A stretch of DNA of 64,000 bases, from assembly GCF_004138125.1 (NCBI RefSeq), contig NZ_RXHS01000001.1:248001-312000 (forward strand), in the 5' to 3' direction. Origin of the DNA: Seramator thermalis. Its GTDB lineage: Bacteria > Bacteroidota > Bacteroidia > Bacteroidales > Dysgonomonadaceae. Each line of letters begins with the position of its first letter. Positions within the stretch are counted from its first letter, which is position 1. The position numbers were made by a program, and so were the translations under genes. The notes below the pieces were generated by a model. It was not told the DNA's origin, made no database searches, and saw nothing but the letters and a program-made list of their open reading frames with translations. Of the stretch, positions 1 to 64,000 are shown in pieces.

Positions 1-17
1 ATTAATACTTGATTGTT

Positions 18-479
18 ATGGACGAACTGAAACCCCGAAGCAACAGAAAGAAAAAATTTCTTGGCTGGGCTACTTTTATCATAATATTGGCATTGGGAAT
101 CTTTGTTTACGTACGTTTTTATTACGTATTCGGCACCGGCGTGAAGTCGGGCGAACTCAATTATCTCGTTTATAAAGGTGTGATCTTCAAAACCTACGAA
201 GGGAAACTCATTCAGTCGGGTTTTCGGGCCGAAAAATCGAGTGGTTTGCAATCGAATCAGTTCGAATTTTCGGTGGTGGATAAGGCAATTGCCGAAAAGC
301 TCATGCTTGCCGGGGGGAAAAATGTTCAGCTTCACTACAAAGAGTATTTTGCGCCCCTTCCGTGGCGGGGATACACGAAATACATTGTGGACAGCATCAT
401 CGACATCCGGGAACCTCAACCGATTCAGGAAATTCCATATCCTTATCAGGATAGTTTTCAGCCTGCCCCCGGACAATGA
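18..479 (+). CDS. Single-pass membrane protein of unknown function
   Basis: The protein has about 153 residues: a basic N-terminus, one hydrophobic segment at roughly residues 16-35, then an extracytoplasmic or periplasmic domain of about 115 residues ending in a Pro-rich tail. I do not recognise a catalytic motif. Short proteins of this layout occur in Bacteroidales and I recall them being labelled as hypothetical or mis-labelled 6-phosphogluconate dehydrogenase; no dehydrogenase fold is visible here. The ATG at 18 is preferred to a TTG nine bases upstream. Its stop overlaps the start of the RNase H gene by four bases (ATGA), so the two are probably translated together. The window begins just upstream, so the promoter is not visible. 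Confidence 0.75.
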   Translation: MDELKPRSNRKKKFLGWATFIIILALGIFVYVRFYYVFGTGVKSGELNYLVYKGVIFKTYEGKLIQSGFRAEKSSGLQSNQFEFSVVDKAIAEKLMLAGGKNVQLHYKEYFAPLPWRGYTKYIVDSIIDIREPQPIQEIPYPYQDSFQPAPGQ

Positions 480-1099
480 AGAAGCAAAAATATTATGTCG
501 TATGGCAGGGCGTGAAACCCGGTATATACACATCGTGGGAAGCATGTAAGGCTCAAGTATCGGGTTTCGAAAACGCGCGATACAAGTCGTTCGAGTCGGA
601 AGAAGAAGCGCAAAAAGCCTTTGCAGATAATCCATGGAAACATATCGGCCTCAAGAAAAGAACTCGTCCTGCTTTCCTACCCTCTTCTGCCGAAATCATT
701 GCGGAAAGCATAGCCGTAGATGCAGCCTGCAGCGGTAATCCCGGACGAATGGAATATCGCGGTGTTTATGTTGCCGACGGCACCGAAATATTCCACGTAG
801 GCCCGTTCGAAGACGGTACCAACAATATCGGAGAATTTTTGGGTATTGTTCATGCGCTTGCGCTTCTGGCGCAAAAGAAGAGCAATTTACCGATTTATTC
901 GGACAGCGTGAATGCCATCAAATGGGTAGAACGCAAAAAATGCAACACCAAGCTCAAAGAAACACCCCGAAACCAAATCATTTTCGACTTGATAGCCCGA
1001 GCCGAAAAATGGTTGAACGAAAACAGCTACTCCAATCCGATTTTGAAATGGCAAACCGAGATTTGGGGAGAAATCCCGGCCGATTTCGGCAGAAAATAA
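476..1099 (+). CDS. Ribonuclease H family protein with N-terminal viroplasmin domain
   Basis: It degrades the RNA strand of RNA-DNA hybrids in the cytoplasm. Residues 5-50 form a Caulimovirus viroplasmin/RNase H1 hybrid-binding domain (YYVVWQGVKPGIYTSWEAC), typical of eukaryotic-type RNase H1. The catalytic domain runs from about residue 78 to the end, with candidate metal ligands D82 (VDAACSGNPG), E120 (NNIGEF), D143 (YSDSVNA) and D203 (PADF). Total length of 207 residues fits the bacterial members with this fusion. It overlaps the upstream membrane-protein gene by four bases. A weak hairpin with a T-rich tail follows the stop. Confidence 0.92.
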   Translation: MKKQKYYVVWQGVKPGIYTSWEACKAQVSGFENARYKSFESEEEAQKAFADNPWKHIGLKKRTRPAFLPSSAEIIAESIAVDAACSGNPGRMEYRGVYVADGTEIFHVGPFEDGTNNIGEFLGIVHALALLAQKKSNLPIYSDSVNAIKWVERKKCNTKLKETPRNQIIFDLIARAEKWLNENSYSNPILKWQTEIWGEIPADFGRK

Positions 1100-1101
1100 A
1101 A

Positions 1102-1128
1102 ACTCACGCCGTTGGTTGCAGCATGAGT
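1102..1128 (+). terminator. Possible intrinsic terminator after the RNase H gene
   Basis: Eight-base arms (ACTCACGC and GCATGAGT, one mismatch) flank an 11-base loop and are followed by a T-rich stretch. It lies between two convergent genes. The stem is short, so this is tentative. Confidence 0.4.
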
Positions 1129-1169
1129 CTTTATTATTAATTTGGTGAAAAAACAATGCAATTTGTTTT

Positions 1170-1877
1170 TTATTCTTCCTGTACTTCTTTCATCTCCTCC
1201 GGATCGAATGGTTTGGGTGGTTGCAGTGTTGGAAAGATACGATGAACATTTTGTGCAATCCTGTCAGCAAAATCTTCAAGATTCATATTCAATGCCAGAG
1301 CAGCCTGCATATAAATGTCGCGTATATCCATTTCGTCTTCGTCGGTTTCGCAAAACAGAGAGTCTAACGGAATCAAAGCGAGCGATTCGATATTGATTTT
1401 ATCACCCACGGAAAACATAAATCCCTCCTTGATCAATCTTTTAGTAAGCTCCGGATTACTGCGGTAACCGTGAATAATCCAGGGTTGCGATGGCTGTGAT
1501 TGCCGGCGAACGCGAATGAGCTCGTCCCATGCTTTCACGCAATGTATTATGAGAGGTTTCTTGAGTGATTCGGACAATGCGATATGTTTCTCAAACACAG
1601 GAATCTGAATGTCGTATGACGGTCCTTTCAGTTTATCGATACCCGTTTCTCCGATAGCTACAATGCGTGGATCAGTCGCTATTTCGGTCAAATATTGCAT
1701 TTGAAAATCGCTATCTTCTGAGTACCAGGGATGGATTCCGCATGAAAAAGCATGTCGGTGATAAGATTCTTTTGCTACTTCAAATTCCAAAGGATAAACA
1801 TCGAGGATACACGAGTGATAGGGGTCATCATTGTCCTCTAAAAAAACTTGGTGAGTATGTACGTCATAAAGTTCCAT
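1170..1877 (-). CDS. tatD: TatD family metal-dependent hydrolase
   Basis: This is a predicted metal-dependent phosphoesterase/DNase of the amidohydrolase TIM-barrel superfamily. Visible ligands are the HxH pair H7/H9 (YDVHTHQVF), Glu in AIGETGID, His in LIIHCVKAW, His in WIIHGYR and Asp in FCETDEDE. At 235 residues it is shorter than typical TatD (about 255-265), with compact loops, as in many Bacteroidales copies. It is last in a reverse-strand run after rnpA and yidD, with an 11-base gap to yidD. The substrate is not evident from sequence; the TatD name refers to the family. Confidence 0.88.
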   Translation of the reverse strand: MELYDVHTHQVFLEDNDDPYHSCILDVYPLEFEVAKESYHRHAFSCGIHPWYSEDSDFQMQYLTEIATDPRIVAIGETGIDKLKGPSYDIQIPVFEKHIALSESLKKPLIIHCVKAWDELIRVRRQSQPSQPWIIHGYRSNPELTKRLIKEGFMFSVGDKINIESLALIPLDSLFCETDEDEMDIRDIYMQAALALNMNLEDFADRIAQNVHRIFPTLQPPKPFDPEEMKEVQEE

Positions 1878-1888
1878 AGTGTGTCTTG

Positions 1889-2161
1889 CTATGCTTTCGG
1901 TCTGTCTTTTTTCACCTTTACCTTGGGCTCAGGAACAGGATCGTACCCGGAACCGCCCCACGGATTACAACTTAAGATGCGTTTGGCAGAAAGCCACGAA
2001 CCTTTGATGGGACCGTGTTTTTTCAATGCTTCTATCGCATACTGAGAACATGTAGGTGTATATCGGCAACTGGGAGGCGTGAGCGGAGATATGGCAAACC
2101 GGTAGAAATACACCGGAGCCAAAAGAATTTGGATTACTATGTTTCGTAAAATTTTCAGCAT
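1889..2161 (-). CDS. yidD: Membrane protein insertion efficiency factor YidD
   Basis: About 90 residues. It carries the family hallmarks: a short hydrophobic/amphipathic N-terminus, the Cys-containing stretch [16 protein letters not shown], and the C-terminal [13 protein letters not shown]. YidD helps YidC-dependent insertion of inner-membrane proteins. I chose the ATG at 2161, which overlaps the end of rnpA by seven bases; an upstream extension would lie inside rnpA and is not family-like. The rnpA-yidD pairing is conserved across bacteria and supports the call. A lysine-rich tail ends the protein. Confidence 0.93.
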
Positions 2162-2565
2162 TTTTCGTTTCCCTTCATGCAACGGGCAATTTCGCTTAAC
2201 GCCTTGAGTACTGCCTTTTGAATTGTGGCATAATCGCAAAGCTCATCTTTGAGATACACGAATGCAATATCCAACGATTGTTCATGCGGAAATGTAGCTA
2301 TATCCAACAGATGGGAGTTTTGGCGAAAAGCTTCACGAACGAGTCTTTTCATTCGATTACGAGCCACCGCCGATTTCAATTTTTTCTTGGGCACACTTAC
2401 CATCACCGATATCGGATAATCATCTCTTGAAGAACGAATCACATATACCACCCTCAACGGATATGATATAAAGGACTTTCCATGAGCAAAAAGGTGCTCC
2501 ATCCGTTTTACGCCGGAAATACGCTGTCCCTTTCGCAAAGTTCTCTTTTTAAGTCCTTCCATCAT
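2155..2565 (-). CDS. rnpA: Ribonuclease P protein component
   Basis: This is the small basic protein subunit of RNase P, which processes the 5' end of pre-tRNA together with the catalytic RNA. The conserved RNR region is clear ([18 protein letters not shown]), preceded by a basic N-terminus and followed by the DIAFVYLK strand. I place the start at the tandem ATG codons at 2565/2562: a promoter -7 element (TATCTTTG) at 2603-2610 would start transcription near 2597, which excludes the longer reading from 2598. It is first in the reverse-strand run rnpA-yidD-tatD. Confidence 0.92.
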
Positions 2566-2602
2566 ATGATAAAAAGCATTCCTCCGAAAGCAATTCAATT
2601 AA

Positions 2603-2610
2603 CAAAGATA
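2603..2610 (-). promoter_or_regulatory. Promoter -7 element for rnpA-yidD-tatD
   Basis: The reverse strand reads TATCTTTG, a match to the Bacteroidota sigma-ABfr -7 consensus TAnnTTTG. It lies about 38 bases upstream of the chosen rnpA start. No clear -33 TTTG was seen. Confidence 0.5.
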
Positions 2611-2699
2611 GTTGTTTTTGTTATTTGTTGATTCTCTTTCGAAGTAATTTTAAAAATTTTCTCTTCGATTTGACCAAGCATCTCAGCTCTCAAAGTATT

Positions 2700-3461
2700 T
2701 TAGTGATTTTTGTGGTTTTCTTTCAAGAAGTTTTCGAGTGCGGCAGTCATAGAAGGAAGTCCGGGAAGCGGAGCTTCACAGTCGAGTCTCAATCCAGCTT
2801 CTTCAACTGCTTTGGCAGTAGTGCTTCCAAAACACCCGATGGCAATGTCGCCTTGCTTGAAGTCGGGGAAATTTTTGAAAAGCGATTGTACACCTGCAGG
2901 ACTGAAAAAAATAACCATATCGTAGTCAAACGGTTCGTCTTTGTCAAAATCGTTGCTCACCGTACGATACATGACACTCTCGGTATAATCGATCTTTTTT
3001 TCTTCGAGAAAACGTGTTACCTCACCGTTATGCTGATCGGGGAGGGGTACCAAGAATTTTTCTTTGGAATGTTTCGTAATTGCATTGTTCAACCCTTCTA
3101 TTTTACCCGTTTGACTGAAAAAAATCTTGCGTTTGCGATACACAATGTATTTTTGCAAATACAAAGCAACGGACTCGGAGATGCAGAAATATTTCATGGT
3201 TTCGGGCATCGTGATGCGCAACTCTTCACACAACGAAAAAAAATGATCGATGGCCGTACGTGCGGTGAAAACAATAGCCGTGTAGTCGGGAATATTGATG
3301 CGCTGCTGACGAAATTCCTTTACCGATACGCGCTCTACTTTGATGAACGGACGAAAATGAATCTCGACATGAAATTTTTCGGCGATCTCGTAGTAGGGAG
3401 ATTTGTCTGTTGTGGGTTTGGGTTGCGATATAAGTATCTTCTTAACTTTCCTTACATTCAT
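2700..3461 (-). CDS. hemD: Uroporphyrinogen-III synthase
   Basis: Predicted to close and invert the D ring of hydroxymethylbilane to form uroporphyrinogen III in tetrapyrrole synthesis. The protein has about 253 residues with the two-domain HemD pattern: FTARTAIDHFF in the first domain and FFSPAGVQSLF followed by IGCFGSTTAKAVEEAG in the second. HemD is poorly conserved, so the call rests on these motifs and on context. The ATG at 3461 overlaps the stop of the upstream DUF4271 gene (ATGA); that pairing is usual in Bacteroidales. No other haem genes are in the window. Confidence 0.87.
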   Translation of the reverse strand: MNVRKVKKILISQPKPTTDKSPYYEIAEKFHVEIHFRPFIKVERVSVKEFRQQRINIPDYTAIVFTARTAIDHFFSLCEELRITMPETMKYFCISESVALYLQKYIVYRKRKIFFSQTGKIEGLNNAITKHSKEKFLVPLPDQHNGEVTRFLEEKKIDYTESVMYRTVSNDFDKDEPFDYDMVIFFSPAGVQSLFKNFPDFKQGDIAIGCFGSTTAKAVEEAGLRLDCEAPLPGLPSMTAALENFLKENHKNH

Positions 3462-4345
3462 AATGCTATGCTGCCAACAATGTGAATCAACGAAATTGCC
3501 CCAAAATAAAGTAAAAAATATGGCAAAATTTCGACGCTGCAAAGGTACACAATAAAACCCAAGTAACCTAACCTGTGTTTAACAAAAATATCTAAAACAG
3601 AAGTTATAATGATGACTCTACTAATAAAAAAAATTATAATAAGTATGATCAGCATTATTTGACTGAACTGTGGGGCGAAAACAAAAATAAAGGCGGGAAC
3701 AAAAGACAATATTCCCATAAATCCTATCAGAGAAAGGTATTTCGACATAAGGCCCGAAACATCGGATGAGAAAAAGACACTTCCAAACAATCGAAAAATC
3801 AAGAGACGCACCAATATAAAAAATCCAAAAAACATTCCCAATCCGATGAAATAGATCGTTTTGCTTTCGGTAGAAGACAAAACAAATTCCTGCTGTCCAA
3901 AATACTTGTAAGCGACCATTGCTGCAATCAAAATGGTTTGCACGATCATGAAAAAATCAGCCCAAACGTCAGCCGCAGTCACCTGCTCGCTATATGATAA
4001 TGAGTGGCGTTTGCGACGAAATTCTTCTTCGAAGCGATTGCGTATCGATTCTCCGGAAATGCGATAAAAAAAAGAAAAAATGGACAGGCATAGCAGAAAA
4101 ATCAAAAAGAACAGACTGTTCTCGTATAGCGGATAATTGCGTGGAATTCCAACTTTTCCATTTTCGACAGACCGGATTGAATAAGCTATCGAATCCTTTT
4201 TGAAATGAATGCCCGTAGAATCGTTTGCAATAACTTTATACGGAGAAAAGCCGAAAGTAACGGAATCGGTTTTTACAACCACAGGCTCTCCGACGAGGAA
4301 AAATGAAGTGGTATCGAACGTTGTATTGCGAATCGTATCGAACAC
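3458..4345 (-). CDS. DUF4271 multi-pass membrane protein
   Basis: The 295-residue protein has a roughly 75-residue polar N-terminal region and then about seven hydrophobic segments, the last ending at the C-terminus. It matches the DUF4271 family, found in Bacteroidota next to hemD. No function is established from sequence. The GTG start at 4345 is supported by a -7 promoter element ending about 20 bases upstream. It is translationally coupled to hemD by a four-base overlap. Confidence 0.8.
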   Translation of the reverse strand: MFDTIRNTTFDTTSFFLVGEPVVVKTDSVTFGFSPYKVIANDSTGIHFKKDSIAYSIRSVENGKVGIPRNYPLYENSLFFLIFLLCLSIFSFFYRISGESIRNRFEEEFRRKRHSLSYSEQVTAADVWADFFMIVQTILIAAMVAYKYFGQQEFVLSSTESKTIYFIGLGMFFGFFILVRLLIFRLFGSVFFSSDVSGLMSKYLSLIGFMGILSFVPAFIFVFAPQFSQIMLIILIIIFFISRVIIITSVLDIFVKHRLGYLGFIVYLCSVEILPYFLLYFGAISLIHIVGSIAL

Positions 4346-4364
4346 GGATTGTCGTAAATTTTCG

Positions 4365-4372
4365 CAAAGTTA
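4365..4372 (-). promoter_or_regulatory. Promoter -7 element for DUF4271-hemD
   Basis: The reverse strand reads TAACTTTG, matching TAnnTTTG. It overlaps the stop codon region of the upstream LOG-family gene, so DUF4271-hemD can be transcribed independently of metK-LOG. Confidence 0.5.
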
Positions 4373-5005
4373 CAACTCTTTTTCGTCATATTTGGAAAAC
4401 AAAGGATTCCACACGGGAAAATTATTTAGGGCATCAATCGCTTCTTCGGGCGTTGATACTACTTTCCACATTTGACAATAACCGGGGTTCATAAACTGCT
4501 CCGTCATCATTTTGTCCAAAAAGCTGAGCAATAAATCGTAATAACCGTTTATGTTCATGATGATGATGGGTTTGTTGTAAAGTCCCAATTGTTTCCAAGT
4601 GATAATCTCGGCTAACTCTTCGAGCGTCCCGATTCCTCCGGGCAATGCGATGGCTGCGTCAGATATTTCTGCCATCAGCGATTTGCGTTCGTGTATGGTA
4701 TCGGTAAAAATTGTTTCGGTTAAGTTTTCGTGACACCAACCCGCATCTACCATAAATTGAGGAATGATTCCGATGGCTGTTCCACCATGTGCAAGTGTGG
4801 AATCGTTGAGAGCTCCCATCAAGCCCTGTTTACCTGCACCATTAATCACCGAGATTCCTTGCTCGGCACATAATTGCCCCAGTCTCTTGGCTGCCTCAAA
4901 ATAAGTCGGATCGACTTGTGCGCTCGACGCACAATAAACGACAACTCCCGAATTTTGTGACCACGAAAATTCGGAAGTATCGTTTCCTGTTTTATTGACT
5001 TTCAT
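4370..5005 (-). CDS. LOG family protein (TIGR00730, nucleotide phosphoribohydrolase-like)
   Basis: Family members release cytokinin bases from riboside monophosphates or hydrolyse nucleoside 5'-monophosphates. Numbered from the ATG at 5005, the Rossmann-like fold shows the key pair HERKS (residues about 105-109) and the PGGIGTLEE motif at 122-130, which define the LOG/lysine-decarboxylase-like family. Lysine decarboxylase activity, a frequent old label, is not expected. The ATG lies seven bases after the metK stop; a TTG 15 bases further upstream overlaps metK and is less likely. It is probably co-transcribed with metK. Confidence 0.88.
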   Translation of the reverse strand: MKVNKTGNDTSEFSWSQNSGVVVYCASSAQVDPTYFEAAKRLGQLCAEQGISVINGAGKQGLMGALNDSTLAHGGTAIGIIPQFMVDAGWCHENLTETIFTDTIHERKSLMAEISDAAIALPGGIGTLEELAEIITWKQLGLYNKPIIIMNINGYYDLLLSFLDKMMTEQFMNPGYCQMWKVVSTPEEAIDALNNFPVWNPLFSKYDEKEL

Positions 5006-5012
5006 ATTTTTT

Positions 5013-6320
5013 CTACACAAGTCCGAATGCCTTTTTAACTTTATCTACGTAGTCGAGTTTTTCCCAAGTAAAGAGTTCAACTTCGCACACTACCGGCTCG
5101 GGCATGTAGCGCGACGAAAAAACTTTTTTCACCACTTGTGGTTCACGTCCCATGTGCCCGTACGAAGCCGTTTCGAAATAAATCGGATTTCGAAGTTTCA
5201 GTCGCTCTTCAATAGCTTTTGGACGCATATCGAAGAGTTGTTTCACTTTTTCGGCAATTTCGGCATCCGAAAGATTGACGTTGCTTTTGCCATATGTATT
5301 GACATAAATGCTCATCGGTTCGGCGATGCCAATGGCATAAGAAACCTGAATAAGAATTTCGGAAGCCACGCCGGCGGCAACCAAATTTTTGGCGATATGA
5401 CGAGCTGCATACGCTGCCGAACGATCAACTTTGGAGGGGTCTTTTCCCGAAAACGCGCCTCCGCCGTGCGAAGCTTTTCCTCCGTAGGTGTCAACGATGA
5501 TTTTTCTGCCCGTAAGTCCCGTATCTCCATGAGGCCCACCGATAACAAATTTGCCTGTAGGGTTGATATAATATTTGATATCACCCTCAAAAAGTTTATG
5601 AATATCTTTTTTGAATTTGTATTTTTCCCTTACCCGAGGGATGAGGATATTAATGATGTCTTCGCGAATTTTGTTCTGCATGGCTTTGTCTGCCTTGTCG
5701 GACGCTTCGGGAGAATTGTTTTCGGGCAAAATAAATTCGTCGTGCTGAGTGGAGATCACTATGGTATCGATGCGAAGCGGGGTTCCGTCTTCGGAATATT
5801 CGATGGTTACCTGTGATTTGGCATCAGGACGAAGATAGGGCATCAAGTGGAGCTCATTTTTGCGGATATAAGCCAATTCCTGCAACAACGCATGACTCAA
5901 ATCGAGCGGAAGCGGCATGAAATTTTCGGTTTCGTTGGTTGCATAGCCAAACATCATTCCCTGATCGCCAGCCCCCTGCTCCATGGGATCGGCTTTTTGG
6001 TCGACGCCACGATTGATGTCGTCCGATTGTTCATGAATGCTCGAAAAAACGCCGCACGATTGCGCTTCGAAACGGTATTCGCTTTTAGTGTAGCCAATTT
6101 TGGCAATTACGTTACGTGCCACTTCGGCCACATCCACATAAGTTTGTGATTTGACTTCTCCTGCCAGTATTACCTGTCCGGTAGTTACCAGCGTTTCGCA
6201 AGCTACTTTTGAGTTAGGGTCGTAAGCCAAAAACTCGTCAAGCAAAGCGTCCGATATTTGATCGGCTACTTTATCGGGGTGTCCTTCGGACACCGACTCG
6301 GATGTAAATAAATAGTTCAT
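5013..6320 (-). CDS. metK: S-adenosylmethionine synthetase
   Basis: Makes S-adenosylmethionine from methionine and ATP in the cytoplasm. Motifs seen are GHPDK at residues 13-17, GAGDQG at 116-121, and [15 protein letters not shown] around 286-300, covering the ATP, methionine and metal sites. The length of 435 residues fits Bacteroidota MetK, which is longer than the 384-residue E. coli enzyme. The upstream reverse strand carries a full promoter and a SAM-II-like aptamer, so product feedback through the leader is likely. A LOG-family gene follows seven bases downstream. Confidence 0.97.
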
Positions 6321-6404
6321 AATCGTTGTTAATCTGTAGGTGAAAAACAGCGGAATCGTGAAAGCGTACTAAGCAACAAAGGGAAGTCTAAAGCATTGCG
6401 GAGA

Positions 6405-6458
6405 ATGGTTTTAGCATTTTTTTCTGTGGTTGCAAGCAGCTCAAATCTGTCCACATCG
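6405..6458 (-). promoter_or_regulatory. Candidate SAM-II (metA-type) riboswitch in the metK leader
   Basis: On the reverse strand the segment reads, in order, a TGTGG arm (6455-6451), GATTTGAG (6447-6440), TTGCAA, a CCACA arm (6429-6425), an A-rich linker and GCTAAAACC (6416-6408). The order and spacing of stem, GATTT, TTGCA, closing stem and GCTAAAA match my memory of the SAM-II pseudoknot consensus. It sits 5' of metK, about 85 bases before the start codon, downstream of a good promoter. I could not verify the second pseudoknot helix by hand, so the class assignment is likely but not certain. Confidence 0.7.
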
Positions 6459-6471
6459 TCTTTCTTTTGCG

Positions 6472-6504
6472 CAAAGTTATAAATAAAACATCAGACTGCA
6501 AACA
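6472..6504 (-). promoter_or_regulatory. Promoter of metK
   Basis: The reverse strand shows TTTG (6504-6501), a 21-base spacer and TAACTTTG (6479-6472), close to the Bacteroidota TTTG-N19-TAnnTTTG consensus. The predicted start of transcription (about 6466) lies just upstream of the riboswitch-like element. Confidence 0.6.
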
Positions 6505-6563
6505 CATTTCAGAAAATAGCCGATAGGTTTTATTTATTGGGAAGTTCAATGACATAATTTTCG

Positions 6564-6571
6564 TAATTTTG
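6564..6571 (+). promoter_or_regulatory. Promoter -7 element for the amidase gene
   Basis: TAATTTTG matches TAnnTTTG. Transcription would start near 6578, which argues against the GTG at 6576 as the initiation codon of the amidase gene. Confidence 0.45.
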
Positions 6572-6587
6572 CAACGTGATTAAAAAT

Positions 6588-7610
6588 GTGATTGTATTGA
6601 AAAAACGGTTTTTCAAGATATCGTGTATCGTCTTTTTTTTCATTCCTTTATCTGTTGCTGCTCAGGATATGGCTTATCCGATTCAGGGCGACGGCATTTA
6701 TTCGTTTCTTCGACGTTGGAACAGACTCGATTCTACGTATGTACGCGAATTTGTTGAATTAAACAGAGATCGATTAAATGCTCAGGGTGGACTTGAATTA
6801 GGCACGGTTTATCTTATTCCCCCATTGCATCCCGGAGATGTTTATCCTCCAAAGCCCGTTACTTTTTCAACATTCGATCCGGCTCTTTTTGGAAGCGCAT
6901 ACGCCGATGTGCCCAAAAATTCTGACAAACTTAAAAATGCCTGTTTTTATATCGAAAGCGGACACGGAGGCCCTGATCCCGGAGCGGTAAGCAATTTCGA
7001 CGGAATCGAACTCCATGAAGATGAGTATGCTTACGATATTGCGCTTCGATTGGCCAGAAACTTAATGGCCGAAGGTGCTACGGTTTACATGGTCATTCAA
7101 GATCAGAATGACGGCATTCGTGACGACAAATTTTTGAACAATAACTACGATGAGACCTGTTTGGGCGAGCCTATCCCCCGAGGTCAGCTTGACAGGCTCA
7201 AACAGAGGGTTAATGCTGTCAATAAGCTTTATCGAGAGGATCGGAAAAAATTCGATTACCTCCGAGCTATTGCAATTCATGTTGACAGTCGCAACGAGAC
7301 TGAACAGATTGACGTGTTTTTTTATCATTCCGACAATCCGAAAAGTATAGCGTTGGCCAAGACCATGAGTGATGTTTTTCAACAGAAATATGACCAATTT
7401 CAGCCTTGGAGGGGATTTCAGGGAGTAGTCGGCCAAAGAGATTTGTATGTTATTCGCAATTACAAACCGGCATCCATTCTGGTAGAAGTCGGCAATATTC
7501 AGAATGATTTCGATCGGCGTCGCATTATCCTCGAAAACAATCGTCAGGCAATGGCTAACTGGATGACTCTCGGGTTTATAAAAGATTACGAAAACAATTT
7601 AACGAAGTGA
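6588..7610 (+). CDS. N-acetylmuramoyl-L-alanine amidase (amidase_3)
   Basis: Cleaves the bond between N-acetylmuramic acid and L-Ala in peptidoglycan in the periplasm. A signal peptide (FFKISCIVFFFIPLSVAAQ) is followed by a degenerate LysM-like region ending in GTVYLIPP, then the amidase_3 domain. Zinc and catalytic motifs seen are ESGHGGPDPGA, the HEDEYAYD helix, AIHVDS and the C-terminal VEVGNIQN. The start is uncertain: GTG 6576, GTG 6588 and TTG 6597 are all in frame and all give a signal peptide; the promoter position favours the later two. The stop overlaps the next gene by four bases. Confidence 0.88.
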   Translation: MIVLKKRFFKISCIVFFFIPLSVAAQDMAYPIQGDGIYSFLRRWNRLDSTYVREFVELNRDRLNAQGGLELGTVYLIPPLHPGDVYPPKPVTFSTFDPALFGSAYADVPKNSDKLKNACFYIESGHGGPDPGAVSNFDGIELHEDEYAYDIALRLARNLMAEGATVYMVIQDQNDGIRDDKFLNNNYDETCLGEPIPRGQLDRLKQRVNAVNKLYREDRKKFDYLRAIAIHVDSRNETEQIDVFFYHSDNPKSIALAKTMSDVFQQKYDQFQPWRGFQGVVGQRDLYVIRNYKPASILVEVGNIQNDFDRRRIILENNRQAMANWMTLGFIKDYENNLTK

Positions 7611-8515
7611 ACAAACAAACACATAAAAAATCGCCTGCTGCATCAACGAAGAAAGAACAGACGATGATCGTGAACGAGAATGCTCTTTTGCTCGATTTTT
7701 TGCTGACAAACATGAGCGAAAAGAGTCGAAATTCGGTGAAATCGTTACTCAAATATGGTCAAATAGTTGTCAACGGCAAAACCATCACACGCTACGATTA
7801 TCCTTTAAAATCGGGTGATAAGATTATCGTTGGCAATCATCGGAGCATCGTGGAGAAGAATATCCCGCAATTGCGCATCCTGTACGAAGATGACGACATT
7901 ATCGTTATTGACAAAGAAGCAGGGCTGCTTACCATTACCACCGGAAGTGGAATTGATACCACAGCAGTCTCGTTGCTTAAGGATTATGTCCAAAAACAAT
8001 CTCCCTACAATAAAATATATACGGTTCACCGGCTCGATCAATTGACTTCGGGAGTGTTGGTCTTTGCCAAAAATAGCGAAGCACAGCATCAGCTGCGTGA
8101 TAATTGGCGCGATATGGTTACCAAACGCACATATGTGGCTGTTGTAGAGGGAAAAATGGACGAATCTGAGGGAAAAATTTCGAGTTGGCTGACCGAAAAC
8201 AAAAAGAACTATATGGTGTATTCCAGTCCCGTAGATAACGGGGGAAAACCGGCCATTACACGATATAAAGTTTTGCAGACTACCGACCAATTTTCGTTAC
8301 TCGAATTGGAACTCGAAACCGGGCGCAAAAATCAAATACGGGTCCACCTCAAGGATCTCGGACACCCTATCGTTGGCGACCGCAAATACGGATCGTCCAC
8401 ATCTATAAGTCGCATCGCATTGCATGCGCGCGTGTTGGAATTTTATCACCCCACTTCGGGGGAAATCATGCATTTCGAAACGCCTGTGCCCAAACTTTTT
8501 CTGCGATTGTTATGA
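7607..8515 (+). CDS. RluA family pseudouridine synthase
   Basis: Predicted to convert specific uridines in rRNA or tRNA to pseudouridine. An N-terminal S4 RNA-binding domain (SVKSLLKYGQIVVNGKTI) precedes the synthase domain with the catalytic HRLD at residues 141-144 (Asp144), RTYVAVVEG and the C-terminal NQIRVHL and GDRKYG motifs. The GTG at 7607 overlaps the amidase stop by four bases. An ATG at 7664 with a purine-rich stretch upstream is an alternative start that keeps the S4 domain. Which RNA position is modified cannot be read from sequence. Confidence 0.9.
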   Translation: MNKQTHKKSPAASTKKEQTMIVNENALLLDFLLTNMSEKSRNSVKSLLKYGQIVVNGKTITRYDYPLKSGDKIIVGNHRSIVEKNIPQLRILYEDDDIIVIDKEAGLLTITTGSGIDTTAVSLLKDYVQKQSPYNKIYTVHRLDQLTSGVLVFAKNSEAQHQLRDNWRDMVTKRTYVAVVEGKMDESEGKISSWLTENKKNYMVYSSPVDNGGKPAITRYKVLQTTDQFSLLELELETGRKNQIRVHLKDLGHPIVGDRKYGSSTSISRIALHARVLEFYHPTSGEIMHFETPVPKLFLRLL

Positions 8516-8565
8516 AAATGCTTCCCCTTTAAGATTATTTTTCCAGGAAGGAATTCTTTCAGGCA

Positions 8566-9174
8566 TCAATCGATAATGCCTCTATTTTTCAGTTCTTGTT
8601 CTAAATTGATTTGAGGTGTCAAGTGTAACGTCTGAAATCCGAGTTGTTTGGCAGTTTGGATGTTTTCCGGATTATCGTCGATGAACAGTGTTTCACGAGG
8701 ATCGATTCGATAGCGATCGATCAATATATGATAAAGTGCCGGATCAGGTTTCACGATTTTTTCCTCACCCGATACAACAATTCCGTCAAGCAAATCAAAA
8801 AAATCGTATTTAGCCTGAGCAAGCGGAAGCGTTTCGGCCGACCAGTTGGTCAATCCATACAAATTGTATTTTTCTTTCAGCGGTGTCAGTAATTTCACAT
8901 TTTCATCGAAAATTCCACCTACCATTTCAATCCATCGGCCATAATATAATGCAATCTCGTCGCTGTATCCGGGATGTTCTTTTTGTTTTGACAGTGTAGC
9001 TTCGGCGAGCGAACGGCCGGCATCCTGCATCAGATTCCAGTCGTATGGACAAATGTGTTCGAGAAAGTATTCCATTTCGTCTTCAGTCTCGAAAACGTTT
9101 CGATACAGATAACGAGGATTCCAGTCAATAAGTACGCCTCCAAAGTCAAATACGATATTTTTGAGTTGTTTCAT
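8566..9174 (-). CDS. HAD superfamily hydrolase, subfamily IA (YihX-like)
   Basis: Predicted cytoplasmic phosphatase. HAD motif I is FDFGGVLID with nucleophile Asp10; motif II is GLTNWS; motif III is the Lys in KIVKPDP; motif IV is FIDDNPEN. The residue two after the nucleophile is Gly rather than Asp, as in the YihX/haloacid-dehalogenase-like subgroup. The helical cap lies between motifs I and II. The ATG at 9174 is preferred to an in-frame TTG at 9183. The substrate is unknown; sugar phosphates are typical of YihX relatives. Confidence 0.85.
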   Translation of the reverse strand: MKQLKNIVFDFGGVLIDWNPRYLYRNVFETEDEMEYFLEHICPYDWNLMQDAGRSLAEATLSKQKEHPGYSDEIALYYGRWIEMVGGIFDENVKLLTPLKEKYNLYGLTNWSAETLPLAQAKYDFFDLLDGIVVSGEEKIVKPDPALYHILIDRYRIDPRETLFIDDNPENIQTAKQLGFQTLHLTPQINLEQELKNRGIID

Positions 9175-9196
9175 ATATTCCAAGTCAATTTTCGGA

Positions 9197-9204
9197 CAAA
9201 AATA
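9197..9204 (-). promoter_or_regulatory. Promoter -7 element for the HAD hydrolase
   Basis: The reverse strand reads TATTTTTG (TAnnTTTG), 22 bases upstream of the ATG at 9174. No clear -33 element. Confidence 0.4.
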
Positions 9205-9290
9205 GACCTAATCGATCAAAAAAAGAATAAAGACCCGAAATTCTAAAAGTTAAAAAAACAGAATAAAGGCAGCTATCACAATCAATTCTT

Positions 9291-9298
9291 TATATTTG
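9291..9298 (+). promoter_or_regulatory. Promoter -7 element for the NlpC/P60 lipoprotein
   Basis: TATATTTG matches TAnnTTTG. Predicted transcription start near 9305 leaves a 34-base leader before the ATG at 9339 and supports that start over a TTG at 9312. Confidence 0.5.
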
Positions 9299-9338
9299 TT
9301 TCGCAATAAAATTGAATGTGTCCGAAGAATACGCGTTT

Positions 9339-10388
9339 ATGGCATATTTTCTCAACGAAAAAAAAACTGTAATTTGCTTGTGGCTATTGCTATTACTCAC
9401 ATTACTGCTTGCTTCTTGTGGAACCTCACGAAAAGCTGTTTCGGAGAAACCATACCTCTCGTCAACACAACAGCAATTGATCGATTATAGCAAAGATTTT
9501 TTGGGTAAGCCATACCGACCTGCGGGAAAAGGACCTAATGCTTTTGACTGTTCAGGTTTCACCTCTTTCGTATTCAGAAAATTCGGATACAAACTCAGTG
9601 CCAGCTCCGAAGATCAGGATAAACAAGTACCTGCCATCAGACGAAAGGAAGATTTACAAATAGGCGATTTGGTTTTCTTTGAGGGGCGTCGCAAAAATGG
9701 GAAAGTAGGCCATGTTGGGATCGTCATCGAGAAAAAATCGAACGGTGAGTTCAATTTCATCCATGCATCCACTTCCGACGGAGTAATCATCACCGCATCC
9801 ACCGAACCCTATTACGCTTCGCGTTACTTGCGAGGAGGGCGCGTATTGAAAGAAACTGATCGACTGACCTCACAACAAACGAAGAAAGCACAACAAAAAG
9901 TTGTCGAAGATAAAAACAGTATTAACACTCTGAAAAATATTTCGGAAAACGAAGCTAATCGAGTCGATTTGCCTCGACTGAAATCTTCGGACGAAATTTC
10001 GAAAGCTCAGGCAGATAACAATTATATTGTGCACTCGCGAGAGGCATCTCGAAAAACAGTGTCTCAACTCGCAAGCACAACAAGCCATAAGAACACAACA
10101 GACAATTCACCAACGAATAGCGGGATTAATCAAGAGAAGCAAACCATGCGTCGCCCCAAATATACAACCGTTTCCGATCCGGAAGAAATGGAAGCAAACT
10201 CCGACTCATTGTCAAAAGATACGGTTAACAATGCAGATGTTAGTATCCAGCACACCGTAAAAATGGGCGAAACACTCTACTCTATTTCTCGAAAATACAA
10301 TTGCACGATCGAACAGATTAAATCATGGAATCCGTCCATAGGGAAAGTTTTGAAAACCAGCGAAATACTTTCGATTAGAAACAATTGA
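9339..10388 (+). CDS. NlpC/P60 family lipoprotein with C-terminal LysM domain
   Basis: Predicted peptidoglycan endopeptidase (cysteine peptidase family C40) anchored as a lipoprotein. From the ATG at 9339, a hydrophobic signal leads to the lipobox LLASC with lipidated Cys27. The catalytic domain spans about residues 42-165 with Cys71 (FDCSGFT), His125 (VGHVGIV) and His142 (FIHAST). A polar linker of roughly 130 residues rich in Ser, Thr, Asn and Lys follows, ending in one LysM repeat (VKMGETLYSISRKYN). LysM at the C-terminus after a long linker could let the enzyme reach across the periplasm to the wall. Confidence 0.9.
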   Translation: MAYFLNEKKTVICLWLLLLLTLLLASCGTSRKAVSEKPYLSSTQQQLIDYSKDFLGKPYRPAGKGPNAFDCSGFTSFVFRKFGYKLSASSEDQDKQVPAIRRKEDLQIGDLVFFEGRRKNGKVGHVGIVIEKKSNGEFNFIHASTSDGVIITASTEPYYASRYLRGGRVLKETDRLTSQQTKKAQQKVVEDKNSINTLKNISENEANRVDLPRLKSSDEISKAQADNNYIVHSREASRKTVSQLASTTSHKNTTDNSPTNSGINQEKQTMRRPKYTTVSDPEEMEANSDSLSKDTVNNADVSIQHTVKMGETLYSISRKYNCTIEQIKSWNPSIGKVLKTSEILSIRNN

Positions 10389-10483
10389 AAAAAGTTTCGT
10401 CCCGACAGTTAAAAAAACATATCGGAACACAAGCGTGTAATATTGTTTGTATCCCGAGAGGCCATCACGTAATAACAACGCAA

Positions 10484-11052
10484 TTATTCCAATTCTTTTT
10501 GAATGAAAGTATGCAACTTTCGCAATCGCAAGGCAAAAACAATCGAAAGTGCTCCACTGGCCAAAAAAGCAAAGCCGGTCCATAGCACAATGGACAAACC
10601 GCCGAAAGCCGGATTGAAAATCATCAGAAACGAAAGCAAGATTCCCAATACCGAAAACACCATCAGTGTTCCCCAATCGATTACATAATGACGGCGCAAT
10701 TGAAGAGCAATAGCAATACCCGAAACAGAACGAAACATTAACATAAATCCTACGTACAAAGGTAGCGTAATGGCCGAAACGCAGGATTAAACAAAAGCAT
10801 TAATCCGAGAATCAAACTCAAAATTCCCAATACCAGCGACCAACCATTCGTTTTGTTTACAATGGCGAAATAAGTTTCGAGAATTCCGTTAATCAAAAAA
10901 CCGATTGCAAAAACAATGGCCAATGCTACGTAAGATTTTGCGGGAGTGAAAAGCGTCCAAACTCCCAAAATCAACAAAATCACGCCGATAACAAGCGGAA
11001 GATACCATCGTCTAACAATTTGATGAGTTGATGTAAGTATATCCTCTATCAT
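10484..11052 (-). pseudogene. HdeD family (DUF308) membrane protein, frameshifted
   Basis: Two reverse-strand reading frames together make one HdeD-type acid-resistance membrane protein of about 190 residues with six hydrophobic segments. The N-terminal part (11052 down to about 10780) reaches LLFNPAF; the expected continuation AITLPLYVGF then lies in another frame. The break is at a run of three A on the plus strand (10777-10779): one added base gives NPAFSAITLPLYVG. This is either a one-base deletion in a homopolymer in the organism or a sequencing error. Everything else in the gene looks intact, so decay is recent if real. Confidence 0.82.
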
Positions 11053-11232
11053 ATTATGTTATAGTTTTAGTATTCAATTTATTGAACACTTATCATACTA
11101 AATTGTTCGTTCGCCTTCACTCAGCAGGTTAGCCCGATTAAGGCATAAAATCATACTGAAAATGAAACAAATAAACGAATAAAATGAAATAAAAGTAAAA
11201 CTCTATTCCGTATATTTTTTTCGATGTTTGGA

Positions 11233-11263
11233 TTTGAAATATCAAAGTTTTATCGTATCTTTG
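11233..11263 (+). promoter_or_regulatory. Promoter of the rpsF-rpsR-rplI operon
   Basis: TTTG (11233-11236), a spacer of exactly 19 bases, and TATCTTTG (11256-11263): a full match to the Bacteroidota housekeeping promoter. The leader then carries a small hairpin (CTAAAT 11269-11274 with ATTTAG 11280-11285) before rpsF. Confidence 0.75.
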
Positions 11264-11318
11264 CGCCTCTAAATTCGATATTTAGCTACAAAAATTATCT
11301 AAACAAAAGATTAACAGT

Positions 11319-11723
11319 ATGAACAATTACGAAACCGTTTTCATTTTGACTCCCGTTTTGTCTGATGCACAGATGAAGGAAGCGGTTGACAAATTCAAAA
11401 ACATCCTTACCGAACAAGGAGCCGAAATCGTAAACGAAGAAAATTGGGGATTGCGCAAGTTAGCCTATCCCATTGACAAAAAGACCACCGGTTTTTATTA
11501 TTTTTTGGAATTCAAAGCCGATCCTTCGGTTATTGAAAAACTGGAAATTAACTACCGCCGCGACGAGCGCGTAATTCGTTTTCTGACGGTAAAACAAGAC
11601 AAATTTGCCTTAGAGTATGCCGAGAAGAGGCGCAACAACAAAGGCAGTAAGAAAAACGAAGCTCCTGCACCCGTAAAAGAAAAGGTGGCTGAAAAAGTTG
11701 AACTAGAAGAAAAGGAGGATTAA
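11319..11723 (+). CDS. rpsF: 30S ribosomal protein S6
   Basis: Ribosomal protein of the 30S platform that forms a dimer with S18. The 134-residue protein starts [12 protein letters not shown], has the conserved GLRKLAYPI and YYFLEFKA strands, and ends in a long Lys/Glu-rich tail (about residues 100-134), longer than in E. coli before glutamate addition. First gene of rpsF-rpsR-rplI; rpsR begins three bases after the stop. No single-strand binding protein gene is inserted, as is usual in Bacteroidota. Confidence 0.97.
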
Positions 11724-11726
11724 AAA

Positions 11727-11993
11727 ATGGCAAAACAATCAGAAATTCGCTATTTAACGCCGGTTTCGGTAGATGTAAAAAAGAAAAAATATTGTCGTTT
11801 CAAAAAGAACGGAATCAAATACATCGACTATAAGGATCCCGAATTCCTTAAAAAGTTTCTCAACGAACAGGGTAAGATCTTACCCCGCCGAATCACCGGA
11901 ACTTCGCTTAAATTTCAACGCCGCATTGCACAAGCCGTCAAACGTGCCCGTCATATTGCTTTGCTGCCTTACGTAACCGATTTAATGAAATAA
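11727..11993 (+). CDS. rpsR: 30S ribosomal protein S18
   Basis: Partner of S6 in the 30S platform. The 88-residue protein shows the family core [26 protein letters not shown] and the basic [18 protein letters not shown]. It begins three bases after rpsF and is preceded by GGAGG inside the end of rpsF, a clear Shine-Dalgarno sequence that is unusual for this genome. Confidence 0.97.
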
Positions 11994-12005
11994 GGAGGAG
12001 AAAAA

Positions 12006-12449
12006 ATGGAAGTAATATTGAAAGAAGACGTTCCAAATTTGGGCTATAAAGACGATATCGTTAACGTGAAACGCGGCTATGGTCGCAATTATCTCATTCC
12101 TCAAGGGAAGGCTTATATCGCTACCGAATCGGCAAAAAAAGTACTTGCCGAAAATTTGAAACAACGCGCTCATAAAATTGAAAAAATCAAAAACGAAGCT
12201 CAGGAACTTGCAAGCAAACTCGAAGGAGTATCTCTGACTATCGGCGCAAAAACAAGCTCTACGGGCACTATCTTCGGGTCGGTAACGAACATCCAAATTG
12301 CTGATGCTCTAAAAGAAAAGGGATTTGAAATCGACCGAAAACTCATCCTTATCAAAGATCCGGTGAAAGAAGTCGGCACTTATAAAGCAACGGTTAAATT
12401 ACACAAGGAAGTATCGGTAGAAATACCGTTTGAAGTAGTTTCAGAATAA
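12006..12449 (+). CDS. rplI: 50S ribosomal protein L9
   Basis: Binds 23S rRNA near the L1 stalk. The 147-residue protein has the N-terminal RNA-binding lobe ([33 protein letters not shown]), a long connecting helix (about residues 42-75) and the C-terminal lobe (GKIFGSV-like [11 protein letters not shown]). It is the last gene of the operon and has a strong GGAGG ribosome binding site about eight bases upstream. An intrinsic terminator follows. Confidence 0.97.
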
Positions 12450-12484
12450 AATAATTCTACTATTCTTTCAGATAAATCATGTTC

Positions 12485-12518
12485 AAAAAGAGGATGTTCT
12501 TCGGAATATCCTCTTTTT
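12485..12518 (+). terminator. Intrinsic terminator of the rpsF operon
   Basis: Arms of 15 bases pair through a TTCG tetraloop (12500-12503) closed by C-G: 11 perfect pairs AAAAAGAGGAT/ATCCTCTTTTT plus four inner pairs including one G-T. The arm itself supplies the T-run. Very likely functional. Confidence 0.9.
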
Positions 12519-12584
12519 GTTTCCAACAAAAGTACATGAAAATTGATTATTTACGAAACAACCTTCAATCACAAATTTTAATGC

Positions 12585-12592
12585 TATTTTTG
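12585..12592 (+). promoter_or_regulatory. Promoter -7 element for the hemerythrin-luxR pair
   Basis: TATTTTTG matches TAnnTTTG, 30 bases upstream of the ATG at 12623. No -33 element is obvious. Confidence 0.45.
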
Positions 12593-12622
12593 TCCAAAAA
12601 TGTATCTTAATGAAAAAAAACG

Positions 12623-13321
12623 ATGACATATACTCCTTCGCACAAAATGAGTGATTTGGCTACTCACCATTTTCGTATTTTACTTGTCCTCAATCGTTTT
12701 GGAATTGGGCTCGGTTTTGGTGAAAAAACGATCGCTGAGGTGTGCAACGAAAATAATGTTGATGTAGAGACTTTTTTGGCGGTCGCAAACATGCTGGTAA
12801 AAGACAATGACATTGCAGAGGAAACGATTCCCAATATATCGCCCGAGGCTCTTATCACGTATTTACAACGGTCGCATGAATATTTTCTCGAATTTAAACT
12901 GCCCGGAATCAGGCAAGGATTGGAAAATGTCCTAACCGAAAGAAAGAACGACCTCAACAATGCCGTGTTGAACTATTTTGACGAGTATGTTGAAGAGGTT
13001 CGTAAACACATGATGTATGAAGAAACAAAAGTATTCCCATATATTCGTGAATTGGTCGAAGGGAAAAACAATCGAAAATACAACATCGATATTTTTCGGC
13101 GTCATCACGATCAAGTTGAATACCGATTGAAAGAGTTTAAGCAGATTTTAATTAAATATTATCCTGCCAAAGGATCGAATGAGTTAAACAATGTATTGTT
13201 CGATATATTTAACTGCGAATATGATTTGGCCTCGCATAATCAAATCGAAAATCAATTGCTTATTCCGTCGATTCTGAAACTGGAGCAAAAAAACCGGCTG
13301 AAAGATGAGCAAACAAATTAA
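12623..13321 (+). CDS. Hemerythrin domain-containing protein (RIC/YtfE-like)
   Basis: Predicted di-iron protein. A helical N-terminal part (about residues 1-75) resembles the ScdA/RIC N-terminal region; the hemerythrin-like four-helix bundle follows, with candidate iron ligands His85 (RSHEYFL), His129 and Glu133 (KHMMYEETKVFPY), His161/162 (FRRHHDQVE), His205 and Glu209 (ASHNQIENQLLIP). Family members repair iron-sulfur clusters after oxidative or nitrosative stress or sense oxygen and NO. The gene overlaps the following luxR-type regulator by 17 bases, which suggests the two act together. Substrate or signal cannot be told from sequence. Confidence 0.85.
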   Translation: MTYTPSHKMSDLATHHFRILLVLNRFGIGLGFGEKTIAEVCNENNVDVETFLAVANMLVKDNDIAEETIPNISPEALITYLQRSHEYFLEFKLPGIRQGLENVLTERKNDLNNAVLNYFDEYVEEVRKHMMYEETKVFPYIRELVEGKNNRKYNIDIFRRHHDQVEYRLKEFKQILIKYYPAKGSNELNNVLFDIFNCEYDLASHNQIENQLLIPSILKLEQKNRLKDEQTN

Positions 13322-13901
13322 GGTTGCAATAGCCGAATCGTCCGATGTGATCCGAACCGGGATTATCTCGATTCTGAAAAGTATGAATTTTCAGATTTTT
13401 TTTGTTGAAATAAAAAACTTGCAGCAGCTTAGGCAATCTTTTGCCCATCACAATTTCGATATTTTAATCCTTAATCCGATTCTGACAGGATTTTCATCCC
13501 CTCAGCAATTAAAAAAAGAATTCTGCAAATCCGGCATTAAAATCATCGCATTGCAAAGCGTCTTGTGTGAAAATTCTCTTATGTTGCAATACGATGAGTC
13601 TGTTTCGATATTCGATTCCGCTGAACAAATAATCAGCAAACTGAAGAAAGCGATATCATCACCTGAGTCAGATATTTCGTCAGAGTGTCTTAGCTCGCGC
13701 GAAAAAGAGATCGTCGGGTTGGTTGTGAAAGGACTCTCCAACAAACAAATTGCCGAAAAACTCAATCTCTCGATACACACCGTAATAACGCATCGGCGCA
13801 ACATATCCACCAAACTGGATATCCACAGTACGTCTGGGCTTACTATCTATGCCATCGTCAATAAGCTAATCGAAATCGATGATATTAAGAAAAATGATTA
13901 G
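13305..13901 (+). CDS. LuxR/NarL-type response regulator with degenerate receiver
   Basis: The C-terminal 65 residues are a clear LuxR-type DNA-binding domain (LSSREKEIVGLVVKGLSNKQ and following helix). The N-terminal 115 residues resemble a CheY-like receiver, but the position of the phospho-acceptor Asp is Asn57 (DILILNPIL) and the acidic pair is reduced to AESSD. Phosphorylation by a histidine kinase is therefore unlikely; the receiver may sense protein contact or another signal. It overlaps the hemerythrin gene by 17 bases, so iron/oxygen/NO-linked control is the obvious hypothesis. The stop is eight bases from the convergent ackA end. Confidence 0.86.
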   Translation: MSKQIKVAIAESSDVIRTGIISILKSMNFQIFFVEIKNLQQLRQSFAHHNFDILILNPILTGFSSPQQLKKEFCKSGIKIIALQSVLCENSLMLQYDESVSIFDSAEQIISKLKKAISSPESDISSECLSSREKEIVGLVVKGLSNKQIAEKLNLSIHTVITHRRNISTKLDIHSTSGLTIYAIVNKLIEIDDIKKND

Positions 13902-13909
13902 TCCTCCCC

Positions 13910-15136
13910 CTACTCCGTTGCAACCTTATTCGAAAGATTTTTCGAAACGATTTCGAGTGTGTCTTGAGCAATGGTCAACTCTTCATCCGTCGGAATGATA
14001 ACAACTTTAACTTTCGATTCAGGTTTACTTATTTCACATTCGATACCACGAACCGAAGCGTTTTTCTCTTCATCAAGTTCGATACCCAAAAACTCCATAT
14101 TCTTGCAAACCTCACTTCGAGTAATAGCCTGGTTCTCACCTACTCCACCAGTAAACACCAAAATATCGAGACCACCTAAAATTGCGGCATAAGCTCCAAC
14201 ATATTTTTTGATGCGATAATTATACATATCGAGCGATAGAGCAGCACGTTTGTTTCCTTGCGCTATTGCTGCGTTCACTTCCCGCATATCCGATGATACG
14301 CCCGAAATACCCAACACGCCTGAGAATTTATTCACCAGACGCGATATTCCCGGCGCACCCAAACGTTCCTTTTCCATCAAGTAGGTCAGGACACCGGGAT
14401 CAACATCACCCGAGCGCGTTCCCATCATCAATCCCTCCACCGGCGTCATTCCCATACTCGTATCGATAGACTTACCGTTTTTAATCGCATCTACAGACCC
14501 TCCATTGCCGATATGGGCCGTAATCATGCGTTGCTCTTCAAAAGGAACGCCAAGAAATTCGCAAGCCCTTTTCGAAACATAGCGATGACTCGTTCCATGA
14601 AAACCATATCGACGAATACTATATTTTTCGTAAAGCGAATAAGGTAAGGCGTACATATAAGCATAATCCGGCATCGTTTGATGAAAAGCAGTATCGAACA
14701 CTGCAACTTGAGGCGTTTCGGGCATTAATTCCTGAATCGCATAAATACCTTTCAGGTTAGGTGGATTGTGTAGGGGGGCAAGCTCAATGTATTCTTCAAT
14801 AGATGCAATCACCTCTTGCGTTAGCAAAACACTTTGATTAAATTTCTCTCCTCCGTGAACCACACGATGACCCACAGCATCGATCTCGCTCAACGAATTA
14901 ATACAACCGTATTTTTTACTGAGCAAAACGCCCAAAATATATTCAATGCCTGTCTGATGTTCCAGAATTTCGCCTTCGAGCATCACTTTTCTTCCATCCT
15001 GCAAAGTGAATTTCAGAAAAGAACCCTTCAGCCCAATCTTTTCGACTCCACCCTGAGCAAGTACTTGCCGAGTTTCCATCTGATAAAGTTTGTATTTGAT
15101 GGACGAACTGCCACAGTTGAGTACCAAAATTTTCAT
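13910..15136 (-). CDS. ackA: Acetate kinase
   Basis: Interconverts acetyl phosphate plus ADP and acetate plus ATP, giving ATP in fermentation. The 408-residue protein shows LNCGSSSIKY at residues 5-14, AVGHRVVHGGE, RYGFHGTSHRYV, the HIGNGGSV and DTSMGMTP phosphate-binding loops, and TGGVGEN near the C-terminus. It is last in a reverse-strand unit pta-(hydroxyacyl-CoA dehydrogenase)-ackA, 18 bases after the dehydrogenase gene. Confidence 0.97.
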   Translation of the reverse strand: MKILVLNCGSSSIKYKLYQMETRQVLAQGGVEKIGLKGSFLKFTLQDGRKVMLEGEILEHQTGIEYILGVLLSKKYGCINSLSEIDAVGHRVVHGGEKFNQSVLLTQEVIASIEEYIELAPLHNPPNLKGIYAIQELMPETPQVAVFDTAFHQTMPDYAYMYALPYSLYEKYSIRRYGFHGTSHRYVSKRACEFLGVPFEEQRMITAHIGNGGSVDAIKNGKSIDTSMGMTPVEGLMMGTRSGDVDPGVLTYLMEKERLGAPGISRLVNKFSGVLGISGVSSDMREVNAAIAQGNKRAALSLDMYNYRIKKYVGAYAAILGGLDILVFTGGVGENQAITRSEVCKNMEFLGIELDEEKNASVRGIECEISKPESKVKVVIIPTDEELTIAQDTLEIVSKNLSNKVATE

Positions 15137-15154
15137 TGCGATTTGATTTCCTGT

Positions 15155-16132
15155 TTAAAAAAGTGAATTGTTGATACCTGTTACATTTCCGTTTTGGTCA
15201 TAAATATAAAATCCTTTCCCTGTGCGAATTCCCAATTGATTTGATCGGTAGAGTTTCCACAAAATGGGATTGGGTTTGTATTTTTTGTCGCCAAAATCGT
15301 TGAACATCGCTTCCATAAGAGTTACCATTCGTTCAATGCCAATAATATCGGCCATACGAAAAATTCCGTAACGCTGACCATAGATAATCGTAAATGTTTC
15401 TTCGATATTTTCCATAGAGGTTACATGTTCCATTAATATTTCACACGCCTCGTTGAGCATGGCTACCATCAAACGCAGGCTCACATTTCCATTGCTCTCA
15501 CTCACTTTGTGAGGTTTGTATCCGATAAGTTTGGCGAAAATTTCCATTTTGGCATACACTTCGTTTGAGGTGTACATTCCACTCACAATTTCGAGAATAC
15601 GAGCATCGGGATGTGCCACTGGAAAATACAAACTTACACATCGCTCTTTATGTATCAAGTCGGCCGCAAGTTCACTAATAATTACTGTCGGTCCGTTTGT
15701 GGCAATAATAGCATCGGGCTCGAGAATTTCTTCGAGTTTTTTAAAAATATTTTTTCTCAAGGGAGTACTTCTACGTCCGGTTTCGGAATAACGCGTACAT
15801 TCTACCACCAAATCACATCCTCTGAAGTCCACATAATCAAGTGTGGGAGTGATGCGGTTCATGATTATTTTCTTTTCGGACTGAGTAAGACCCCAGTTTT
15901 CAATTTTCGAATCGAGATTTCTACTTACCTCTTCCATCACAAAATCGATGCGTTCCTGATTTTCGTCCATGAAAATCACATCCATTCCTGCGCTGGAAGT
16001 TAGATTGATGATGGTACGGCCTTCTTTGCCGGCACCCACAACACCGATTTTCGAAAACATCGGCTTTTTTTTGTGCTGTGCGCTAATGCTGAGCCCAAAT
16101 TGCTCGATAGGTTCTATAATAGTTTCTGTCAT
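15155..16132 (-). CDS. 3-hydroxyacyl-CoA dehydrogenase family protein
   Basis: The protein of 325 residues has an N-terminal NAD-binding Rossmann domain (IGVVGAGKEGRTI, residues 29-41) and the C-terminal helical domain of 3-hydroxybutyryl/3-hydroxyacyl-CoA dehydrogenases (WKLYRSNQLGIRTGKGFYIYD). Catalytic motifs are diverged: the usual ATNTSS is ATNGPT, and the His-containing HFFNP is YFPVAHP. The role may be reduction of acetoacetyl-CoA-like substrates, but the changes make a different hydroxyacid substrate possible. It sits between pta and ackA with gaps of 34 and 18 bases. A 25-residue N-terminal extension precedes the Rossmann fold; MFSKIG at residue 25 is an alternative start. Confidence 0.82.
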   Translation of the reverse strand: MTETIIEPIEQFGLSISAQHKKKPMFSKIGVVGAGKEGRTIINLTSSAGMDVIFMDENQERIDFVMEEVSRNLDSKIENWGLTQSEKKIIMNRITPTLDYVDFRGCDLVVECTRYSETGRRSTPLRKNIFKKLEEILEPDAIIATNGPTVIISELAADLIHKERCVSLYFPVAHPDARILEIVSGMYTSNEVYAKMEIFAKLIGYKPHKVSESNGNVSLRLMVAMLNEACEILMEHVTSMENIEETFTIIYGQRYGIFRMADIIGIERMVTLMEAMFNDFGDKKYKPNPILWKLYRSNQLGIRTGKGFYIYDQNGNVTGINNSLF

Positions 16133-16166
16133 AATAGTTTAATAATTTTTTATCTATGAAGCACGT

Positions 16167-17177
16167 TTATGGCTTTTTTAAACCGATAGCCTGATTAGCA
16201 GCTATCGCAGCCATTTTGTAGATATCTTCCACCGAACATCCACGCGAAAGATCATTGACTGGCGCAGCCATCCCTTGCAAAATCGGACCAACGGCCTCAG
16301 CATTTCCCAACCGCTGCACAAGCTTATAGCCGATATTCCCCGCTTCGAGTGATGGAAATACCAACACATTCGCATTCCCGGCGATTGAGCTTCCGGGAGC
16401 CTTTTGCTCGGCAACCGAGGATACAAGGGCAGCGTCAACTTGAAGCTCGCCATCAATCTGCAACAAGGGGTCTTTTTCTCTTGCGATTCGAGTGGCTTCC
16501 ACTACTTTATCCACACGTTCATGTTGTGCGCTGCCTTTCGTCGAAAAACTCAGCATGGCAACTCTCGGTTCAATTCCGACGATATCACGAGCGGTTTGTG
16601 CCGAAGCAATGGCAATCGAAGCAAGTTCTTCGGCCGTAGGATCCGGAATCACGGCACAATCAGCAAAAACAAGAATTCCGTTTTCGCCATATTGAGGCGT
16701 GTTCGTAAACATGATGAAAGCACCCGAAACCACACTCACACCAGGCAATGTTTTGATAATTTGCAATGCAGGACGAAGGACATCGCCCGTAGTATTTCGA
16801 GCACCTGCTATTTCGCCATCGGCATCTCCATTTTTGATCATCAGGCATCCCAAATAAAGTGGATCTTCAATCAGTTTTTCCGCTTGTTCAAACGTCATGC
16901 CTTTTTTCTTCCGGAGTTCGTAAAGCAGGTCGGCATAAGTTTGCTTTTTCGAATAATTGTGGGGATCGACAATTGTAGCTTTGTCAATATGTTTCAATTT
17001 CAGTTCTTCGGCCAGTGTGGTTATTTCATCGGGATTTCCCAACAAAATGATGTCGGCAACACCATCCGTAATCAGCTTGTCGGCAGCCTGAAGTGTGCGT
17101 TTTTCAGTCCCCTCGGGCAGTACAATACGCTGTTTGTTTGCCTTGGCCCGGGCAATAATGTTTTCGATTAAGTTCAT
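16167..17177 (-). CDS. pta: Phosphate acetyltransferase
   Basis: Interconverts acetyl-CoA and acetyl phosphate; with AckA it makes acetate and ATP. The 336-residue protein is the short, catalytic-domain-only form. Motifs include [16 protein letters not shown] at the N-terminus, [43 protein letters not shown] and [18 protein letters not shown]. It is the first gene of the three-gene unit and has a TATCTTTG promoter element at 17200-17207. Confidence 0.97.
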
Positions 17178-17199
17178 TGTTCGATTTTTGATTACGCTG

Positions 17200-17207
17200 C
17201 AAAGATA
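17200..17207 (-). promoter_or_regulatory. Promoter -7 element for pta-hbd-ackA
   Basis: The reverse strand reads TATCTTTG, a strong TAnnTTTG match, 23 bases before the pta ATG and immediately after the T-tail of the arginine-operon terminator. No -33 element fits because the terminator stem occupies that position. Confidence 0.55.
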
Positions 17208-17213
17208 GAAAAG

Positions 17214-17252
17214 AAAATTGGATTTTGCCCTTTGAAAAAGGAATCCAATTTT
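17214..17252 (-). terminator. Intrinsic terminator of the arginine operon
   Basis: Eleven perfect base pairs (AAAATTGGATT/AATCCAATTTT) enclose an inner CCTTT/AAAGG stem. Read on the reverse strand, the stem is followed by TTTTCTTTTCT. It lies downstream of argH and directly upstream of the pta promoter element. Confidence 0.85.
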
Positions 17253-17365
17253 TTATTCTTTGCGATCATCGGCCGAACTCATCCTAATCTTGTAGGTTGT
17301 TGCTGAAAAAAAATTAATTCGAAGTATCCAACTTAGATAGATATCCGACTTAATAACTCCGACAA

Positions 17366-18661
17366 TCATCTTATTTCCTCTGCCGCTCTCTCCATCTTTT
17401 CTCTGATTTGTTTTGTGCAAAGGTTTCCGATGCTTCCGGCATGGGTATGATGCACTTCCTTGTTGGCTTTGTATGTTCCGCTTTCCACTTCGTGCCCCAC
17501 TTGCTTGTAAGCTTCGCGAAACGGCATTCCGGCGAGCACAAGTTTATTCACTTCCTCCACCGTAAACAGATAATTGTAGCGCGGATCATCGAGGATATGT
17601 TCGTTCACCGACACATGCTCGAGCATGAAGTGCGCCATTTGAAGAAGTGTGTGGAGCGTTTCGATGGCAGGAAACAACACTTCTTTCAGCAACTGATAGT
17701 CGCGATGATAACCGTGCGGCATATTCGTTGTCATGAGGGCTATTTCGTTCGGAAGGTTTTGCAGTCGATTACTATGAGCACGGATAAGCTCCCACACATC
17801 AGGATTTTTCTTGTGTGGCATGATGCTCGATCCGGTCGTCAACTCGTTGGGGTATGAAATAAAGCCATAATTTCCGGACAAGTACATACAATTGTCCGCA
17901 GCCAGTTTGTTAAGCGTAAAAGCAATATTCGACATTGCCTGAGCAAGAATTCTTTCTGTCTTACCGCGTTCCATTTGGGCTGCAATCACATTATAGTTCA
18001 TTTCGGAAAAACCAAGTTCACGAGTGGTCATCTCCCGATCGAGCGGGAACGAATTGCCATAACCGGCAGCCGAACCGAGGGGATTCTGGTCGGCCACACG
18101 CCATGCAGCAACCAACGAATACATATCGTCAACAAGTGTTTCGGCATAAGCGCCAAACCACAAGCCGAAAGATGATGGCATGGCTATTTGTGCATGCGTA
18201 TATCCGGGAAGGAACACATTTTTGTGCTGTTCGCTCAGCAATTGCAACAAATCGAAAAGTTGAAGCACTTCGTTTTTGAGCTGACGAATTTCGTCTTTCA
18301 GATAAAGTTTTATGTCAACGAGCACTTGATCGTTGCGCGACCGCCCCGAATGAATTTTTTTGCCCATCTCACCCAATTTTGCTGTAAGCATCGATTCGAT
18401 TTGCGAATGGATGTCTTCGGCATCTTTATCGAGATGGAAATTGCCCTTCTCAACTTCTTCCAAAATATATTGCAACGCTCCTTGCAATTGTTGCTCTTCT
18501 TCGATTTCGAGTAATCCGATTTTTGCCAACATTTTGATATGCGCCATCGAACCGATGATATCGTATTTTGCCAAGCGCAAGTCTAATTCGCGATCGTTTC
18601 CAACCGTAAAATTTTCAACAAGTGCATTGATATCGAACCCTTTATCCCAAATTTTCGCCAT
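17366..18661 (-). CDS. argH: Argininosuccinate lyase
   Basis: Splits argininosuccinate into arginine and fumarate, the final step of arginine synthesis. The superfamily signature GSSIMPHKKNPD is present, as are SGRSRNDQVLVD and PGYTHAQIAMPSSFG. The 431-residue length is slightly short of the usual 450-460. Last gene of the eight-gene operon, 24 bases after the M20 deacylase gene, followed about 110 bases later by the operon terminator. Confidence 0.96.
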   Translation of the reverse strand: MAKIWDKGFDINALVENFTVGNDRELDLRLAKYDIIGSMAHIKMLAKIGLLEIEEEQQLQGALQYILEEVEKGNFHLDKDAEDIHSQIESMLTAKLGEMGKKIHSGRSRNDQVLVDIKLYLKDEIRQLKNEVLQLFDLLQLLSEQHKNVFLPGYTHAQIAMPSSFGLWFGAYAETLVDDMYSLVAAWRVADQNPLGSAAGYGNSFPLDREMTTRELGFSEMNYNVIAAQMERGKTERILAQAMSNIAFTLNKLAADNCMYLSGNYGFISYPNELTTGSSIMPHKKNPDVWELIRAHSNRLQNLPNEIALMTTNMPHGYHRDYQLLKEVLFPAIETLHTLLQMAHFMLEHVSVNEHILDDPRYNYLFTVEEVNKLVLAGMPFREAYKQVGHEVESGTYKANKEVHHTHAGSIGNLCTKQIREKMERAAEEIR

Positions 18662-18685
18662 ATTAATTTTTTCCTTTATTAAAAA

Positions 18686-19786
18686 CTATTTTTCCGAATT
18701 TGCGAAATCTCCCATTGAATATTTTGAAAGTTCCTCAATAAAAGCAATATATCCCGTCAATCCATCCTCCAATTCTTCAACAAGCACGAACTCATCGGCC
18801 TGATGCGAACGCGAAGATTGTCCCGGTCCCATTTTGATGGCAGGGCACGAAATGCGCATCCAATCGGAGGTTGTGGGCGAAGTATAGGTTTCGATCCCGA
18901 GTTTTCGAATGCATTTCATCAACAGATGATCGGACGGCGTTGCCGAACTTTTGTTGGTAAGCGAGCGTGCTTTCAATTCACTTTTTACTTTGGGTTTCAG
19001 CATATCCATAATCTCGGAATTGGTGTACATCTCGGTCGGACGAATATCCACCACAAACGTACATTTATCGGGTATTACGTTATGCTGCATACCTGCATTG
19101 ATTTGGGTAACGGAGAGTTTCACTTTCCCCATGGTCGGGGAAATTTTATCGAAATCCACATTTCGGAGCGTTGTGATATCGTCCAAAGCAATATAAATTG
19201 CATTTACTCCTTCGTCACGGGCAGCATGTCCACTAATGCCTCTGGCTTCGCCATCGATGACAAGCAGCCCACGTTCGGCAATAGCCGCTTTCATACCCGT
19301 AGGCTCGCCGATAATGGCAAAATCCACCGAATCGGAAATTTCAGCCCAAACTTTTCGCATCCCGTTCGGTCCGGAATTTTCTTCTTCACATGAAAGCACG
19401 AGCATCAGGTTGAAAGGCAACCGTTGTTCGTAAAAATGAAGAAACGTCTGAATCATGCACGCCACACTTGCTCCGGCATCGTTACTTCCCAACCCATAAA
19501 TATGCGAATCGGAAATCAGCGGGAAATAGGGATCGAACGTATAGCTTGAAGCCGGTTTTACGGTATCGATGTGCGAATTGAGCATTAACGTAAGTTTCGA
19601 AGAATCGTGATGGTGCTGACGAGCAATGATGTTCTTACCTATGAAATCGACTACTGTTCCACGCTCGGTAAGATAGCCGAATAAATAGGCGGCACGCGCC
19701 CCTTCATCGCCTGAAAGCGACGGAATCTTAACTAAATTGCGAAGTAGCCGGCAAGTTTCACATAATGAATTTTCGGGAGCAGTCAT
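18686..19786 (-). CDS. argE: M20 family N-acylornithine deacylase (ArgE-type)
   Basis: Predicted to remove the acyl group from N-acylcitrulline or N-acylornithine. The zinc peptidase M20 fold is shown by LMLNSHIDTVKP, GLGSNDAGAS, the catalytic EE pair in LSCEEENSGPNG, and the dimerisation-domain SGHAA. In Bacteroidota the carbamoyltransferase acts on acylornithine, so this enzyme most likely deacylates N-acylcitrulline, possibly the succinyl form. The operon position between argB (two-base gap) and argH makes a role in arginine synthesis much more likely than succinyl-diaminopimelate desuccinylation. Confidence 0.9.
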   Translation of the reverse strand: MTAPENSLCETCRLLRNLVKIPSLSGDEGARAAYLFGYLTERGTVVDFIGKNIIARQHHHDSSKLTLMLNSHIDTVKPASSYTFDPYFPLISDSHIYGLGSNDAGASVACMIQTFLHFYEQRLPFNLMLVLSCEEENSGPNGMRKVWAEISDSVDFAIIGEPTGMKAAIAERGLLVIDGEARGISGHAARDEGVNAIYIALDDITTLRNVDFDKISPTMGKVKLSVTQINAGMQHNVIPDKCTFVVDIRPTEMYTNSEIMDMLKPKVKSELKARSLTNKSSATPSDHLLMKCIRKLGIETYTSPTTSDWMRISCPAIKMGPGQSSRSHQADEFVLVEELEDGLTGYIAFIEELSKYSMGDFANSEK

Positions 19787-19788
19787 AA

Positions 19789-20574
19789 TTATAAAATTAG
19801 TTTTGTTCCTTTTCCGTTCAATAAATTTTTGGCATGCAAAATCACCACTTCCGATACACCTTCCTCCATGGCCCTGAACGAATTGTCGATTTTGGGAATC
19901 ATGCCTCCGGCAATAACTCCTTGTGATTTTAGCTCGAGATATTCGCTGAAAGTGATCATCGAAATCAAACTGTCTTCGTCGTTAACGTCGCGCAAGACTC
20001 CTTCCTTTTCGAAGCAATAAAACAACGTCGTTCGATAATATTTCGACAGAGCCGAAGCGAGAGAATAAGCAACGGTATCGGCATTGGTGTTGAGCAGCGA
20101 ACCGTTTCCGTCATGCGTGATCGCACAAAAAACAGGAACCGCTTCATTTTCGATCAACATCGAGATAAATTTTCCGTTCATTTTTTCGGTTATCGGATCG
20201 CCAACAAAACCATAATCTATCGGTTCAGGATTTCGACGCTTCGAAGGAATGCAATTGGCATCGGCACCCGAAAGCCCAATGGCATTGCAACCCATTTTTT
20301 GTAACGAAGCGACCATCTGTTTGTTGATCCAGCCTGCGTAAACCATCGTAACCAATTTCAAGGTTTCTTCATCGGTAACGCGACGCCCTTCAATCATTTT
20401 TGTTTCGATGCCAAGTTGCGACGAAAGTTTTGTGGCCATAACGCCGCCACCATGTACGAGCAGCTTTCGGCCTTCCAACCGATGAAAATCGGAAAGAAAT
20501 GACTCCAGTACCTCGGAATTGTCAACAATGTTCCCACCGATTTTAACAATGGAGAGCGCATCTTTTTCGGCCAT
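19789..20574 (-). CDS. argB: N-acetyl(acyl)glutamate kinase
   Basis: Phosphorylates the gamma-carboxyl of N-acylglutamate. The amino-acid-kinase fold is evident from VKIGGNIVDNS near the N-terminus, LLVHGGGVMATKLSSQLGI and AIGLSGADANCI, and the C-terminal GGMIPKIDNSFRAMEEGV. The 261-residue length matches the short arginine-insensitive E. coli type; the N-terminal helix needed for arginine inhibition in longer enzymes is absent, so feedback control likely lies elsewhere. It lies 15 bases after argF'. Confidence 0.95.
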   Translation of the reverse strand: MAEKDALSIVKIGGNIVDNSEVLESFLSDFHRLEGRKLLVHGGGVMATKLSSQLGIETKMIEGRRVTDEETLKLVTMVYAGWINKQMVASLQKMGCNAIGLSGADANCIPSKRRNPEPIDYGFVGDPITEKMNGKFISMLIENEAVPVFCAITHDGNGSLLNTNADTVAYSLASALSKYYRTTLFYCFEKEGVLRDVNDEDSLISMITFSEYLELKSQGVIAGGMIPKIDNSFRAMEEGVSEVVILHAKNLLNGKGTKLIL

Positions 20575-20589
20575 TTCGGAATTTTTATG

Positions 20590-21546
20590 TTATTGCAATC
20601 CGAGAAGAATTTCTTTTAATACTACCTGAGCCGATACCTCACGATTGGCAGCTTCTGGAATCACGATAGATTGGGGACTTTCAATCACTTCGTCCGTTAC
20701 GATCATGTTACGTCGAACCGGCAAACAGTGCATGAAATAAGCATTGTTGGTCAACGCCATTTTTTTTGCATCTACCGTCCACGACATATCCTTATTGATT
20801 ACCTTGCCATAGTTCGGGTCGCGATAAGCCGACCAATTTTTCGCATAAATGAAATCGGCATCTTTGTAAGCTTTTTCGCGATCATATTCCACTTTGGCAT
20901 TGCCGACAAATTTTTCGTCGAGTTCGTATCCTTCGGGATGGGTGATAACAAATTCGTAATCGGTAGCATTTATCCATTCGCAAAATGAGTTTGCCACGGC
21001 TTGAGGCAGCGGTTTAGGATGAGGGGCCCACGTAAGCACCACTTTCGGGCGAGGCGTTTTTTTATACTCTTCGATGGTAATCAAGTCGGCAAAGCTTTGC
21101 AGTGGATGTCGTGTAGCCGCCTCCATACTGAAAACCGGTCGCCCGGAATATTCGATAAACTGATTGAGAATGACCTCATTGTAATCATCTTCTTTGCTCT
21201 GAAATTGAGCGAAAGAGCGAACGCCGATAATATCGCAGTAACTTCCCATCACGGGAATGGCTTCGAGAATGTGTTCGGTTTTGTCGCCATCCATGATCAC
21301 GCCACGCTCCGTTTCGAGCTTCCATGCACCCTGATTGATGTCGAGAACGATTACGTTCATGCCCAGGTTCAGTCCTGCTTTTTGGGTACTCAAACGTGTT
21401 CGGAGACTTGAATTGAAGAAAATCATCAGTAAGGTTTTATTTTTGCCTAAAGCCTGATCGGCAAACGGATTTTCCTTGACATATTTTGCTTTTTCGAGCG
21501 CCAGTTTCAGGTCGCCAATGTCTTTAACGCAGGTAAAATGCCTCAT
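20590..21546 (-). CDS. argF': N-acetyl/N-succinylornithine carbamoyltransferase
   Basis: Transfers a carbamoyl group to an acylated ornithine. Carbamoyl phosphate binding is shown by FFNSSLRTRLSTQKAG and the ornithine-site motif MHCLPVRRN. The 318-residue protein matches the Bacteroidota acylornithine carbamoyltransferases (the B. fragilis enzyme is known to use N-succinyl-L-ornithine) rather than classical OTCase. The sequence alone does not let me decide between acetyl and succinyl. Its ATG overlaps the argD stop by four bases. Confidence 0.9.
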   Translation of the reverse strand: MRHFTCVKDIGDLKLALEKAKYVKENPFADQALGKNKTLLMIFFNSSLRTRLSTQKAGLNLGMNVIVLDINQGAWKLETERGVIMDGDKTEHILEAIPVMGSYCDIIGVRSFAQFQSKEDDYNEVILNQFIEYSGRPVFSMEAATRHPLQSFADLITIEEYKKTPRPKVVLTWAPHPKPLPQAVANSFCEWINATDYEFVITHPEGYELDEKFVGNAKVEYDREKAYKDADFIYAKNWSAYRDPNYGKVINKDMSWTVDAKKMALTNNAYFMHCLPVRRNMIVTDEVIESPQSIVIPEAANREVSAQVVLKEILLGLQ

Positions 21547-22667
21547 GACGTATGTTTTTTGAATTCGTGAATTAAAATATCAATTTCTTTTTTCGAAACG
21601 CTCAGCGGAGGAAGTAGTCGAATCACATTATTTTTAGAACTGCCGGTAAAAATATGGCTTTCGAATAACAATTTGTCCCGAACGCCGGCATATTCGGGTT
21701 TCATTTCCACACCGATCATCAATCCACAGCCACGAATTTCTTTGATTCCGGAACATGTGGAAAGTTCGCTTTGCAGATAACGGCCCATTTCTTCGGCATT
21801 CTTCATCAGCGATTCCTTTTTCATGGTGTCGAGCACGGCTATTGCAGCCGAACAAGCCAGATGATTTCCGCCGAAAGTTGTACCCAACATCCCTTTTTTG
21901 GCTTCGAATTTCGGCGAAATCAACACTCCGCCGATCGGAAAACCGTTTCCCATCCCCTTGGCCGTGGTAATGAGATCGGGCCTGATGCCGGCAAACTGAT
22001 GAGCAAAGAACTTTCCGGTACGTCCGTATCCCGATTGAATTTCATCGAGGATAAGCACCGATCCGTATTTTTCGCAAGCTGCCTGCACACACTGCAAAAA
22101 TTCGGTATCGGGAACGAAAATTCCGGCAACACCCTGAATACCTTCGATGATGACGGCAGCCACATCACCTTTTGCCAATTCATTTTCTATGCCTTCCGCA
22201 TCGTTCAAGGCAACGAAAGTAACTTCATGCCCTGTATTGAAAGGCGATTGAATGGAAGGATCGTCGGTAACCGCAACGGCTCCTGATGTACGTCCGTGAA
22301 AGGCTTTCTTCATCGCAACCACACGTTTCCTGCCTGTATGAAACGATGCCAGTTTTAAGGCATTTTCGTTGGCTTCGGCTCCCGAATTGCACAAAAAGAG
22401 CGAATAATCGGAATATCCGCTAAGTTCGCCTAACTTTTCGGCAACTTTTTTTTGAAGCAAATTCTGCACAGAATTGGAGTAAAATCCCAGATTCTCGACC
22501 TGTCTCTCGATTGCTTTCACATATTCGGGATGCGAATGTCCGATGGATATTACGGCGTGTCCGCCATAAAAATCGAGATATTCCGTGCCGTTTTTATCCC
22601 AAAGTTTGCATCCTTCAGCCTTTACCGGCTCAATATTCCACAAACTGTAAACCTCAAATAAATTCAT
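21543..22667 (-). CDS. argD: Acetyl(succinyl)ornithine aminotransferase
   Basis: PLP-dependent class III aminotransferase making N-acylornithine from the semialdehyde and glutamate. Motifs are NSGAEANENALKLA, AFHGRTSGAVAVTD, ILDEIQSGYGRTG and the PLP lysine in TTAKGMGNGFPIGG. I chose the ATG at 22667 (MNLFEVYSLWN), 25 bases after argC; an in-frame GTG at 22703 overlaps argC by 11 bases and adds 12 unlikely residues. The length of about 374 residues is slightly shorter than E. coli ArgD. Confidence 0.95.
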   Translation of the reverse strand: MNLFEVYSLWNIEPVKAEGCKLWDKNGTEYLDFYGGHAVISIGHSHPEYVKAIERQVENLGFYSNSVQNLLQKKVAEKLGELSGYSDYSLFLCNSGAEANENALKLASFHTGRKRVVAMKKAFHGRTSGAVAVTDDPSIQSPFNTGHEVTFVALNDAEGIENELAKGDVAAVIIEGIQGVAGIFVPDTEFLQCVQAACEKYGSVLILDEIQSGYGRTGKFFAHQFAGIRPDLITTAKGMGNGFPIGGVLISPKFEAKKGMLGTTFGGNHLACSAAIAVLDTMKKESLMKNAEEMGRYLQSELSTCSGIKEIRGCGLMIGVEMKPEYAGVRDKLLFESHIFTGSSKNNVIRLLPPLSVSKKEIDILIHEFKKHTS

Positions 22668-22692
22668 TTCATTTTGTTTTATTCCGTTTTTA

Positions 22693-23667
22693 TCAAAAGG
22701 CACTCCCCTTCAATTTTAATCCGGTTGCCTCATCGAGCCCAAACATCAGATTCATGTTCTGCACCGCTTGCCCCGATGCTCCTTTGAGCAAATTATCGAT
22801 GATGGATGTGATGTGAATATATCCGTTGTGAAATTCAATGTGCAACAACCCCTTGTTCGTATTCACCACTTCTTTCAACGAAACAGGCTCGTCCGACACA
22901 AAAACAAATGGTGACCCCGCGTAAAATTGTTTGTAAAAATCGATCGTTTCCGTCTCACTCATTATCCCCTCCCATTTGGTATAAACGCTCGCAAAAATTC
23001 CTCGCGTATAATCACCACGCATCGGCACAAAATTAATTTGAGGAAGAGAGTCATTCCCGGCGCTCGCCAATGTGTTTCGAATTTCGTCCAAGTGTTGATG
23101 ACGAAAAGCTTTATATACCGAAATATTATTGTCGCGATAACTGAAATGAGTAGTTTCTCCGGGTTTTTTGCCGGCTCCTGTCGATCCGGTGATGGCGTGA
23201 ACGTGAATTTCGTCCGTCAACAACTTTTTCGAAGCCAATGGTATCAATGTCAGCAAAATAGATGTTGCAAAACATCCGGGATTGGCAATGAATTTCGCCT
23301 CGCGAATGAGATTCTTATTTAATTCGCAAAGCCCGAAAACAAATGTGCGATCTCCGTAAACAGGATCATTTCGGAAGTCATTTCCCAAATCGATGATTCT
23401 ACACGATGAAGGGAGGCGATTTTCGTCAAGAAACGGACGCGACATACCATGCCCGAGGCAAAGAAAAACGACATCGGGATTTCCGATTTGATCGGTGAAT
23501 ACAAGGTCGGTTTCGCCATACAAATCGCGATGCACATCTGTTACAGGCTTTCCTGCCGATGAAGAACTGACAACCGATTCTATTTTCACTTCGGGATGAT
23601 GCAGCAAAATACGCAACAATTCACCTGCCGTGTAACCGGTTCCTCCGACAATGCTTGCTTTAATCAT
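22693..23667 (-). CDS. argC: N-acetyl(acyl)-gamma-glutamyl-phosphate reductase
   Basis: NADPH-dependent reduction of acylglutamyl phosphate to the semialdehyde. It has the N-terminal GGTGYTAGELLRIL Rossmann motif and the catalytic cysteine motif NPGCFATS at about residues 131-138. The length of 324 residues is normal for the type-1 enzyme. The start overlaps the end of argG by eight bases. Confidence 0.96.
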   Translation of the reverse strand: MIKASIVGGTGYTAGELLRILLHHPEVKIESVVSSSSAGKPVTDVHRDLYGETDLVFTDQIGNPDVVFLCLGHGMSRPFLDENRLPSSCRIIDLGNDFRNDPVYGDRTFVFGLCELNKNLIREAKFIANPGCFATSILLTLIPLASKKLLTDEIHVHAITGSTGAGKKPGETTHFSYRDNNISVYKAFRHQHLDEIRNTLASAGNDSLPQINFVPMRGDYTRGIFASVYTKWEGIMSETETIDFYKQFYAGSPFVFVSDEPVSLKEVVNTNKGLLHIEFHNGYIHITSIIDNLLKGASGQAVQNMNLMFGLDEATGLKLKGSAF

Positions 23668-24850
23668 TTTGATGGATATTGTAATATATTTTTAGCGGAT
23701 TGGCAATCACTTTTGTAAATCCTACAATATCTTGTCCCGAGAGAGATTTATTGATTTCGCCGTACTCTCCAAATTTCGAATTCATCAAATCATAATCCGA
23801 AGTGCAACCCAAAACGGCAAAATGATAAGGCCGCAATTCCACATCTACATCACCGGTAACGTATTTTTGAGTGTCATCAAGAAATCCTTCGATATTGCGC
23901 ATTACCGGTTCAAGATATTGAGCTTCGTGCATGAGCTGTCCATACCAGGTTGCCAATTGATCTTTCCAGTAGAGTTGTTGCTTGGTGAGCACATGTTTTT
24001 CGAGCAAATGATGAGCCTTGACAATGATCAGTGGTGCAGGAGCTTCGAAAACTACGCGTCCCTTCATCCCAATGATCGTATCACCTACGTGAACATCGCG
24101 TCCGATACCGAATTTGGACGCTGTCCGGTGTAATTTGTGAATGAACTCGATTGGGGTCATTTTTTCGCCATTGAGTGCCACCGGTTCGCCTTTTTCGAAA
24201 CGAATCGTAATACGTTCTACTCCAAAATCGGTAACTTGCGAAGGATAAGCCTCTTCAGGAATTGTCCCATTCGATTTGAGGGTTTCTACACCACCCACAC
24301 TGGTTCCCCACAATCCCTGATTGATGGAATATTTCGATTTTTCCCACGAAAAATCAAATCCCTTATTGTGCAAATAATCGATTTCCTGCTGACGCGACCA
24401 GGCCAATTCGCGAATGGGCGCGATGATTTTCACCTGCGGAGCAAGCACTTCGAAAACCAGATCGAAACGCACCTGATCGTTACCGGCTCCCGTGCTGCCA
24501 TGAGCAACAAAATCGGCTCCAATTTTTTTAACCTCATCGAGCACGGCCAACGCCTGAAAGAATCGCTCGGAACTTACAGACAATGGGTAAGTATTATTCT
24601 TTAGAACATTCCCAAATATCAAATATTTGATTCCGCGATTGTAATAATCCTCCACGGCATTCACACACGTGTGTGTTGCAGCACCTAACTGAAAGGCACG
24701 TTCTTCGATATGCTTGGCCTCTTCGTCCGAGAAACCGCCTGTGTTCACAAAAACGGTGTGAACTTCCAATCCCTTTTCGTCTTTCAGGTACGGCACACAA
24801 AACGATGTGTCGAGGCCGCCGCTAAATGCTAAAACTACCTTTTGTTTCAT
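23660..24850 (-). CDS. argG: Argininosuccinate synthase
   Basis: Joins citrulline and aspartate using ATP. The P-loop-like AFSGGLDTSFC is at the N-terminus, GSTGAGNDQVRF in the middle and IYYNIHQND at the end. The ATG at 24850 (MKQKVVLAFSGG) is preferred to an upstream in-frame codon at 24907 because the family starts just before the ATP loop. The length of 396 residues is typical. It lies 66 bases after the GNAT gene. Confidence 0.96.
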   Translation of the reverse strand: MKQKVVLAFSGGLDTSFCVPYLKDEKGLEVHTVFVNTGGFSDEEAKHIEERAFQLGAATHTCVNAVEDYYNRGIKYLIFGNVLKNNTYPLSVSSERFFQALAVLDEVKKIGADFVAHGSTGAGNDQVRFDLVFEVLAPQVKIIAPIRELAWSRQQEIDYLHNKGFDFSWEKSKYSINQGLWGTSVGGVETLKSNGTIPEEAYPSQVTDFGVERITIRFEKGEPVALNGEKMTPIEFIHKLHRTASKFGIGRDVHVGDTIIGMKGRVVFEAPAPLIIVKAHHLLEKHVLTKQQLYWKDQLATWYGQLMHEAQYLEPVMRNIEGFLDDTQKYVTGDVDVELRPYHFAVLGCTSDYDLMNSKFGEYGEINKSLSGQDIVGFTKVIANPLKIYYNIHQND

Positions 24851-24916
24851 CTTGTTTGTTTTTTGGGCTACGCCGGTCATATTTCGTAAATCGGAAATGT
24901 TAAGCAACGCGCAGCA

Positions 24917-25537
24917 TTATTTTTTAAACATTTTATTCGGATTCTTTTTCTTCACTACCGGTTTCACCACTTTTTTGGCAAAACCGCTTGGTTGAGGTGC
25001 CGGTTTTTTCTCAGCCGGATCATACAGCAATCCCGTACATAGGCACATGCGATAATTATTGCGTTCCAGAATATCAAAATTTCGACATCCCTGACATCCT
25101 TTCCAAAACTCCATATCGTCGGTCAACTCCGAAAAAGGAACAGGTCGAAATCCGAGTTCTGTATTCATTTTCATCACGGCAAGGCCGGTGGTGATGCTGA
25201 AAATCTTCGATTTGGGATAAAGCTTTCGCGAAAGCTCGAATATTTTATGTTTGATTTGCTTGGCCAATCCCCGATTTCGATAATCAGGATGTACAATCAG
25301 TCCCGAGTTGGCTACAAACCGCTCGTGCCCCCATGTTTCGATATAGGCGAAACCTACCACCTTATCGCCATCAAGCGCGATAACGGCTTTGCCCGCGATC
25401 ATTTTTTCGGCAATATATTCAGGACTGCGTTTAGCAATACCGGTGCCCCGAGCCTGTGCCGATTCGTAAACAAGATCGCATATTTCCTGTGCATAACCTG
25501 TGTGGCTGCTATTTGCCACATGAATTTCTACATTCAT
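24917..25537 (-). CDS. GNAT N-acetyltransferase, candidate acylglutamate synthase of the arginine operon
   Basis: The GNAT core covers about residues 1-140: GFAYIETWGHE, SGLIVHPDYRNRGLAKQIK (acyl-CoA pyrophosphate loop) and VMKMNTELGFRPVP. A Cys-rich segment (GCQGCRNF, MCLCTG) and a Lys/Pro-rich tail follow. It is the first gene of the arginine operon. The operon contains every other step but no argA or argJ, so this is the natural candidate for the first, acylating step. I recall that the orthologue in Bacteroides thetaiotaomicron (BT3761) was assigned N-succinylglutamate synthase from genetic data; that is memory, not a search. The function is inferred. Confidence 0.82.
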   Translation of the reverse strand: MNVEIHVANSSHTGYAQEICDLVYESAQARGTGIAKRSPEYIAEKMIAGKAVIALDGDKVVGFAYIETWGHERFVANSGLIVHPDYRNRGLAKQIKHKIFELSRKLYPKSKIFSITTGLAVMKMNTELGFRPVPFSELTDDMEFWKGCQGCRNFDILERNNYRMCLCTGLLYDPAEKKPAPQPSGFAKKVVKPVVKKKNPNKMFKK

Positions 25538-25582
25538 TTAACAATCAATAATATAATACTTTTCTAAGAGGAGGATTATTTT

Positions 25583-25669
25583 TTGCCGTAAGGCAATGAT
25601 AGGTTTTGTATTTATAAGCTTCATCGCTTATAAATAGAGTTAACGGCATCGTCGGACAAGACCCGATGC
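25583..25669 (-). promoter_or_regulatory. Three-hairpin leader of the arginine operon
   Basis: Between the predicted promoter and the GNAT start lie three successive perfect hairpins: TTGCC/GGCAA (25583-25596, four-base loop), TTTATAAGC/GCTTATAAA (25611-25634, six-base loop) and GCATCG/CGATGC (25646-25669, 12-base loop). None has a T-run on the reverse strand. The leader could be regulatory, but no known riboswitch class is recognised. Confidence 0.45.
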
Positions 25670-25713
25670 ACTTACGAAGATGATATGTGTATAAAACTCA
25701 TTCATTGATGCTA

Positions 25714-25721
25714 CAAAAGTA
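25714..25721 (-). promoter_or_regulatory. Promoter -7 element for the arginine operon
   Basis: The reverse strand reads TACTTTTG (TAnnTTTG). Transcription starting near 25708 gives a leader of about 170 bases. The rest of 25722-25857 is very AT-rich and holds no gene. Confidence 0.45.
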
Positions 25722-25857
25722 ATCATAAAATTTTTAATATTCTATTTTTTTGATAGGAAATATGCATGAAAAATAAAATAATGACAGACCTAACATTGAT
25801 TTATAATATTTAACAAAGTATAAAAACCCAATTAATAATTTTAAAATGAAATGATTG

Positions 25858-25865
25858 TATATTTG
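25858..25865 (+). promoter_or_regulatory. Promoter -7 element for the KamA-like gene
   Basis: TATATTTG matches TAnnTTTG. It gives a leader of about 90 bases before the ATG at 25964. No -33 element seen. Confidence 0.4.
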
Positions 25866-25963
25866 TTCAATGAGATTTTGGTAACCAGATTTTTTTGACC
25901 CTATTATCTCCCCTATCCATATTATTAATAAGTTTTGGAATCAAATTGAAAATAGAGAAGTTT

Positions 25964-27295
25964 ATGAAAGAAATGAAGTATCATGCTTATACATTGCATA
26001 ATTACAAAGAAATACCCCAACTCAAAAAGTTATCCGAATCGTCTTTGGAAGCAATAGAGGTTGTGGGACACGTTTTGCCTTTCAAATCGAACAACTATGT
26101 GGTAGATGAATTGATTGACTGGAACAACGTTCCGGAAGATCCCATGTTTACACTTACATTCCCTCGAAAAGGCATGCTTACGAATGCCACCTACAAGGAA
26201 GTGTTAAAACTGCTGGACAAGGCTGACAACGAAAAACTCGAAAAAAAGATATACGAAATACGTATGAGTCTGAATCCGAATCCGGCTGGTCAGGAGCATA
26301 ATGTGCCGGTTATGGAAGGAAACAAATTGCATGGAATACAACATAAATATCGAGAAACGGTTTTATTCTTTCCAAGTCAAGGACAAACGTGTCATGCCTA
26401 TTGTTCTTTCTGTTTCCGATGGACACAATTTTCGGGTATCAACGAATTAAAATTTGCGATGAAGGAAGCGGATTTATTACATAAATACTTATTGAAGCAT
26501 CCCAAAGTTACGGATATCTTGTTTACCGGTGGCGATCCACTCACGGTGAATGCCAAAATACTCAGTGCTTACATCGAACCACTTCTCTCAAAAGAATTTT
26601 CGCATATCCGCAACATACGTATCGGATCTAAAACGCTATCATACTGGCCATACCGCTTCCTCACAGATAAGGATGCGGACGATTTGCTCAGATTGTTCGA
26701 AAAAGTCAACAAAGCCGGGAAACATCTCGCTTTTCAAGCGCATTTCAATCATCCGGTCGAATTGTCCACCGAAGCCGTAAAATTGGCGATACAGCGTATT
26801 AGAAATACGGGGACTCAAATCAGAACGCAATCACCGCTTCTGAAAAACATCAACGACGACGCCAAGATATGGGCAAACATGTGGCGCGAACAAGTTGCAC
26901 TCGGACTTATTCCTTATTATATGTTTGTAGCACGTGACACAGGAGCTAAAGCATTTTTCGAATTGCCACTCGAAAAAGCGTGGGATATCTTCCGAAAGGC
27001 TTATTCGAGTGTAAGCGGAATTTGCCGTACGGTAAGAGGGCCAAGCATGAGTGCTACTCCCGGAAAAATCCAGATTCTCGGAATAACGGAAGTAAAAGGC
27101 GAAAAAGTTTTTGTTCTACGATTTCTTCAATGTCGCAATCCGCAATTTGTAGATATTCCTTTCTTTGCAGCTTACGATCCGAAAGCCACATGGTTTGACC
27201 AACTCAAACCCGCATTCGGCGAAGAAAATTTTTTTTTCGAGACTAACGAGCTGATGACAAAAAAGGAGAGCGATTCGGATTTTTTATGGGAATGA
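25964..27295 (+). CDS. KamA family radical SAM protein (lysine 2,3-aminomutase-like)
   Basis: Predicted [4Fe-4S], SAM and PLP-dependent aminomutase. From the ATG at 25964 (preceded by AGAGAAG) the protein has about 443 residues. The radical SAM cluster motif is CHAYCSFC with Cys143, Cys147 and Cys150. The SAM-binding FTGGDPL follows. Near the C-terminus GPSMSATPGKIQ resembles the PLP-lysine region of lysine 2,3-aminomutases, with the Lys after Pro-Gly. It differs from the short EpmB type. The natural substrate is uncertain; no lysine-fermentation genes (kamD/E, kdd) lie nearby, so it is not obviously catabolic. Confidence 0.85.
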   Translation: MKEMKYHAYTLHNYKEIPQLKKLSESSLEAIEVVGHVLPFKSNNYVVDELIDWNNVPEDPMFTLTFPRKGMLTNATYKEVLKLLDKADNEKLEKKIYEIRMSLNPNPAGQEHNVPVMEGNKLHGIQHKYRETVLFFPSQGQTCHAYCSFCFRWTQFSGINELKFAMKEADLLHKYLLKHPKVTDILFTGGDPLTVNAKILSAYIEPLLSKEFSHIRNIRIGSKTLSYWPYRFLTDKDADDLLRLFEKVNKAGKHLAFQAHFNHPVELSTEAVKLAIQRIRNTGTQIRTQSPLLKNINDDAKIWANMWREQVALGLIPYYMFVARDTGAKAFFELPLEKAWDIFRKAYSSVSGICRTVRGPSMSATPGKIQILGITEVKGEKVFVLRFLQCRNPQFVDIPFFAAYDPKATWFDQLKPAFGEENFFFETNELMTKKESDSDFLWE

Positions 27296-27404
27296 CTCCA
27301 ACCGGCCTTAAGATGATTTTTCAACAAAAATCGGATTGTTTCAAAATATTAACACCATATTAAATGATTTATTGTTTATTTTGCCGGCTAATTGAAAGGT
27401 GAAT

Positions 27405-28169
27405 ATGGGCAAAATAATTGCACTTGCAAATCAAAAAGGAGGAGTCGGAAAAACCACTACCGCCATCAATCTCGCAGCTTCACTCGCTGCACTCGATAAA
27501 AAGGTTCTCGTGGTCGATGCCGATCCCCAAGCCAATGCCTCATCGGGATTGGGCATCGATATCAAAAACATTAAAAACACCATATATGAAGGGCTTATTG
27601 GAAAAGTAAGCCCTTCGGACATTGTATTGAAAACACCGTTCGACAACATCGACATTATTTCTTCGCACATCAATCTTGTAGGAGCCGAACTCGAAATGGT
27701 GCAGATGGACAATCGCGAGAAACGACTGCGTGATTTGCTACATCCGCTCAAAGACAATTACGACTATATTCTAATTGACTGTTCACCTTCATTGGGCATC
27801 ATCACGGTCAATGCACTTACTGCTGCCGATTCCGTAATTATTCCTGTGCAATGCGAATATTTTGCGCTCGAAGGATTGAGCAAACTTCTAAACACGATTA
27901 AAATCATCAAATCGAAATTGAATACCAAGTTGGAAATAGAAGGATTCGTTTTCACCATGTACGACTCACGACTGCGCCTGCACAACCAGGTGTACGAAGA
28001 GGTGAAACACCATTTTCAGGAACTGGTTTTCAATTCGGTCATACAGCGAAACATTACTCTAAGTGAGTCTCAAAGTCATGCTCAGCCGGCATTGATGTAT
28101 GATGCCGCTTCGCGGGGAGCTTACAACTATATGCAATTGGCCAAAGAACTTATTGAAAAAAATTCGTAA
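27405..28169 (+). CDS. parA: Chromosome-partitioning ATPase ParA/Soj
   Basis: Deviant Walker A ATPase that, with ParB, segregates the replication origin region. KGGVGKTT lies at residues 11-18, the A' motif VDADPQANAS follows and ILIDCSPSLG is the Walker B. The ATG at 27405 has AAAGGTG upstream and is preferred to a GTG six bases earlier. The length of 254 residues fits chromosomal ParA (no N-terminal HTH as in plasmid forms). First gene of parA-parB-DUF5683-mltD. Confidence 0.95.
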   Translation: MGKIIALANQKGGVGKTTTAINLAASLAALDKKVLVVDADPQANASSGLGIDIKNIKNTIYEGLIGKVSPSDIVLKTPFDNIDIISSHINLVGAELEMVQMDNREKRLRDLLHPLKDNYDYILIDCSPSLGIITVNALTAADSVIIPVQCEYFALEGLSKLLNTIKIIKSKLNTKLEIEGFVFTMYDSRLRLHNQVYEEVKHHFQELVFNSVIQRNITLSESQSHAQPALMYDAASRGAYNYMQLAKELIEKNS

Positions 28170-28174
28170 CTTTG
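28167..28174 (+). promoter_or_regulatory. Promoter -7 element upstream of parB
   Basis: TAACTTTG lies across the parA stop, 28 bases before parB. It would allow parB and downstream genes to be transcribed separately. No -33 match at the right distance. Confidence 0.4.
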
Positions 28175-28202
28175 CCTCTACATCGAACGAAAACGTAGAA
28201 GA

Positions 28203-29114
28203 ATGTCTAAAAAAAATGCTTTAGGAAGAGGACTGGATGCGCTCATCACTATGGAGGATACCGAAACGCAAGGCACATCCTCCATCAACGAGGTTGAACT
28301 TTCGAAAATAACGCCCAATCCCGATCAACCACGTCGCGTTTTCGACGAAGAAGCGCTGGAAGAACTGGCAACATCCATCCGCAAAATTGGCGTCATACAG
28401 CCTATTACTCTTCGCAAAATAGATGACGACACTTATCAAATCATCGCAGGTGAACGCAGATTTCGCGCTTCGCAAATCGCAGGACTGACAAGCATTCCCG
28501 CCTACATTAAAACAGCCGAAGATGACGATTTGATGGAAATGGCTCTTGTCGAAAATATTCAACGTGAAGATCTCAACTCCATCGAAATCGCATTGGCTTA
28601 TCAAAATCTGATCGAAACATTTTCACTCACTCAGGAACAGTTGAGCGAACGTGTCGGTAAAAAAAGGGCAACCATTGCCAATTATCTTCGTCTTCTCAAA
28701 CTGCCGGCCGAAGTGCAAATGGGCGTAAAGGACAAAAAAATCGATATGGGACACGCCCGTGCCTTGCTTACGATTAACGATCCGGTTTCGCAATTGGCAA
28801 TATATAATCTTATCCTTCAGGAAGATTTATCGGTGAGAAATGTCGAAAGTATAGCTAAAGATATTTCGGAGGGAAGGGATCTCGACGAAATCCTTCATCC
28901 GAAGCAGAGCAAAAAAGACGGAAAATCATCCAAATCGAAAAGCAATTATTCTGACGATTTTGATGTTTTGGAAAAACATTTGTCGGCTTATTTTAAAACC
29001 AGCGTAAAATTCAGCTGCAATAAACTGGGAAAAGGCAAAATCACCATCCCGTTTACTTCAACAGACGAGTTGGAGCGTATCATCGGCATTTTCGATCAAC
29101 TTAACAAAAGATAA
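28203..29114 (+). CDS. parB: Chromosome-partitioning protein ParB
   Basis: CTP-dependent clamp that loads at parS and works with ParA. The 303-residue protein has the NPDQPRRVFDEEALEELA start of the N-terminal domain, the CTP-binding GERRFRAS motif, the ENIQREDLN segment, a central HTH (LTQEQLSERVGKKRATIANYLRLL) and a C-terminal dimerisation domain after a Lys/Ser-rich linker. It lies 33 bases after parA; DUF5683 starts four bases after its stop. I saw no obvious parS palindrome in the window. Confidence 0.95.
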   Translation: MSKKNALGRGLDALITMEDTETQGTSSINEVELSKITPNPDQPRRVFDEEALEELATSIRKIGVIQPITLRKIDDDTYQIIAGERRFRASQIAGLTSIPAYIKTAEDDDLMEMALVENIQREDLNSIEIALAYQNLIETFSLTQEQLSERVGKKRATIANYLRLLKLPAEVQMGVKDKKIDMGHARALLTINDPVSQLAIYNLILQEDLSVRNVESIAKDISEGRDLDEILHPKQSKKDGKSSKSKSNYSDDFDVLEKHLSAYFKTSVKFSCNKLGKGKITIPFTSTDELERIIGIFDQLNKR

Positions 29115-29118
29115 TCGC

Positions 29119-29838
29119 ATGAAAAAGTGGAGGATTATCCTTTTCATGGGCATTCTTGTGTCGATACAACTTCAGGCACAAGTGAACTCCACACCTCAAA
29201 AAAAAGATACTGCCAAGCTAACGCCTTTGCAAGATACTATTTCGCAAAAGGTTCGCACCGACGTAATTCAGTATAAAACGGACAGCATCATTGCGGCCGA
29301 GCAGCAAATCGACACCACGCGCATTCTTATTCCGGAAGAATTTAAACCCGATCCTACCAAAGCAGTCATCATGGCGGCTATCTTTCCGGGGATGGGACAA
29401 GTATATAATCGAAAATACTGGAAATTGCCGATTCTTTACGGTGGGTTCGTAGGATTTGCCTACGCCATTTCGTGGAATAATCGGTACTATCAGGATTATT
29501 TTAATGGCTACAAAGATATTGCGGACGATGATCCGAATACCAATAGCTGGCAAAAATTCCTGAGGTATGGCCAAGATCCCGAAACGGTTGACAGAGAGTG
29601 GTTAAAAAGTGTACTGAAGCGTCGCAAGGATTATTATCGCCGCTATCGCGATCTTAGTATTATTGGCACGGTGGCATTGTATGGATTAAGTATCGTAGAT
29701 GCTTACGTCGATGCTCAATTATTTGATTTTGATATTAGTCCCGATCTGACCATGCGGTTACAACCTTCCGTTATTCAGAGGGATTATTCGTTTTCGAAAG
29801 ATGCCTTTGGCATCAGTTGTACTTTTAATTTCAATTAA
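29119..29838 (+). CDS. DUF5683 domain-containing membrane protein
   Basis: The protein has an N-terminal signal sequence (MKKWRIILFMGILVSIQLQAQ), a polar stretch to about residue 85, then the DUF5683 core beginning KAVIMAAIFPGMGQVYNRKYWKLPILYGG, with two hydrophobic segments (about 105-120 and 180-195), and a C-terminal FGISCTFNFN that looks like an outer-membrane-type ending. Function is unknown. Its place between parB and a lytic transglycosylase is conserved in Bacteroidales. It starts four bases after parB. Confidence 0.85.
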   Translation: MKKWRIILFMGILVSIQLQAQVNSTPQKKDTAKLTPLQDTISQKVRTDVIQYKTDSIIAAEQQIDTTRILIPEEFKPDPTKAVIMAAIFPGMGQVYNRKYWKLPILYGGFVGFAYAISWNNRYYQDYFNGYKDIADDDPNTNSWQKFLRYGQDPETVDREWLKSVLKRRKDYYRRYRDLSIIGTVALYGLSIVDAYVDAQLFDFDISPDLTMRLQPSVIQRDYSFSKDAFGISCTFNFN

Positions 29839-29876
29839 CAAAGGGGCAGCTGTGCCCTCACTTTTTTTGCAAAACT

Positions 29877-31565
29877 ATGGAAGCTTCTCATAAACTGATC
29901 CTTTCATCGATTGTTGCCTGCTCATTGGCTATGCAACCGATATCTGCTCAAACAACAAAGCAGGCCAAAGATACCATTGTCGACAAATCGATTGTTGTCC
30001 CCGAAAGCATGAACAAAGACCTCAGCGATTTACTGCACGATTGGCAAATCGACTTCTCTTCTTTCCAAAACGATTGTCAACAAGGGTCCAATGTTGTTTT
30101 TAATGACAGCATTTACATTCAGCGCCTTCATAACATGCCATCGTTCATGGAACTGTCATACAATCATGTAGTGCGATCGTATATCGATATGTATGCCGAC
30201 CGTAAACGCAGCCAGGTGGCGTACATGCTGGCGCTGGGAGATTATTATTTTCCAATGTTCGAACAAATGCTCGACAAATACGGACTTCCTCTCGAATTGA
30301 AATATCTTCCGGTCATCGAGTCGGCACTCAATCCTGTTGCCGTTTCAAGAGTAGGCGCTACAGGACTTTGGCAATTCATGCTCAAAACAGGAAAAGGTTA
30401 CGGACTCGAAATTAACAGTTTGGTGGACGAACGCCGCGATCCCATCAAATCCTCCGAAGCCGCCGCCCGCTATCTCAAAGATTTATATACCATCTATCAG
30501 GATTGGAATCTGGTAATTGCTGCATACAATTGCGGACCGGGTAACGTAAATAAGGCCATTGCCCGCAGTGGCGGAAAACGTGATTACTGGGAAATCTATT
30601 TCCATCTTCCTCGCGAAACTCGTGGATATGTTCCCGCATTTATTGCAGCGAACTACATTATGAACTACTATACCGATCATAATATTTGCCCGGTTCGCAT
30701 CAATGATTATGTTGCTTTGGATACTGTTCATGTGAGTGAAGAAATCCACCTGCAACAAATATCGGACATACTCGATATTCCTTTAACCGAACTTCGCCGA
30801 CTCAATCCTCAATTCAAACGAGATATTATTCCCGGCAATTACAAATCTTACGCACTCAATTTGCCGACAAAAAAAATGATAGCTTTTATCGATCAAAAAG
30901 ACAGCATAACAAATTACCGACGATCCGAATTTTTAACACACCGTCTTAGCACCGACCGCTACATCAGTAATAACTATAATATTCCCACATCTTCAGATGG
31001 AACTTATGTGTATTATAAAGTACGACGCGGAGATAATTTATCGAAAATCGCACAACGAAACGGGGTTACCGTCAGTCAGCTGAAATCGTGGAACAACCTC
31101 AAATCGAGCCGAATTACGGCTGGAAAAAGACTTATCGTGAACAAACGCAAAATAGAAACGCCCAAATCTTCGCCGGAAGAAAGTCAAACTTTACTTGCAC
31201 AAACCGACAACGAACAACATCCGGCCGAAAGCCGCTCCGTCAACCAATACTATCGCGTAAGAAAAGGTGATACACTGAGTGGTATAGCACAGAAAAATAA
31301 TGTTACAGTGTCTCAACTAAAGGCATGGAATGGACTGAATTCTACTAAGTTATCGATCGGAAAAAATTTGATTGTCCAAAAAAAGACTGTAAAAACTCCG
31401 TCGAATACACAAACCAACGGCGAATCATATTCAGCGCCCGGCAAGACCGAGAGCAGCATCATTTCCAATTATCTGAAAGATCAAATAGGGAATTCCTCAG
31501 CATCACAACAAAGTTTGGATGAAAATACCGATCAACCCATATTAGACAGCGAACAAACGAATTAA
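29877..31565 (+). CDS. mltD: Membrane-bound lytic transglycosylase (MltD-like) with two LysM repeats
   Basis: Cleaves the glycan strands of peptidoglycan, forming anhydromuramyl ends. A signal peptide ends at ISAQ (residue 25). The SLT domain carries the catalytic Glu148 in LPVIESALNP, followed by GATGLWQFM and the AYNCGPGNVNKAI motif. Two LysM repeats (YYKVRRGDNLSKIA and YYRVRKGDTLSGIA) follow in the C-terminal third. No lipobox Cys is seen, so a soluble or loosely bound form is possible. It ends five bases from the convergent protease gene. Confidence 0.93.
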   Translation: MEASHKLILSSIVACSLAMQPISAQTTKQAKDTIVDKSIVVPESMNKDLSDLLHDWQIDFSSFQNDCQQGSNVVFNDSIYIQRLHNMPSFMELSYNHVVRSYIDMYADRKRSQVAYMLALGDYYFPMFEQMLDKYGLPLELKYLPVIESALNPVAVSRVGATGLWQFMLKTGKGYGLEINSLVDERRDPIKSSEAAARYLKDLYTIYQDWNLVIAAYNCGPGNVNKAIARSGGKRDYWEIYFHLPRETRGYVPAFIAANYIMNYYTDHNICPVRINDYVALDTVHVSEEIHLQQISDILDIPLTELRRLNPQFKRDIIPGNYKSYALNLPTKKMIAFIDQKDSITNYRRSEFLTHRLSTDRYISNNYNIPTSSDGTYVYYKVRRGDNLSKIAQRNGVTVSQLKSWNNLKSSRITAGKRLIVNKRKIETPKSSPEESQTLLAQTDNEQHPAESRSVNQYYRVRKGDTLSGIAQKNNVTVSQLKAWNGLNSTKLSIGKNLIVQKKTVKTPSNTQTNGESYSAPGKTESSIISNYLKDQIGNSSASQQSLDENTDQPILDSEQTN

Positions 31566-31570
31566 GATAT

Positions 31571-33829
31571 CTATCGTACCAATACTTTTCGTATTCCACT
31601 TCCATTGGTGGTTTCCACCTTAACCACATAAACGCCTTTGGCAAGATGAGAAGCGGAATACGATGCAAGATTAACACTCTTGTCGATTTGTTGGGCAAAT
31701 ATTTTTTGACCCGTAACATAAAATATCTCCCACGAAACAATTTCCTGATTCGATTCGACAAAAATTCGTTGAACTTCGCGATTATAAGTAACATTCAGTT
31801 CAAATGATTGAGACAGCTGTTCTTCACCTTCCAATCCGCGTCCTACGACATAGGGCGAAATCAACAATGAAGTATTCACCGGATTGTATATGTTTTCGGA
31901 CGAAAGAGCCCAGCCCGTAGAGTTCTTCATCCAAGCAGTAGGGCTAAGTCCCGACCCGGTGCTGCGAGGCTCGGTATTCAATACACAAAATCCCGGCGTC
32001 GTTCCGTTGGCATCGCTATAAGAAATAAAAAATTTACCGGAGACTGTTATGGGTGACACAAATCGGATATAATTCTCTACGGTAGTATTCATATCTCTGT
32101 TTCCGGATAGGTAAGATCCTCCCGAATAATATGGAAACGAATAATTAAACTTTTGATCTGCTAACAAAATCTCCGGATGCTCACTCCCCGAATAAACCTT
32201 AATCCGAACATCCATCCCTGCAATATTTCTTATCGCCGGAGTCGATATAAACACTCCGTCAATTTGAACTTCGCTTTTGGAATAAAATTGTTCGGCAAAC
32301 TCCGAGTATCCAAGTGAAGTATTGGTCTGAAAAAGATTGATCGTATTATTATACGTAGTTTGGGTGATTGTCTCATCGGTATCAAAATTATTTTCGCGTG
32401 TCATCGGCGCATTTTCGTAAGGATTAAACCCATTTAACTGCTGAGACCCGGAATTGACGGGGTCGAGATAATATTTTATGGAATTCGGATTATCGATCGA
32501 TCCTTCCACATTCCAAAATTTATTAAGCGAAGCATATTGATCGGGCCCTTTCGGAGAGGAACATTCAGATAATCCGCCACTGAGCGTTCCTACCAACCGT
32601 TTATCTTTGTCCACCAACGGCGATCCTGAAGATCCGGGTTCCGTGGATGCCACGTCCCATGATGCGACATTCCAATGCGAATTTGGCTCCATGTTATAGG
32701 GAGCTGAAGTTCCAAAAGAAGCAATCGTAAGCGCATCGTTTTCAACAGCTATTTTTTTTATACCCCCATTCGGGTGATGAATTCCATGAAAAGGAGCCGA
32801 TGGTGCCGAACTAACGTTCCAGCCCAAATAATAGGGTTGATATTCTCTGGGTGGCATTTGCAAAAACCGCAAAAGCGAAATATCGTGCTTTTCACTAATA
32901 AGGACGGAGTCAGCACCGGCCAGTGTCATTTGCGTATTGCCCCGAATAGTTGCATCACATACAGGCGATTCGTAACGAAAAAATGCAACAATGCTACCCG
33001 CAACAACATCATATTCTCTGTCGGCTAAAAACGAAGTATTGTAATCTCTGTTCAAACAATGAGTAGCCGTGAGCAAATAAGGAGTTCCATCCTGAGCCGT
33101 ATTGTTAACAAGTGCACCGGTGCAATAGGTATTGCCATTGATAATCAGTTCCACTACTCCACTTCCTGCCTGTGTATCTTCCGGATAGCATACGAGATTG
33201 GGGTGACAACTTTGCGACGGATCACGAGGTTCGGTTCCTGCACGGAAAAGTCCGAGAAAATCGTGATTCACTTCGCCTACCTCTATTTCGCTTACCGAAT
33301 TTTCCGGCTCCTGTAGCTCCACAATCAATTCTTCACCACCAATGGGTTGCACCGGCAGCAAATTATGTTCCGTATTATTTTCGTCGGTATAGGAACCTAA
33401 AATCTGCGTTTGATCGGCATTATACACAAAAACTTTTGCTCCTTTGGACAAATGAAATTTCGAAAAAAGGATATTTATCGAATAAGCGCCTCGCGAACGA
33501 ATGCCGACACACCAAACATTTGTGCCGTCAGCGTTTGTAAATCTGACTCCGGAATTATCGGGACGAAGATGGACAAAAAACTTGTGCGCAAAATATAAGC
33601 TTTTGAATTGGGCTTCATTTTCGCTCAACCGCAACTCTTCGGCTACGTCGAAAGACGGCATCTCCACAAACATTTCCCTTTTAATGGTCAACGCTCTTTC
33701 ACCGGCATTCAATGGAAGCGGACTCCCGCCATGACTAATTTGTGCACTGATCGTTGCTGTTGCGAAAATAGAAAAAAACAGAAAAAATAGTTTTCCGATT
33801 CTTGGGGAAAATTGATAGCTGAAAGTCAT
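31571..33829 (-). CDS. Trypsin-like (lysyl endopeptidase-type) serine protease with T9SS sorting domain
   Basis: Predicted secreted protease. A signal peptide ends near residue 30 (TATISAQ). The S1 catalytic triad is His257 (LLTATHCLN), Asp316 (EKHDISLLRF) and Ser401 (PGSSGSP). The layout with an N-terminal propeptide and multiple Cys resembles Lys-C/Achromobacter protease I relatives. About 75 C-terminal residues form a type A T9SS sorting domain ending LAKGVYVVKVETTNGSGIRKVLVR-like (key features: GVYVVK and terminal KVLVR), so export by the Por machinery and surface attachment are expected. Convergent with mltD. Confidence 0.9.
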   Translation of the reverse strand: MTFSYQFSPRIGKLFFLFFSIFATATISAQISHGGSPLPLNAGERALTIKREMFVEMPSFDVAEELRLSENEAQFKSLYFAHKFFVHLRPDNSGVRFTNADGTNVWCVGIRSRGAYSINILFSKFHLSKGAKVFVYNADQTQILGSYTDENNTEHNLLPVQPIGGEELIVELQEPENSVSEIEVGEVNHDFLGLFRAGTEPRDPSQSCHPNLVCYPEDTQAGSGVVELIINGNTYCTGALVNNTAQDGTPYLLTATHCLNRDYNTSFLADREYDVVAGSIVAFFRYESPVCDATIRGNTQMTLAGADSVLISEKHDISLLRFLQMPPREYQPYYLGWNVSSAPSAPFHGIHHPNGGIKKIAVENDALTIASFGTSAPYNMEPNSHWNVASWDVASTEPGSSGSPLVDKDKRLVGTLSGGLSECSSPKGPDQYASLNKFWNVEGSIDNPNSIKYYLDPVNSGSQQLNGFNPYENAPMTRENNFDTDETITQTTYNNTINLFQTNTSLGYSEFAEQFYSKSEVQIDGVFISTPAIRNIAGMDVRIKVYSGSEHPEILLADQKFNYSFPYYSGGSYLSGNRDMNTTVENYIRFVSPITVSGKFFISYSDANGTTPGFCVLNTEPRSTGSGLSPTAWMKNSTGWALSSENIYNPVNTSLLISPYVVGRGLEGEEQLSQSFELNVTYNREVQRIFVESNQEIVSWEIFYVTGQKIFAQQIDKSVNLASYSASHLAKGVYVVKVETTNGSGIRKVLVR

Positions 33830-33870
33830 AGTTTGCCGTTTACGATGAAATAATACTTCATACCGTTTTG

Positions 33871-33878
33871 CAAATGTA
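33871..33878 (-). promoter_or_regulatory. Promoter -7 element for the T9SS protease
   Basis: The reverse strand reads TACATTTG (TAnnTTTG), 42 bases upstream of the ATG. It is divergent from a similar element at 33901-33908 on the other strand. Confidence 0.45.
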
Positions 33879-33900
33879 AGATGTTTTTAAGAATATAGAT

Positions 33901-33908
33901 TATTTTTG
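33901..33908 (+). promoter_or_regulatory. Promoter -7 element for the TIGR02757 gene
   Basis: TATTTTTG (TAnnTTTG), 25 bases before the ATG at 33933. It excludes a TTG start at 33906. Confidence 0.45.
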
Positions 33909-33932
33909 CATTGTAAAATTCCCAACGCAACA

Positions 33933-34733
33933 ATGAGTGTTCCCGATTTCCAGCTAAAACATTTTTTAGACGAACAGGTCGATATCTACAACTCACCGAC
34001 CTTTATTCCAAACGATCCAATCTCCATTCCGCATCGATATTCCGATAAACACGATATCGAAATCATGGGATTCTTTGCAGCCACACTCGCTTGGGGACAA
34101 CGAAAAACCATCTTACAAAAATGTTCGGAACTGGCAGAGAGGATGAACAATTCGCCCTATTCATTCATCATGAAGAACGATCCAGGAGAACTGAAACCTC
34201 TTGTCGGATTCAAACATCGTACTTTCAACGATACGGATTTACTTTATTTTGTCGATTTTCTTCATCGCCACTATCAGCTTTACGACAGTTTAGAGGATGC
34301 GTTTCTGACGGATGGGCTTTTTATTTCGATAGAAAATTCGCTGACCCAATTCGAAAAAAAGTTTTTCGATCATCCGGATGCGCCGAAGCGCACCCGCAAG
34401 CACATTGCAACTCCCGCCCGCAATTCCACCTGCAAACGATTGAACATGTTTTTGCGATGGATGGTGCGTAATGATGACAAAGGTGTAGATTTCGGACTTT
34501 GGAAACGCATTCCGCAACATGCACTGATCTGCCCGATCGATGTTCATGTAGATCGGACGGCGCGCCAACTGGGACTGATTACCCGAAAACAAACCGACTG
34601 GAAAACCGCTGTCGAACTTACCGAAAACCTTCGCAGCCTCGATCCGAATGATCCCGTGAAATATGACTTTACCCTTTTCGGGCTTTCAGTCGATCAAAAA
34701 AACGGCTATAAAGCCTCTCCGCAATTCGGTTAA
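33933..34733 (+). CDS. TIGR02757 family protein
   Basis: A Bacteroidota-wide protein of about 266 residues with no assigned role. Typical family features are visible: PISIPHRYSDKHDIEIMGFFAATLAWGQR near the N-terminus, CKRLNMFLRWMVRNDDKGVDFGLWK in the middle and HALICPIDVHVDRTARQLGL followed by DWKTAVELTENLRSLDPNDPVKYDFTLFG-type ending. The last region resembles HhH-GPD-like DNA glycosylase folds (PIDVHVDRTA), which hints at nucleic acid binding; this is inference. The ATG at 33933 is preferred to a TTG at 33906. Confidence 0.85.
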   Translation: MSVPDFQLKHFLDEQVDIYNSPTFIPNDPISIPHRYSDKHDIEIMGFFAATLAWGQRKTILQKCSELAERMNNSPYSFIMKNDPGELKPLVGFKHRTFNDTDLLYFVDFLHRHYQLYDSLEDAFLTDGLFISIENSLTQFEKKFFDHPDAPKRTRKHIATPARNSTCKRLNMFLRWMVRNDDKGVDFGLWKRIPQHALICPIDVHVDRTARQLGLITRKQTDWKTAVELTENLRSLDPNDPVKYDFTLFGLSVDQKNGYKASPQFG

Positions 34734-34742
34734 AGTAATCCG

Positions 34743-35141
34743 TTAAAACGTAACGTTCAAGGACAATCCGGCGGAAGAAATGATGTTCACCCAAATAATT
34801 ATTCGATTCCACAAACGGCATGAGATTGATTTTAACCTGACTTGTATTTTTTCATAAGTCTTGAATATACATGTTATTGACTTTGGCAACTCTGGTTGCA
34901 TCCACGATAGCCCAAATGTCAACGGCAAGTGTTGCAGCCAAACCTGTGAGCATAATCGCCAACACCTGTCGGATTGGTTTCAAGCTCGGTAAAACTCCCG
35001 AAATCATTATAAGTCGTAACTTCATCGTAACTCATCAAAGCTTCTATCACCGTAACGACGGTCAACAAAACGGAACTGGGCATTGATGCCGGATATTGAA
35101 AAGCCCAATAACAGAAGAAAAAAGATAATTTTTTGTTTCAT
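34743..35141 (-). pseudogene. Decayed small secreted/membrane protein gene
   Basis: Read on the reverse strand from 35141, an intact signal peptide (MKQKIIFFLLLLGFSISGINAQ) is followed by loss of frame. Further pieces appear in other frames: a hydrophobic stretch with AVDIWAIVDATRVAKVNNMYIQDL (34854-35025), then NTSQVKINLMPFVESNNYLGEH, then SAGLSLNVTF ending at 34743. The piece order fits a known Bacteroidota layout of signal peptide, hydrophobic helix with WxIVDAxRVAKV and a beta-type C-terminus. At least three frame changes are needed, so this is a real pseudogene rather than one sequencing error. The family name is not known to me. Confidence 0.7.
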
Positions 35142-35273
35142 GTTAAAAAATAAGAAGGTAAATTTATTATGGCATAATCTTAACGAATGACATTGGGAGC
35201 AAGGCTCGATGACCTTTGAATATCTATCGAAATCCGTTTTTTTCCGTCATAACACAACGATATGGCGGCGAAA

Positions 35274-36387
35274 TTAACTTTCACCGCCGTATTCCATCAG
35301 GTATGCCTTAATAAAACCATCGATATCGCCATCCATCACACCTGTAACGTCCGATGTCTGATAATTGGTGCGATGGTCTTTTACGCGCCGATCGTCGAAA
35401 ACGTAGCTGCGGATTTGCGATCCCCACTCTATTTTCTTTTTCCCGGCTTCGATTTCAGCCTGAGCGGCACGACGTTTTTCGAGCTCAATCTCATAGAGTT
35501 GCGAGCGCAACAAGCGCAAGGCATTTTCGCGATTGCCCAATTGCGAACGACTTTCAGTATTTTCGATCACGATTTCCTGCTCCTCGCCCGTATCCGGATC
35601 TTTATACATGTAGTGTAGTCGAACACCGGTTTCCACCTTGTTCACATTTTGTCCCCCGGCTCCCGACGAACGGAAAGTGTCCCAACTCAAATTCGCCGGA
35701 TTCACTTCAATTTCGATAGTGTCGTCCACCAACGGCACAACGAAAACCGAAGCAAAGGATGTCATACGTTTGCCCTGAGCATTATAAGGCGAAACTCGCA
35801 CCAGGCGATGAACTCCGTTCTCGCTCTTCAAAAAGCCATAAGCCATCTCGCCTTCAATTTGCAGCGTGGCCGTCTTGATGCCGGCATCGTCACCATCCTG
35901 CCAGTTGGTAACGGTGGTTTTGTAATTTTTGCTTTCGCACCATCGCTGATACATTCTGAACAGCATCGACGCCCAATCTTGACTTTCAGTACCGCCCGCC
36001 CCTGCGTTGATTTTTAGCACCGCTCCGAGCTTGTCCTCTTCCTTGCGAAGCATATTTTTGAGTTCGAGATTTTCTATCAAATCAATGGCCTTGCGGTATG
36101 CCGCATCGACTTCTTCCTCCGTAACGACACCATCCTTCACAAAATCGTAGGCAAGTTGCAACTCATCCGTAGCCGATTTCACTTCGTTGTAGTCTCGTAT
36201 CCAGCCTTTCAGTTCGCGCACCACTTTCATTTGAGCATCAGCCGCTTTGGAATCGCTCCAAAAATCGGGCGATTGCGTTCTCAGTTCCTCCTCTTCGAGT
36301 TGAATGATCTTTGTATCAATGTCAAAGATACCCCCTCAGCGCTTGCTCGCGCTCCAACACTTCTTTTAGTTGGTCTGCTGTTATCAT
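35274..36387 (-). CDS. prfB: Peptide chain release factor 2, with programmed +1 frameshift
   Basis: Terminates translation at UGA and UAA. Codons 1-22 are read from the ATG at 36387 and end at an in-frame TGA (36324-36322) in the context AGGGGG-TAT-CTT-TGA-C, the classical autoregulatory site: an internal Shine-Dalgarno-like AGGGGG (36336-36331), slippery CTT and TGA-C. Slipping forward one base continues as DIDTKIIQLEEEELR into the long frame. The full protein has 370 residues with the GGQ motif (GAGGQNVNKVE). The codon-recognition tripeptide region reads SPYNAQGKRMTSF, that is SPY where E. coli has SPF. Confidence 0.97.
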
Positions 36388-36415
36388 AATCTGTTTCTGT
36401 TTCGGTTTGAGGCTG

Positions 36416-36423
36416 CAAATTTA
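36416..36423 (-). promoter_or_regulatory. Promoter -7 element for prfB
   Basis: The reverse strand reads TAAATTTG (TAnnTTTG), 29 bases upstream of the prfB ATG. No -33 element at the right distance. Confidence 0.4.
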
Positions 36424-36568
36424 CATGATTATTTCCAATCGGCACACAGGTTGATGGATTAATGATTTGATGAATTATGGATTTACTGATTCATTGATGA
36501 AAGAATTTATGAGCGTAGATTTGTCGCGAAACGGATTTTTTAGGAATGTTTCTCACAGGTGAACGCAG

Positions 36569-36592
36569 ATTTTTTCTCGCGGATTTTCGCAG
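36569..36592. repeat. Dispersed intergenic repeat, copy 1
   Basis: A 24-base stretch beginning TTTTTCTCGCGG and ending TTTTCGCAGAT recurs at about 41620-41645 with three differences. The gap between prfB and sbcC (36388-36674) otherwise holds only degenerate GATTTA-type AT-rich motifs and no gene. Confidence 0.5.
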
Positions 36593-36674
36593 ATAATTTG
36601 TAATTTGTATTCTCCCGCTGACGCAGGAATTTACCTGTGCTTTTGTTTTCCCTGATTTCGTCTGTCAATGAAAT

Positions 36675-39600
36675 TCAATTCGTTATCTGAATTCGTGAAT
36701 GTCCGTTGCCCAGAGGTACGACTTCGATGTGCGTTGAAATTCGTTCTTTTAGCTCAGTCAAATGAGAAATAATGCCAATGATTTTTCCTTCACTTTGCAA
36801 ATTCGATAAGGCATTGAGTGCTACGTCGAGATAGTCGGAATCGAGTGTTCCAAAGCCTTCGTCGATAAACATGGTGTCGATGCGCATATTTTTACCGGCC
36901 ATATTGGCCAAACCGAGAGCAAGCGACAGCGAAACAATAAACTTTTCTCCTCCCGACAGATTTTGCGCCGTTCGTTCTTCACTGTTTTGGAATTTGTCGA
37001 TGATCGATAACTCGAATGGATTGGTACTGTCGCCTGAACGTTTCAGCAGATAGCGGTCAGACATCTTTTGCAATTGTCTGTTCGACAAACTGATTAAATG
37101 TTCGAAAGTCAATGCTTGAGCAAAGTTGCGGTATTTTTTTCCGTCACCGGAACCAATCAGCTCATTCAATTTTGCCCATTTATTGAAAATCGCCTGTTGT
37201 CGTTCCTTCTCTTTTAGTTTATCAAGACTGGCTTTCCGATTTTCGGCATTGGACCGTAAGGTTTGCTTGTTCGCTCCAATTTTTTGAGACATCTCTTCGG
37301 CCTGCTTTTTCTTTTCTTCTCCCGCAGTTTGAAGTTCTTCGTACGATTCTTCCGTAATGTTCTGTGCCTGTTTTTCTGTCCACTCTTTTTCTTTATCGGT
37401 TACGATCGCCTTGTTTTTCTCAAATTCGGTATTTGCTTCATTCTTCTCTTTTTCGGTTTTTACTCTTGCGGCTTCAGCGGCTTCAATCCTTCGCTTCAGC
37501 AGATTTTCTTCTTCCTCAACCGATTTTTCCCCGAAGATTTCTTTCCGTTGCGCCGAGAGTAATTGCTTTTCTGTTTCGATGCTCAGCTTATCGTTTTGCT
37601 TCTCGGTAAGCGATTTTTCCAGGTTCTCTAACTCTTTTCGATTTAACGCGATGCTGCTTTTTAGTGTGGTAGTTAGGTTCGTTAATTCTTCGATTTGTTT
37701 TTTATTCTCGTTCCAGGCCTCGAGGCATCTTTTTAGTCCCTCCATGTTTTCAACGCCATAGTCTTGGAGTTTGACCCGCAAAGATGCTCTTTCCTTTTCA
37801 TATTTATCCTTTGCAGTGGCTGCTAATTCTTGTTTGTCGTTCAATTGTTGTTCGGCTAACTTTTGAGCGGTTTCGGCTTCATTTTTTAATCTTTCAGCCG
37901 CCTCTTTTTCTCTTTGCAAAGCAGGAATTTCTTTGTCTCGGAGGTTTACCAGTTGTCTTTCGCAATTTACTGCTCGTTCGATGATGGCAGTAATTTGTTT
38001 AAGTTCGGCTTGTTTCCGTGCCAGCATTTCATTCAGTTCCTCTATTTTATTTTCTCCAACAGGAATCGTGAAGTCAGTCTGTATGCTTTTTATTTCAGCG
38101 AGTATTTCCTTTTGTTTTTCTAAATTGTCCGATAGATATTTTTCTTCTTTTGCTCTGTTTTTCAAAGCGTTGTCTCTATCCGAATTGTATGTTGCAAGAT
38201 TTTTTTCGTTTTGTTGAACTGTCTTCGAGATCTCTTGCCACTGCCTTTTTAACGTTGCCAATTCAATTTCCTTTTCTCCCATCTGCGGAACATTTCCCCG
38301 AGCAAACGGGTGCTCCAAGGCTCCACAAAGCGGACATTCCTCTCCGTCTTTCAGTGTTTGCCGGAGTTCATCAAAACTTTGAATGGTCTTTGTCAGTTTG
38401 ATATTTTCGTCCAGCAAGTTGATTTGACGATCCAGATGGTCGATGGTTATTTTATCGGTTTCAATCTTTTCGGAAAGTTCCTGAATGAACGAATCGAGTT
38501 GTCTTATTTTTCCTGCAAAGTCTTCTATTTCTTTTTGATTGGCAGCAATTGCCTGCTCTACCTGAATCAGATTTTTGATTTGATTATACAGACCAGAAAT
38601 GTTTTCTTTTTCTGATTGAAGCAAGGATAGCTCCTTCCCGTCCAATATTGATGCATATTCCCTCTTCCCGGTTTCAAGTTCCTGCGTTTTTGCTGCCAAA
38701 TCCTTTTCTTTTTCTGTGAAAACTTTTGCTGCCTGTTGAAGTGCAGCTTCTTTCGACTTTAAATCCTTCTGTAAATTGGTTATTTCAGCGTTCAGATTTT
38801 CGATTTCTTTGAAGGAAGAGATTAATTGTCGATATTCATTTTCAATCGCCGCATAGGTTGAAACCAATTCTTCATATTTCTGATGTTCACTCGCCCATTT
38901 GCGTTTTGCTTCCAACAATTTTTCTGCTTTTCCCAAATTCGAGTGTTGCGTTTCGAGTGTTTGCGATAATTCATGCAGCTTTTTCTCCAAATCCGAAATG
39001 GCTGTCAAAATGGGATGCAACAATTTTTCTTTCTCCGAAATTTTGGTATCGAGCTCTCTGACCTTTTTAAAAAGCGGTTCGAGTTCTTTCTGTTCCTCTT
39101 TCAGAGCCTTTAAAGCCCTTTCCAAAGCATCAAACGCTTCTTTGGTCGTTATAGTTTTTACTTCCAATTCAGGCAACTTTCGTTTCGTTTCATCGATTTG
39201 CTTTTGCAAACTGTCCAAATCCGAAAGCCATTTCTTCGCATGCTCTATTTTCTGCAACTCTTCGTCCAGCTGTGTTTTTTCATTTTCAAGTGCGGCAATC
39301 TCATCGTTCAGGTTTTTAATTTCTTCCTCCGAAAGAATTTTGATGGCTTCGAGTTCGAGTAAAACCCTATCCAATTGTTCTTTTTCTGCTTTGCTTCGTT
39401 CAAAAACCTTTTTCGAAATCTCTCCATAGATTTCGGTTCCTGTTATTTGTTCCAAAAGTTCTCCCTTGTCATTCTTATTCGCTTCCAAAAAAGCAGCGAA
39501 ACTGCCTTGCGCAAGCAATATCACTTTAGTAAATTGATCGAAGGTCAACCCAAGGATTTCCACAATTCTTGTATCGCAAGCACGCAATTGGTCGGCTATG

Positions 39601-39956
39601 ATTTTGTTGTTGGAATCAGAAATCTGACGAACCACCGGCTTTAGATTTCCTGTTCTGGTTCGCTCCTGTTTCCAGCTCGATTTCCATGTTTTACCGGCTA
39701 CTTCAAAAATAATTTCCGAATAGCAATCTTTCTCGCCTCTTGTCATCACGGCATTTTCGTTGCCCGAAATTTCCACACGCGGCGTTTTACCGTACAAAGC
39801 GAGCGAAATGGCATCCAGGATAGAACTCTTACCCGCACCTGTCTTTCCGGTAATGGCAAAAAGTCCTTCGTTTGTGAAAACCGATTGTGTAAAATCAATT
39901 TCATTTTCACCTGACAGCGAATTGATGTTCTTGAATTTGAGTTTCAAAATTTTCAT
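36675..39956 (-). CDS. sbcC: Exonuclease subunit SbcC (Rad50-like ATPase)
   Basis: ATPase partner of SbcD; the complex processes hairpins and DNA ends with protein blocks. Of 1093 residues, the N-terminal head has Walker A GKTGAGKSS (37-45); two long coiled-coil arms meet at the zinc hook CPLCG near residue 541; the C-terminal head has NLSGGEKF and the Walker B TMFIDEGFGTLD near 1030. The start overlaps the sbcD stop by four bases. The length and hook position are normal for SbcC. Confidence 0.95.
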   Translation of the reverse strand: MKILKLKFKNINSLSGENEIDFTQSVFTNEGLFAITGKTGAGKSSILDAISLALYGKTPRVEISGNENAVMTRGEKDCYSEIIFEVAGKTWKSSWKQERTRTGNLKPVVRQISDSNNKIIADQLRACDTRIVEILGLTFDQFTKVILLAQGSFAAFLEANKNDKGELLEQITGTEIYGEISKKVFERSKAEKEQLDRVLLELEAIKILSEEEIKNLNDEIAALENEKTQLDEELQKIEHAKKWLSDLDSLQKQIDETKRKLPELEVKTITTKEAFDALERALKALKEEQKELEPLFKKVRELDTKISEKEKLLHPILTAISDLEKKLHELSQTLETQHSNLGKAEKLLEAKRKWASEHQKYEELVSTYAAIENEYRQLISSFKEIENLNAEITNLQKDLKSKEAALQQAAKVFTEKEKDLAAKTQELETGKREYASILDGKELSLLQSEKENISGLYNQIKNLIQVEQAIAANQKEIEDFAGKIRQLDSFIQELSEKIETDKITIDHLDRQINLLDENIKLTKTIQSFDELRQTLKDGEECPLCGALEHPFARGNVPQMGEKEIELATLKRQWQEISKTVQQNEKNLATYNSDRDNALKNRAKEEKYLSDNLEKQKEILAEIKSIQTDFTIPVGENKIEELNEMLARKQAELKQITAIIERAVNCERQLVNLRDKEIPALQREKEAAERLKNEAETAQKLAEQQLNDKQELAATAKDKYEKERASLRVKLQDYGVENMEGLKRCLEAWNENKKQIEELTNLTTTLKSSIALNRKELENLEKSLTEKQNDKLSIETEKQLLSAQRKEIFGEKSVEEEENLLKRRIEAAEAARVKTEKEKNEANTEFEKNKAIVTDKEKEWTEKQAQNITEESYEELQTAGEEKKKQAEEMSQKIGANKQTLRSNAENRKASLDKLKEKERQQAIFNKWAKLNELIGSGDGKKYRNFAQALTFEHLISLSNRQLQKMSDRYLLKRSGDSTNPFELSIIDKFQNSEERTAQNLSGGEKFIVSLSLALGLANMAGKNMRIDTMFIDEGFGTLDSDYLDVALNALSNLQSEGKIIGIISHLTELKERISTHIEVVPLGNGHSRIQITN

Positions 39957-41173
39957 AAGACCATGTTCTGTAAATGCAAACCGTCAATAATCTCTTTATA
40001 CAATGCTTTCAGTTCTGTTTTTTGCTCGTCGGGGATATTGTTTTTTTCCAACAGCCTGTCGAAGACTTCCATTTCGTTGAGTTCGTCCAACGAATCTGCT
40101 GCATCAGCTTGTGTCAAAACTTCATTCAAATATTGGCGGTTCTGAAGTTTGAGCACTTCAATGTTGGAATCGGCGATCTGTTCGTTCACCCACGAAGATA
40201 AATCGGGAAAAATTTCATTCCCGGTGTAAATCACTTCTGCCCAAACAGAGTCACCGGTTTTTTTCAATTCCGACAAACGTTGGGCGATGAATTTTTTGTC
40301 GCCTACGATGGATTCCAATCTCTGAAAAACAGGAATTTCAATGGTTTCAATGCTTCTCCTTTCATTGAATTCAACAAGATACACCTGCTTTTTTTGTCCC
40401 ACTTCACCAAAACCCATCGGAATCGGCGATCCGCAAAAGCGAATGTGGTCTTTGATGACAGACGGGATGTGATAATGTCCAAGTGCAACGTAATCGAATG
40501 TATCGGGAAAAATGTCGTTGCCAACCGCTTCGATATTCCCAATGTAGGTTTCGCGCACGCCATCGTCGTCGTTTCTTTTTCCTCCTGCAACAGGCAAATG
40601 TCCCGTTGCTATAATCGGAACGGCGACACCCAATTCTTTCCGTTTGTTTTCAGCAAGTTGAGCAATTGCTTCATAGTGTTTTTTTATGTTTTCGTTGATT
40701 CGTCTCGAACGATCGGAATAATTCTCCCCTTCCGTAAAACGGCTGATATCCCGTTCCCGCAAGAATGGGACTGCACAAACAATGGCCAGAGGATTCCCAT
40801 TCCTGTCCGTAACGACAATCATTTCATCTTCCGGATTTTCTGTCGCATTGCCAATGACCGTAACGTTCAGTGCGGCCAAAATGTCTTTGGGCGCATTCAG
40901 GAAACTTGGCGAATCGTGGTTGCCACCCACTACAATCACATTTTCGCAACCCGCTTTCCGCACATTGATCAGAAAGTCGTAATACATTTTTTGAGCCGTA
41001 CTGCTCGGCGATGCCGTGTCGAATACATCACCTGCGATGATCAGCAGGTCTATCGAATTTTCCTGAATCGTTCCGAGCAACCATGCTAAAAATGCCGTAT
41101 GCTCTTCCTGTCGTTCTTTTTTGGAATAAAGCGTCCGTCCTAAATGCCAATCGGAGGTATGTAATAGTTTCAT
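39953..41173 (-). CDS. sbcD: Exonuclease subunit SbcD (Mre11-like nuclease)
   Basis: Metallophosphoesterase nuclease subunit. From the ATG at 41173 the protein begins MKLLHTSDWHLGRTL and shows the phosphoesterase motifs DWHLG, AGDVFD, GGNHDSP, ATGHLP and LGHYH that bind two metals. It has about 406 residues. A TTG at 41194 is in frame but adds seven atypical residues. It is transcribed first, with sbcC overlapping by four bases. Confidence 0.95.
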   Translation of the reverse strand: MKLLHTSDWHLGRTLYSKKERQEEHTAFLAWLLGTIQENSIDLLIIAGDVFDTASPSSTAQKMYYDFLINVRKAGCENVIVVGGNHDSPSFLNAPKDILAALNVTVIGNATENPEDEMIVVTDRNGNPLAIVCAVPFLRERDISRFTEGENYSDRSRRINENIKKHYEAIAQLAENKRKELGVAVPIIATGHLPVAGGKRNDDDGVRETYIGNIEAVGNDIFPDTFDYVALGHYHIPSVIKDHIRFCGSPIPMGFGEVGQKKQVYLVEFNERRSIETIEIPVFQRLESIVGDKKFIAQRLSELKKTGDSVWAEVIYTGNEIFPDLSSWVNEQIADSNIEVLKLQNRQYLNEVLTQADAADSLDELNEMEVFDRLLEKNNIPDEQKTELKALYKEIIDGLHLQNMVL

Positions 41174-41216
41174 AGTTTTACCAATATCGTTCAAATTCCG
41201 TTTTTATTATCGTTCT

Positions 41217-41369
41217 TTCATAACCCACGATTTAAATCGTGGGCTTAGATGGTTAATGAAATTGTTTCAATGGATTCATCCATTTTGTTCAATAATTTTA
41301 TTTTCTTCGTTCGTTTGTTGTTTAAAACCGTTGAAACGGTTCGGGTTATGTTTTTTATTTTCATAACCC
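41217..41369. repeat. REP-like palindromic element with terminal direct repeats
   Basis: The element contains a 20-base perfect palindrome (CCCACGATTTAAATCGTGGG, 41224-41243), an AACCGTT-GA-AACGGTT hairpin (41326-41341) and GGGTTATG/CATAACCC arms (41343-41369). TTCATAACCC occurs at both ends (41217-41226 and 41360-41369). Such paired palindromes resemble Bacteroidota REP elements mobilised by REP-associated tyrosine transposases, by memory; no transposase gene is in the window. Confidence 0.6.
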
Positions 41370-41522
41370 TGTATAATCTTCCATGCCTTCTACAATGACT
41401 TCGTACACACTGGGAATTATCTCTTCGGTTTCGTGTACATGTCCTTTTTTGAAGTACTAAAAACTACGTTTCAGTATGGGTTCGTCTATATATTGCTCAA
41501 ATCGGTTCAGCGGAATCTGCAT
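41361..41522 (-). pseudogene. N-terminal fragment of a SWIM zinc-finger protein
   Basis: On the reverse strand the ATG at 41522 starts MQIPLNRFEQYIDEPILKRS, then after an in-frame TAG (41459-41457) continues YFKKGHVHETEEIIPSVYEV and VEGMEDYT before being cut off at the edge of the palindromic element. From memory this matches the conserved start of Bacteroidota SWIM zinc-finger proteins, which have a Gly-x-x-YF-K-x-G-x-V pattern here. The rest of the gene, including the CxC...HC finger, is missing. The sequence between 41523 and 41731 contains no other recognisable gene. Confidence 0.6.
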
Positions 41523-41619
41523 AAGTCATCCGAATTTATAATCACAAAGATATCATATTTCGGTGGGCAAGTCGGTAAGTGCGGTTGACAAATAGGTCGT
41601 TTTATGTATCGGGTGTATA

Positions 41620-41645
41620 TTTTTCTCGGTGATTTACGCAGATTT
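41620..41645. repeat. Dispersed intergenic repeat, copy 2
   Basis: TTTTTCTCGGTGATTTACGCAGAT-type sequence (written here in shortened form: TTTTTCTCGGTG then ATTTACGCAGAT) differs from copy 1 near 36569 at three positions. It lies in the gap between the SWIM fragment and the esterase gene. Confidence 0.5.
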
Positions 41646-41731
41646 CTTCTGCTGATTCCCGCAAATTTTCTTGAATATCATCACACGAGCAAATTATTTA
41701 CATTGGCACACTATACAATATTTAACGCAAA

Positions 41732-42560
41732 TCATTCATGTTGCTTCACAGAAAGCCTTTTGACTTCGCGAACAACCAACGGGAATGCCGGATAAGTCAT
41801 GTCGTGGCCGTAACCTTGCAGTTCGAGCAACTGGGTTTGCTGATGGCCCACTAGTTTCATCATCCGAGCAAGATAGGCATTCTCTTCGTAGCGGCCCAAC
41901 ATTTCTTGCTCACGGTCGCCGGTGATGAGCAAAAGTGGCGGAGCATCTGCCCTCACGTGCCATAGCGGAGCAAGGGAATCTATCTGTGGCTGCGTATCCT
42001 TGATGCCGCGCTCGTTGCGAATGGTGAAATGAGTAATCGTCTGACCGCTTAACGGAATCAGTCCCGCAATGCGGTTGGCATCTATTCCGGATTTCGCCAG
42101 ATAATGCTTGTCCAGACCAATCATCAAGGTCAGGTAACCTCCGGCCGAATGTCCCGAAACAAATATTTTGGTCGTATCGCCTCCAAATTGTGAGATGTGC
42201 CGGAAAACCCAAGCCACTGCTTCTGCTGCATCTTCAATGTATTCGGGAGCTTTGGCTCTCGGGGCAAGCCGATAATTCACGCCAATCACGCAAAAATCGT
42301 TATTCTTCAAGGCTTCGGGAATTTCTTTGTTTCCCCTGGTCAGTCCGCCACCGTGAAACCATACCACAGTTGCGAAATTTTTTTTATTTGTCGGATAATA
42401 AATATCCAGTTTGCAACGCTCGTTAATGTATGCGTTTGATTTCCGCAACTGTTCCGAATAGTACGAGATATCGGTTTGGGTTTGATAAACCGTTTTTTTG
42501 AGCCATTGCCGTCAATGACAGGCTCATTGTCAAAAAGATGATTGCAAGTTTTTCCTTCAT
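41732..42560 (-). pseudogene. Secreted alpha/beta hydrolase (esterase/lipase type), frameshifted
   Basis: The long frame from 42448 encodes an HSL-like esterase: oxyanion motif VWFHGGG, nucleophile elbow SGHSAGG, acid in ITGDREQE and His in GYGHDMTYP. Its N-terminus is missing; it is found upstream in another frame, where an ATG at 42560 gives a signal peptide ending LTAMAQK. The break falls in a run of seven A (plus-strand T, 42493-42499); with six the frame reads AQKTVYQTQTDISYYSEQLRKS into the long frame. Either a one-base insertion inactivates secretion, or the run is a sequencing error or phase-variable tract. Confidence 0.8.
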
Positions 42561-42589
42561 TCTATTTTGGATGTTTGTGAAAAAAAAAT

Positions 42590-43369
42590 TTAACTGAATT
42601 TCTCATCAAATTCCTTTATCAAATCATTGAACTCAGTCGGCAATTTATTTGAAACAAACCGGATGATTTCTTCGGAAATTTCGCGATAAAATGCAGCTGC
42701 AATGCCGCCGGTCATGCAGGCAATTGTATCGCTGTCGCCTCCAATCAAAATAGCTAAACGAATGGCATTTTCGAAATCAGTGCTTTCCAAAAAAACAATT
42801 ACAGCTTGTGGTACAGATCCCTGGCAGGTTTCATCAAATTGATTGGTTTTCCGCAAATTTTCAACAGTATTGTTTAAGTCGTAACCAAATGCTGTGGAGA
42901 TGTATTCCTTGATAAACGCTTTACTTTTTCCGGTGCGAGCATAAAAAAATGGCAGACGCAATTGCTTGAGCTCCTTTAATTCCTTCTGGATGATTGTTGT
43001 AACCTCAGCCGATTGTCTTGCGACACACAAAACGGGATCGATATCGTTATATGCAAAACCAACCGGACTCACACGCATTGCCGATCCGTTGCCGAAACTA
43101 CCGTAAGGCTTCAAATCCCCTCTGATAATCCATTGCATAAATCCTCCACCATAACCTCTGTTGGGATATTTTTTTGCATATTCCCATATATTTTTGCCAA
43201 AATCCTTGTGATGTAAAATACAATCAGCCAAAGCGATAGTTAATACCGAGTCATCCGTAAAATCACATTTTTCGTCGAACGAAGGAAAATCGACTGTCCT
43301 GATATTGTGAAATTCATAAATCGAACCGATTAGATCTCCAGCAATAGCACCAATAATCGTGTTTTTCAT
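42590..43369 (-). CDS. ADP-ribosylglycohydrolase family protein
   Basis: Predicted to remove ADP-ribose from proteins or related substrates. Starting at the ATG 43369 (MKNTIIGAIAGDLIGSIYEF), it shows the metal-binding DFTDDSVLT and GGDSDTIACMTGGIA motifs of the DraG/ARH family. The length of 259 residues is normal. An in-frame start at 43420 would add 17 residues before the conserved beginning. It lies in a decayed region and has no obvious partner ADP-ribosyltransferase nearby, so a metabolic or housekeeping role is as likely as reversal of a specific modification. Confidence 0.87.
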   Translation of the reverse strand: MKNTIIGAIAGDLIGSIYEFHNIRTVDFPSFDEKCDFTDDSVLTIALADCILHHKDFGKNIWEYAKKYPNRGYGGGFMQWIIRGDLKPYGSFGNGSAMRVSPVGFAYNDIDPVLCVARQSAEVTTIIQKELKELKQLRLPFFYARTGKSKAFIKEYISTAFGYDLNNTVENLRKTNQFDETCQGSVPQAVIVFLESTDFENAIRLAILIGGDSDTIACMTGGIAAAFYREISEEIIRFVSNKLPTEFNDLIKEFDEKFS

Positions 43370-43793
43370 ATCGTAATGAAATTTAATATTTTGTATCTCA
43401 ACGTTCGTCGGATATTTCAACTATCCGAATTTTATTCATCTTGTCATAAAATATCTCCAAATATACAAATTATATTTCATCCAATCGTTCGTGATTTTTA
43501 ATTCACATTTTCAATACCGTCAGCCGGCCACAATTTCAGCTTCGATAAATTACCGATTCAATGATTTATCGATTTACCGATGGAATCCAAAGCTAACTGT
43601 CCCCTTAAGATAAGGCGACAAACAATGCTGCCGGGCAGTGCAGAGATTATGATAATCCTTAAATCCGCAAACCAGTTTCGCCTTTAAGTAAGCAAAGCGC
43701 TGATAAGAAATATTTTATCAAACGCTTTGCCATGTGTAAGATTTCACCTGTTTTTATGATACCAAACAAAAAAAAAGAAAAACTTACAGAAGG
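43370..43793. other. Intergenic stretch upstream of the IS1380-type transposase
   Basis: No gene seen. It holds degenerate AT-rich GATTTA motifs (about 43555-43580) and, at 43692-43730, an imperfect 39-base palindrome with arms GCAAAGCG/CGCTTTGC and nested TGATAA/TTATCA. The left end of the insertion sequence probably lies between 43580 and 43690, but I could not fix terminal inverted repeats by eye. Confidence 0.5.
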
Positions 43794-45058
43794 ATGAAAT
43801 TACAAAAAGTTTCTCAAACAATCACACCATTTGCCGGAATTTCTTTTATTCATGAAGAATTTAACAAATCCGGTCTATCGGATCTTATTGACAATCATCT
43901 CGGCACCGGAAACATGACCGGTTATCAATACGGAGAGCTCTTTAGAACCCGGTTTGAGGTGTTCTTTTGTGGCGGTGAAGTTGCAGAAGATGTACAGGAA
44001 CATTTACGTTCCACCCTTGAAGATATACCGGGCAACCGTGTAGACAGCCCGGACACCTTGCTTCGCGCGATAAAAGAGTTGGCCACCGAAAATACAACAA
44101 TCACCTCTTCAAGTGGGAAAGAGTACCAATTCAACTTCAATAAAAAGATGAATGATTTGAACATCAAGTCATTGCTATTGACTAAACAGCTAGCAAAGGG
44201 CAAAATGTATGATTTTGATTACGACAATCAGATCATAGCGCATGAGAAATATGACGCCAAAAGAACCTATAAACATACGACAGGTTACTTCCCGGGAGTT
44301 GCCACGATAAACGACAAGATCGTGTACATTGAAAACCGTGACGGTAACGCCAATCTGTGAAGATCTCACAGAATGAAACACTTGAAAGAGCTTATGAGTT
44401 GATTGAAGAGAATGGGATAATGATTAATCGTTCCCGCATGGACGCCGGTTCGTATGCAAAAGATATTATTGATACGGTTTCCGGGCACAGTAAGCTATTC
44501 TACATCCGGGCAAACAAATCCGAAAGTATGTTTGAGCAGATATGCCAAATAAGCGATTGGGAAAAAGTTGAAATCAATTATAAATCATACGAAGTAGCCT
44601 TAATTCCATTCCGCCGGTTTTTTGAGGATCGAAATTATCGATTGGTGGTCATGCGGGAACAGTCAGATGATGCCCGGTTAGACCTGTTTACAGGAGATAG
44701 CTTTATTTATCGCTCCATTTTGACCAATGATCATGCGTCAAGTGAAAAAGAGGTTATCGAATATTACAATATGCGTGGGGCGAGTGAAAAGGTATTCGAT
44801 ATCCAAAACAACGACTTTGGCCGGGGACGCCTTCCCACATCAGAAATGAATAGCAATACAGTTTTTCTGATTCTGACAGCTATGATGAAAAACTTCTACA
44901 ACCACATCATTAAAAAGGTATCAGACGTATTTACGGATATTTCTATCGTATCAGGAATGAAACGCTTTATATTCAAATTCATTTGTGTCGCCGGAAAATG
45001 GATCAGACAGAGTCGTCAATGGAAGCTCCGGCTTTACACCGACCGCCCGTACGATTAA
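43794..45058 (+). mobile_element. IS1380-type transposase, split by a frameshift
   Basis: Two adjacent frames, 43794-44360 (188 residues) and 44357-45058 (233 residues), together make a full-length IS1380/IS4-like transposase of about 420 residues. The first part contains the conserved N-terminal FAGISFIHEEF and the first catalytic Asp in DFDYDNQ; the second has the Asp in RMDAGSY and the Glu region RGASEKVFD. The break is at GDGNANL-stop, where related proteins read on as GNANVK; a one-base deletion or two-base insertion explains it. The element is therefore probably inactive unless frameshifting occurs. IS ends and target duplication were not resolved. Confidence 0.82.
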
Positions 45059-45759
45059 TTGCAATTTACCTGATTAACAGTATATTAAAACTCTCTTGGG
45101 AAACCTGACAGGGGGAGGTATGTCTTGACATGAAAAATAGCGCAATGTCGCTCAATTTTTCTATAATTTTTTTACTTACTTTGCTCAAAAGCCAAGGCGT
45201 TTATATCGGATTGAATGAAAAAATGAAGAAACAAGATGAAATCAACCCAAACGACCTCTCTAATTTTTTTGCTTGCGGATTTTAGGGAATATTTTTTGTC
45301 AATCCGATGTGCTATTTCCGGCGTATTATACCGGCCGGAATTATAGTTAGTTGACGATTACCAACATCTCTTTCGTAAAGTTGCAAAGACTTTTCTTCCG
45401 AAATACAAAAATAAAAATCGGTGAACTCTGCCGCTTATTATGAACAGACCCACTTCGTTTCGGTCTGCCTTGCTTTGGCCGGACATTTTATCGTTTTTGT
45501 TTTTTACAGTAGAATTGCAGCTTTCATTTGTTTCCTTCGCTTGTGAATAATGTTCGGCAGTATGAAAATACCGTGCACTTATTGGCCATATCGAGAAGTT
45601 TTACTCACAAATTATTTACCCTATAAATTCTTTTTTCAGCTACAAAGGTAGATGTAATTTCTCGGAATTTTTTTTAAATTTGGGAGTTCATTTCTATTCC
45701 GTTGAGTATAAACCACGAGAAATGATGCCAAATATTTAAAACAACGATAAATTTTCATT
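45059..45759. other. Gene-poor stretch between the IS and the sulfatase
   Basis: No convincing gene. The right end of the IS is presumably within 45059-45180. A hairpin TTCCGGC/GCCGGAA is at 45316-45340, and small ATGTC/GACAT arms at 45120-45131. A possible -7 element TAAATTTG lies at 45675-45682, about 78 bases before the sulfatase ATG. A 20-codon frame at about 45233 and a 35-codon frame on the reverse strand near 45340-45440 were judged non-coding. Confidence 0.5.
45675..45682 (+). promoter_or_regulatory. Possible -7 element upstream of the sulfatase
   Basis: TAAATTTG matches TAnnTTTG, 78 bases before the ATG. No -33 element; tentative. Confidence 0.35.
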
Positions 45760-47310
45760 ATGAACAACAAGTTTCTCGGTTATTTGTCCATACCACTTAC
45801 ATTGGCAGGACATAATATGCAGGCACAACAAGCCGACAAATCGAACAGCAGCGAAAAAACAAACGGTAAAAAAATGAACATCGTGTTCATCCTTTCCGAT
45901 GATCATCGCTACGATTATATGGGATTTGTCGGGAAAATTCCCTGGTTGCAAACACCATCGATGGACAGAATGGCACACGAAGGCGCATGGATGAAAAACG
46001 CGTTCGTAACCACTTCCCTATCCTCTCCCAGCCGCGCATCCATTCTCACCGGAATGTATTCGCATTCGCATAAAGTCGTTGACAATACGGCACCCCTGCC
46101 CGATGGATTGACATTTTTCCCGCAATATTTGCAGAAAGCCGGTTATATCACCGGATTTTTCGGAAAATGGCACATGGGAAACGATTCGGGCGATCCCCAA
46201 CCGGGATTCGATCATTGGGAAGCATTCAAAGGTCAGGGCGAATATTACAATCCGCGACTGAACACAAACGGCAAGTGGATTCAATACGCCGATAGTGTGT
46301 ATGTTACCGACTTACTTACGCAACACGCCATCGATTTCATCGATCAACAAACCAAAAATCATCAACCCTTCATGGTGTACCTTTCGCACAAAGGGGTGCA
46401 CGACAATTTTCAACCTGCCAAACGACACAAAGGATGTTATCGGGACAAACCGTTGGTTTATCCGGCTTCGTTCAATATGCCCAAATACGGCATTACGACT
46501 CCTCCAACCATAGACAGCCTGACCGGCAAAGCGGCATCGGGAAAAGACTTCTATGGTGAAAACATGATGCCGAACTGGGTGAAAAACCAGCGTGAAAGTT
46601 GGCACGGGGTTGATTATTCTTATCACGGCAGACCTTGGGAAACGCAAGTGCGCAACTATTGCGAAACGCTCCGATCAGTGGACGAAAGTATCGGGGCCGT
46701 GCTCGATTATCTCGTTGAAAACGGGCTGGACAAAAATACGATTGTCATTTACATGGGCGACAACGGTTTTGCATGGGGTGAACACGGATTGATCGACAAA
46801 CGACAGTTTTATGAAGAATCGGTACGGGTGCCGATGCTTGTTTGGGCTCCCGGACTTTTCCCGGGAGGTGAAGTCGTCGAAAAAATGGTTCAGAATGTCG
46901 ATATTGCCCCTACCCTGATGCACTGCGCAGGATTGGAAAAAGCTCCGCAAATGGTGGGAGAATCGTTCGTACCACTTTTGCTCGGAAAAAATATACCTTG
47001 GCGCGACAAGATTTTTTACGAATATTATTGGGAGTACGAATTTCCACAAACACCAACTATGCACGGCATCCGAACGGATCGTTACAAATACATTCGGTAT
47101 CACGGTATTTGGGATACAAACGAATTTTACGATCTGCAAAACGATCCCGACGAAATGCACAACCTTATCACCGATCCTGCCTGTCAGGATACGATAAAGT
47201 CGTTGAATCACGAACTGTATAATTGGCTCGAATCAACCGGTGGAATGAGTATTCCCTTGAAAAGGACGGAATGGCCACACAGCGATCATCGAAATATGGG
47301 AAATTACTGA
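45760..47310 (+). CDS. Sulfatase (S1 family, serine-type)
   Basis: Predicted to hydrolyse sulfate esters on a glycan or other sulfated compound, in the periplasm or outside. An N-terminal signal-like region (residues 1-22, MNNKFLGYLSIPLTLAGHNMQA) is followed by the metal ligands D47/D48 (LSDDHR) and the formylglycine motif S-S-P-S-R at 88-92, with Ser88 as the residue to be modified by an anaerobic sulfatase maturase. HGIRTDRYKYI and YDLQNDPDEMHNL are typical C-terminal features. It is an orphan sulfatase, not next to a SusCD pair or a maturase gene. Confidence 0.92.
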   Translation: MNNKFLGYLSIPLTLAGHNMQAQQADKSNSSEKTNGKKMNIVFILSDDHRYDYMGFVGKIPWLQTPSMDRMAHEGAWMKNAFVTTSLSSPSRASILTGMYSHSHKVVDNTAPLPDGLTFFPQYLQKAGYITGFFGKWHMGNDSGDPQPGFDHWEAFKGQGEYYNPRLNTNGKWIQYADSVYVTDLLTQHAIDFIDQQTKNHQPFMVYLSHKGVHDNFQPAKRHKGCYRDKPLVYPASFNMPKYGITTPPTIDSLTGKAASGKDFYGENMMPNWVKNQRESWHGVDYSYHGRPWETQVRNYCETLRSVDESIGAVLDYLVENGLDKNTIVIYMGDNGFAWGEHGLIDKRQFYEESVRVPMLVWAPGLFPGGEVVEKMVQNVDIAPTLMHCAGLEKAPQMVGESFVPLLLGKNIPWRDKIFYEYYWEYEFPQTPTMHGIRTDRYKYIRYHGIWDTNEFYDLQNDPDEMHNLITDPACQDTIKSLNHELYNWLESTGGMSIPLKRTEWPHSDHRNMGNY

Positions 47311-47436
47311 CATTTAAGGTAAGGCCCAAAATGGAAAAGGCGTAATTCATTCTTTTGTATCTGTTTATCAACTATCACTCTACTCGCCGAGATTCCGGCA
47401 CAAAAACAAACCCCAAATATCTTGCTCATTTCTTAT

Positions 47437-47479
47437 TCTTGCCAAATTGCCAAAATGACAAAATGGCAATTTGGCAAGA
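47437..47479. terminator. Perfect 16-bp inverted repeat, likely bidirectional terminator
   Basis: Arms TCTTGCCAAATTGCCA/TGGCAATTTGGCAAGA (47437-47452 and 47464-47479) pair perfectly around an 11-base A-rich loop. It lies between the convergent sulfatase and metallopeptidase genes. T-runs are weak, so it could also be a mobile repeat unit. Confidence 0.55.
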
Positions 47480-47529
47480 TAAATGAAACGCAAATTCAAT
47501 GCTTTTCCTGCTTTGCAAATATCGAATCT

Positions 47530-48318
47530 TTATCTTCGATTGCTCCCAAGTGCAATCATAATATAATAGATCAACGTAGCCAGAGAACCCAGAGCAGCGA
47601 CCACATAAGTATATCCTGCCCAACGTAAAGCATCTACGGCCTGAGATTGATTACTCACATCTGTAATGCCGGCATTGCTTAACCAGGCGAGCGCTCTGTT
47701 GGTTGCATTTTTTTCGACCGGCAAAGTTACAAAACTAAATATGGTTGTAAGCGCAAACATGGCAATTCCAACCCATAACAGTGCCGGAAATGTTTGCAAC
47801 ATGATAATCCCCAACAGAATTACCCACATCACCCATCGACTTGTTGCCGAAATAACAGGAACCAACGCCGAACGCATTTTTAGCGGAGCATAACTCACGG
47901 CGTGCTGTACGGCATGGCCTGTTTCGTGTGCAGCAACAGCGGCCGCTGCCACACTTGTACCGGAATAAACCGGTTCACTCAGGTTTATGGTTTTATTCAT
48001 CGGGTTGTAGTGATCGGTAAGATGTCCCCTTGTTGAAATCACCTGCACGTCATAGATTCCGTGATCATGAAGCATTTTTTCCGCAACATCTTTTCCAGTC
48101 ATGCCATTTCGGAGCGAAAGTGAAGAATATTTTTTAAATCGACTTTGCAATTGTGCCTGCACAATCCAACCGGCTAAAGCTATAAACCCGAAAAGAATCC
48201 AGATCAGGACTGTTCCTCCCATCTGTGTGGAAGATTGCCCGTTACCGTAGTAATTTGCTTGCAATATGATTTCACCCGAAGGCAAAAAACTCGCGAGAAA
48301 AGAAATTAATGTCATCAT
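47530..48318 (-). CDS. Zinc-dependent membrane metallopeptidase (YugP-like)
   Basis: A neutral zinc metallopeptidase of the YugP family with the HETGH motif at residues 131-135 (AAHETGHAVQHA). Hydrophobic segments lie at about residues 35-55, 155-175, 180-200 and 235-255, so the peptidase is anchored in the inner membrane. Residues 90-125 contain the family stretch VQVISTRGHLTDHYNP and INLSEPVYSGTSVAA. The substrate is unknown; B. subtilis YugP relatives are thought to be involved in membrane protein turnover. It ends 220 bases from the sulfatase. Confidence 0.88.
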   Translation of the reverse strand: MMTLISFLASFLPSGEIILQANYYGNGQSSTQMGGTVLIWILFGFIALAGWIVQAQLQSRFKKYSSLSLRNGMTGKDVAEKMLHDHGIYDVQVISTRGHLTDHYNPMNKTINLSEPVYSGTSVAAAAVAAHETGHAVQHAVSYAPLKMRSALVPVISATSRWVMWVILLGIIMLQTFPALLWVGIAMFALTTIFSFVTLPVEKNATNRALAWLSNAGITDVSNQSQAVDALRWAGYTYVVAALGSLATLIYYIMIALGSNRR

Positions 48319-48427
48319 TTTTTTAAATTATTGAGTTTGCATTATTGAACGTATATTTAACACAATAGTTCAAAACAAATTGTATGCCAAACGAATTGGA
48401 ATAGCAGGCTTTAACACAATAGTATTG

Positions 48428-49687
48428 TTACCGTATGATTGTTTGCTTTCTATCAGGCCCGAGAGAAACGATGCTGATGGGAACCCCCAGCTCATCCTCC
48501 AGAAAAGTGAGATAGTTGTTAAATTCTTCAGGAAATTCATCCTCCGATTGCATTTGGCTCATATCGGTTTCCCATCCGGGTAACTCTACCCAAACCGGCT
48601 CGATGTTGTCCGATAAATCGAACGGCAAATCTTCCGTTTCTTCACCATTCACAATATACGAAACACACGCTTTTATGGTATCAAAAGTATCGAGTACGTC
48701 GCTTTTCATCATCACCAGTTTGGTAACTCCATTAAGCATTACCGTATATCGAAGTGCAACAAGATCAATCCATCCGCATCGCCGTGGACGTCCGGTAACA
48801 GATCCGTATTCGTGTCCGCGATCGCGAAGCAAATTGCCGGTTTCATCTGTCAATTCGGTTGGAAAAGGTCCGCTACCCACACGTGTACAATATGCTTTAA
48901 AAACTCCGTACACCTCGCCAATGGTATGTGGCGAAACGCCCAATCCGATACATGCACCGGCGCTAATTGTGTTAGAGGAAGTTACAAATGGATATGATCC
49001 GAAATCGACATCAAGCATCGAACCTTGTGCTCCTTCGGCTAAAATTCGGTCACCTTGCAAAAGAGATTTGTTAATGAAGTGTTCTCCATCGATAATGGTA
49101 AATTCTTTCAATTTTTCGATTCCGGCAAACCACTGAGCTTCGAGTTCCGATAAATCGTATTCGAAATGATACTGCGAGAGCATCTGTTTGTGTCGGTCAA
49201 TCGCGATTCGGTATTTTTCTTCGAAATTATGAAACAAGTCACCGACACGCAGACCATTGCGACTCACTTTGTCGGTATAAGCCGGGCCTATTCCTTTGCC
49301 GGTAGTCCCAATTTTCGAATCGCCCTTCGACGATTCCATTGCGGCATCAAGCAATCGATGAGTCGGTAAAATAAGATGTGCTTTTTTTGAAATAAAAAGG
49401 CGATCGGTAAGTGTGTGTCCGGATGCTTCGAGAGCATCAACTTCCTGCCGAAACAATGCTGGATCGAGCACGACGCCATTACCTATCACATTGATTTTCC
49501 CTTCCTGAAAAATACCCGAAGGAATTGATTTCAGGATGTATTTCTGTCCTTCAAATTCGAGCGTATGACCGGCATTTGGGCCGCCTTGAAACCTTGCAAC
49601 AATCTGATAATCCGGGGTTAATACATCCACAATCTTCCCTTTGCCCTCATCTCCCCATTGAAGGCCTAAAATTACATCAACTTTCAT
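48428..49687 (-). CDS. purA: Adenylosuccinate synthetase
   Basis: GTP-dependent conversion of IMP and aspartate to adenylosuccinate, the first committed step to AMP. The N-terminal GLQWGDEGKGKIVD and GGPNAGHTLEF loops, GTTGKGIGPAYTDK and GAQGSMLDVDFGSYPFVTSSN are present. The length of 419 residues is normal. The ATG overlaps the 3' end of the upstream Fur-family gene by 11 bases, so the two are probably co-transcribed. No purR-type regulator is nearby. Confidence 0.97.
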   Translation of the reverse strand: MKVDVILGLQWGDEGKGKIVDVLTPDYQIVARFQGGPNAGHTLEFEGQKYILKSIPSGIFQEGKINVIGNGVVLDPALFRQEVDALEASGHTLTDRLFISKKAHLILPTHRLLDAAMESSKGDSKIGTTGKGIGPAYTDKVSRNGLRVGDLFHNFEEKYRIAIDRHKQMLSQYHFEYDLSELEAQWFAGIEKLKEFTIIDGEHFINKSLLQGDRILAEGAQGSMLDVDFGSYPFVTSSNTISAGACIGLGVSPHTIGEVYGVFKAYCTRVGSGPFPTELTDETGNLLRDRGHEYGSVTGRPRRCGWIDLVALRYTVMLNGVTKLVMMKSDVLDTFDTIKACVSYIVNGEETEDLPFDLSDNIEPVWVELPGWETDMSQMQSEDEFPEEFNNYLTFLEDELGVPISIVSLGPDRKQTIIR

Positions 49688-50216
49688 TTTTCTTTGATTT
49701 TTTTTGCTTTTTATCCGCTCCGGTTGTTTTTTCCGGCTGCGCTTGACTTAGACGGTGTAATTCCATTTTTTTGGCATGACTGCATTTACTGCAAATGCCA
49801 TAAATGTACATGCTGTAATAATGAACCGTAAATTTTTTGATTTTTTTCTGCTGTGTCGGAGTAAAAAGATCTCCGTTTTTTGTTTCCCAAACACGTCCAC
49901 ACGAAGTGCAAATAATGTGATTGTGATTTTCATTGCCATAGGCACGTTCATATTTCGACACATTTTCACCAAACTGATGTTTGACAACCAATCCGCATTC
50001 GAGCAGCAAATCGATGGTATTGTATAGCGTGGCCCGGCTCACTCTGAAATTTTCTTCAATCATCGAATTGTATAACGAGTCCATATCAAAATGCCCTTTG
50101 GTCGAATAAATATGATCAAGAATGGCATATCGTTCGGGCGTTTTCCGATGTTTGTGCAGAGTGAGATATTCGGTAAAAATTTCTTTTACCTTATTTTTTA
50201 TGATTTCATCATCCAT
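49677..50216 (-). CDS. Fur family transcriptional regulator
   Basis: Metal-responsive repressor. The 179-residue protein has the winged-helix N-terminal domain (TPERYAILDHIYSTKGHFDMDSLY, then VSRATLYNTIDLLLECGLV) and the dimerisation/metal domain NHNHIICTSCGRVWE with a CxxC zinc pair; a second pair, CSKCSH, is near the C-terminus. A Lys-rich tail ends the protein. It could be Fur, Zur or PerR: the sequence does not settle this. It overlaps purA by 11 bases. A TATTTTTG element sits only 4 bases before the ATG, so a nearly leaderless transcript is possible. Confidence 0.9.
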   Translation of the reverse strand: MDDEIIKNKVKEIFTEYLTLHKHRKTPERYAILDHIYSTKGHFDMDSLYNSMIEENFRVSRATLYNTIDLLLECGLVVKHQFGENVSKYERAYGNENHNHIICTSCGRVWETKNGDLFTPTQQKKIKKFTVHYYSMYIYGICSKCSHAKKMELHRLSQAQPEKTTGADKKQKKSKKNES

Positions 50217-50220
50217 GTTG

Positions 50221-50228
50221 CAAAAATA
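50221..50228 (-). promoter_or_regulatory. Possible -7 element immediately before the Fur-family gene
   Basis: The reverse strand reads TATTTTTG, ending five bases upstream of the ATG at 50216. A start of transcription at the usual distance would fall at or next to the start codon. Confidence 0.35.
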
Positions 50229-50341
50229 TGTTTTTTGAACGATTCATCTTGCTTTTTATCTATTTAATTATCAACATTTCGTGCAAAAAATTGCAAATAT
50301 CGATTTAGAATGAAATATGAAGTGCAAAATGAAAATAATTT

Positions 50342-51796
50342 CTATTTCTCGGTTTTTGAATGCCAAAAAAATGCCGGTATTGTTACGGAACTTTCATTAT
50401 GAAATGAATTGCTCGAAGTAACAAAATAATAATAAGCGCTGTCGTCTTCGGGTGGTTGATACATAAATACAGGTTCGCGCAACCCTGTCGCCAGCAGATT
50501 AGAGCCATCGGTTATATCAACAGTGTCTGATTTGCATCGATACACATTGAATGTTATTCGCGGATCTGAATCTTTTACTTTCCATCGAAGCTGAAAATCG
50601 GCAGCAACTTTTTCTGCTGTCAAATCGAACGGAGCCTCCGGAAATTCATCTGACAACCAACTCATCGGAGGCATTTTTGCAGGATATTTGTAATATTTGT
50701 CAGACAACTGACGAAGGATGTTGTGATTGTAATTCAACACATGTTCCACTCTGAAAAAAGCGTTTCCCGATACTGCTTTGGATCTGCCGTATTCTATCTG
50801 ATCAATTATATCGCTGCTAAGCCAACCCAGATCTTGAATTTGATAAACGCCCAATCCCGGGACCAGAATACGTCCGTTTGAGTTTTCTATCCATTGATCG
50901 AGGTATGGATAAAACAACCCGTCACGATAATACATCATCGGAAAAACGGCATCGTGCTTGCCGGCATTGAGCCATTGAACAGGATCCTGATAAACACTAT
51001 AATAAGCTGTCCACGTATCATTGGGGTTTGTATTCAAAGGTTTGTATCTCCCTAATGGTGAACTACTCACCATTACCCATGGTTTTAACTTTTTTATCTG
51101 ATCATATGCTTTGGCAACAAATCGATTGATATTTTCCCGCCGCCAATCGTCTCGAGCTTGTCCTTTACCCCAACGACGATAACTTGCATCGTCGGTAAAT
51201 TTCACTGCACGGTCGGGATAACGAATGTAATCGAAATGAATACCGTCCACATCATAATTCGAAACAATTTCCCGAATAATGGAAAGGAGGTAGTCGTCGG
51301 TCTGAGGATTTCCGGGATCGAGATACCACCCATTTTTGTAGAGAGTTACAATATTACGGTGTTTTTTTACTACAGATGCTGCACCCAGGCTGTTTTGATG
51401 TTTTCGAGAACCAAGCGGATAAGTAATGAGCCACGCATGACACTCCATGCCTCGCCGGTGGCATTCGTCGATTACAAATTTCAGGGGATCAAAAAACTCT
51501 TTACCGGGAGATTGTGCAATACTGCGAAACATTGGTTCGATGTTCGATTTATACAACACTTCACCACTATTCCTCGTTTGAAAGAGTATGGTATTGAAAT
51601 TGTTTTTTCGAAGATGATCAAGAATTTCTTGAATTTCCCGCTTTTGTGCCGTAACACTCGATTTGGATCGTGGCCAATCTAAATTATAGTTGGTAGTAAG
51701 CCACACGGCCCTTATTTCAGTTGCAGGATATTTTTGAGAAAAAACATCAATCGTCGCCAGCACGAAAACAATTATGAAGGTATGAAGTTTGGTCAT
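50342..51796 (-). CDS. Glycosyl hydrolase-like 10 (GHL10/DUF187) family protein
   Basis: A secreted TIM-barrel protein with signal peptide MTKLHTFIIVFVLATIDVFSQ. The GHL10 start is evident (EIRAVWLTTNYNLDWP), then NFNTILFQTRNSGEVLYKS, GMECHAWLITYP, WYLDPGNPQTDDYLLSIIREIVSNYDVDGIHFDYIRYP and a C-terminal immunoglobulin-like region (about residues 395-484). Relatives such as E. coli DigH (YddW) cleave denuded peptidoglycan glycan strands at the septum. It lies 300 bases beyond the susD stop, across a strong terminator, so it is probably not part of the SusCD operon. Confidence 0.85.
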   Translation of the reverse strand: MTKLHTFIIVFVLATIDVFSQKYPATEIRAVWLTTNYNLDWPRSKSSVTAQKREIQEILDHLRKNNFNTILFQTRNSGEVLYKSNIEPMFRSIAQSPGKEFFDPLKFVIDECHRRGMECHAWLITYPLGSRKHQNSLGAASVVKKHRNIVTLYKNGWYLDPGNPQTDDYLLSIIREIVSNYDVDGIHFDYIRYPDRAVKFTDDASYRRWGKGQARDDWRRENINRFVAKAYDQIKKLKPWVMVSSSPLGRYKPLNTNPNDTWTAYYSVYQDPVQWLNAGKHDAVFPMMYYRDGLFYPYLDQWIENSNGRILVPGLGVYQIQDLGWLSSDIIDQIEYGRSKAVSGNAFFRVEHVLNYNHNILRQLSDKYYKYPAKMPPMSWLSDEFPEAPFDLTAEKVAADFQLRWKVKDSDPRITFNVYRCKSDTVDITDGSNLLATGLREPVFMYQPPEDDSAYYYFVTSSNSFHNESSVTIPAFFWHSKTEK

Positions 51797-51824
51797 TATT
51801 TAAAATGGTTCTTTACAGATGCTA

Positions 51825-51832
51825 CAAAAATA
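51825..51832 (-). promoter_or_regulatory. Promoter -7 element for the GHL10 gene
   Basis: The reverse strand reads TATTTTTG (TAnnTTTG), 29 bases upstream of the ATG. It is downstream of the susD terminator, consistent with independent transcription. Confidence 0.45.
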
Positions 51833-51993
51833 GCACAAAAAGCCATATTTAAGGTTATATTTAGTAATAGATGTATCAAGTATATCGGTTAAAAAATATA
51901 GTAAAATTTTAAAAGAGTTAAGCCCAAGAATAATTAATTGTAAGTAAGAGAGTAAATATAAGCATATTCAGAATTAAAATTGTTTGATAAAAA

Positions 51994-52031
51994 CAGCTCA
52001 ACAGAATGGATTGAAGTCTTCTGTTGAGCTG
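51994..52031 (-). terminator. Intrinsic terminator of the susCD operon
   Basis: Thirteen perfect base pairs (CAGCTCAACAGAA/TTCTGTTGAGCTG) with a 12-base loop, followed on the reverse strand by TTTTTATC. It lies 70 bases after the susD stop. The remaining gap to the GHL10 gene is AT-rich and empty. Confidence 0.88.
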
Positions 52032-52099
52032 AAAATCTCGAAAAACAAAATAAGATTGTTACTGTCAATTTCAAAATATTTGAAACATCTAATCTAACA

Positions 52100-54022
52100 T
52101 TATTTCCAAAGTGGATTTTGCGTTAAATTCGGATTTTTATCCATTTCATCTTGCGGTACGGGAAACCAGTACATTTGTTTTTCGAAAACACGTTTTTGAT
52201 AGGGTTTGCGAACAAAAAATGCTTTGGGATCATTATCATCATCGCTTAAATTCTCTCCCAAGTAATTCATCCCATAAAAATCTCCATCTAATGTTTCCTT
52301 GCCCATTTTCCATCGGCGAATATCATTCCACCGTATTGATCCTTCGCAGTTCAATTCAACACGACGTTCTCTGTGTATCGCTTCACGCATGGCATCCTGT
52401 CCTTGTGGAAGAGGAATCTGATTTACCCCGTTACCATAAGTCGGAATACCGGCTCTTTCACGAATCAAATTCAAATATTTCACAATATCCGGATTCCCGG
52501 GATCCGATTCATTAAGGGCCTCGGCATAATTCAAATAAGCTTCGCCCAAACGATAAAGAATGCCGGGTCTATAAGGAAAAATGTTCGTTCTACAGTTATG
52601 ATCCGGGTGCACCATCTTTCTTAACAAATATCCGTTTTGAGGTGCGTCATGTGTTGGTCCCCCATCCCATTCTCCAATGAGAAAACGGGTTGTACGTCCC
52701 TCTTGACGATACCACGCCCGGTTATATAACACAGAAATATAAAATCGTGGTTCACGATGACAATACATATTGTAAGTACCTGCTAACGTTACTTGCCCTT
52801 CTTTCCCGGGTTGATCGCCTTGACATTCTATCCATTTTGTTTTTCTGACTTCCGGTTCTGTTGAAAATCCTTTTTCTTTATATCCTGAAACCGAATTTAT
52901 AATGGGTTTTGATTTATCGCCATCTTGATAACCTAAAATGGGAGGTAATCCGTTTTCCATAAAAAATGCATCAACCAACGATTGGGTTATTCCATAGCCA
53001 CCATTACCCGCACATCCTCTCGGGGTAGCATGTCTGTCAAGACTTGTATAATCACATCCGGGTCTAGCGAATAAAATCTCAGGATTAACGTCTCCTTTTT
53101 TGAACATCATGTTTTGATAGGATAAAAAAGGATCTATTGTTCCATCACCATTATACTCATAATACAATTTATGACCTGCTGCATGAGCGGCATCTATAAG
53201 TTCTTTGCACGCCTGAGCCGCCCGTTTCCATTTGTTGGGATCGTAAGTAGAATTAAATAATTCCTCACCTTTCCAATTCACATGACCTTTATAATCAGGA
53301 TTGCCGTTAACTAAGGGACTAGCAGCAAACAGTAACATTCTTGCTCTTACGGCTAAACACATAATTGAAGTTGCACGACCATATTTCTTTTTATCCGTAT
53401 AAGAAGCAGGCAGTACTTTCGATAAGTTTACTAATTCCTGATCAATCCAATTAACAATGGTATCGTAAGGAGTTTGGCCTAGCAGTAATTCTTCCTGCGA
53501 AACATCAGTAGGCAATATTTGATTAGGGTTAAAAGGAACCGGTCCATACTTCTCAAGCAACAGGGTATAATAATAAGCAATTAAAAAACGTGCTTCATTT
53601 TTCATGTTTTCTACCTCAGCTTCGGTAACCAATTGTTTTGCATTCGGCCTTACATTATCAATAAAAATCAAAGCACTTCGAATTCTTTTAGGTAAATCTA
53701 CCCACCTGTTATCTCCATCATAGGAAGCCGGATTCCAATTTCCAATTTGTTTTGCTACTACATCCCATCCAAATTTTTGCCAACCGGTTGATGGTGCCAA
53801 ATCATCCCCCAAAGGTCCAACACCATGATGTGACATATCTCGCCAGTATGGATCAGGTATGGCATTATAAACACCAGCCAACCAATCTTCTGTTCGCGTT
53901 TTATCGCCAAAAACCATCTCTAGTGTTAACATATCGTCCGGTTTTTTATCCAAAAAGTCGGAGCAAGCTGAAAACAACAAAACAACTATAAAAAACAGGA
54001 TATTCTTTAAATATTTCATCAT
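52100..54022 (-). CDS. SusD/RagB family nutrient-binding outer-membrane lipoprotein
   Basis: Surface lipoprotein that captures glycans and caps the SusC channel. The lipobox SAC-S puts the lipidated Cys at residue 20 (LLFSACSDFLDKKPDD). The family motifs are seen: KPDDMLTLEMVFGDK, TR repeats in the N-terminal half, and the C-terminal LNYAEALNES, NLIRERAGIPTYG, AIHRERRVELNCEGSIRWNDIRRWKMG. The length of 640 residues is in the long range of SusD homologues. It starts 20 bases after the susC stop. The glycan is not predictable from sequence. Confidence 0.95.
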   Translation of the reverse strand: MMKYLKNILFFIVVLLFSACSDFLDKKPDDMLTLEMVFGDKTRTEDWLAGVYNAIPDPYWRDMSHHGVGPLGDDLAPSTGWQKFGWDVVAKQIGNWNPASYDGDNRWVDLPKRIRSALIFIDNVRPNAKQLVTEAEVENMKNEARFLIAYYYTLLLEKYGPVPFNPNQILPTDVSQEELLLGQTPYDTIVNWIDQELVNLSKVLPASYTDKKKYGRATSIMCLAVRARMLLFAASPLVNGNPDYKGHVNWKGEELFNSTYDPNKWKRAAQACKELIDAAHAAGHKLYYEYNGDGTIDPFLSYQNMMFKKGDVNPEILFARPGCDYTSLDRHATPRGCAGNGGYGITQSLVDAFFMENGLPPILGYQDGDKSKPIINSVSGYKEKGFSTEPEVRKTKWIECQGDQPGKEGQVTLAGTYNMYCHREPRFYISVLYNRAWYRQEGRTTRFLIGEWDGGPTHDAPQNGYLLRKMVHPDHNCRTNIFPYRPGILYRLGEAYLNYAEALNESDPGNPDIVKYLNLIRERAGIPTYGNGVNQIPLPQGQDAMREAIHRERRVELNCEGSIRWNDIRRWKMGKETLDGDFYGMNYLGENLSDDDNDPKAFFVRKPYQKRVFEKQMYWFPVPQDEMDKNPNLTQNPLWK

Positions 54023-54042
54023 TTTTCGATTTATATTATGTA

Positions 54043-57000
54043 TTAAAAATCTATTTCTAAACCTATGGAAGCCGATTTCATGATGGGATATCTTAAACCA
54101 TTAGAAAAACCAATTTCCGGGTCCCATAATTTGAATTTGGAAAATTGCAGTAAATTAGACCCCGCCAAAAAAATACGCGCGCTTTTAATATAATTAGGCA
54201 ATACAGTTTGTTTGGGAAAACTATAACCTATTTCAATATTTTTTAAACGCAACATGCTCATATCTTTTAACCACCACGTTGAGGATTGGGTATTATTGGC
54301 ATGATTATAACTCGATAAACGCGGCCAAAATGCATCTTGGGATGGATTATCCACAGTCCATCGATCCTTATAATTGTCATAAATATTTCCCATGGAAGCA
54401 TCTCCGCTTCCCGGAATAAAATTATTGCCTCCAATTACACGATACGTTTTTCCATTCCCTTGAAAAAAGAAACTGAAATCGATCTGTTTGTACAATATAC
54501 TTGCACCAAACCCATATACAATCTGCGGATCTACAGTGCCTCCAATAGGACATTCATCTAATGAATTGATTACTCCGTCATCATTGATGTCTTTATATTT
54601 GATATCACCCGGTCTTACCGGTGCGAATGTATGCTTAGGTATGCCCGGAGCTAATTCCAATTCACCGCTTTCATTTGTAACGAAATCGTCATCCGTAAAA
54701 AGGCCGTCATCAATCAATCCAAATATCTGACCTATCGGATGTCCTGTCCGAGACCGGTTGGTACCGATTACACCCAAAGGCTCGTCCTGCTCTGTAATCT
54801 CGTTTTTAGCATAAGTAAACGTACCTCTCATTACAAACTGAAAATCTCTTGTAACTTGTTTGTTTGCTGTTAATGAAACGTCTATCCCTCGATTATCTAC
54901 CTTTCCATAATTAGCAAACGGTGTTTGAATAAATCCGGCCGAAGCAGGAATAGTCCTTCGCTGCATGAATATATCATAACGATGATCCTTAAAAGCATCA
55001 AACTGTAACTCGATGCTATTCCATAAACCTAATTCTACACCCACATTTGCCTTTTTCACTTTTTCCCAGGTAAGATTCTGCACACCTACCTGTCCTTCCC
55101 AACGACCGGAACGCCCATAATCATTGTCTACACCCCAACTATATCCTCCGGTATCTCCAATCGTTGTCAAATAGGCAAAACGATAATCTCCCCTATTCTG
55201 GCCCAATTGATCATTTCCAACCAATCCATAGGAAGCTCTTAATTTTATTTTGGAAAAAGTATTTCTATAGGGTTCCATAAAAGCTTCTTCAGACAAAATC
55301 CATCCTACTGCCAATGAAGGGAAAAAACCGAATCGATGCCCTTTCGCAAAATTTTCCGAACCATTATATCCAAAATTAAATTCACCCACATATTTATTAT
55401 CGAAGGTATAAGATGCCCTCGCAGCTATTCCTTGATTTCTATAAGGTAAGGCACTCCCATCCTCAAAACTTCGTTGATTATATAAAAACATTAGTCCGAT
55501 AGCGTGTTTTTCATCGAAAATTTGATCATAATTCAAAGAACCTTCCAGGTAAGTGCTTTTATTCCCCCATTCGGCAGAGGTACTATGACCTAAAAATGAT
55601 TGTCCATACCGATAGATGACAAGATCTAAAGAGCCATCGTCTTTTCTTCCCACTGCAGGATTATAATAATCCGGAGATTTACTCCGTTGAACACCATTTC
55701 CGGAATAACGATCGAAAGAGAATAAAATTCGGGCTTTTAAACCCGGCAACAAGAATTTGAGATCTTGTTCCATGGAAGCAGAAGATTCGATTTGATTATG
55801 ACTGAAAGTTTCGTATCCCAATTGAGTAGCCAATGCCCATGGATTAGCTCTTTCAGGAACAACAGGAATTTCACCCGAAGAATAAATTGGCGGATGAACA
55901 AATGGAGGGGTATCAAAAGCCAAACCGAATAAATCATCTACGCTCTGAGGAGATCTGACTCTTTCTTGCAGATACCCTCCAATATTCACACGGAATAAAG
56001 TGGTAGGTGTAATATTTACATCGACATTTGAGCGGACATTGTACCGATTTAACCTTGATGAAGAGTCCCACTCTTGCCTTTTATCTCGAGCAATAATCCC
56101 TTTTTCTCCGTAGTAAGACGTAACTAACGAATAACGCAGTACATCGCTTCCTCCAGAAACAGTCAAATTTGCCCTTGTGTTATATCCAAAGTCATCTGTA
56201 ATAGCATCAATCCAATTCACATTCGGATACAAATCCGGATCCTCACCGGTACGATATTTTTCTATAACTTCTTCAGGATACCGAATAGGTTTTCCTTCAT
56301 CAATTGCAATTTCATTTAAAAGTGACAAATATTCGGTCGAGCCGATAAAAGTGGGCAATTTCCCTAATGCAGTAGCCGCTTGCTCCACTCTCACATTTAT
56401 AGCTGGTTTTCCAATTTGACCCCTTTTCGTCGTAATGATAATTACCCCATTAGCACCTCTAACACCATATACAGCACTTGCTGCCGCATCTTTTAAAATC
56501 GAAAACGACTCAATCTCGGCAGGATCGATATTATTTAATGAACGCTCTATACCATCTACCAATATCAAAGGGTTATTGTTCCCTGCAAAAGAAGAAATTC
56601 CCCGAATCCAAAATTGAGAATTATCGTAACCCGGTTCACCTGATCTTTGTACACCAATAATTCCGGCCAGTTGTCCTGCCAGATTGTTACTGATAGAACG
56701 AGTTGTCCCTATTTGCAATTCTTCCGGTTTAATTGTCGTAATTGAACCTACAACAGAAACCTTTTTTTGCGTCCCATGGCCAACTACTACTACTTCTTGC
56801 AATTCACTTACATCCTCTTCTAATTGGATATCCAAAATATTTCCACCGCCCACAGGTACTTCTTTTTCTTTAAAACCAATATAAGTAAATTTTAAAACCG
56901 GTTTAGGAGTAGTCACCGAAATACGATACGTTCCATTTACATCGGTAACGGTACCATTAGTGGTACCCACTTCAACAACGTTGACTCCTATCAACAACTC

Positions 57001-57423
57001 TCCTTTCGTATCGTAAACACGACCGGTTATCGTTCTTCTATTTTGCTGCTGTTGAACGCTATTTCCCTTTGCTGTTTTTTCGAGAAAAATATATTTTCCC
57101 GATATTCTGTAGGAAAGGGATGTGTTAGTGACCAATTGATCAAGGATCTCTTTAATATCTTGATTTTTTAAATCGACATTAAAACGAAGCGAATGATCGA
57201 CATCCTCATTTTGATAGAAAAAAGTGTAGTCCGACTGTTTTTCGATAATGGATATCACTTCTTTAAGGGTGGCATCATTTGCTTTAACGGTTATTTTTTC
57301 GCTTTGTGCATATCCTGCGGCAAAAGCATTACACATGCCTATCAGCAAAAAGGCGATAATACATTTCATAGTCAAAAATACGTCCCTTGATGGAAACTTA
57401 AGTAAGATTCGTAATTTATTCAT
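54043..57423 (-). CDS. SusC/RagA family TonB-linked outer-membrane protein
   Basis: TonB-dependent transporter that imports the ligand bound by SusD. From the ATG at 57423 there is a signal peptide, then a STN (secretin/TonB N-terminal) domain (about residues 45-110, VKANDATLKEVISIIEKQSDYTFFYQNEDV), a carboxypeptidase-regulatory-like domain (TITGRVYDTKGELLIGVNV), the plug with VDGIERSLNNIDPAEIESFSILKDAAASAVYG, and the beta barrel ending ASIGLEIDF. The STN domain signals to a FecR anti-sigma, and a FecR/ECF pair lies directly upstream. A TTG at 57456 is in frame but unlikely. Confidence 0.96.
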   Translation of the reverse strand: MNKLRILLKFPSRDVFLTMKCIIAFLLIGMCNAFAAGYAQSEKITVKANDATLKEVISIIEKQSDYTFFYQNEDVDHSLRFNVDLKNQDIKEILDQLVTNTSLSYRISGKYIFLEKTAKGNSVQQQQNRRTITGRVYDTKGELLIGVNVVEVGTTNGTVTDVNGTYRISVTTPKPVLKFTYIGFKEKEVPVGGGNILDIQLEEDVSELQEVVVVGHGTQKKVSVVGSITTIKPEELQIGTTRSISNNLAGQLAGIIGVQRSGEPGYDNSQFWIRGISSFAGNNNPLILVDGIERSLNNIDPAEIESFSILKDAAASAVYGVRGANGVIIITTKRGQIGKPAINVRVEQAATALGKLPTFIGSTEYLSLLNEIAIDEGKPIRYPEEVIEKYRTGEDPDLYPNVNWIDAITDDFGYNTRANLTVSGGSDVLRYSLVTSYYGEKGIIARDKRQEWDSSSRLNRYNVRSNVDVNITPTTLFRVNIGGYLQERVRSPQSVDDLFGLAFDTPPFVHPPIYSSGEIPVVPERANPWALATQLGYETFSHNQIESSASMEQDLKFLLPGLKARILFSFDRYSGNGVQRSKSPDYYNPAVGRKDDGSLDLVIYRYGQSFLGHSTSAEWGNKSTYLEGSLNYDQIFDEKHAIGLMFLYNQRSFEDGSALPYRNQGIAARASYTFDNKYVGEFNFGYNGSENFAKGHRFGFFPSLAVGWILSEEAFMEPYRNTFSKIKLRASYGLVGNDQLGQNRGDYRFAYLTTIGDTGGYSWGVDNDYGRSGRWEGQVGVQNLTWEKVKKANVGVELGLWNSIELQFDAFKDHRYDIFMQRRTIPASAGFIQTPFANYGKVDNRGIDVSLTANKQVTRDFQFVMRGTFTYAKNEITEQDEPLGVIGTNRSRTGHPIGQIFGLIDDGLFTDDDFVTNESGELELAPGIPKHTFAPVRPGDIKYKDINDDGVINSLDECPIGGTVDPQIVYGFGASILYKQIDFSFFFQGNGKTYRVIGGNNFIPGSGDASMGNIYDNYKDRWTVDNPSQDAFWPRLSSYNHANNTQSSTWWLKDMSMLRLKNIEIGYSFPKQTVLPNYIKSARIFLAGSNLLQFSKFKLWDPEIGFSNGLRYPIMKSASIGLEIDF

Positions 57424-57455
57424 ATATTTGTGTGTTTTTGATTGAGTTATACACA

Positions 57456-57553
57456 ACCGTTCCGACAGTTTGCAGACGTGGAGGAACGGTCATTGATTCA
57501 TTTGATTAAAAACGCTCCTTGAATCGGGTAATCAGCCTTGCTATTCCCGATTC
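57456..57553 (-). promoter_or_regulatory. Two-hairpin leader between fecR and susC
   Basis: Two 8-bp perfect inverted repeats occupy the 196-base gap: ACCGTTCC/GGAACGGT (57456-57490) and GAATCGGG/CCCGATTC (57521-57553). On the reverse strand neither has an immediate T-run. They may be a structured leader or processing site, or remnants of an ECF-dependent promoter region; no TAnnTTTG element is present in the gap. Confidence 0.4.
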
Positions 57554-57619
57554 TTTTTTTCTTCTTATGTCTTTCCCATAGCAATTTGATTTTATAAAAT
57601 TCAACAATATTATTCTCGG

Positions 57620-58636
57620 TCACTTTCTTTGCAAAACGATCGTATCATTTCGAAAACGATACTCGAATTGTCCTTTAAAATTGATGATCTGTATAATTTC
57701 CTCTATAGTTTGTGATGAAGAAAATTTACCGGTGTATTTTTCTTTTCGACTTTTTTCGTCCGGAATAACAACGGTTACATCATACACCTTTTCCAAACGT
57801 CCCGTAATTTGTTCTAACGGTACGTCTTCAAAAGAATACGTTCCTGTTGTCCATGATAAGATATCATCGGGATTGACATCTCTGAGCGTTACATAGCTGG
57901 TATTCTTATCCAACAGCACTTGCTGCTTCGGCGTTAATACCATGCGGTTTTTTACGGTATGCGATGCATCAAAGGTTTTCAATTCTATCTTCCCTTTTAT
58001 CAATGTTGTAGCGGCAAAAGCATCGACAGAATAATCCATCACATTAAATTGCGTTCCCAACACAACGATTTGTTGTTTGTCGCTTTGCACCTCAAAAGAC
58101 CTTCCGTCGTTTTTCACATCAAATATGGCCTCCCCATCAAGGTAAACTTGGCGCTTTTTCCCTGTAAATCTTTTTGGATATTTCAGAAAAGAAGATACAT
58201 TCAATTGCACCGTGGAACCGTCAGGCAGTTGAACAAGTTGAACTTGATCAGAAGAGGTTGTCCGCACTTCAACCCATACGGAATTTTGTTTCATACGGCC
58301 ATAAAACAACGAAGCGCCGATAATCAATAACCCTGCAAAAATAGCGGCAACTGCTTGCCATCGATTCAATTTTACACGCTTATTTCTTGTAGTTGTGGAT
58401 TGAAAGATGTGTTGGGGATTATTCTCCAATTTATTCATGAGCCTGTTCCAACTTACTTTCGTTTCCTTGCTATCAGGCATCAAACCACCCTTTCGATGAT
58501 CATATATATCTTTTAACTGAAAAAACAAATCTTTGTTTTCGGATGAAGAATGAAACCATTCGGAAAAAAAAGCCATTTCTTCTTCCGAAACATCATTTTG
58601 TAACACATGGATAATAATTTGTTGTATATCTTTCAT
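57620..58636 (-). CDS. FecR family anti-sigma factor
   Basis: Inner-membrane regulator that holds the ECF sigma factor and receives the signal from the STN domain of the SusC-type transporter. The N-terminal cytoplasmic part (about residues 1-90) contains the sigma-binding helices; a single membrane segment spans 93-113 (WQAVAAIFAGLLIIGASLFYG); the periplasmic FecR domain (LPDGSTVQLNVSSFLKYPKRFTG, DGEAIFDVKNDGRSFEV) and the DUF4974-like C-terminal region (FEDVPLEQITGRLEKVYDV) follow. It lies 123 bases downstream of the sigma gene and 196 upstream of susC. Confidence 0.94.
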   Translation of the reverse strand: MKDIQQIIIHVLQNDVSEEEMAFFSEWFHSSSENKDLFFQLKDIYDHRKGGLMPDSKETKVSWNRLMNKLENNPQHIFQSTTTRNKRVKLNRWQAVAAIFAGLLIIGASLFYGRMKQNSVWVEVRTTSSDQVQLVQLPDGSTVQLNVSSFLKYPKRFTGKKRQVYLDGEAIFDVKNDGRSFEVQSDKQQIVVLGTQFNVMDYSVDAFAATTLIKGKIELKTFDASHTVKNRMVLTPKQQVLLDKNTSYVTLRDVNPDDILSWTTGTYSFEDVPLEQITGRLEKVYDVTVVIPDEKSRKEKYTGKFSSSQTIEEIIQIINFKGQFEYRFRNDTIVLQRK

Positions 58637-58759
58637 TTAACTCGAAATATCTACTCACTAATTTTAGTCGCTTCCTTTATCCGGATACTACCCGCTTTGA
58701 ATATATACGATTAAAAAAAAGAAATTACGTATTCTTTTTTCGAAGAAATTTACAAAATA

Positions 58760-59323
58760 TTACCAAAAAAGAGGAAATATTAAAACCAAAACCGGTATTA
58801 AATGGTCACGGATTATTTTTAAAGCCTTATAAACCTGTGTGTCTACCGTTCTTACAGAGATATTAAGTTGAGTAGCAATATCGGAATGCTTTTGTTCTTC
58901 TAAATAAGCTTTTACAAAGATCTCTTTGCATTTTGGAGGAAGCCGGTCAATAATAGTATAAACAGCATTTATGTTCTCTTCTTGATCAAGAAAAGTTTCG
59001 TAAGAATCGTTCCACTCCAATTCTTCCATTTTCAACTCATTAAACGCTTTGTCTACAAAACTTTCTTCCACCGCTTTATGTTTGAGAAAATCATAACAGG
59101 CATTCCGAACCATACGAAAAAGATACGGATTATCCTCTTCACGAAAATCAATCTCCGGTTTTTCGTGCCAAAGTTTCAAAAATATATCGTGGACAATATC
59201 TTCGGCAACAACATTATCTACAAATTTTCGAGCATAAAAAATCAATTTTGGAGCTTGTTGTAAATAGAGATTTTCAAATTGTTCAATAGTTATGATTTCC
59301 AATTTCTGATCCTTATCCCACAT
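58760..59323 (-). CDS. ECF-type RNA polymerase sigma-70 factor
   Basis: Alternative sigma factor of the Bacteroidota PUL-regulating class. Region 2 is visible in FVDNVVAEDIVHDIFLKLWH and the region 4 helix-turn-helix in LPPKCKEIFVKAYLEEQKHSDIATQLNISVRTVDTQVYKALKIIR. It ends with a hydrophobic tail (LVLIFPLFW) of unclear purpose, seen also in relatives. With FecR and susC/susD downstream it forms the standard trans-envelope signalling unit, in which the ligand's arrival induces its own uptake system. Confidence 0.94.
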   Translation of the reverse strand: MWDKDQKLEIITIEQFENLYLQQAPKLIFYARKFVDNVVAEDIVHDIFLKLWHEKPEIDFREEDNPYLFRMVRNACYDFLKHKAVEESFVDKAFNELKMEELEWNDSYETFLDQEENINAVYTIIDRLPPKCKEIFVKAYLEEQKHSDIATQLNISVRTVDTQVYKALKIIRDHLIPVLVLIFPLFW

Positions 59324-59496
59324 TTTAGCACAATTAAAACCTCATTTTAGAGTTTTGTCTAAAAAGAATAAAGTTAGCCCTCAACTTATTTAAAGTTTAT
59401 CCACCTTGCTATATTTTGCACCTGATTTCTTAAGAATTTCTAAAGTAATTGAGGATAACAATATCATACAATGCAATAAATAGCCCTTTTAACTAT

Positions 59497-60648
59497 CTAA
59501 TACTTTCTTAGGAGAGTTAATAATTCGCGGTCAAGTCGATGTCCATACCAATCTTCATATTTCACATCTTTCCGGCCGGAATCGAGAATACCGAAATCGC
59601 CCCGAAAATTCCAAAGCGCATAACCTATTCCATGCTGAGTAAGGATATCGAGTACATCCTCAAACCAAGCTAAAAATACTTCATGAGGTGTTTCTTTCCA
59701 ACAACCACATTCACCACAATGTACGCCAACACCCTTATTCACGGCATCAATCCAAGGGGCATAAAACTCTTCAAGGATTTTTCTATTGAAATATTTTCCG
59801 TCAATTACGCCCGGCCATACCGGTTTGGGAGCCTCATCCGGATTTTTCCATACCCACGGAGCCCGATAATGTGAAATATAATGAGGATAGTATCCCCGAC
59901 AACTTTGTCCGATATCGAGGTCGAAAATCTCCGGGATAGGATCGTTTCCCACGTTATTCCCATCGGCAATAACCAGATGCTGAGGATTATGCTGACGTAT
60001 GGCATTCAAGGATTTTTGAGCCACTTCGCGATAAAGCTGACCGGGAACAGGACCTCTCTGTGAGTGTTGATCGTTCATATCTTCACGCAGACAAGGTTCA
60101 TTCACCAAATCAAAACTTATTTCTCGAGGCGAAAGATGCTTGAATCGTTTGGCCCACATGCTCCAGTGCTCATAGAAAGCTTCCTGCGCTTCCTTATCCT
60201 TCCACAGATTATACGGTTCATTAAATCCCGCATTTACACAAAAACCCGGCGCTCGGTGCAGGTTTAAGCTCACGTGCAATCCGTAACCATTTGCCTTTTC
60301 AACCAACGACTGAATATTGTCTATTTCCTTTTCGTCGAAATGAAGTACATCATCGGGCGTAATATCTCGAGACGGATCAAAAATAATGTATCGCGGATAA
60401 GCTATGGGAAGACGCACAAAATCGAAACCCCAGTCGGCCATCCATTTCAAATCTTCGTCGGTGGTTACCGAACCGGCTTCTCTGTAGGGAGAAAAGTAGT
60501 CGAGCAGATTAAAACCGCGCCAACGAGGCAACTTGTTTTTGGTTGAATAAAAAAGATTTTCGGCAGTTGCTGATCCTGTTACACCTACACCTGCAGCAAT
60601 CATACCCATGCCAAGGGTCCGAATAAAATTTCTTCGTTTCATCATCAT
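59497..60648 (-). CDS. Glycoside hydrolase family 5 protein with Tat-like signal
   Basis: Predicted endo-glycanase of the cellulase superfamily (GH5). The N-terminus has a twin-arginine-like signal (MKRRNFIRTLGMGMIAAGVGV). The (beta/alpha)8 barrel shows the acid/base Glu184 in DLVNEPCL and the nucleophile Glu313 in GVHCGECGCW; HRAPGF and GFDFVRLPI are typical of the family. It overlaps the ftsE stop by four bases (ATGA), so it is co-transcribed with ftsE rather than with the sigma factor gene 173 bases downstream. Substrate: beta-glucan or mannan is usual for GH5, but not decided here. Confidence 0.9.
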   Translation of the reverse strand: MMMKRRNFIRTLGMGMIAAGVGVTGSATAENLFYSTKNKLPRWRGFNLLDYFSPYREAGSVTTDEDLKWMADWGFDFVRLPIAYPRYIIFDPSRDITPDDVLHFDEKEIDNIQSLVEKANGYGLHVSLNLHRAPGFCVNAGFNEPYNLWKDKEAQEAFYEHWSMWAKRFKHLSPREISFDLVNEPCLREDMNDQHSQRGPVPGQLYREVAQKSLNAIRQHNPQHLVIADGNNVGNDPIPEIFDLDIGQSCRGYYPHYISHYRAPWVWKNPDEAPKPVWPGVIDGKYFNRKILEEFYAPWIDAVNKGVGVHCGECGCWKETPHEVFLAWFEDVLDILTQHGIGYALWNFRGDFGILDSGRKDVKYEDWYGHRLDRELLTLLRKY

Positions 60649-61337
60649 GATGTTTGTTGGGGTTCACTCATATCAATCAAATGCCTGTTTTCGCACCGCA
60701 TAATTTTTCCCGGAAATGTTTGCACAATCGAATAATTGTGGGTGGACATGATAACGGCGGTACCTTTTTCGGAAATCGACTGCAACAAGGCAACGATCTG
60801 GCTTCCCGTTTCGGGATCAAGATTCCCTGTTGGTTCGTCGGCCAAAATCAACGGAGGGGAATTGAGCAAGGCTCGGGCTATCACAATGCGTTGCTGTTCT
60901 CCACCCGACAGTTCGTGCGGCATTTTGTAGGTTTTGTTTTGCATGCCTACCTGCACCAACACTTCGTGAATGCGATCCTCGATCATCTTTTTGTTTTTCC
61001 AACCCGTGGCACGAAGCACAAACTCCAAATTCTTTTCTACCGATCGATCGATGAGCAATTGAAAATCCTGAAATACAATACCGATTTTTCGTCGCAAATA
61101 AGGGATTTGATTGCGTTTTATTTTTTGCAACTGATATTCAAAAACCTGCGCATCGCCCGACATGATAGGTATTTCGGCATAAATACTTTTCAGTAATGTA
61201 CTCTTTCCGGATCCTACTTTCCCGATGATATACAGAAAATCACCTCTCACTACTGAAAAATTCACATCGCGGAGAATAGTATTTTCTTCACGATTCAAAA
61301 CAACATCTGTATATTTTACCAGTAATTCTTCAGTCAT
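60645..61337 (-). CDS. ftsE: FtsE-like cell division ABC transporter ATPase
   Basis: ATPase of the FtsEX complex that regulates septal peptidoglycan hydrolases. The Walker A GKVGSGKST, signature LSGGEQQR, Walker B LILADEPTGNLD and the H-loop STHN are present. The length of 230 residues is typical. No ftsX gene is adjacent; in many Bacteroidota ftsX lies elsewhere. It begins two bases after the DUF4870 gene stop and overlaps the GH5 gene by four bases. A MacB/LolD-type ATPase would be the main alternative. Confidence 0.88.
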   Translation of the reverse strand: MTEELLVKYTDVVLNREENTILRDVNFSVVRGDFLYIIGKVGSGKSTLLKSIYAEIPIMSGDAQVFEYQLQKIKRNQIPYLRRKIGIVFQDFQLLIDRSVEKNLEFVLRATGWKNKKMIEDRIHEVLVQVGMQNKTYKMPHELSGGEQQRIVIARALLNSPPLILADEPTGNLDPETGSQIVALLQSISEKGTAVIMSTHNYSIVQTFPGKIMRCENRHLIDMSEPQQTS

Positions 61338-61339
61338 GT

Positions 61340-61813
61340 TTATTTAATAAATTCGATCGTCATCGGATATTTCCAACTTTCGCCGTTGTTGGCTTTGATG
61401 GAAGCAACGATGACGAAAACCACGTAAACTATTCCCAAAATCACTGCCAATGGAATCCCAATAATGGTAATGCACAAGATTACGGCATATATCGTATAAC
61501 TTATCATGAAATTTAGAATATTCCGTCCGTTAATATTTACCTTTTCGTTTACATCTTTGTTCGTAAGCCACAGAACGACAGGAATAATAAAACCAATCAA
61601 CGGTACCACCAATCCTGCCAACTGCGATAAATGCATAAGCATGAGATAGGTGTTTTCTTCCAAATCGAAAAGAGGTTTTTTGAACGCTCTTTCCCCATCA
61701 GCACTATTATATTGTTCATTAAGAATTTTCGCTTTTTCGCGCTGAAATTCTTCTTCGGTGATACTTCCCTTTTCGCGAAGTTCGTCTAAAATTTTAAGAT
61801 CTTCGTATTTCAT
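61340..61813 (-). CDS. DUF4870 membrane protein with N-terminal SHOCT-like domain
   Basis: The protein of 157 residues begins with a short oligomerisation helix (DLKILDELREKGSITEEEFQREKAKIL, residues 4-31, SHOCT-like) and then a DUF4870 domain with three hydrophobic segments (MLMHLSQLAGLVVPLIGFIIPVVLW, NFMISYTIYAVILCITIIGIPLAVILGIVYVVFVIVAS). Function unknown. It is first in the unit DUF4870-ftsE-GH5, with a TACCTTTG element at 61858-61865. Confidence 0.85.
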   Translation of the reverse strand: MKYEDLKILDELREKGSITEEEFQREKAKILNEQYNSADGERAFKKPLFDLEENTYLMLMHLSQLAGLVVPLIGFIIPVVLWLTNKDVNEKVNINGRNILNFMISYTIYAVILCITIIGIPLAVILGIVYVVFVIVASIKANNGESWKYPMTIEFIK

Positions 61814-61839
61814 TTGAGTAGTTTTTAGGCAGTTTATTG

Positions 61840-62262
61840 TTATCGAAGGTTTTGTTGCAAAGGTAAACTTTTTTTCGCCTTTTGTTTCCGATCGAGAATA
61901 TAAATCGAAAGGATGGAAGCAACAACGGATCCGATCATATCGGAAAGAAAATCAACAATATCGGCACTTCTACTGGTAAAAACATATTTTTGCAACAATT
62001 CGATTGCCGCTCCATAAAGCACAGGAATTACAAATCCCCAAAAAATCCATCGACCTTTTCGCACATTTCCGTCATTGAGTTGAAAGTAATCGTAATAGCA
62101 AACAACCGATAAAACGAAAAACATACCAAAATGCGCAAGTTTGTCCCAAGGTATTACATCGGGCATTTCAGGTATTTCATTGGGTGTCAGCAAACAGGTC
62201 AAAACAAAAATGACCAATCCGATGAATCCAGGGAGTAAAAGATGTCGAAAAAAACGAGACAT
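61840..62262 (-). CDS. VanZ family membrane protein
   Basis: A 140-residue inner-membrane protein with about four hydrophobic segments and the VanZ-like pattern DKLAHFGMFFVLSVVCYYDYF and GAAIELLQKYVFTSRSADIVDFLSDMIGSVVAS, the latter containing the conserved E-x-x-Q and D-x-x-D-x-x-x-N/D-x-x-G spacing. Named after VanZ of the vancomycin resistance cluster; a direct role in teicoplanin resistance is not implied. It lies 26 bases upstream of the DUF4870 gene. A TACTTTTG element at 62283-62290 is its likely promoter. Confidence 0.85.
   Translation of the reverse strand: MSRFFRHLLLPGFIGLVIFVLTCLLTPNEIPEMPDVIPWDKLAHFGMFFVLSVVCYYDYFQLNDGNVRKGRWIFWGFVIPVLYGAAIELLQKYVFTSRSADIVDFLSDMIGSVVASILSIYILDRKQKAKKSLPLQQNLR
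61858..61865 (-). promoter_or_regulatory. Promoter -7 element for DUF4870-ftsE-GH5
   Basis: The reverse strand reads TACCTTTG (TAnnTTTG), 45 bases upstream of the ATG and inside the 3' end of the VanZ-family gene. Confidence 0.45.
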
Positions 62263-62282
62263 ATCATTAGCTTATTCTTTCG

Positions 62283-62290
62283 CAAAAGTA
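62283..62290 (-). promoter_or_regulatory. Promoter -7 element for the VanZ-family gene
   Basis: The reverse strand reads TACTTTTG (TAnnTTTG), 21 bases upstream of the ATG at 62262. Confidence 0.45.
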
Positions 62291-62451
62291 CATGAAAAAA
62301 GAGGTATTTCCAAGCGTGATTTATAGAGGAAAGATACGAAATTCCACAATCGAGAGCCACTTTTAAAAACATATAACAATACGCGGTGCATCTATTCGCA
62401 AAAAATTCGTTTCTTTGTGTAGAATTTAACAATACAATTTTGCAACATAAT

Positions 62452-64000
62452 ATGAAGAAGATCTTTTTGATGCTGCTTTTTTCTGCATTCTTATGCAACA
62501 TATCAGCTCAAACCTCCCCCAAGAATGACAATCAACGTTATTTCGACATCAATAAAAACCTTGACATCTTCAATTCCGTATTCAAAGAATTGCACATGTT
62601 CTATGTGGATAGTATTCCTACGGACAAAATGATGCAGAGCGTCATCGAAAATACGCTTGCCGGACTCGATCCATATACTGAATACTATGCAGAAAATAAC
62701 ATGGACGATTTGCGCATGCTCACTACGGGCGAATATGCCGGAATTGGAGCCGTGATTTCATACAACAACGGGCAGGTCATCATCAATCAACCTTACGAAA
62801 ATATGCCCGCGGCAAAAAGTGGACTGAAAGCTGCCGATGCCATACTTGAAATTGATGGCATAGATATGCGCAAAGCAAACGTTAAGGATGTTAGCGATAA
62901 ACTCAAAGGCACTCCCGGAACAACAGTTACACTACTCATCCAAAGACCCGGCGAAAACAAACCACGTACCATAAAAGTCGTTCGCGAAAAAATTACGATC
63001 AATCCCGTAACCTATTCGGCAATAAACGATAGTGGAACAGGATACATCCATTTTTCGGGTTTCACCGAAAACAGTTCGAAAGAATTTCGTAAAGCGTTTC
63101 TCGACTTGAAAGATAAAGGGGCTCAATCGCTCATCATCGATTTACGAGGCAATGGTGGCGGAATTTTGGAAGAGGCAGTAAGTATTGCCAATCTTTTTAT
63201 TCCGAAAGATCAGGAAATTGTTTCCACCAAAGGAAAAATCAAACAATGGGATCGCACCTACAAAACATCCGAACAACCCATTGATACACTTATTCCGATT
63301 GCCGTGCTCACCGATACCAGCTCTGCTTCGGCATCGGAAATTCTTGCCGGTTCGATGCAAGATCTCGATCGCGGAGTGATTATCGGTAACCGAACATTCG
63401 GAAAGGGTTTGGTCCAAACAACCCGCATGCTGCCTTATAATGGAAATCTGAAAATCACGACTGCCAAATATTACATTCCGAGCAGACGTTGCATTCAGGT
63501 GCTCGACTATTCACATCGGAATCCCGACGGAAGCGTCGCCCGCGTGCCTGACAGTCTGACAAATGTATTTTACACTCGAAACGGACGTGAGGTTCGCGAT
63601 GGTGGCGGAATCAATCCCGATTTTATAATTGCCGAAGACAAACCGGGAACCATTACTTATTACTTGATTACTCAAAACGTTGTGTTCGATTTCGTGACAG
63701 ATTGGGTACTGAAACATTCTCAAATTGATTCTCCCGACAAATTTTCGCTCACGGATGCCGATTACGAAGCTTTCAAGCAATTTGTTAAATCGAAAAAAGA
63801 TTTCAAATACGATCAAATGAGCGCGCATTCGCTTCGCAATCTTGAAGAGGTAATGAAATTTGAAGGGTACATGGATGTAGCATCCGCCGAATTTCAGGCA
63901 CTCAAAGCTAAACTCGTCCCGGATTTGGATCGCGACCTCGAATTATTTAAGGAATCGATTAAGGATGTCATCACCAACGAAATCATTCGGCGCTATTATT
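62452..64000 (+). CDS. S41 family C-terminal processing peptidase (partial, runs off the window)
   Basis: Periplasmic protease related to CtpA/Prc that trims or degrades proteins at the C-terminus. The ATG at 62452 gives a signal peptide MKKIFLMLLFSAFLCNISAQ. A PDZ domain lies at about residues 95-180 (GEYAGIGAVISYNNGQV, then GLKAADAILEIDGIDM). The S41 catalytic region has Ser293 in SSASASEILAG and Lys318 in TFGKGLVQT, 25 residues apart as in known CtpA enzymes. The reading frame stays open to base 64000 (516 codons), so the C-terminus is missing. Confidence 0.93.
   Translation, partial: MKKIFLMLLFSAFLCNISAQTSPKNDNQRYFDINKNLDIFNSVFKELHMFYVDSIPTDKMMQSVIENTLAGLDPYTEYYAENNMDDLRMLTTGEYAGIGAVISYNNGQVIINQPYENMPAAKSGLKAADAILEIDGIDMRKANVKDVSDKLKGTPGTTVTLLIQRPGENKPRTIKVVREKITINPVTYSAINDSGTGYIHFSGFTENSSKEFRKAFLDLKDKGAQSLIIDLRGNGGGILEEAVSIANLFIPKDQEIVSTKGKIKQWDRTYKTSEQPIDTLIPIAVLTDTSSASASEILAGSMQDLDRGVIIGNRTFGKGLVQTTRMLPYNGNLKITTAKYYIPSRRCIQVLDYSHRNPDGSVARVPDSLTNVFYTRNGREVRDGGGINPDFIIAEDKPGTITYYLITQNVVFDFVTDWVLKHSQIDSPDKFSLTDADYEAFKQFVKSKKDFKYDQMSAHSLRNLEEVMKFEGYMDVASAEFQALKAKLVPDLDRDLELFKESIKDVITNEIIRRYY

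Follow-up and report, generated by a model that had tools for sequence, protein, structure and literature searches.

SAM-II is a standard ribosome-binding-site-hiding riboswitch, but it is also frequent in Bacteroidales, a group in which the ribosomes generally disregard such a site; initiation in Bacteroidia is described as involving upstream adenines and low structure, and generally not Shine-Dalgarno sequences (PMC9976891). SAM_alpha (RF00521), the metA element first described in Alphaproteobacteria, has in common with the locus studied here a P1 stem and pseudoknot, a promoter near P1 and an association with methionine/SAM genes (PMC1273637). RF01726 (SAM-II long loops) is listed for Bacteroidetes and marine sequence in Table 1 of PMC2864571, a legend in PMC1273637 names the Bacteroides group and Bth for SAM-II, and SAM-II in Bacteroidetes is reported in PMC2258182. 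These sources show that neither the aptamer nor its occurrence in this phylum and setting is new.

By title or start of the abstract, no report of a SAM-II expression platform or competing strand in this phylum was found among the literature matches listed, and a mention in the supplement of PMC2864571 is possible. TaRTLEt covers Bacteroides RNA-seq, and its section 20 does not name SAM-II among understudied families with termination evidence (PMC12121620); the main text of a B. thetaiotaomicron transcriptome paper (PMC7366714) mentions neither SAM-II nor metK. The metK leader considered here, from a window (the whole stretch of DNA analysed) of 64,000 nucleotides, resembles RF01726 as described in being a full-length match over the cut-off, in coming from Bacteroidota, and in having a promoter right before P1 and a SAM gene downstream.

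The aptamer and promoter of the metK leader

The following features, all on the reverse strand, make up the locus.

6472..6502 (-), Bacteroidota-type promoter: TTTG at 6502-6499, 19 nt, TAACTTTG at 6479-6472 (sequence)
6401..6460 (-), SAM-II aptamer, RF01726 (Rfam, 58.4 bits)
6455-6451/6429-6425 (-), P1 stem, TGTGG/CCACA (sequence)
6447-6440 (-), aptamer segment GATTTGAG (sequence)
6435-6430 (-), aptamer segment TTGCAA, with an A-rich linker after CCACA (sequence)
6415-6407 (-), 3' pseudoknot strand GCTAAAACC (sequence)
5013..6320 (-), metK, methionine adenosyltransferase, 435 aa (TIGR01034, 501.8 bits; cut-off 309.4)
4370..5020 (-), TIGR00730-family (LOG-like) gene (184.4 bits; cut-off 96.35)

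When the 64-kb window was searched against all Rfam families, RF01726 matched 6460-6401 with 58.4 bits (cut-off 44; E 1.3e-08), over model positions 1-60 and without truncation. In the whole genome the same match (E 1.4e-10) is the only one of 18 above the cut-off, the best of the 17 weaker matches having an E of 0.03, so that no further SAM-II copies were found at that threshold, and L002-L008 were kept out of all counts; nor was a SAM-I element present at E <= 1. The P1 stem, GATTTG...TTGCAAC core, A-rich linker and GCTAAA strand all occur in order. As judged from these features, the metK-leader RNA is a SAM-II aptamer of the RF01726 type, which presumably binds SAM. A preliminary description of this DNA had proposed a SAM-II element before metK with product feedback, and the Rfam score supports that proposal as a family assignment. 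The elements that it listed (TTTG, TAACTTTG, TGTGG, GATTTGAG, TTGCAA, CCACA, an A-rich linker, GCTAAAACC and metK) are all present on the reverse strand in that order, the spacing between TTTG and TAACTTTG being 19 nt rather than the 21 nt given. The family that it suggested as a check, RF00521 (SAM_alpha), was rejected, since it scores 15.3 bits against a cut-off of 36; the appropriate model is RF01726.

Since the Bacteroidota promoter box lies at -12 to -5 (PMC9723704), transcription probably starts near 6467, a few bases before P1. This arrangement is widespread: of 247 loci, 223 have TAnnTTTG no more than 45 nt ahead of P1 (median 13 nt), compared with 2.6% of control windows further upstream, and the aptamer therefore lies near the mRNA 5' end.

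The 3' strand ends 86 nt before the metK ATG, in agreement with the earlier estimate of about 85 bases, and the spacer is 89 nt counted from GCTAAA. The ORF of the TIGR00730 family overlaps the metK end by 8 nt and is possibly part of the same transcript. The divergent neighbour at 6576-7610 (+) is N-acetylmuramoyl-L-alanine amidase-like, its best model scoring 55 bits, under the cut-off of 221.55. Early metK codons near SVSEGHP (6278-6294, -) contain an inverted repeat, GGTGTCC-GAA-GGACACC, possibly a codon-level hairpin.

Distribution and setting among relatives

Across the phylum, 69 of the 392 genomes searched have an RF01726 match (E <= 0.001); the figures are 131 of 198 for the order (E <= 0.01; 127 above the cut-off), 56 of 61 for the window's family and 2 of 2 for the genus. 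Among fetched loci, the nearest named relatives by MetK identity are Petrimonas sp. IBARAKI (L179, 85.5%) and a Bacteroidales bacterium (L256, 82.5%), followed by Fermentimonas (L214, 82.1%) and Proteiniphilum (L185, 81.3%); on this basis the window probably belongs to the Dysgonomonadaceae.

By a strict pattern, metK lies directly downstream of the aptamer in 146 of 161 loci. The 15 loci left out lack a strict aptamer plus metK match; of the six that gave a reading, five (L035, L161-L164) have metK and L075 a methionine-synthase-like protein. In the 146 leaders the spacer from aptamer to metK has a median of 77.5 nt (range 7-342), and in 38 leaders of the window's own family it spans 60 to 213 nt. 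A long gap between aptamer and start codon is thus the rule among relatives, and the distance in the window, regarded as unusual in the preliminary description, is ordinary. For the duplex analyses, one of the 146 loci was removed for a short spacer or long loop, leaving 145. Of at least 119 named stretches also considered, 107 were added, 8 did not fit the pattern and 4 were repeats of leaders in the set; among the 8, L170, L205, L269 and L270 visibly reach the metK start, L251, L259 and L273 end before it, and L173 lies ahead of a different gene.

Some loci depart from the common layout. In L173 (about 2090-2230, +) the SAM-II aptamer precedes a protein that by eye resembles an MFS-type membrane transporter, and not metK. 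L075 (G473:C269:790-2548) is a second SAM-II element in one genome, with a leader closely like the metK leader of its congener L074; its downstream protein (ILVLDGAMGTMIQ) resembles cobalamin-dependent methionine synthase. In L154 the spacer differs from that of most leaders by a long GC-rich inverted repeat (CACCCCAC...GTGGGGTG).

A spacer strand complementary to the aptamer 5' half

Placed side by side, the spacers suggested a diverged reverse complement of the aptamer 5' half. In a swap test, RNA duplex energies were calculated for each aptamer 5' half with each spacer, and own and swapped combinations were compared after removal of row and column means. The permutations ignore tree structure, other than in the set of 110 leaders described below, from which similar spacers were removed. 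Across 145 loci, the own duplex is better than the swapped ones by 2.4 kcal/mol (0 of 2000 permutations), and by dinucleotide shuffles 43% of these loci reach p <= 0.05. The z score for 5' half with spacer in this set is -11.5, compared with -4.3 for the 3' half, -2.6 for the upstream flank, -1.2 for the 5' half with the coding start and -0.4 with upstream DNA. The 107 further named loci (of at least 119) gave -8.1, the same controls in order being -3.5, -0.8, 0.2 and 0.5.

The signal is also seen after removal of redundancy. With a filter calibrated on shuffled sequences, 110 of the 252 leaders, without detectable spacer similarity, were kept, for which z is -8.9 (3' half -2.5, upstream -0.7, reversed spacer -1.9); a stricter filter kept 10 of 252, with z -3.5. 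For the 112 leaders that contain no T5 run, the swap test gave -12.1. As a caveat, the aptamer 3' half also scores in the controls, with z from -2.5 to -4.3. In other orders of the class (22 loci) the swap test is weak (z -2.2, 86 of 5000 permutations; controls 0.5 and -1.2).

Individual duplexes reach, for example, -23.1 kcal/mol in Porphyromonas loveana and -21.9 in Tannerella forsythia, with only -12.6 in Phocaeicola vulgatus. In the congeners L019 and L026, the aptamer reads GGAAAG versus GGAAGG and the predicted partner CTTTCC versus CCTTCC. These comparisons show that predicted complementarity between the spacer and the aptamer 5' half is leader-specific at the family and order level. 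Among loci of other orders (L009-L037, other than L015, L018 and L032), 12 of 22 have a spacer 6-mer complementary to the 3' strand ATGCTAAANN, compared with 16% of shuffles, which suggests that there the 3' strand may also be hidden in the SAM-free state.

The predicted pairing in the window's own family

The own-family set of 38 leaders comprises 33 of 57 family matches and five named loci (L179, L185, L214, L238 and L256) assigned by likeness; one fetched family leader was omitted as a repeat. G606's second match, from the family search, and G466's match, from the order search, were left out. In this set the swap test gave z -4.0 (0 of 5000 permutations), with controls at -1.0 and +1.7. Leaders with alignable spacers were picked by eye, 18 being aligned and 23 used in a duplex test that included the 5' flank. 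In the alignment, AAACAATGTGGA stands at the 5' end of many leaders, and GAACTGC or GAGCTGC is found in most aptamer loops; a distal block, e.g. GCAGTTC...TCCGTTGTTT, can pair with the 5' end plus the loop, and in many leaders a proximal GCATTT can pair with AAATGC of the aptamer 3' strand. The pairing extends to 18 bp around one bulge in L311, L317 and L214, the last two having two pairs more.

With the 5' flank included, 10 of the 23 leaders picked by eye reach p <= 0.05 (mean z -1.69), and L185, L290 and L305 have no duplex signal (p above 0.5). For two family members, L131 and L140, foreign aptamers fit better than their own, fractions of 0.80 and 0.74 of the others, respectively, being as good. 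Nine family-like leaders contain no perfect 7-mer complement.

Two further elements can be placed in the window by comparison with its family, or by folding.

6341..6375 (-), candidate anti-aptamer strand; predicted partners, mRNA 5' end and aptamer 5' half (6464-6432) (duplex, family homology)
6388..6414 (-), candidate local hairpin CTAAA/TTTAG, weak, which would hide the 3' pseudoknot strand (minimum-energy fold)

With the flank, the window duplex is predicted at -21.8 kcal/mol (p 0.060 against shuffled spacers; -21.6 and p 0.072 in a second run), and with the 5' half alone at -14.9 kcal/mol (p 0.25-0.28). The minimum-energy fold of the leader contains the 6375-6341 duplex. The whole-leader fold is not significantly better than shuffles (z -0.92, 39 of 200 as good), nor is it when only the spacer is shuffled (z -1.40, p 0.083), and for the 3' half alone the pairing is no stronger than in shuffles (p 0.71). 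Of aptamers taken from other loci, 9% fit the window spacer as well as its own does. For the congener L068, in which the same pairing is retained but statistically weaker (p 0.12-0.38), the figure is 33%. Since pairing in the window taken singly is not significant (p 0.06-0.28), the anti-aptamer strand is predicted there by homology and not by its own statistics: a block homologous to 6375-6341 is present in the aligned family leaders, and the window flank GAAAGACGATGTGGA and distal block TTCCGCTGTTTTTC, both off the commonest family form, are still predicted to pair. The family counterpart of the CTAAA/TTTAG hairpin is AAAUGC/GCAUUU.

Terminators on the same strand in some relatives

Strong terminator hairpins (-9 kcal/mol or lower, with a T run following) were found in 11 of 252 leaders, compared with 0.2% of shuffles; with the limit set at -5 kcal/mol, 17 leaders have a terminator-like hairpin. 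The window is not among these 17, and no intrinsic terminator was found on its leader strand between aptamer and metK. Six of the 11 strong hairpins share sequence with the anti-aptamer strand through their 5' arm: in L219, L237 and L274 the strand is itself that arm, and in L169, L182 and L188 the two overlap. The hairpins of the other five (L210, L218, L222, L265 and L278) lie off the strand assigned by best duplex; in these, with the exception of L222, the terminator 5' arm is a better match to its own aptamer than to sampled others. L108, missed by the terminator scan, has a similar arrangement in its predicted fold. The identity of the strand with a terminator 5' arm in some relatives points to the direction of control, i.e. 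with SAM present the strand would be free and the gene off.

A proposed competing-strand mechanism and its alternatives

We consider it probable that SAM-II turns metK down at high SAM by means of a competing spacer strand, and not by hiding a ribosome-binding site. The transcript would start a few bases before P1. Without SAM, the spacer strand 6375-6341 would pair with the 5' end and aptamer 5' half, so blocking the pseudoknot, and metK would be expressed; with SAM, the pseudoknot would capture its own 5' half and free the spacer strand, and metK expression would be lowered. In some relatives, the strand so released would serve as the 5' arm of an intrinsic-terminator hairpin. For the window, the G-poor released strand may in the last step be the place of Rho-dependent termination, or it may pair close to the start codon. 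SAM binding, the direction of control, the role of the strand in the window and the silencing step are all put forward here from comparative analysis. On balance, though with confidence little above even, we extend the proposal to Bacteroidales, and perhaps other orders: metK SAM-II would there work through an anti-aptamer strand that co-evolves with the aptamer 5' half; among the window's relatives of the same family, this strand would extend to the mRNA 5' end. Operating mostly without Shine-Dalgarno masking or an intrinsic terminator, it would be the class's own expression platform, terminators being present on the same strand in a few lineages.

In the textbook alternative, a ribosome-binding site lying in the aptamer or adjoining it would be covered by the pseudoknot when SAM is bound. 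There is precedent for this, in that such occlusion in the 3' helix is the SAM-II mechanism described (PMC10907184), and S. meliloti metA SAM-II controls translation starting 74 nt downstream (PMC9373788). The textbook mechanism is not readily applicable here, because Bacteroidia generally do not use Shine-Dalgarno sequences (PMC9976891), and a ribosome-binding site is not found beside the 3' strand, the start being 86 nt away and the median spacer in 146 leaders of relatives 77.5 nt; we regard it as very improbable. The suggestion in the preliminary description that the mechanism may differ is thus borne out by what is reported of Bacteroidia initiation and by the complementarity of relatives' spacers to the aptamer 5' half. 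Still less credence is given to a leader peptide, whereby the AUG in AAAAAAAUGCUAAAA would start a short ORF (nine codons in the window), the translation of which is blocked by SAM. In 239 of the 252 leaders an AUG in A-rich surroundings stands ahead of CUAAA. The leader ORFs have a median length of 18 codons, compared with 12 when the spacers are shuffled, and 28% versus 42% are of 12 codons or fewer. The AUG bases, however, belong to the aptamer consensus, and ORF length varies widely, with no stop before metK in 16% (21% in shuffles), so this reading is not favoured.

Within the competing-strand proposal, the two candidate last steps differ in what the freed strand would do. Were Rho to load, with SAM bound, on this strand and the G-poor spacer, the base composition would be appropriate, the spacers having 28% C versus 10-14% G at 20-40 nt after the aptamer, and the intrinsic terminators on the same strand in relatives indicate that it can feed termination. 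A pyrimidine-rich, G-poor spacer, however, follows of necessity from complementing a purine-rich aptamer, and a search by title and abstract found no report of Rho termination at such a leader; Rho-dependent termination is accordingly a tentative candidate, which we would sooner doubt than accept. Pairing of the freed strand with the metK start region, with SAM bound, appears somewhat less likely again. The anti-aptamer strand does fit its own start region (-20..+20) better than others' (z -5.6 for 137 loci, -5.5 for 232; upstream control 0.3), and TCCC is present in 72% of spacers before ATGGG starts versus 24-50% before other start classes. The gain is nevertheless small, at less than 1 kcal/mol, and is not seen among ATGGG starts by themselves (z -0.9, 91 loci). 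When the strand is at least 46 nt from the ATG, it has no advantage over the neighbouring segment (z -1.8 versus -1.5, 86 loci). For comparison, z is -2.0 with the coding stretch 20..80 and -3.0 with the remainder of the leader (energies capped at zero), and the window start, ATGAAC, has no clear pairing with the freed strand. Start-codon pairing is therefore suggestive and not robust.

Comparison with known systems

If the competing strand acts as proposed, a strand that tracks the aptamer would be a concrete answer to how SAM-II works in Bacteroidales, and would bear on leader regulation in a group without Shine-Dalgarno initiation. The spacer strand of the window lies outside the 60-position Rfam model of RF01726, and no mention of it was found in the accessible portion of PMC2864571. 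With respect to RF00521, many representatives have putative intrinsic terminators (PMC1273637), whereas here a strong one is present in 11 of 252 leaders. S. meliloti metA SAM-II is likewise a SAM-II element with a distant start codon, 74 nt downstream (PMC9373788). By contrast, it needs a Shine-Dalgarno sequence inside the riboswitch, and Bacteroidia ribosomes generally do not read such sites (PMC9976891).

The arrangement proposed for the metK leader can also be set beside that of leaders in which transcription termination is controlled. In classical terminator/antiterminator riboswitches, e.g. SAM-I leaders, a strand is common to the aptamer and an alternative helix. L219, L237 and L274, where the competing strand is the terminator 5' arm, are like these platforms. 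Most of the leaders studied here differ from them in keeping the competing strand without a terminator-like hairpin, which 17 of the 252 have.
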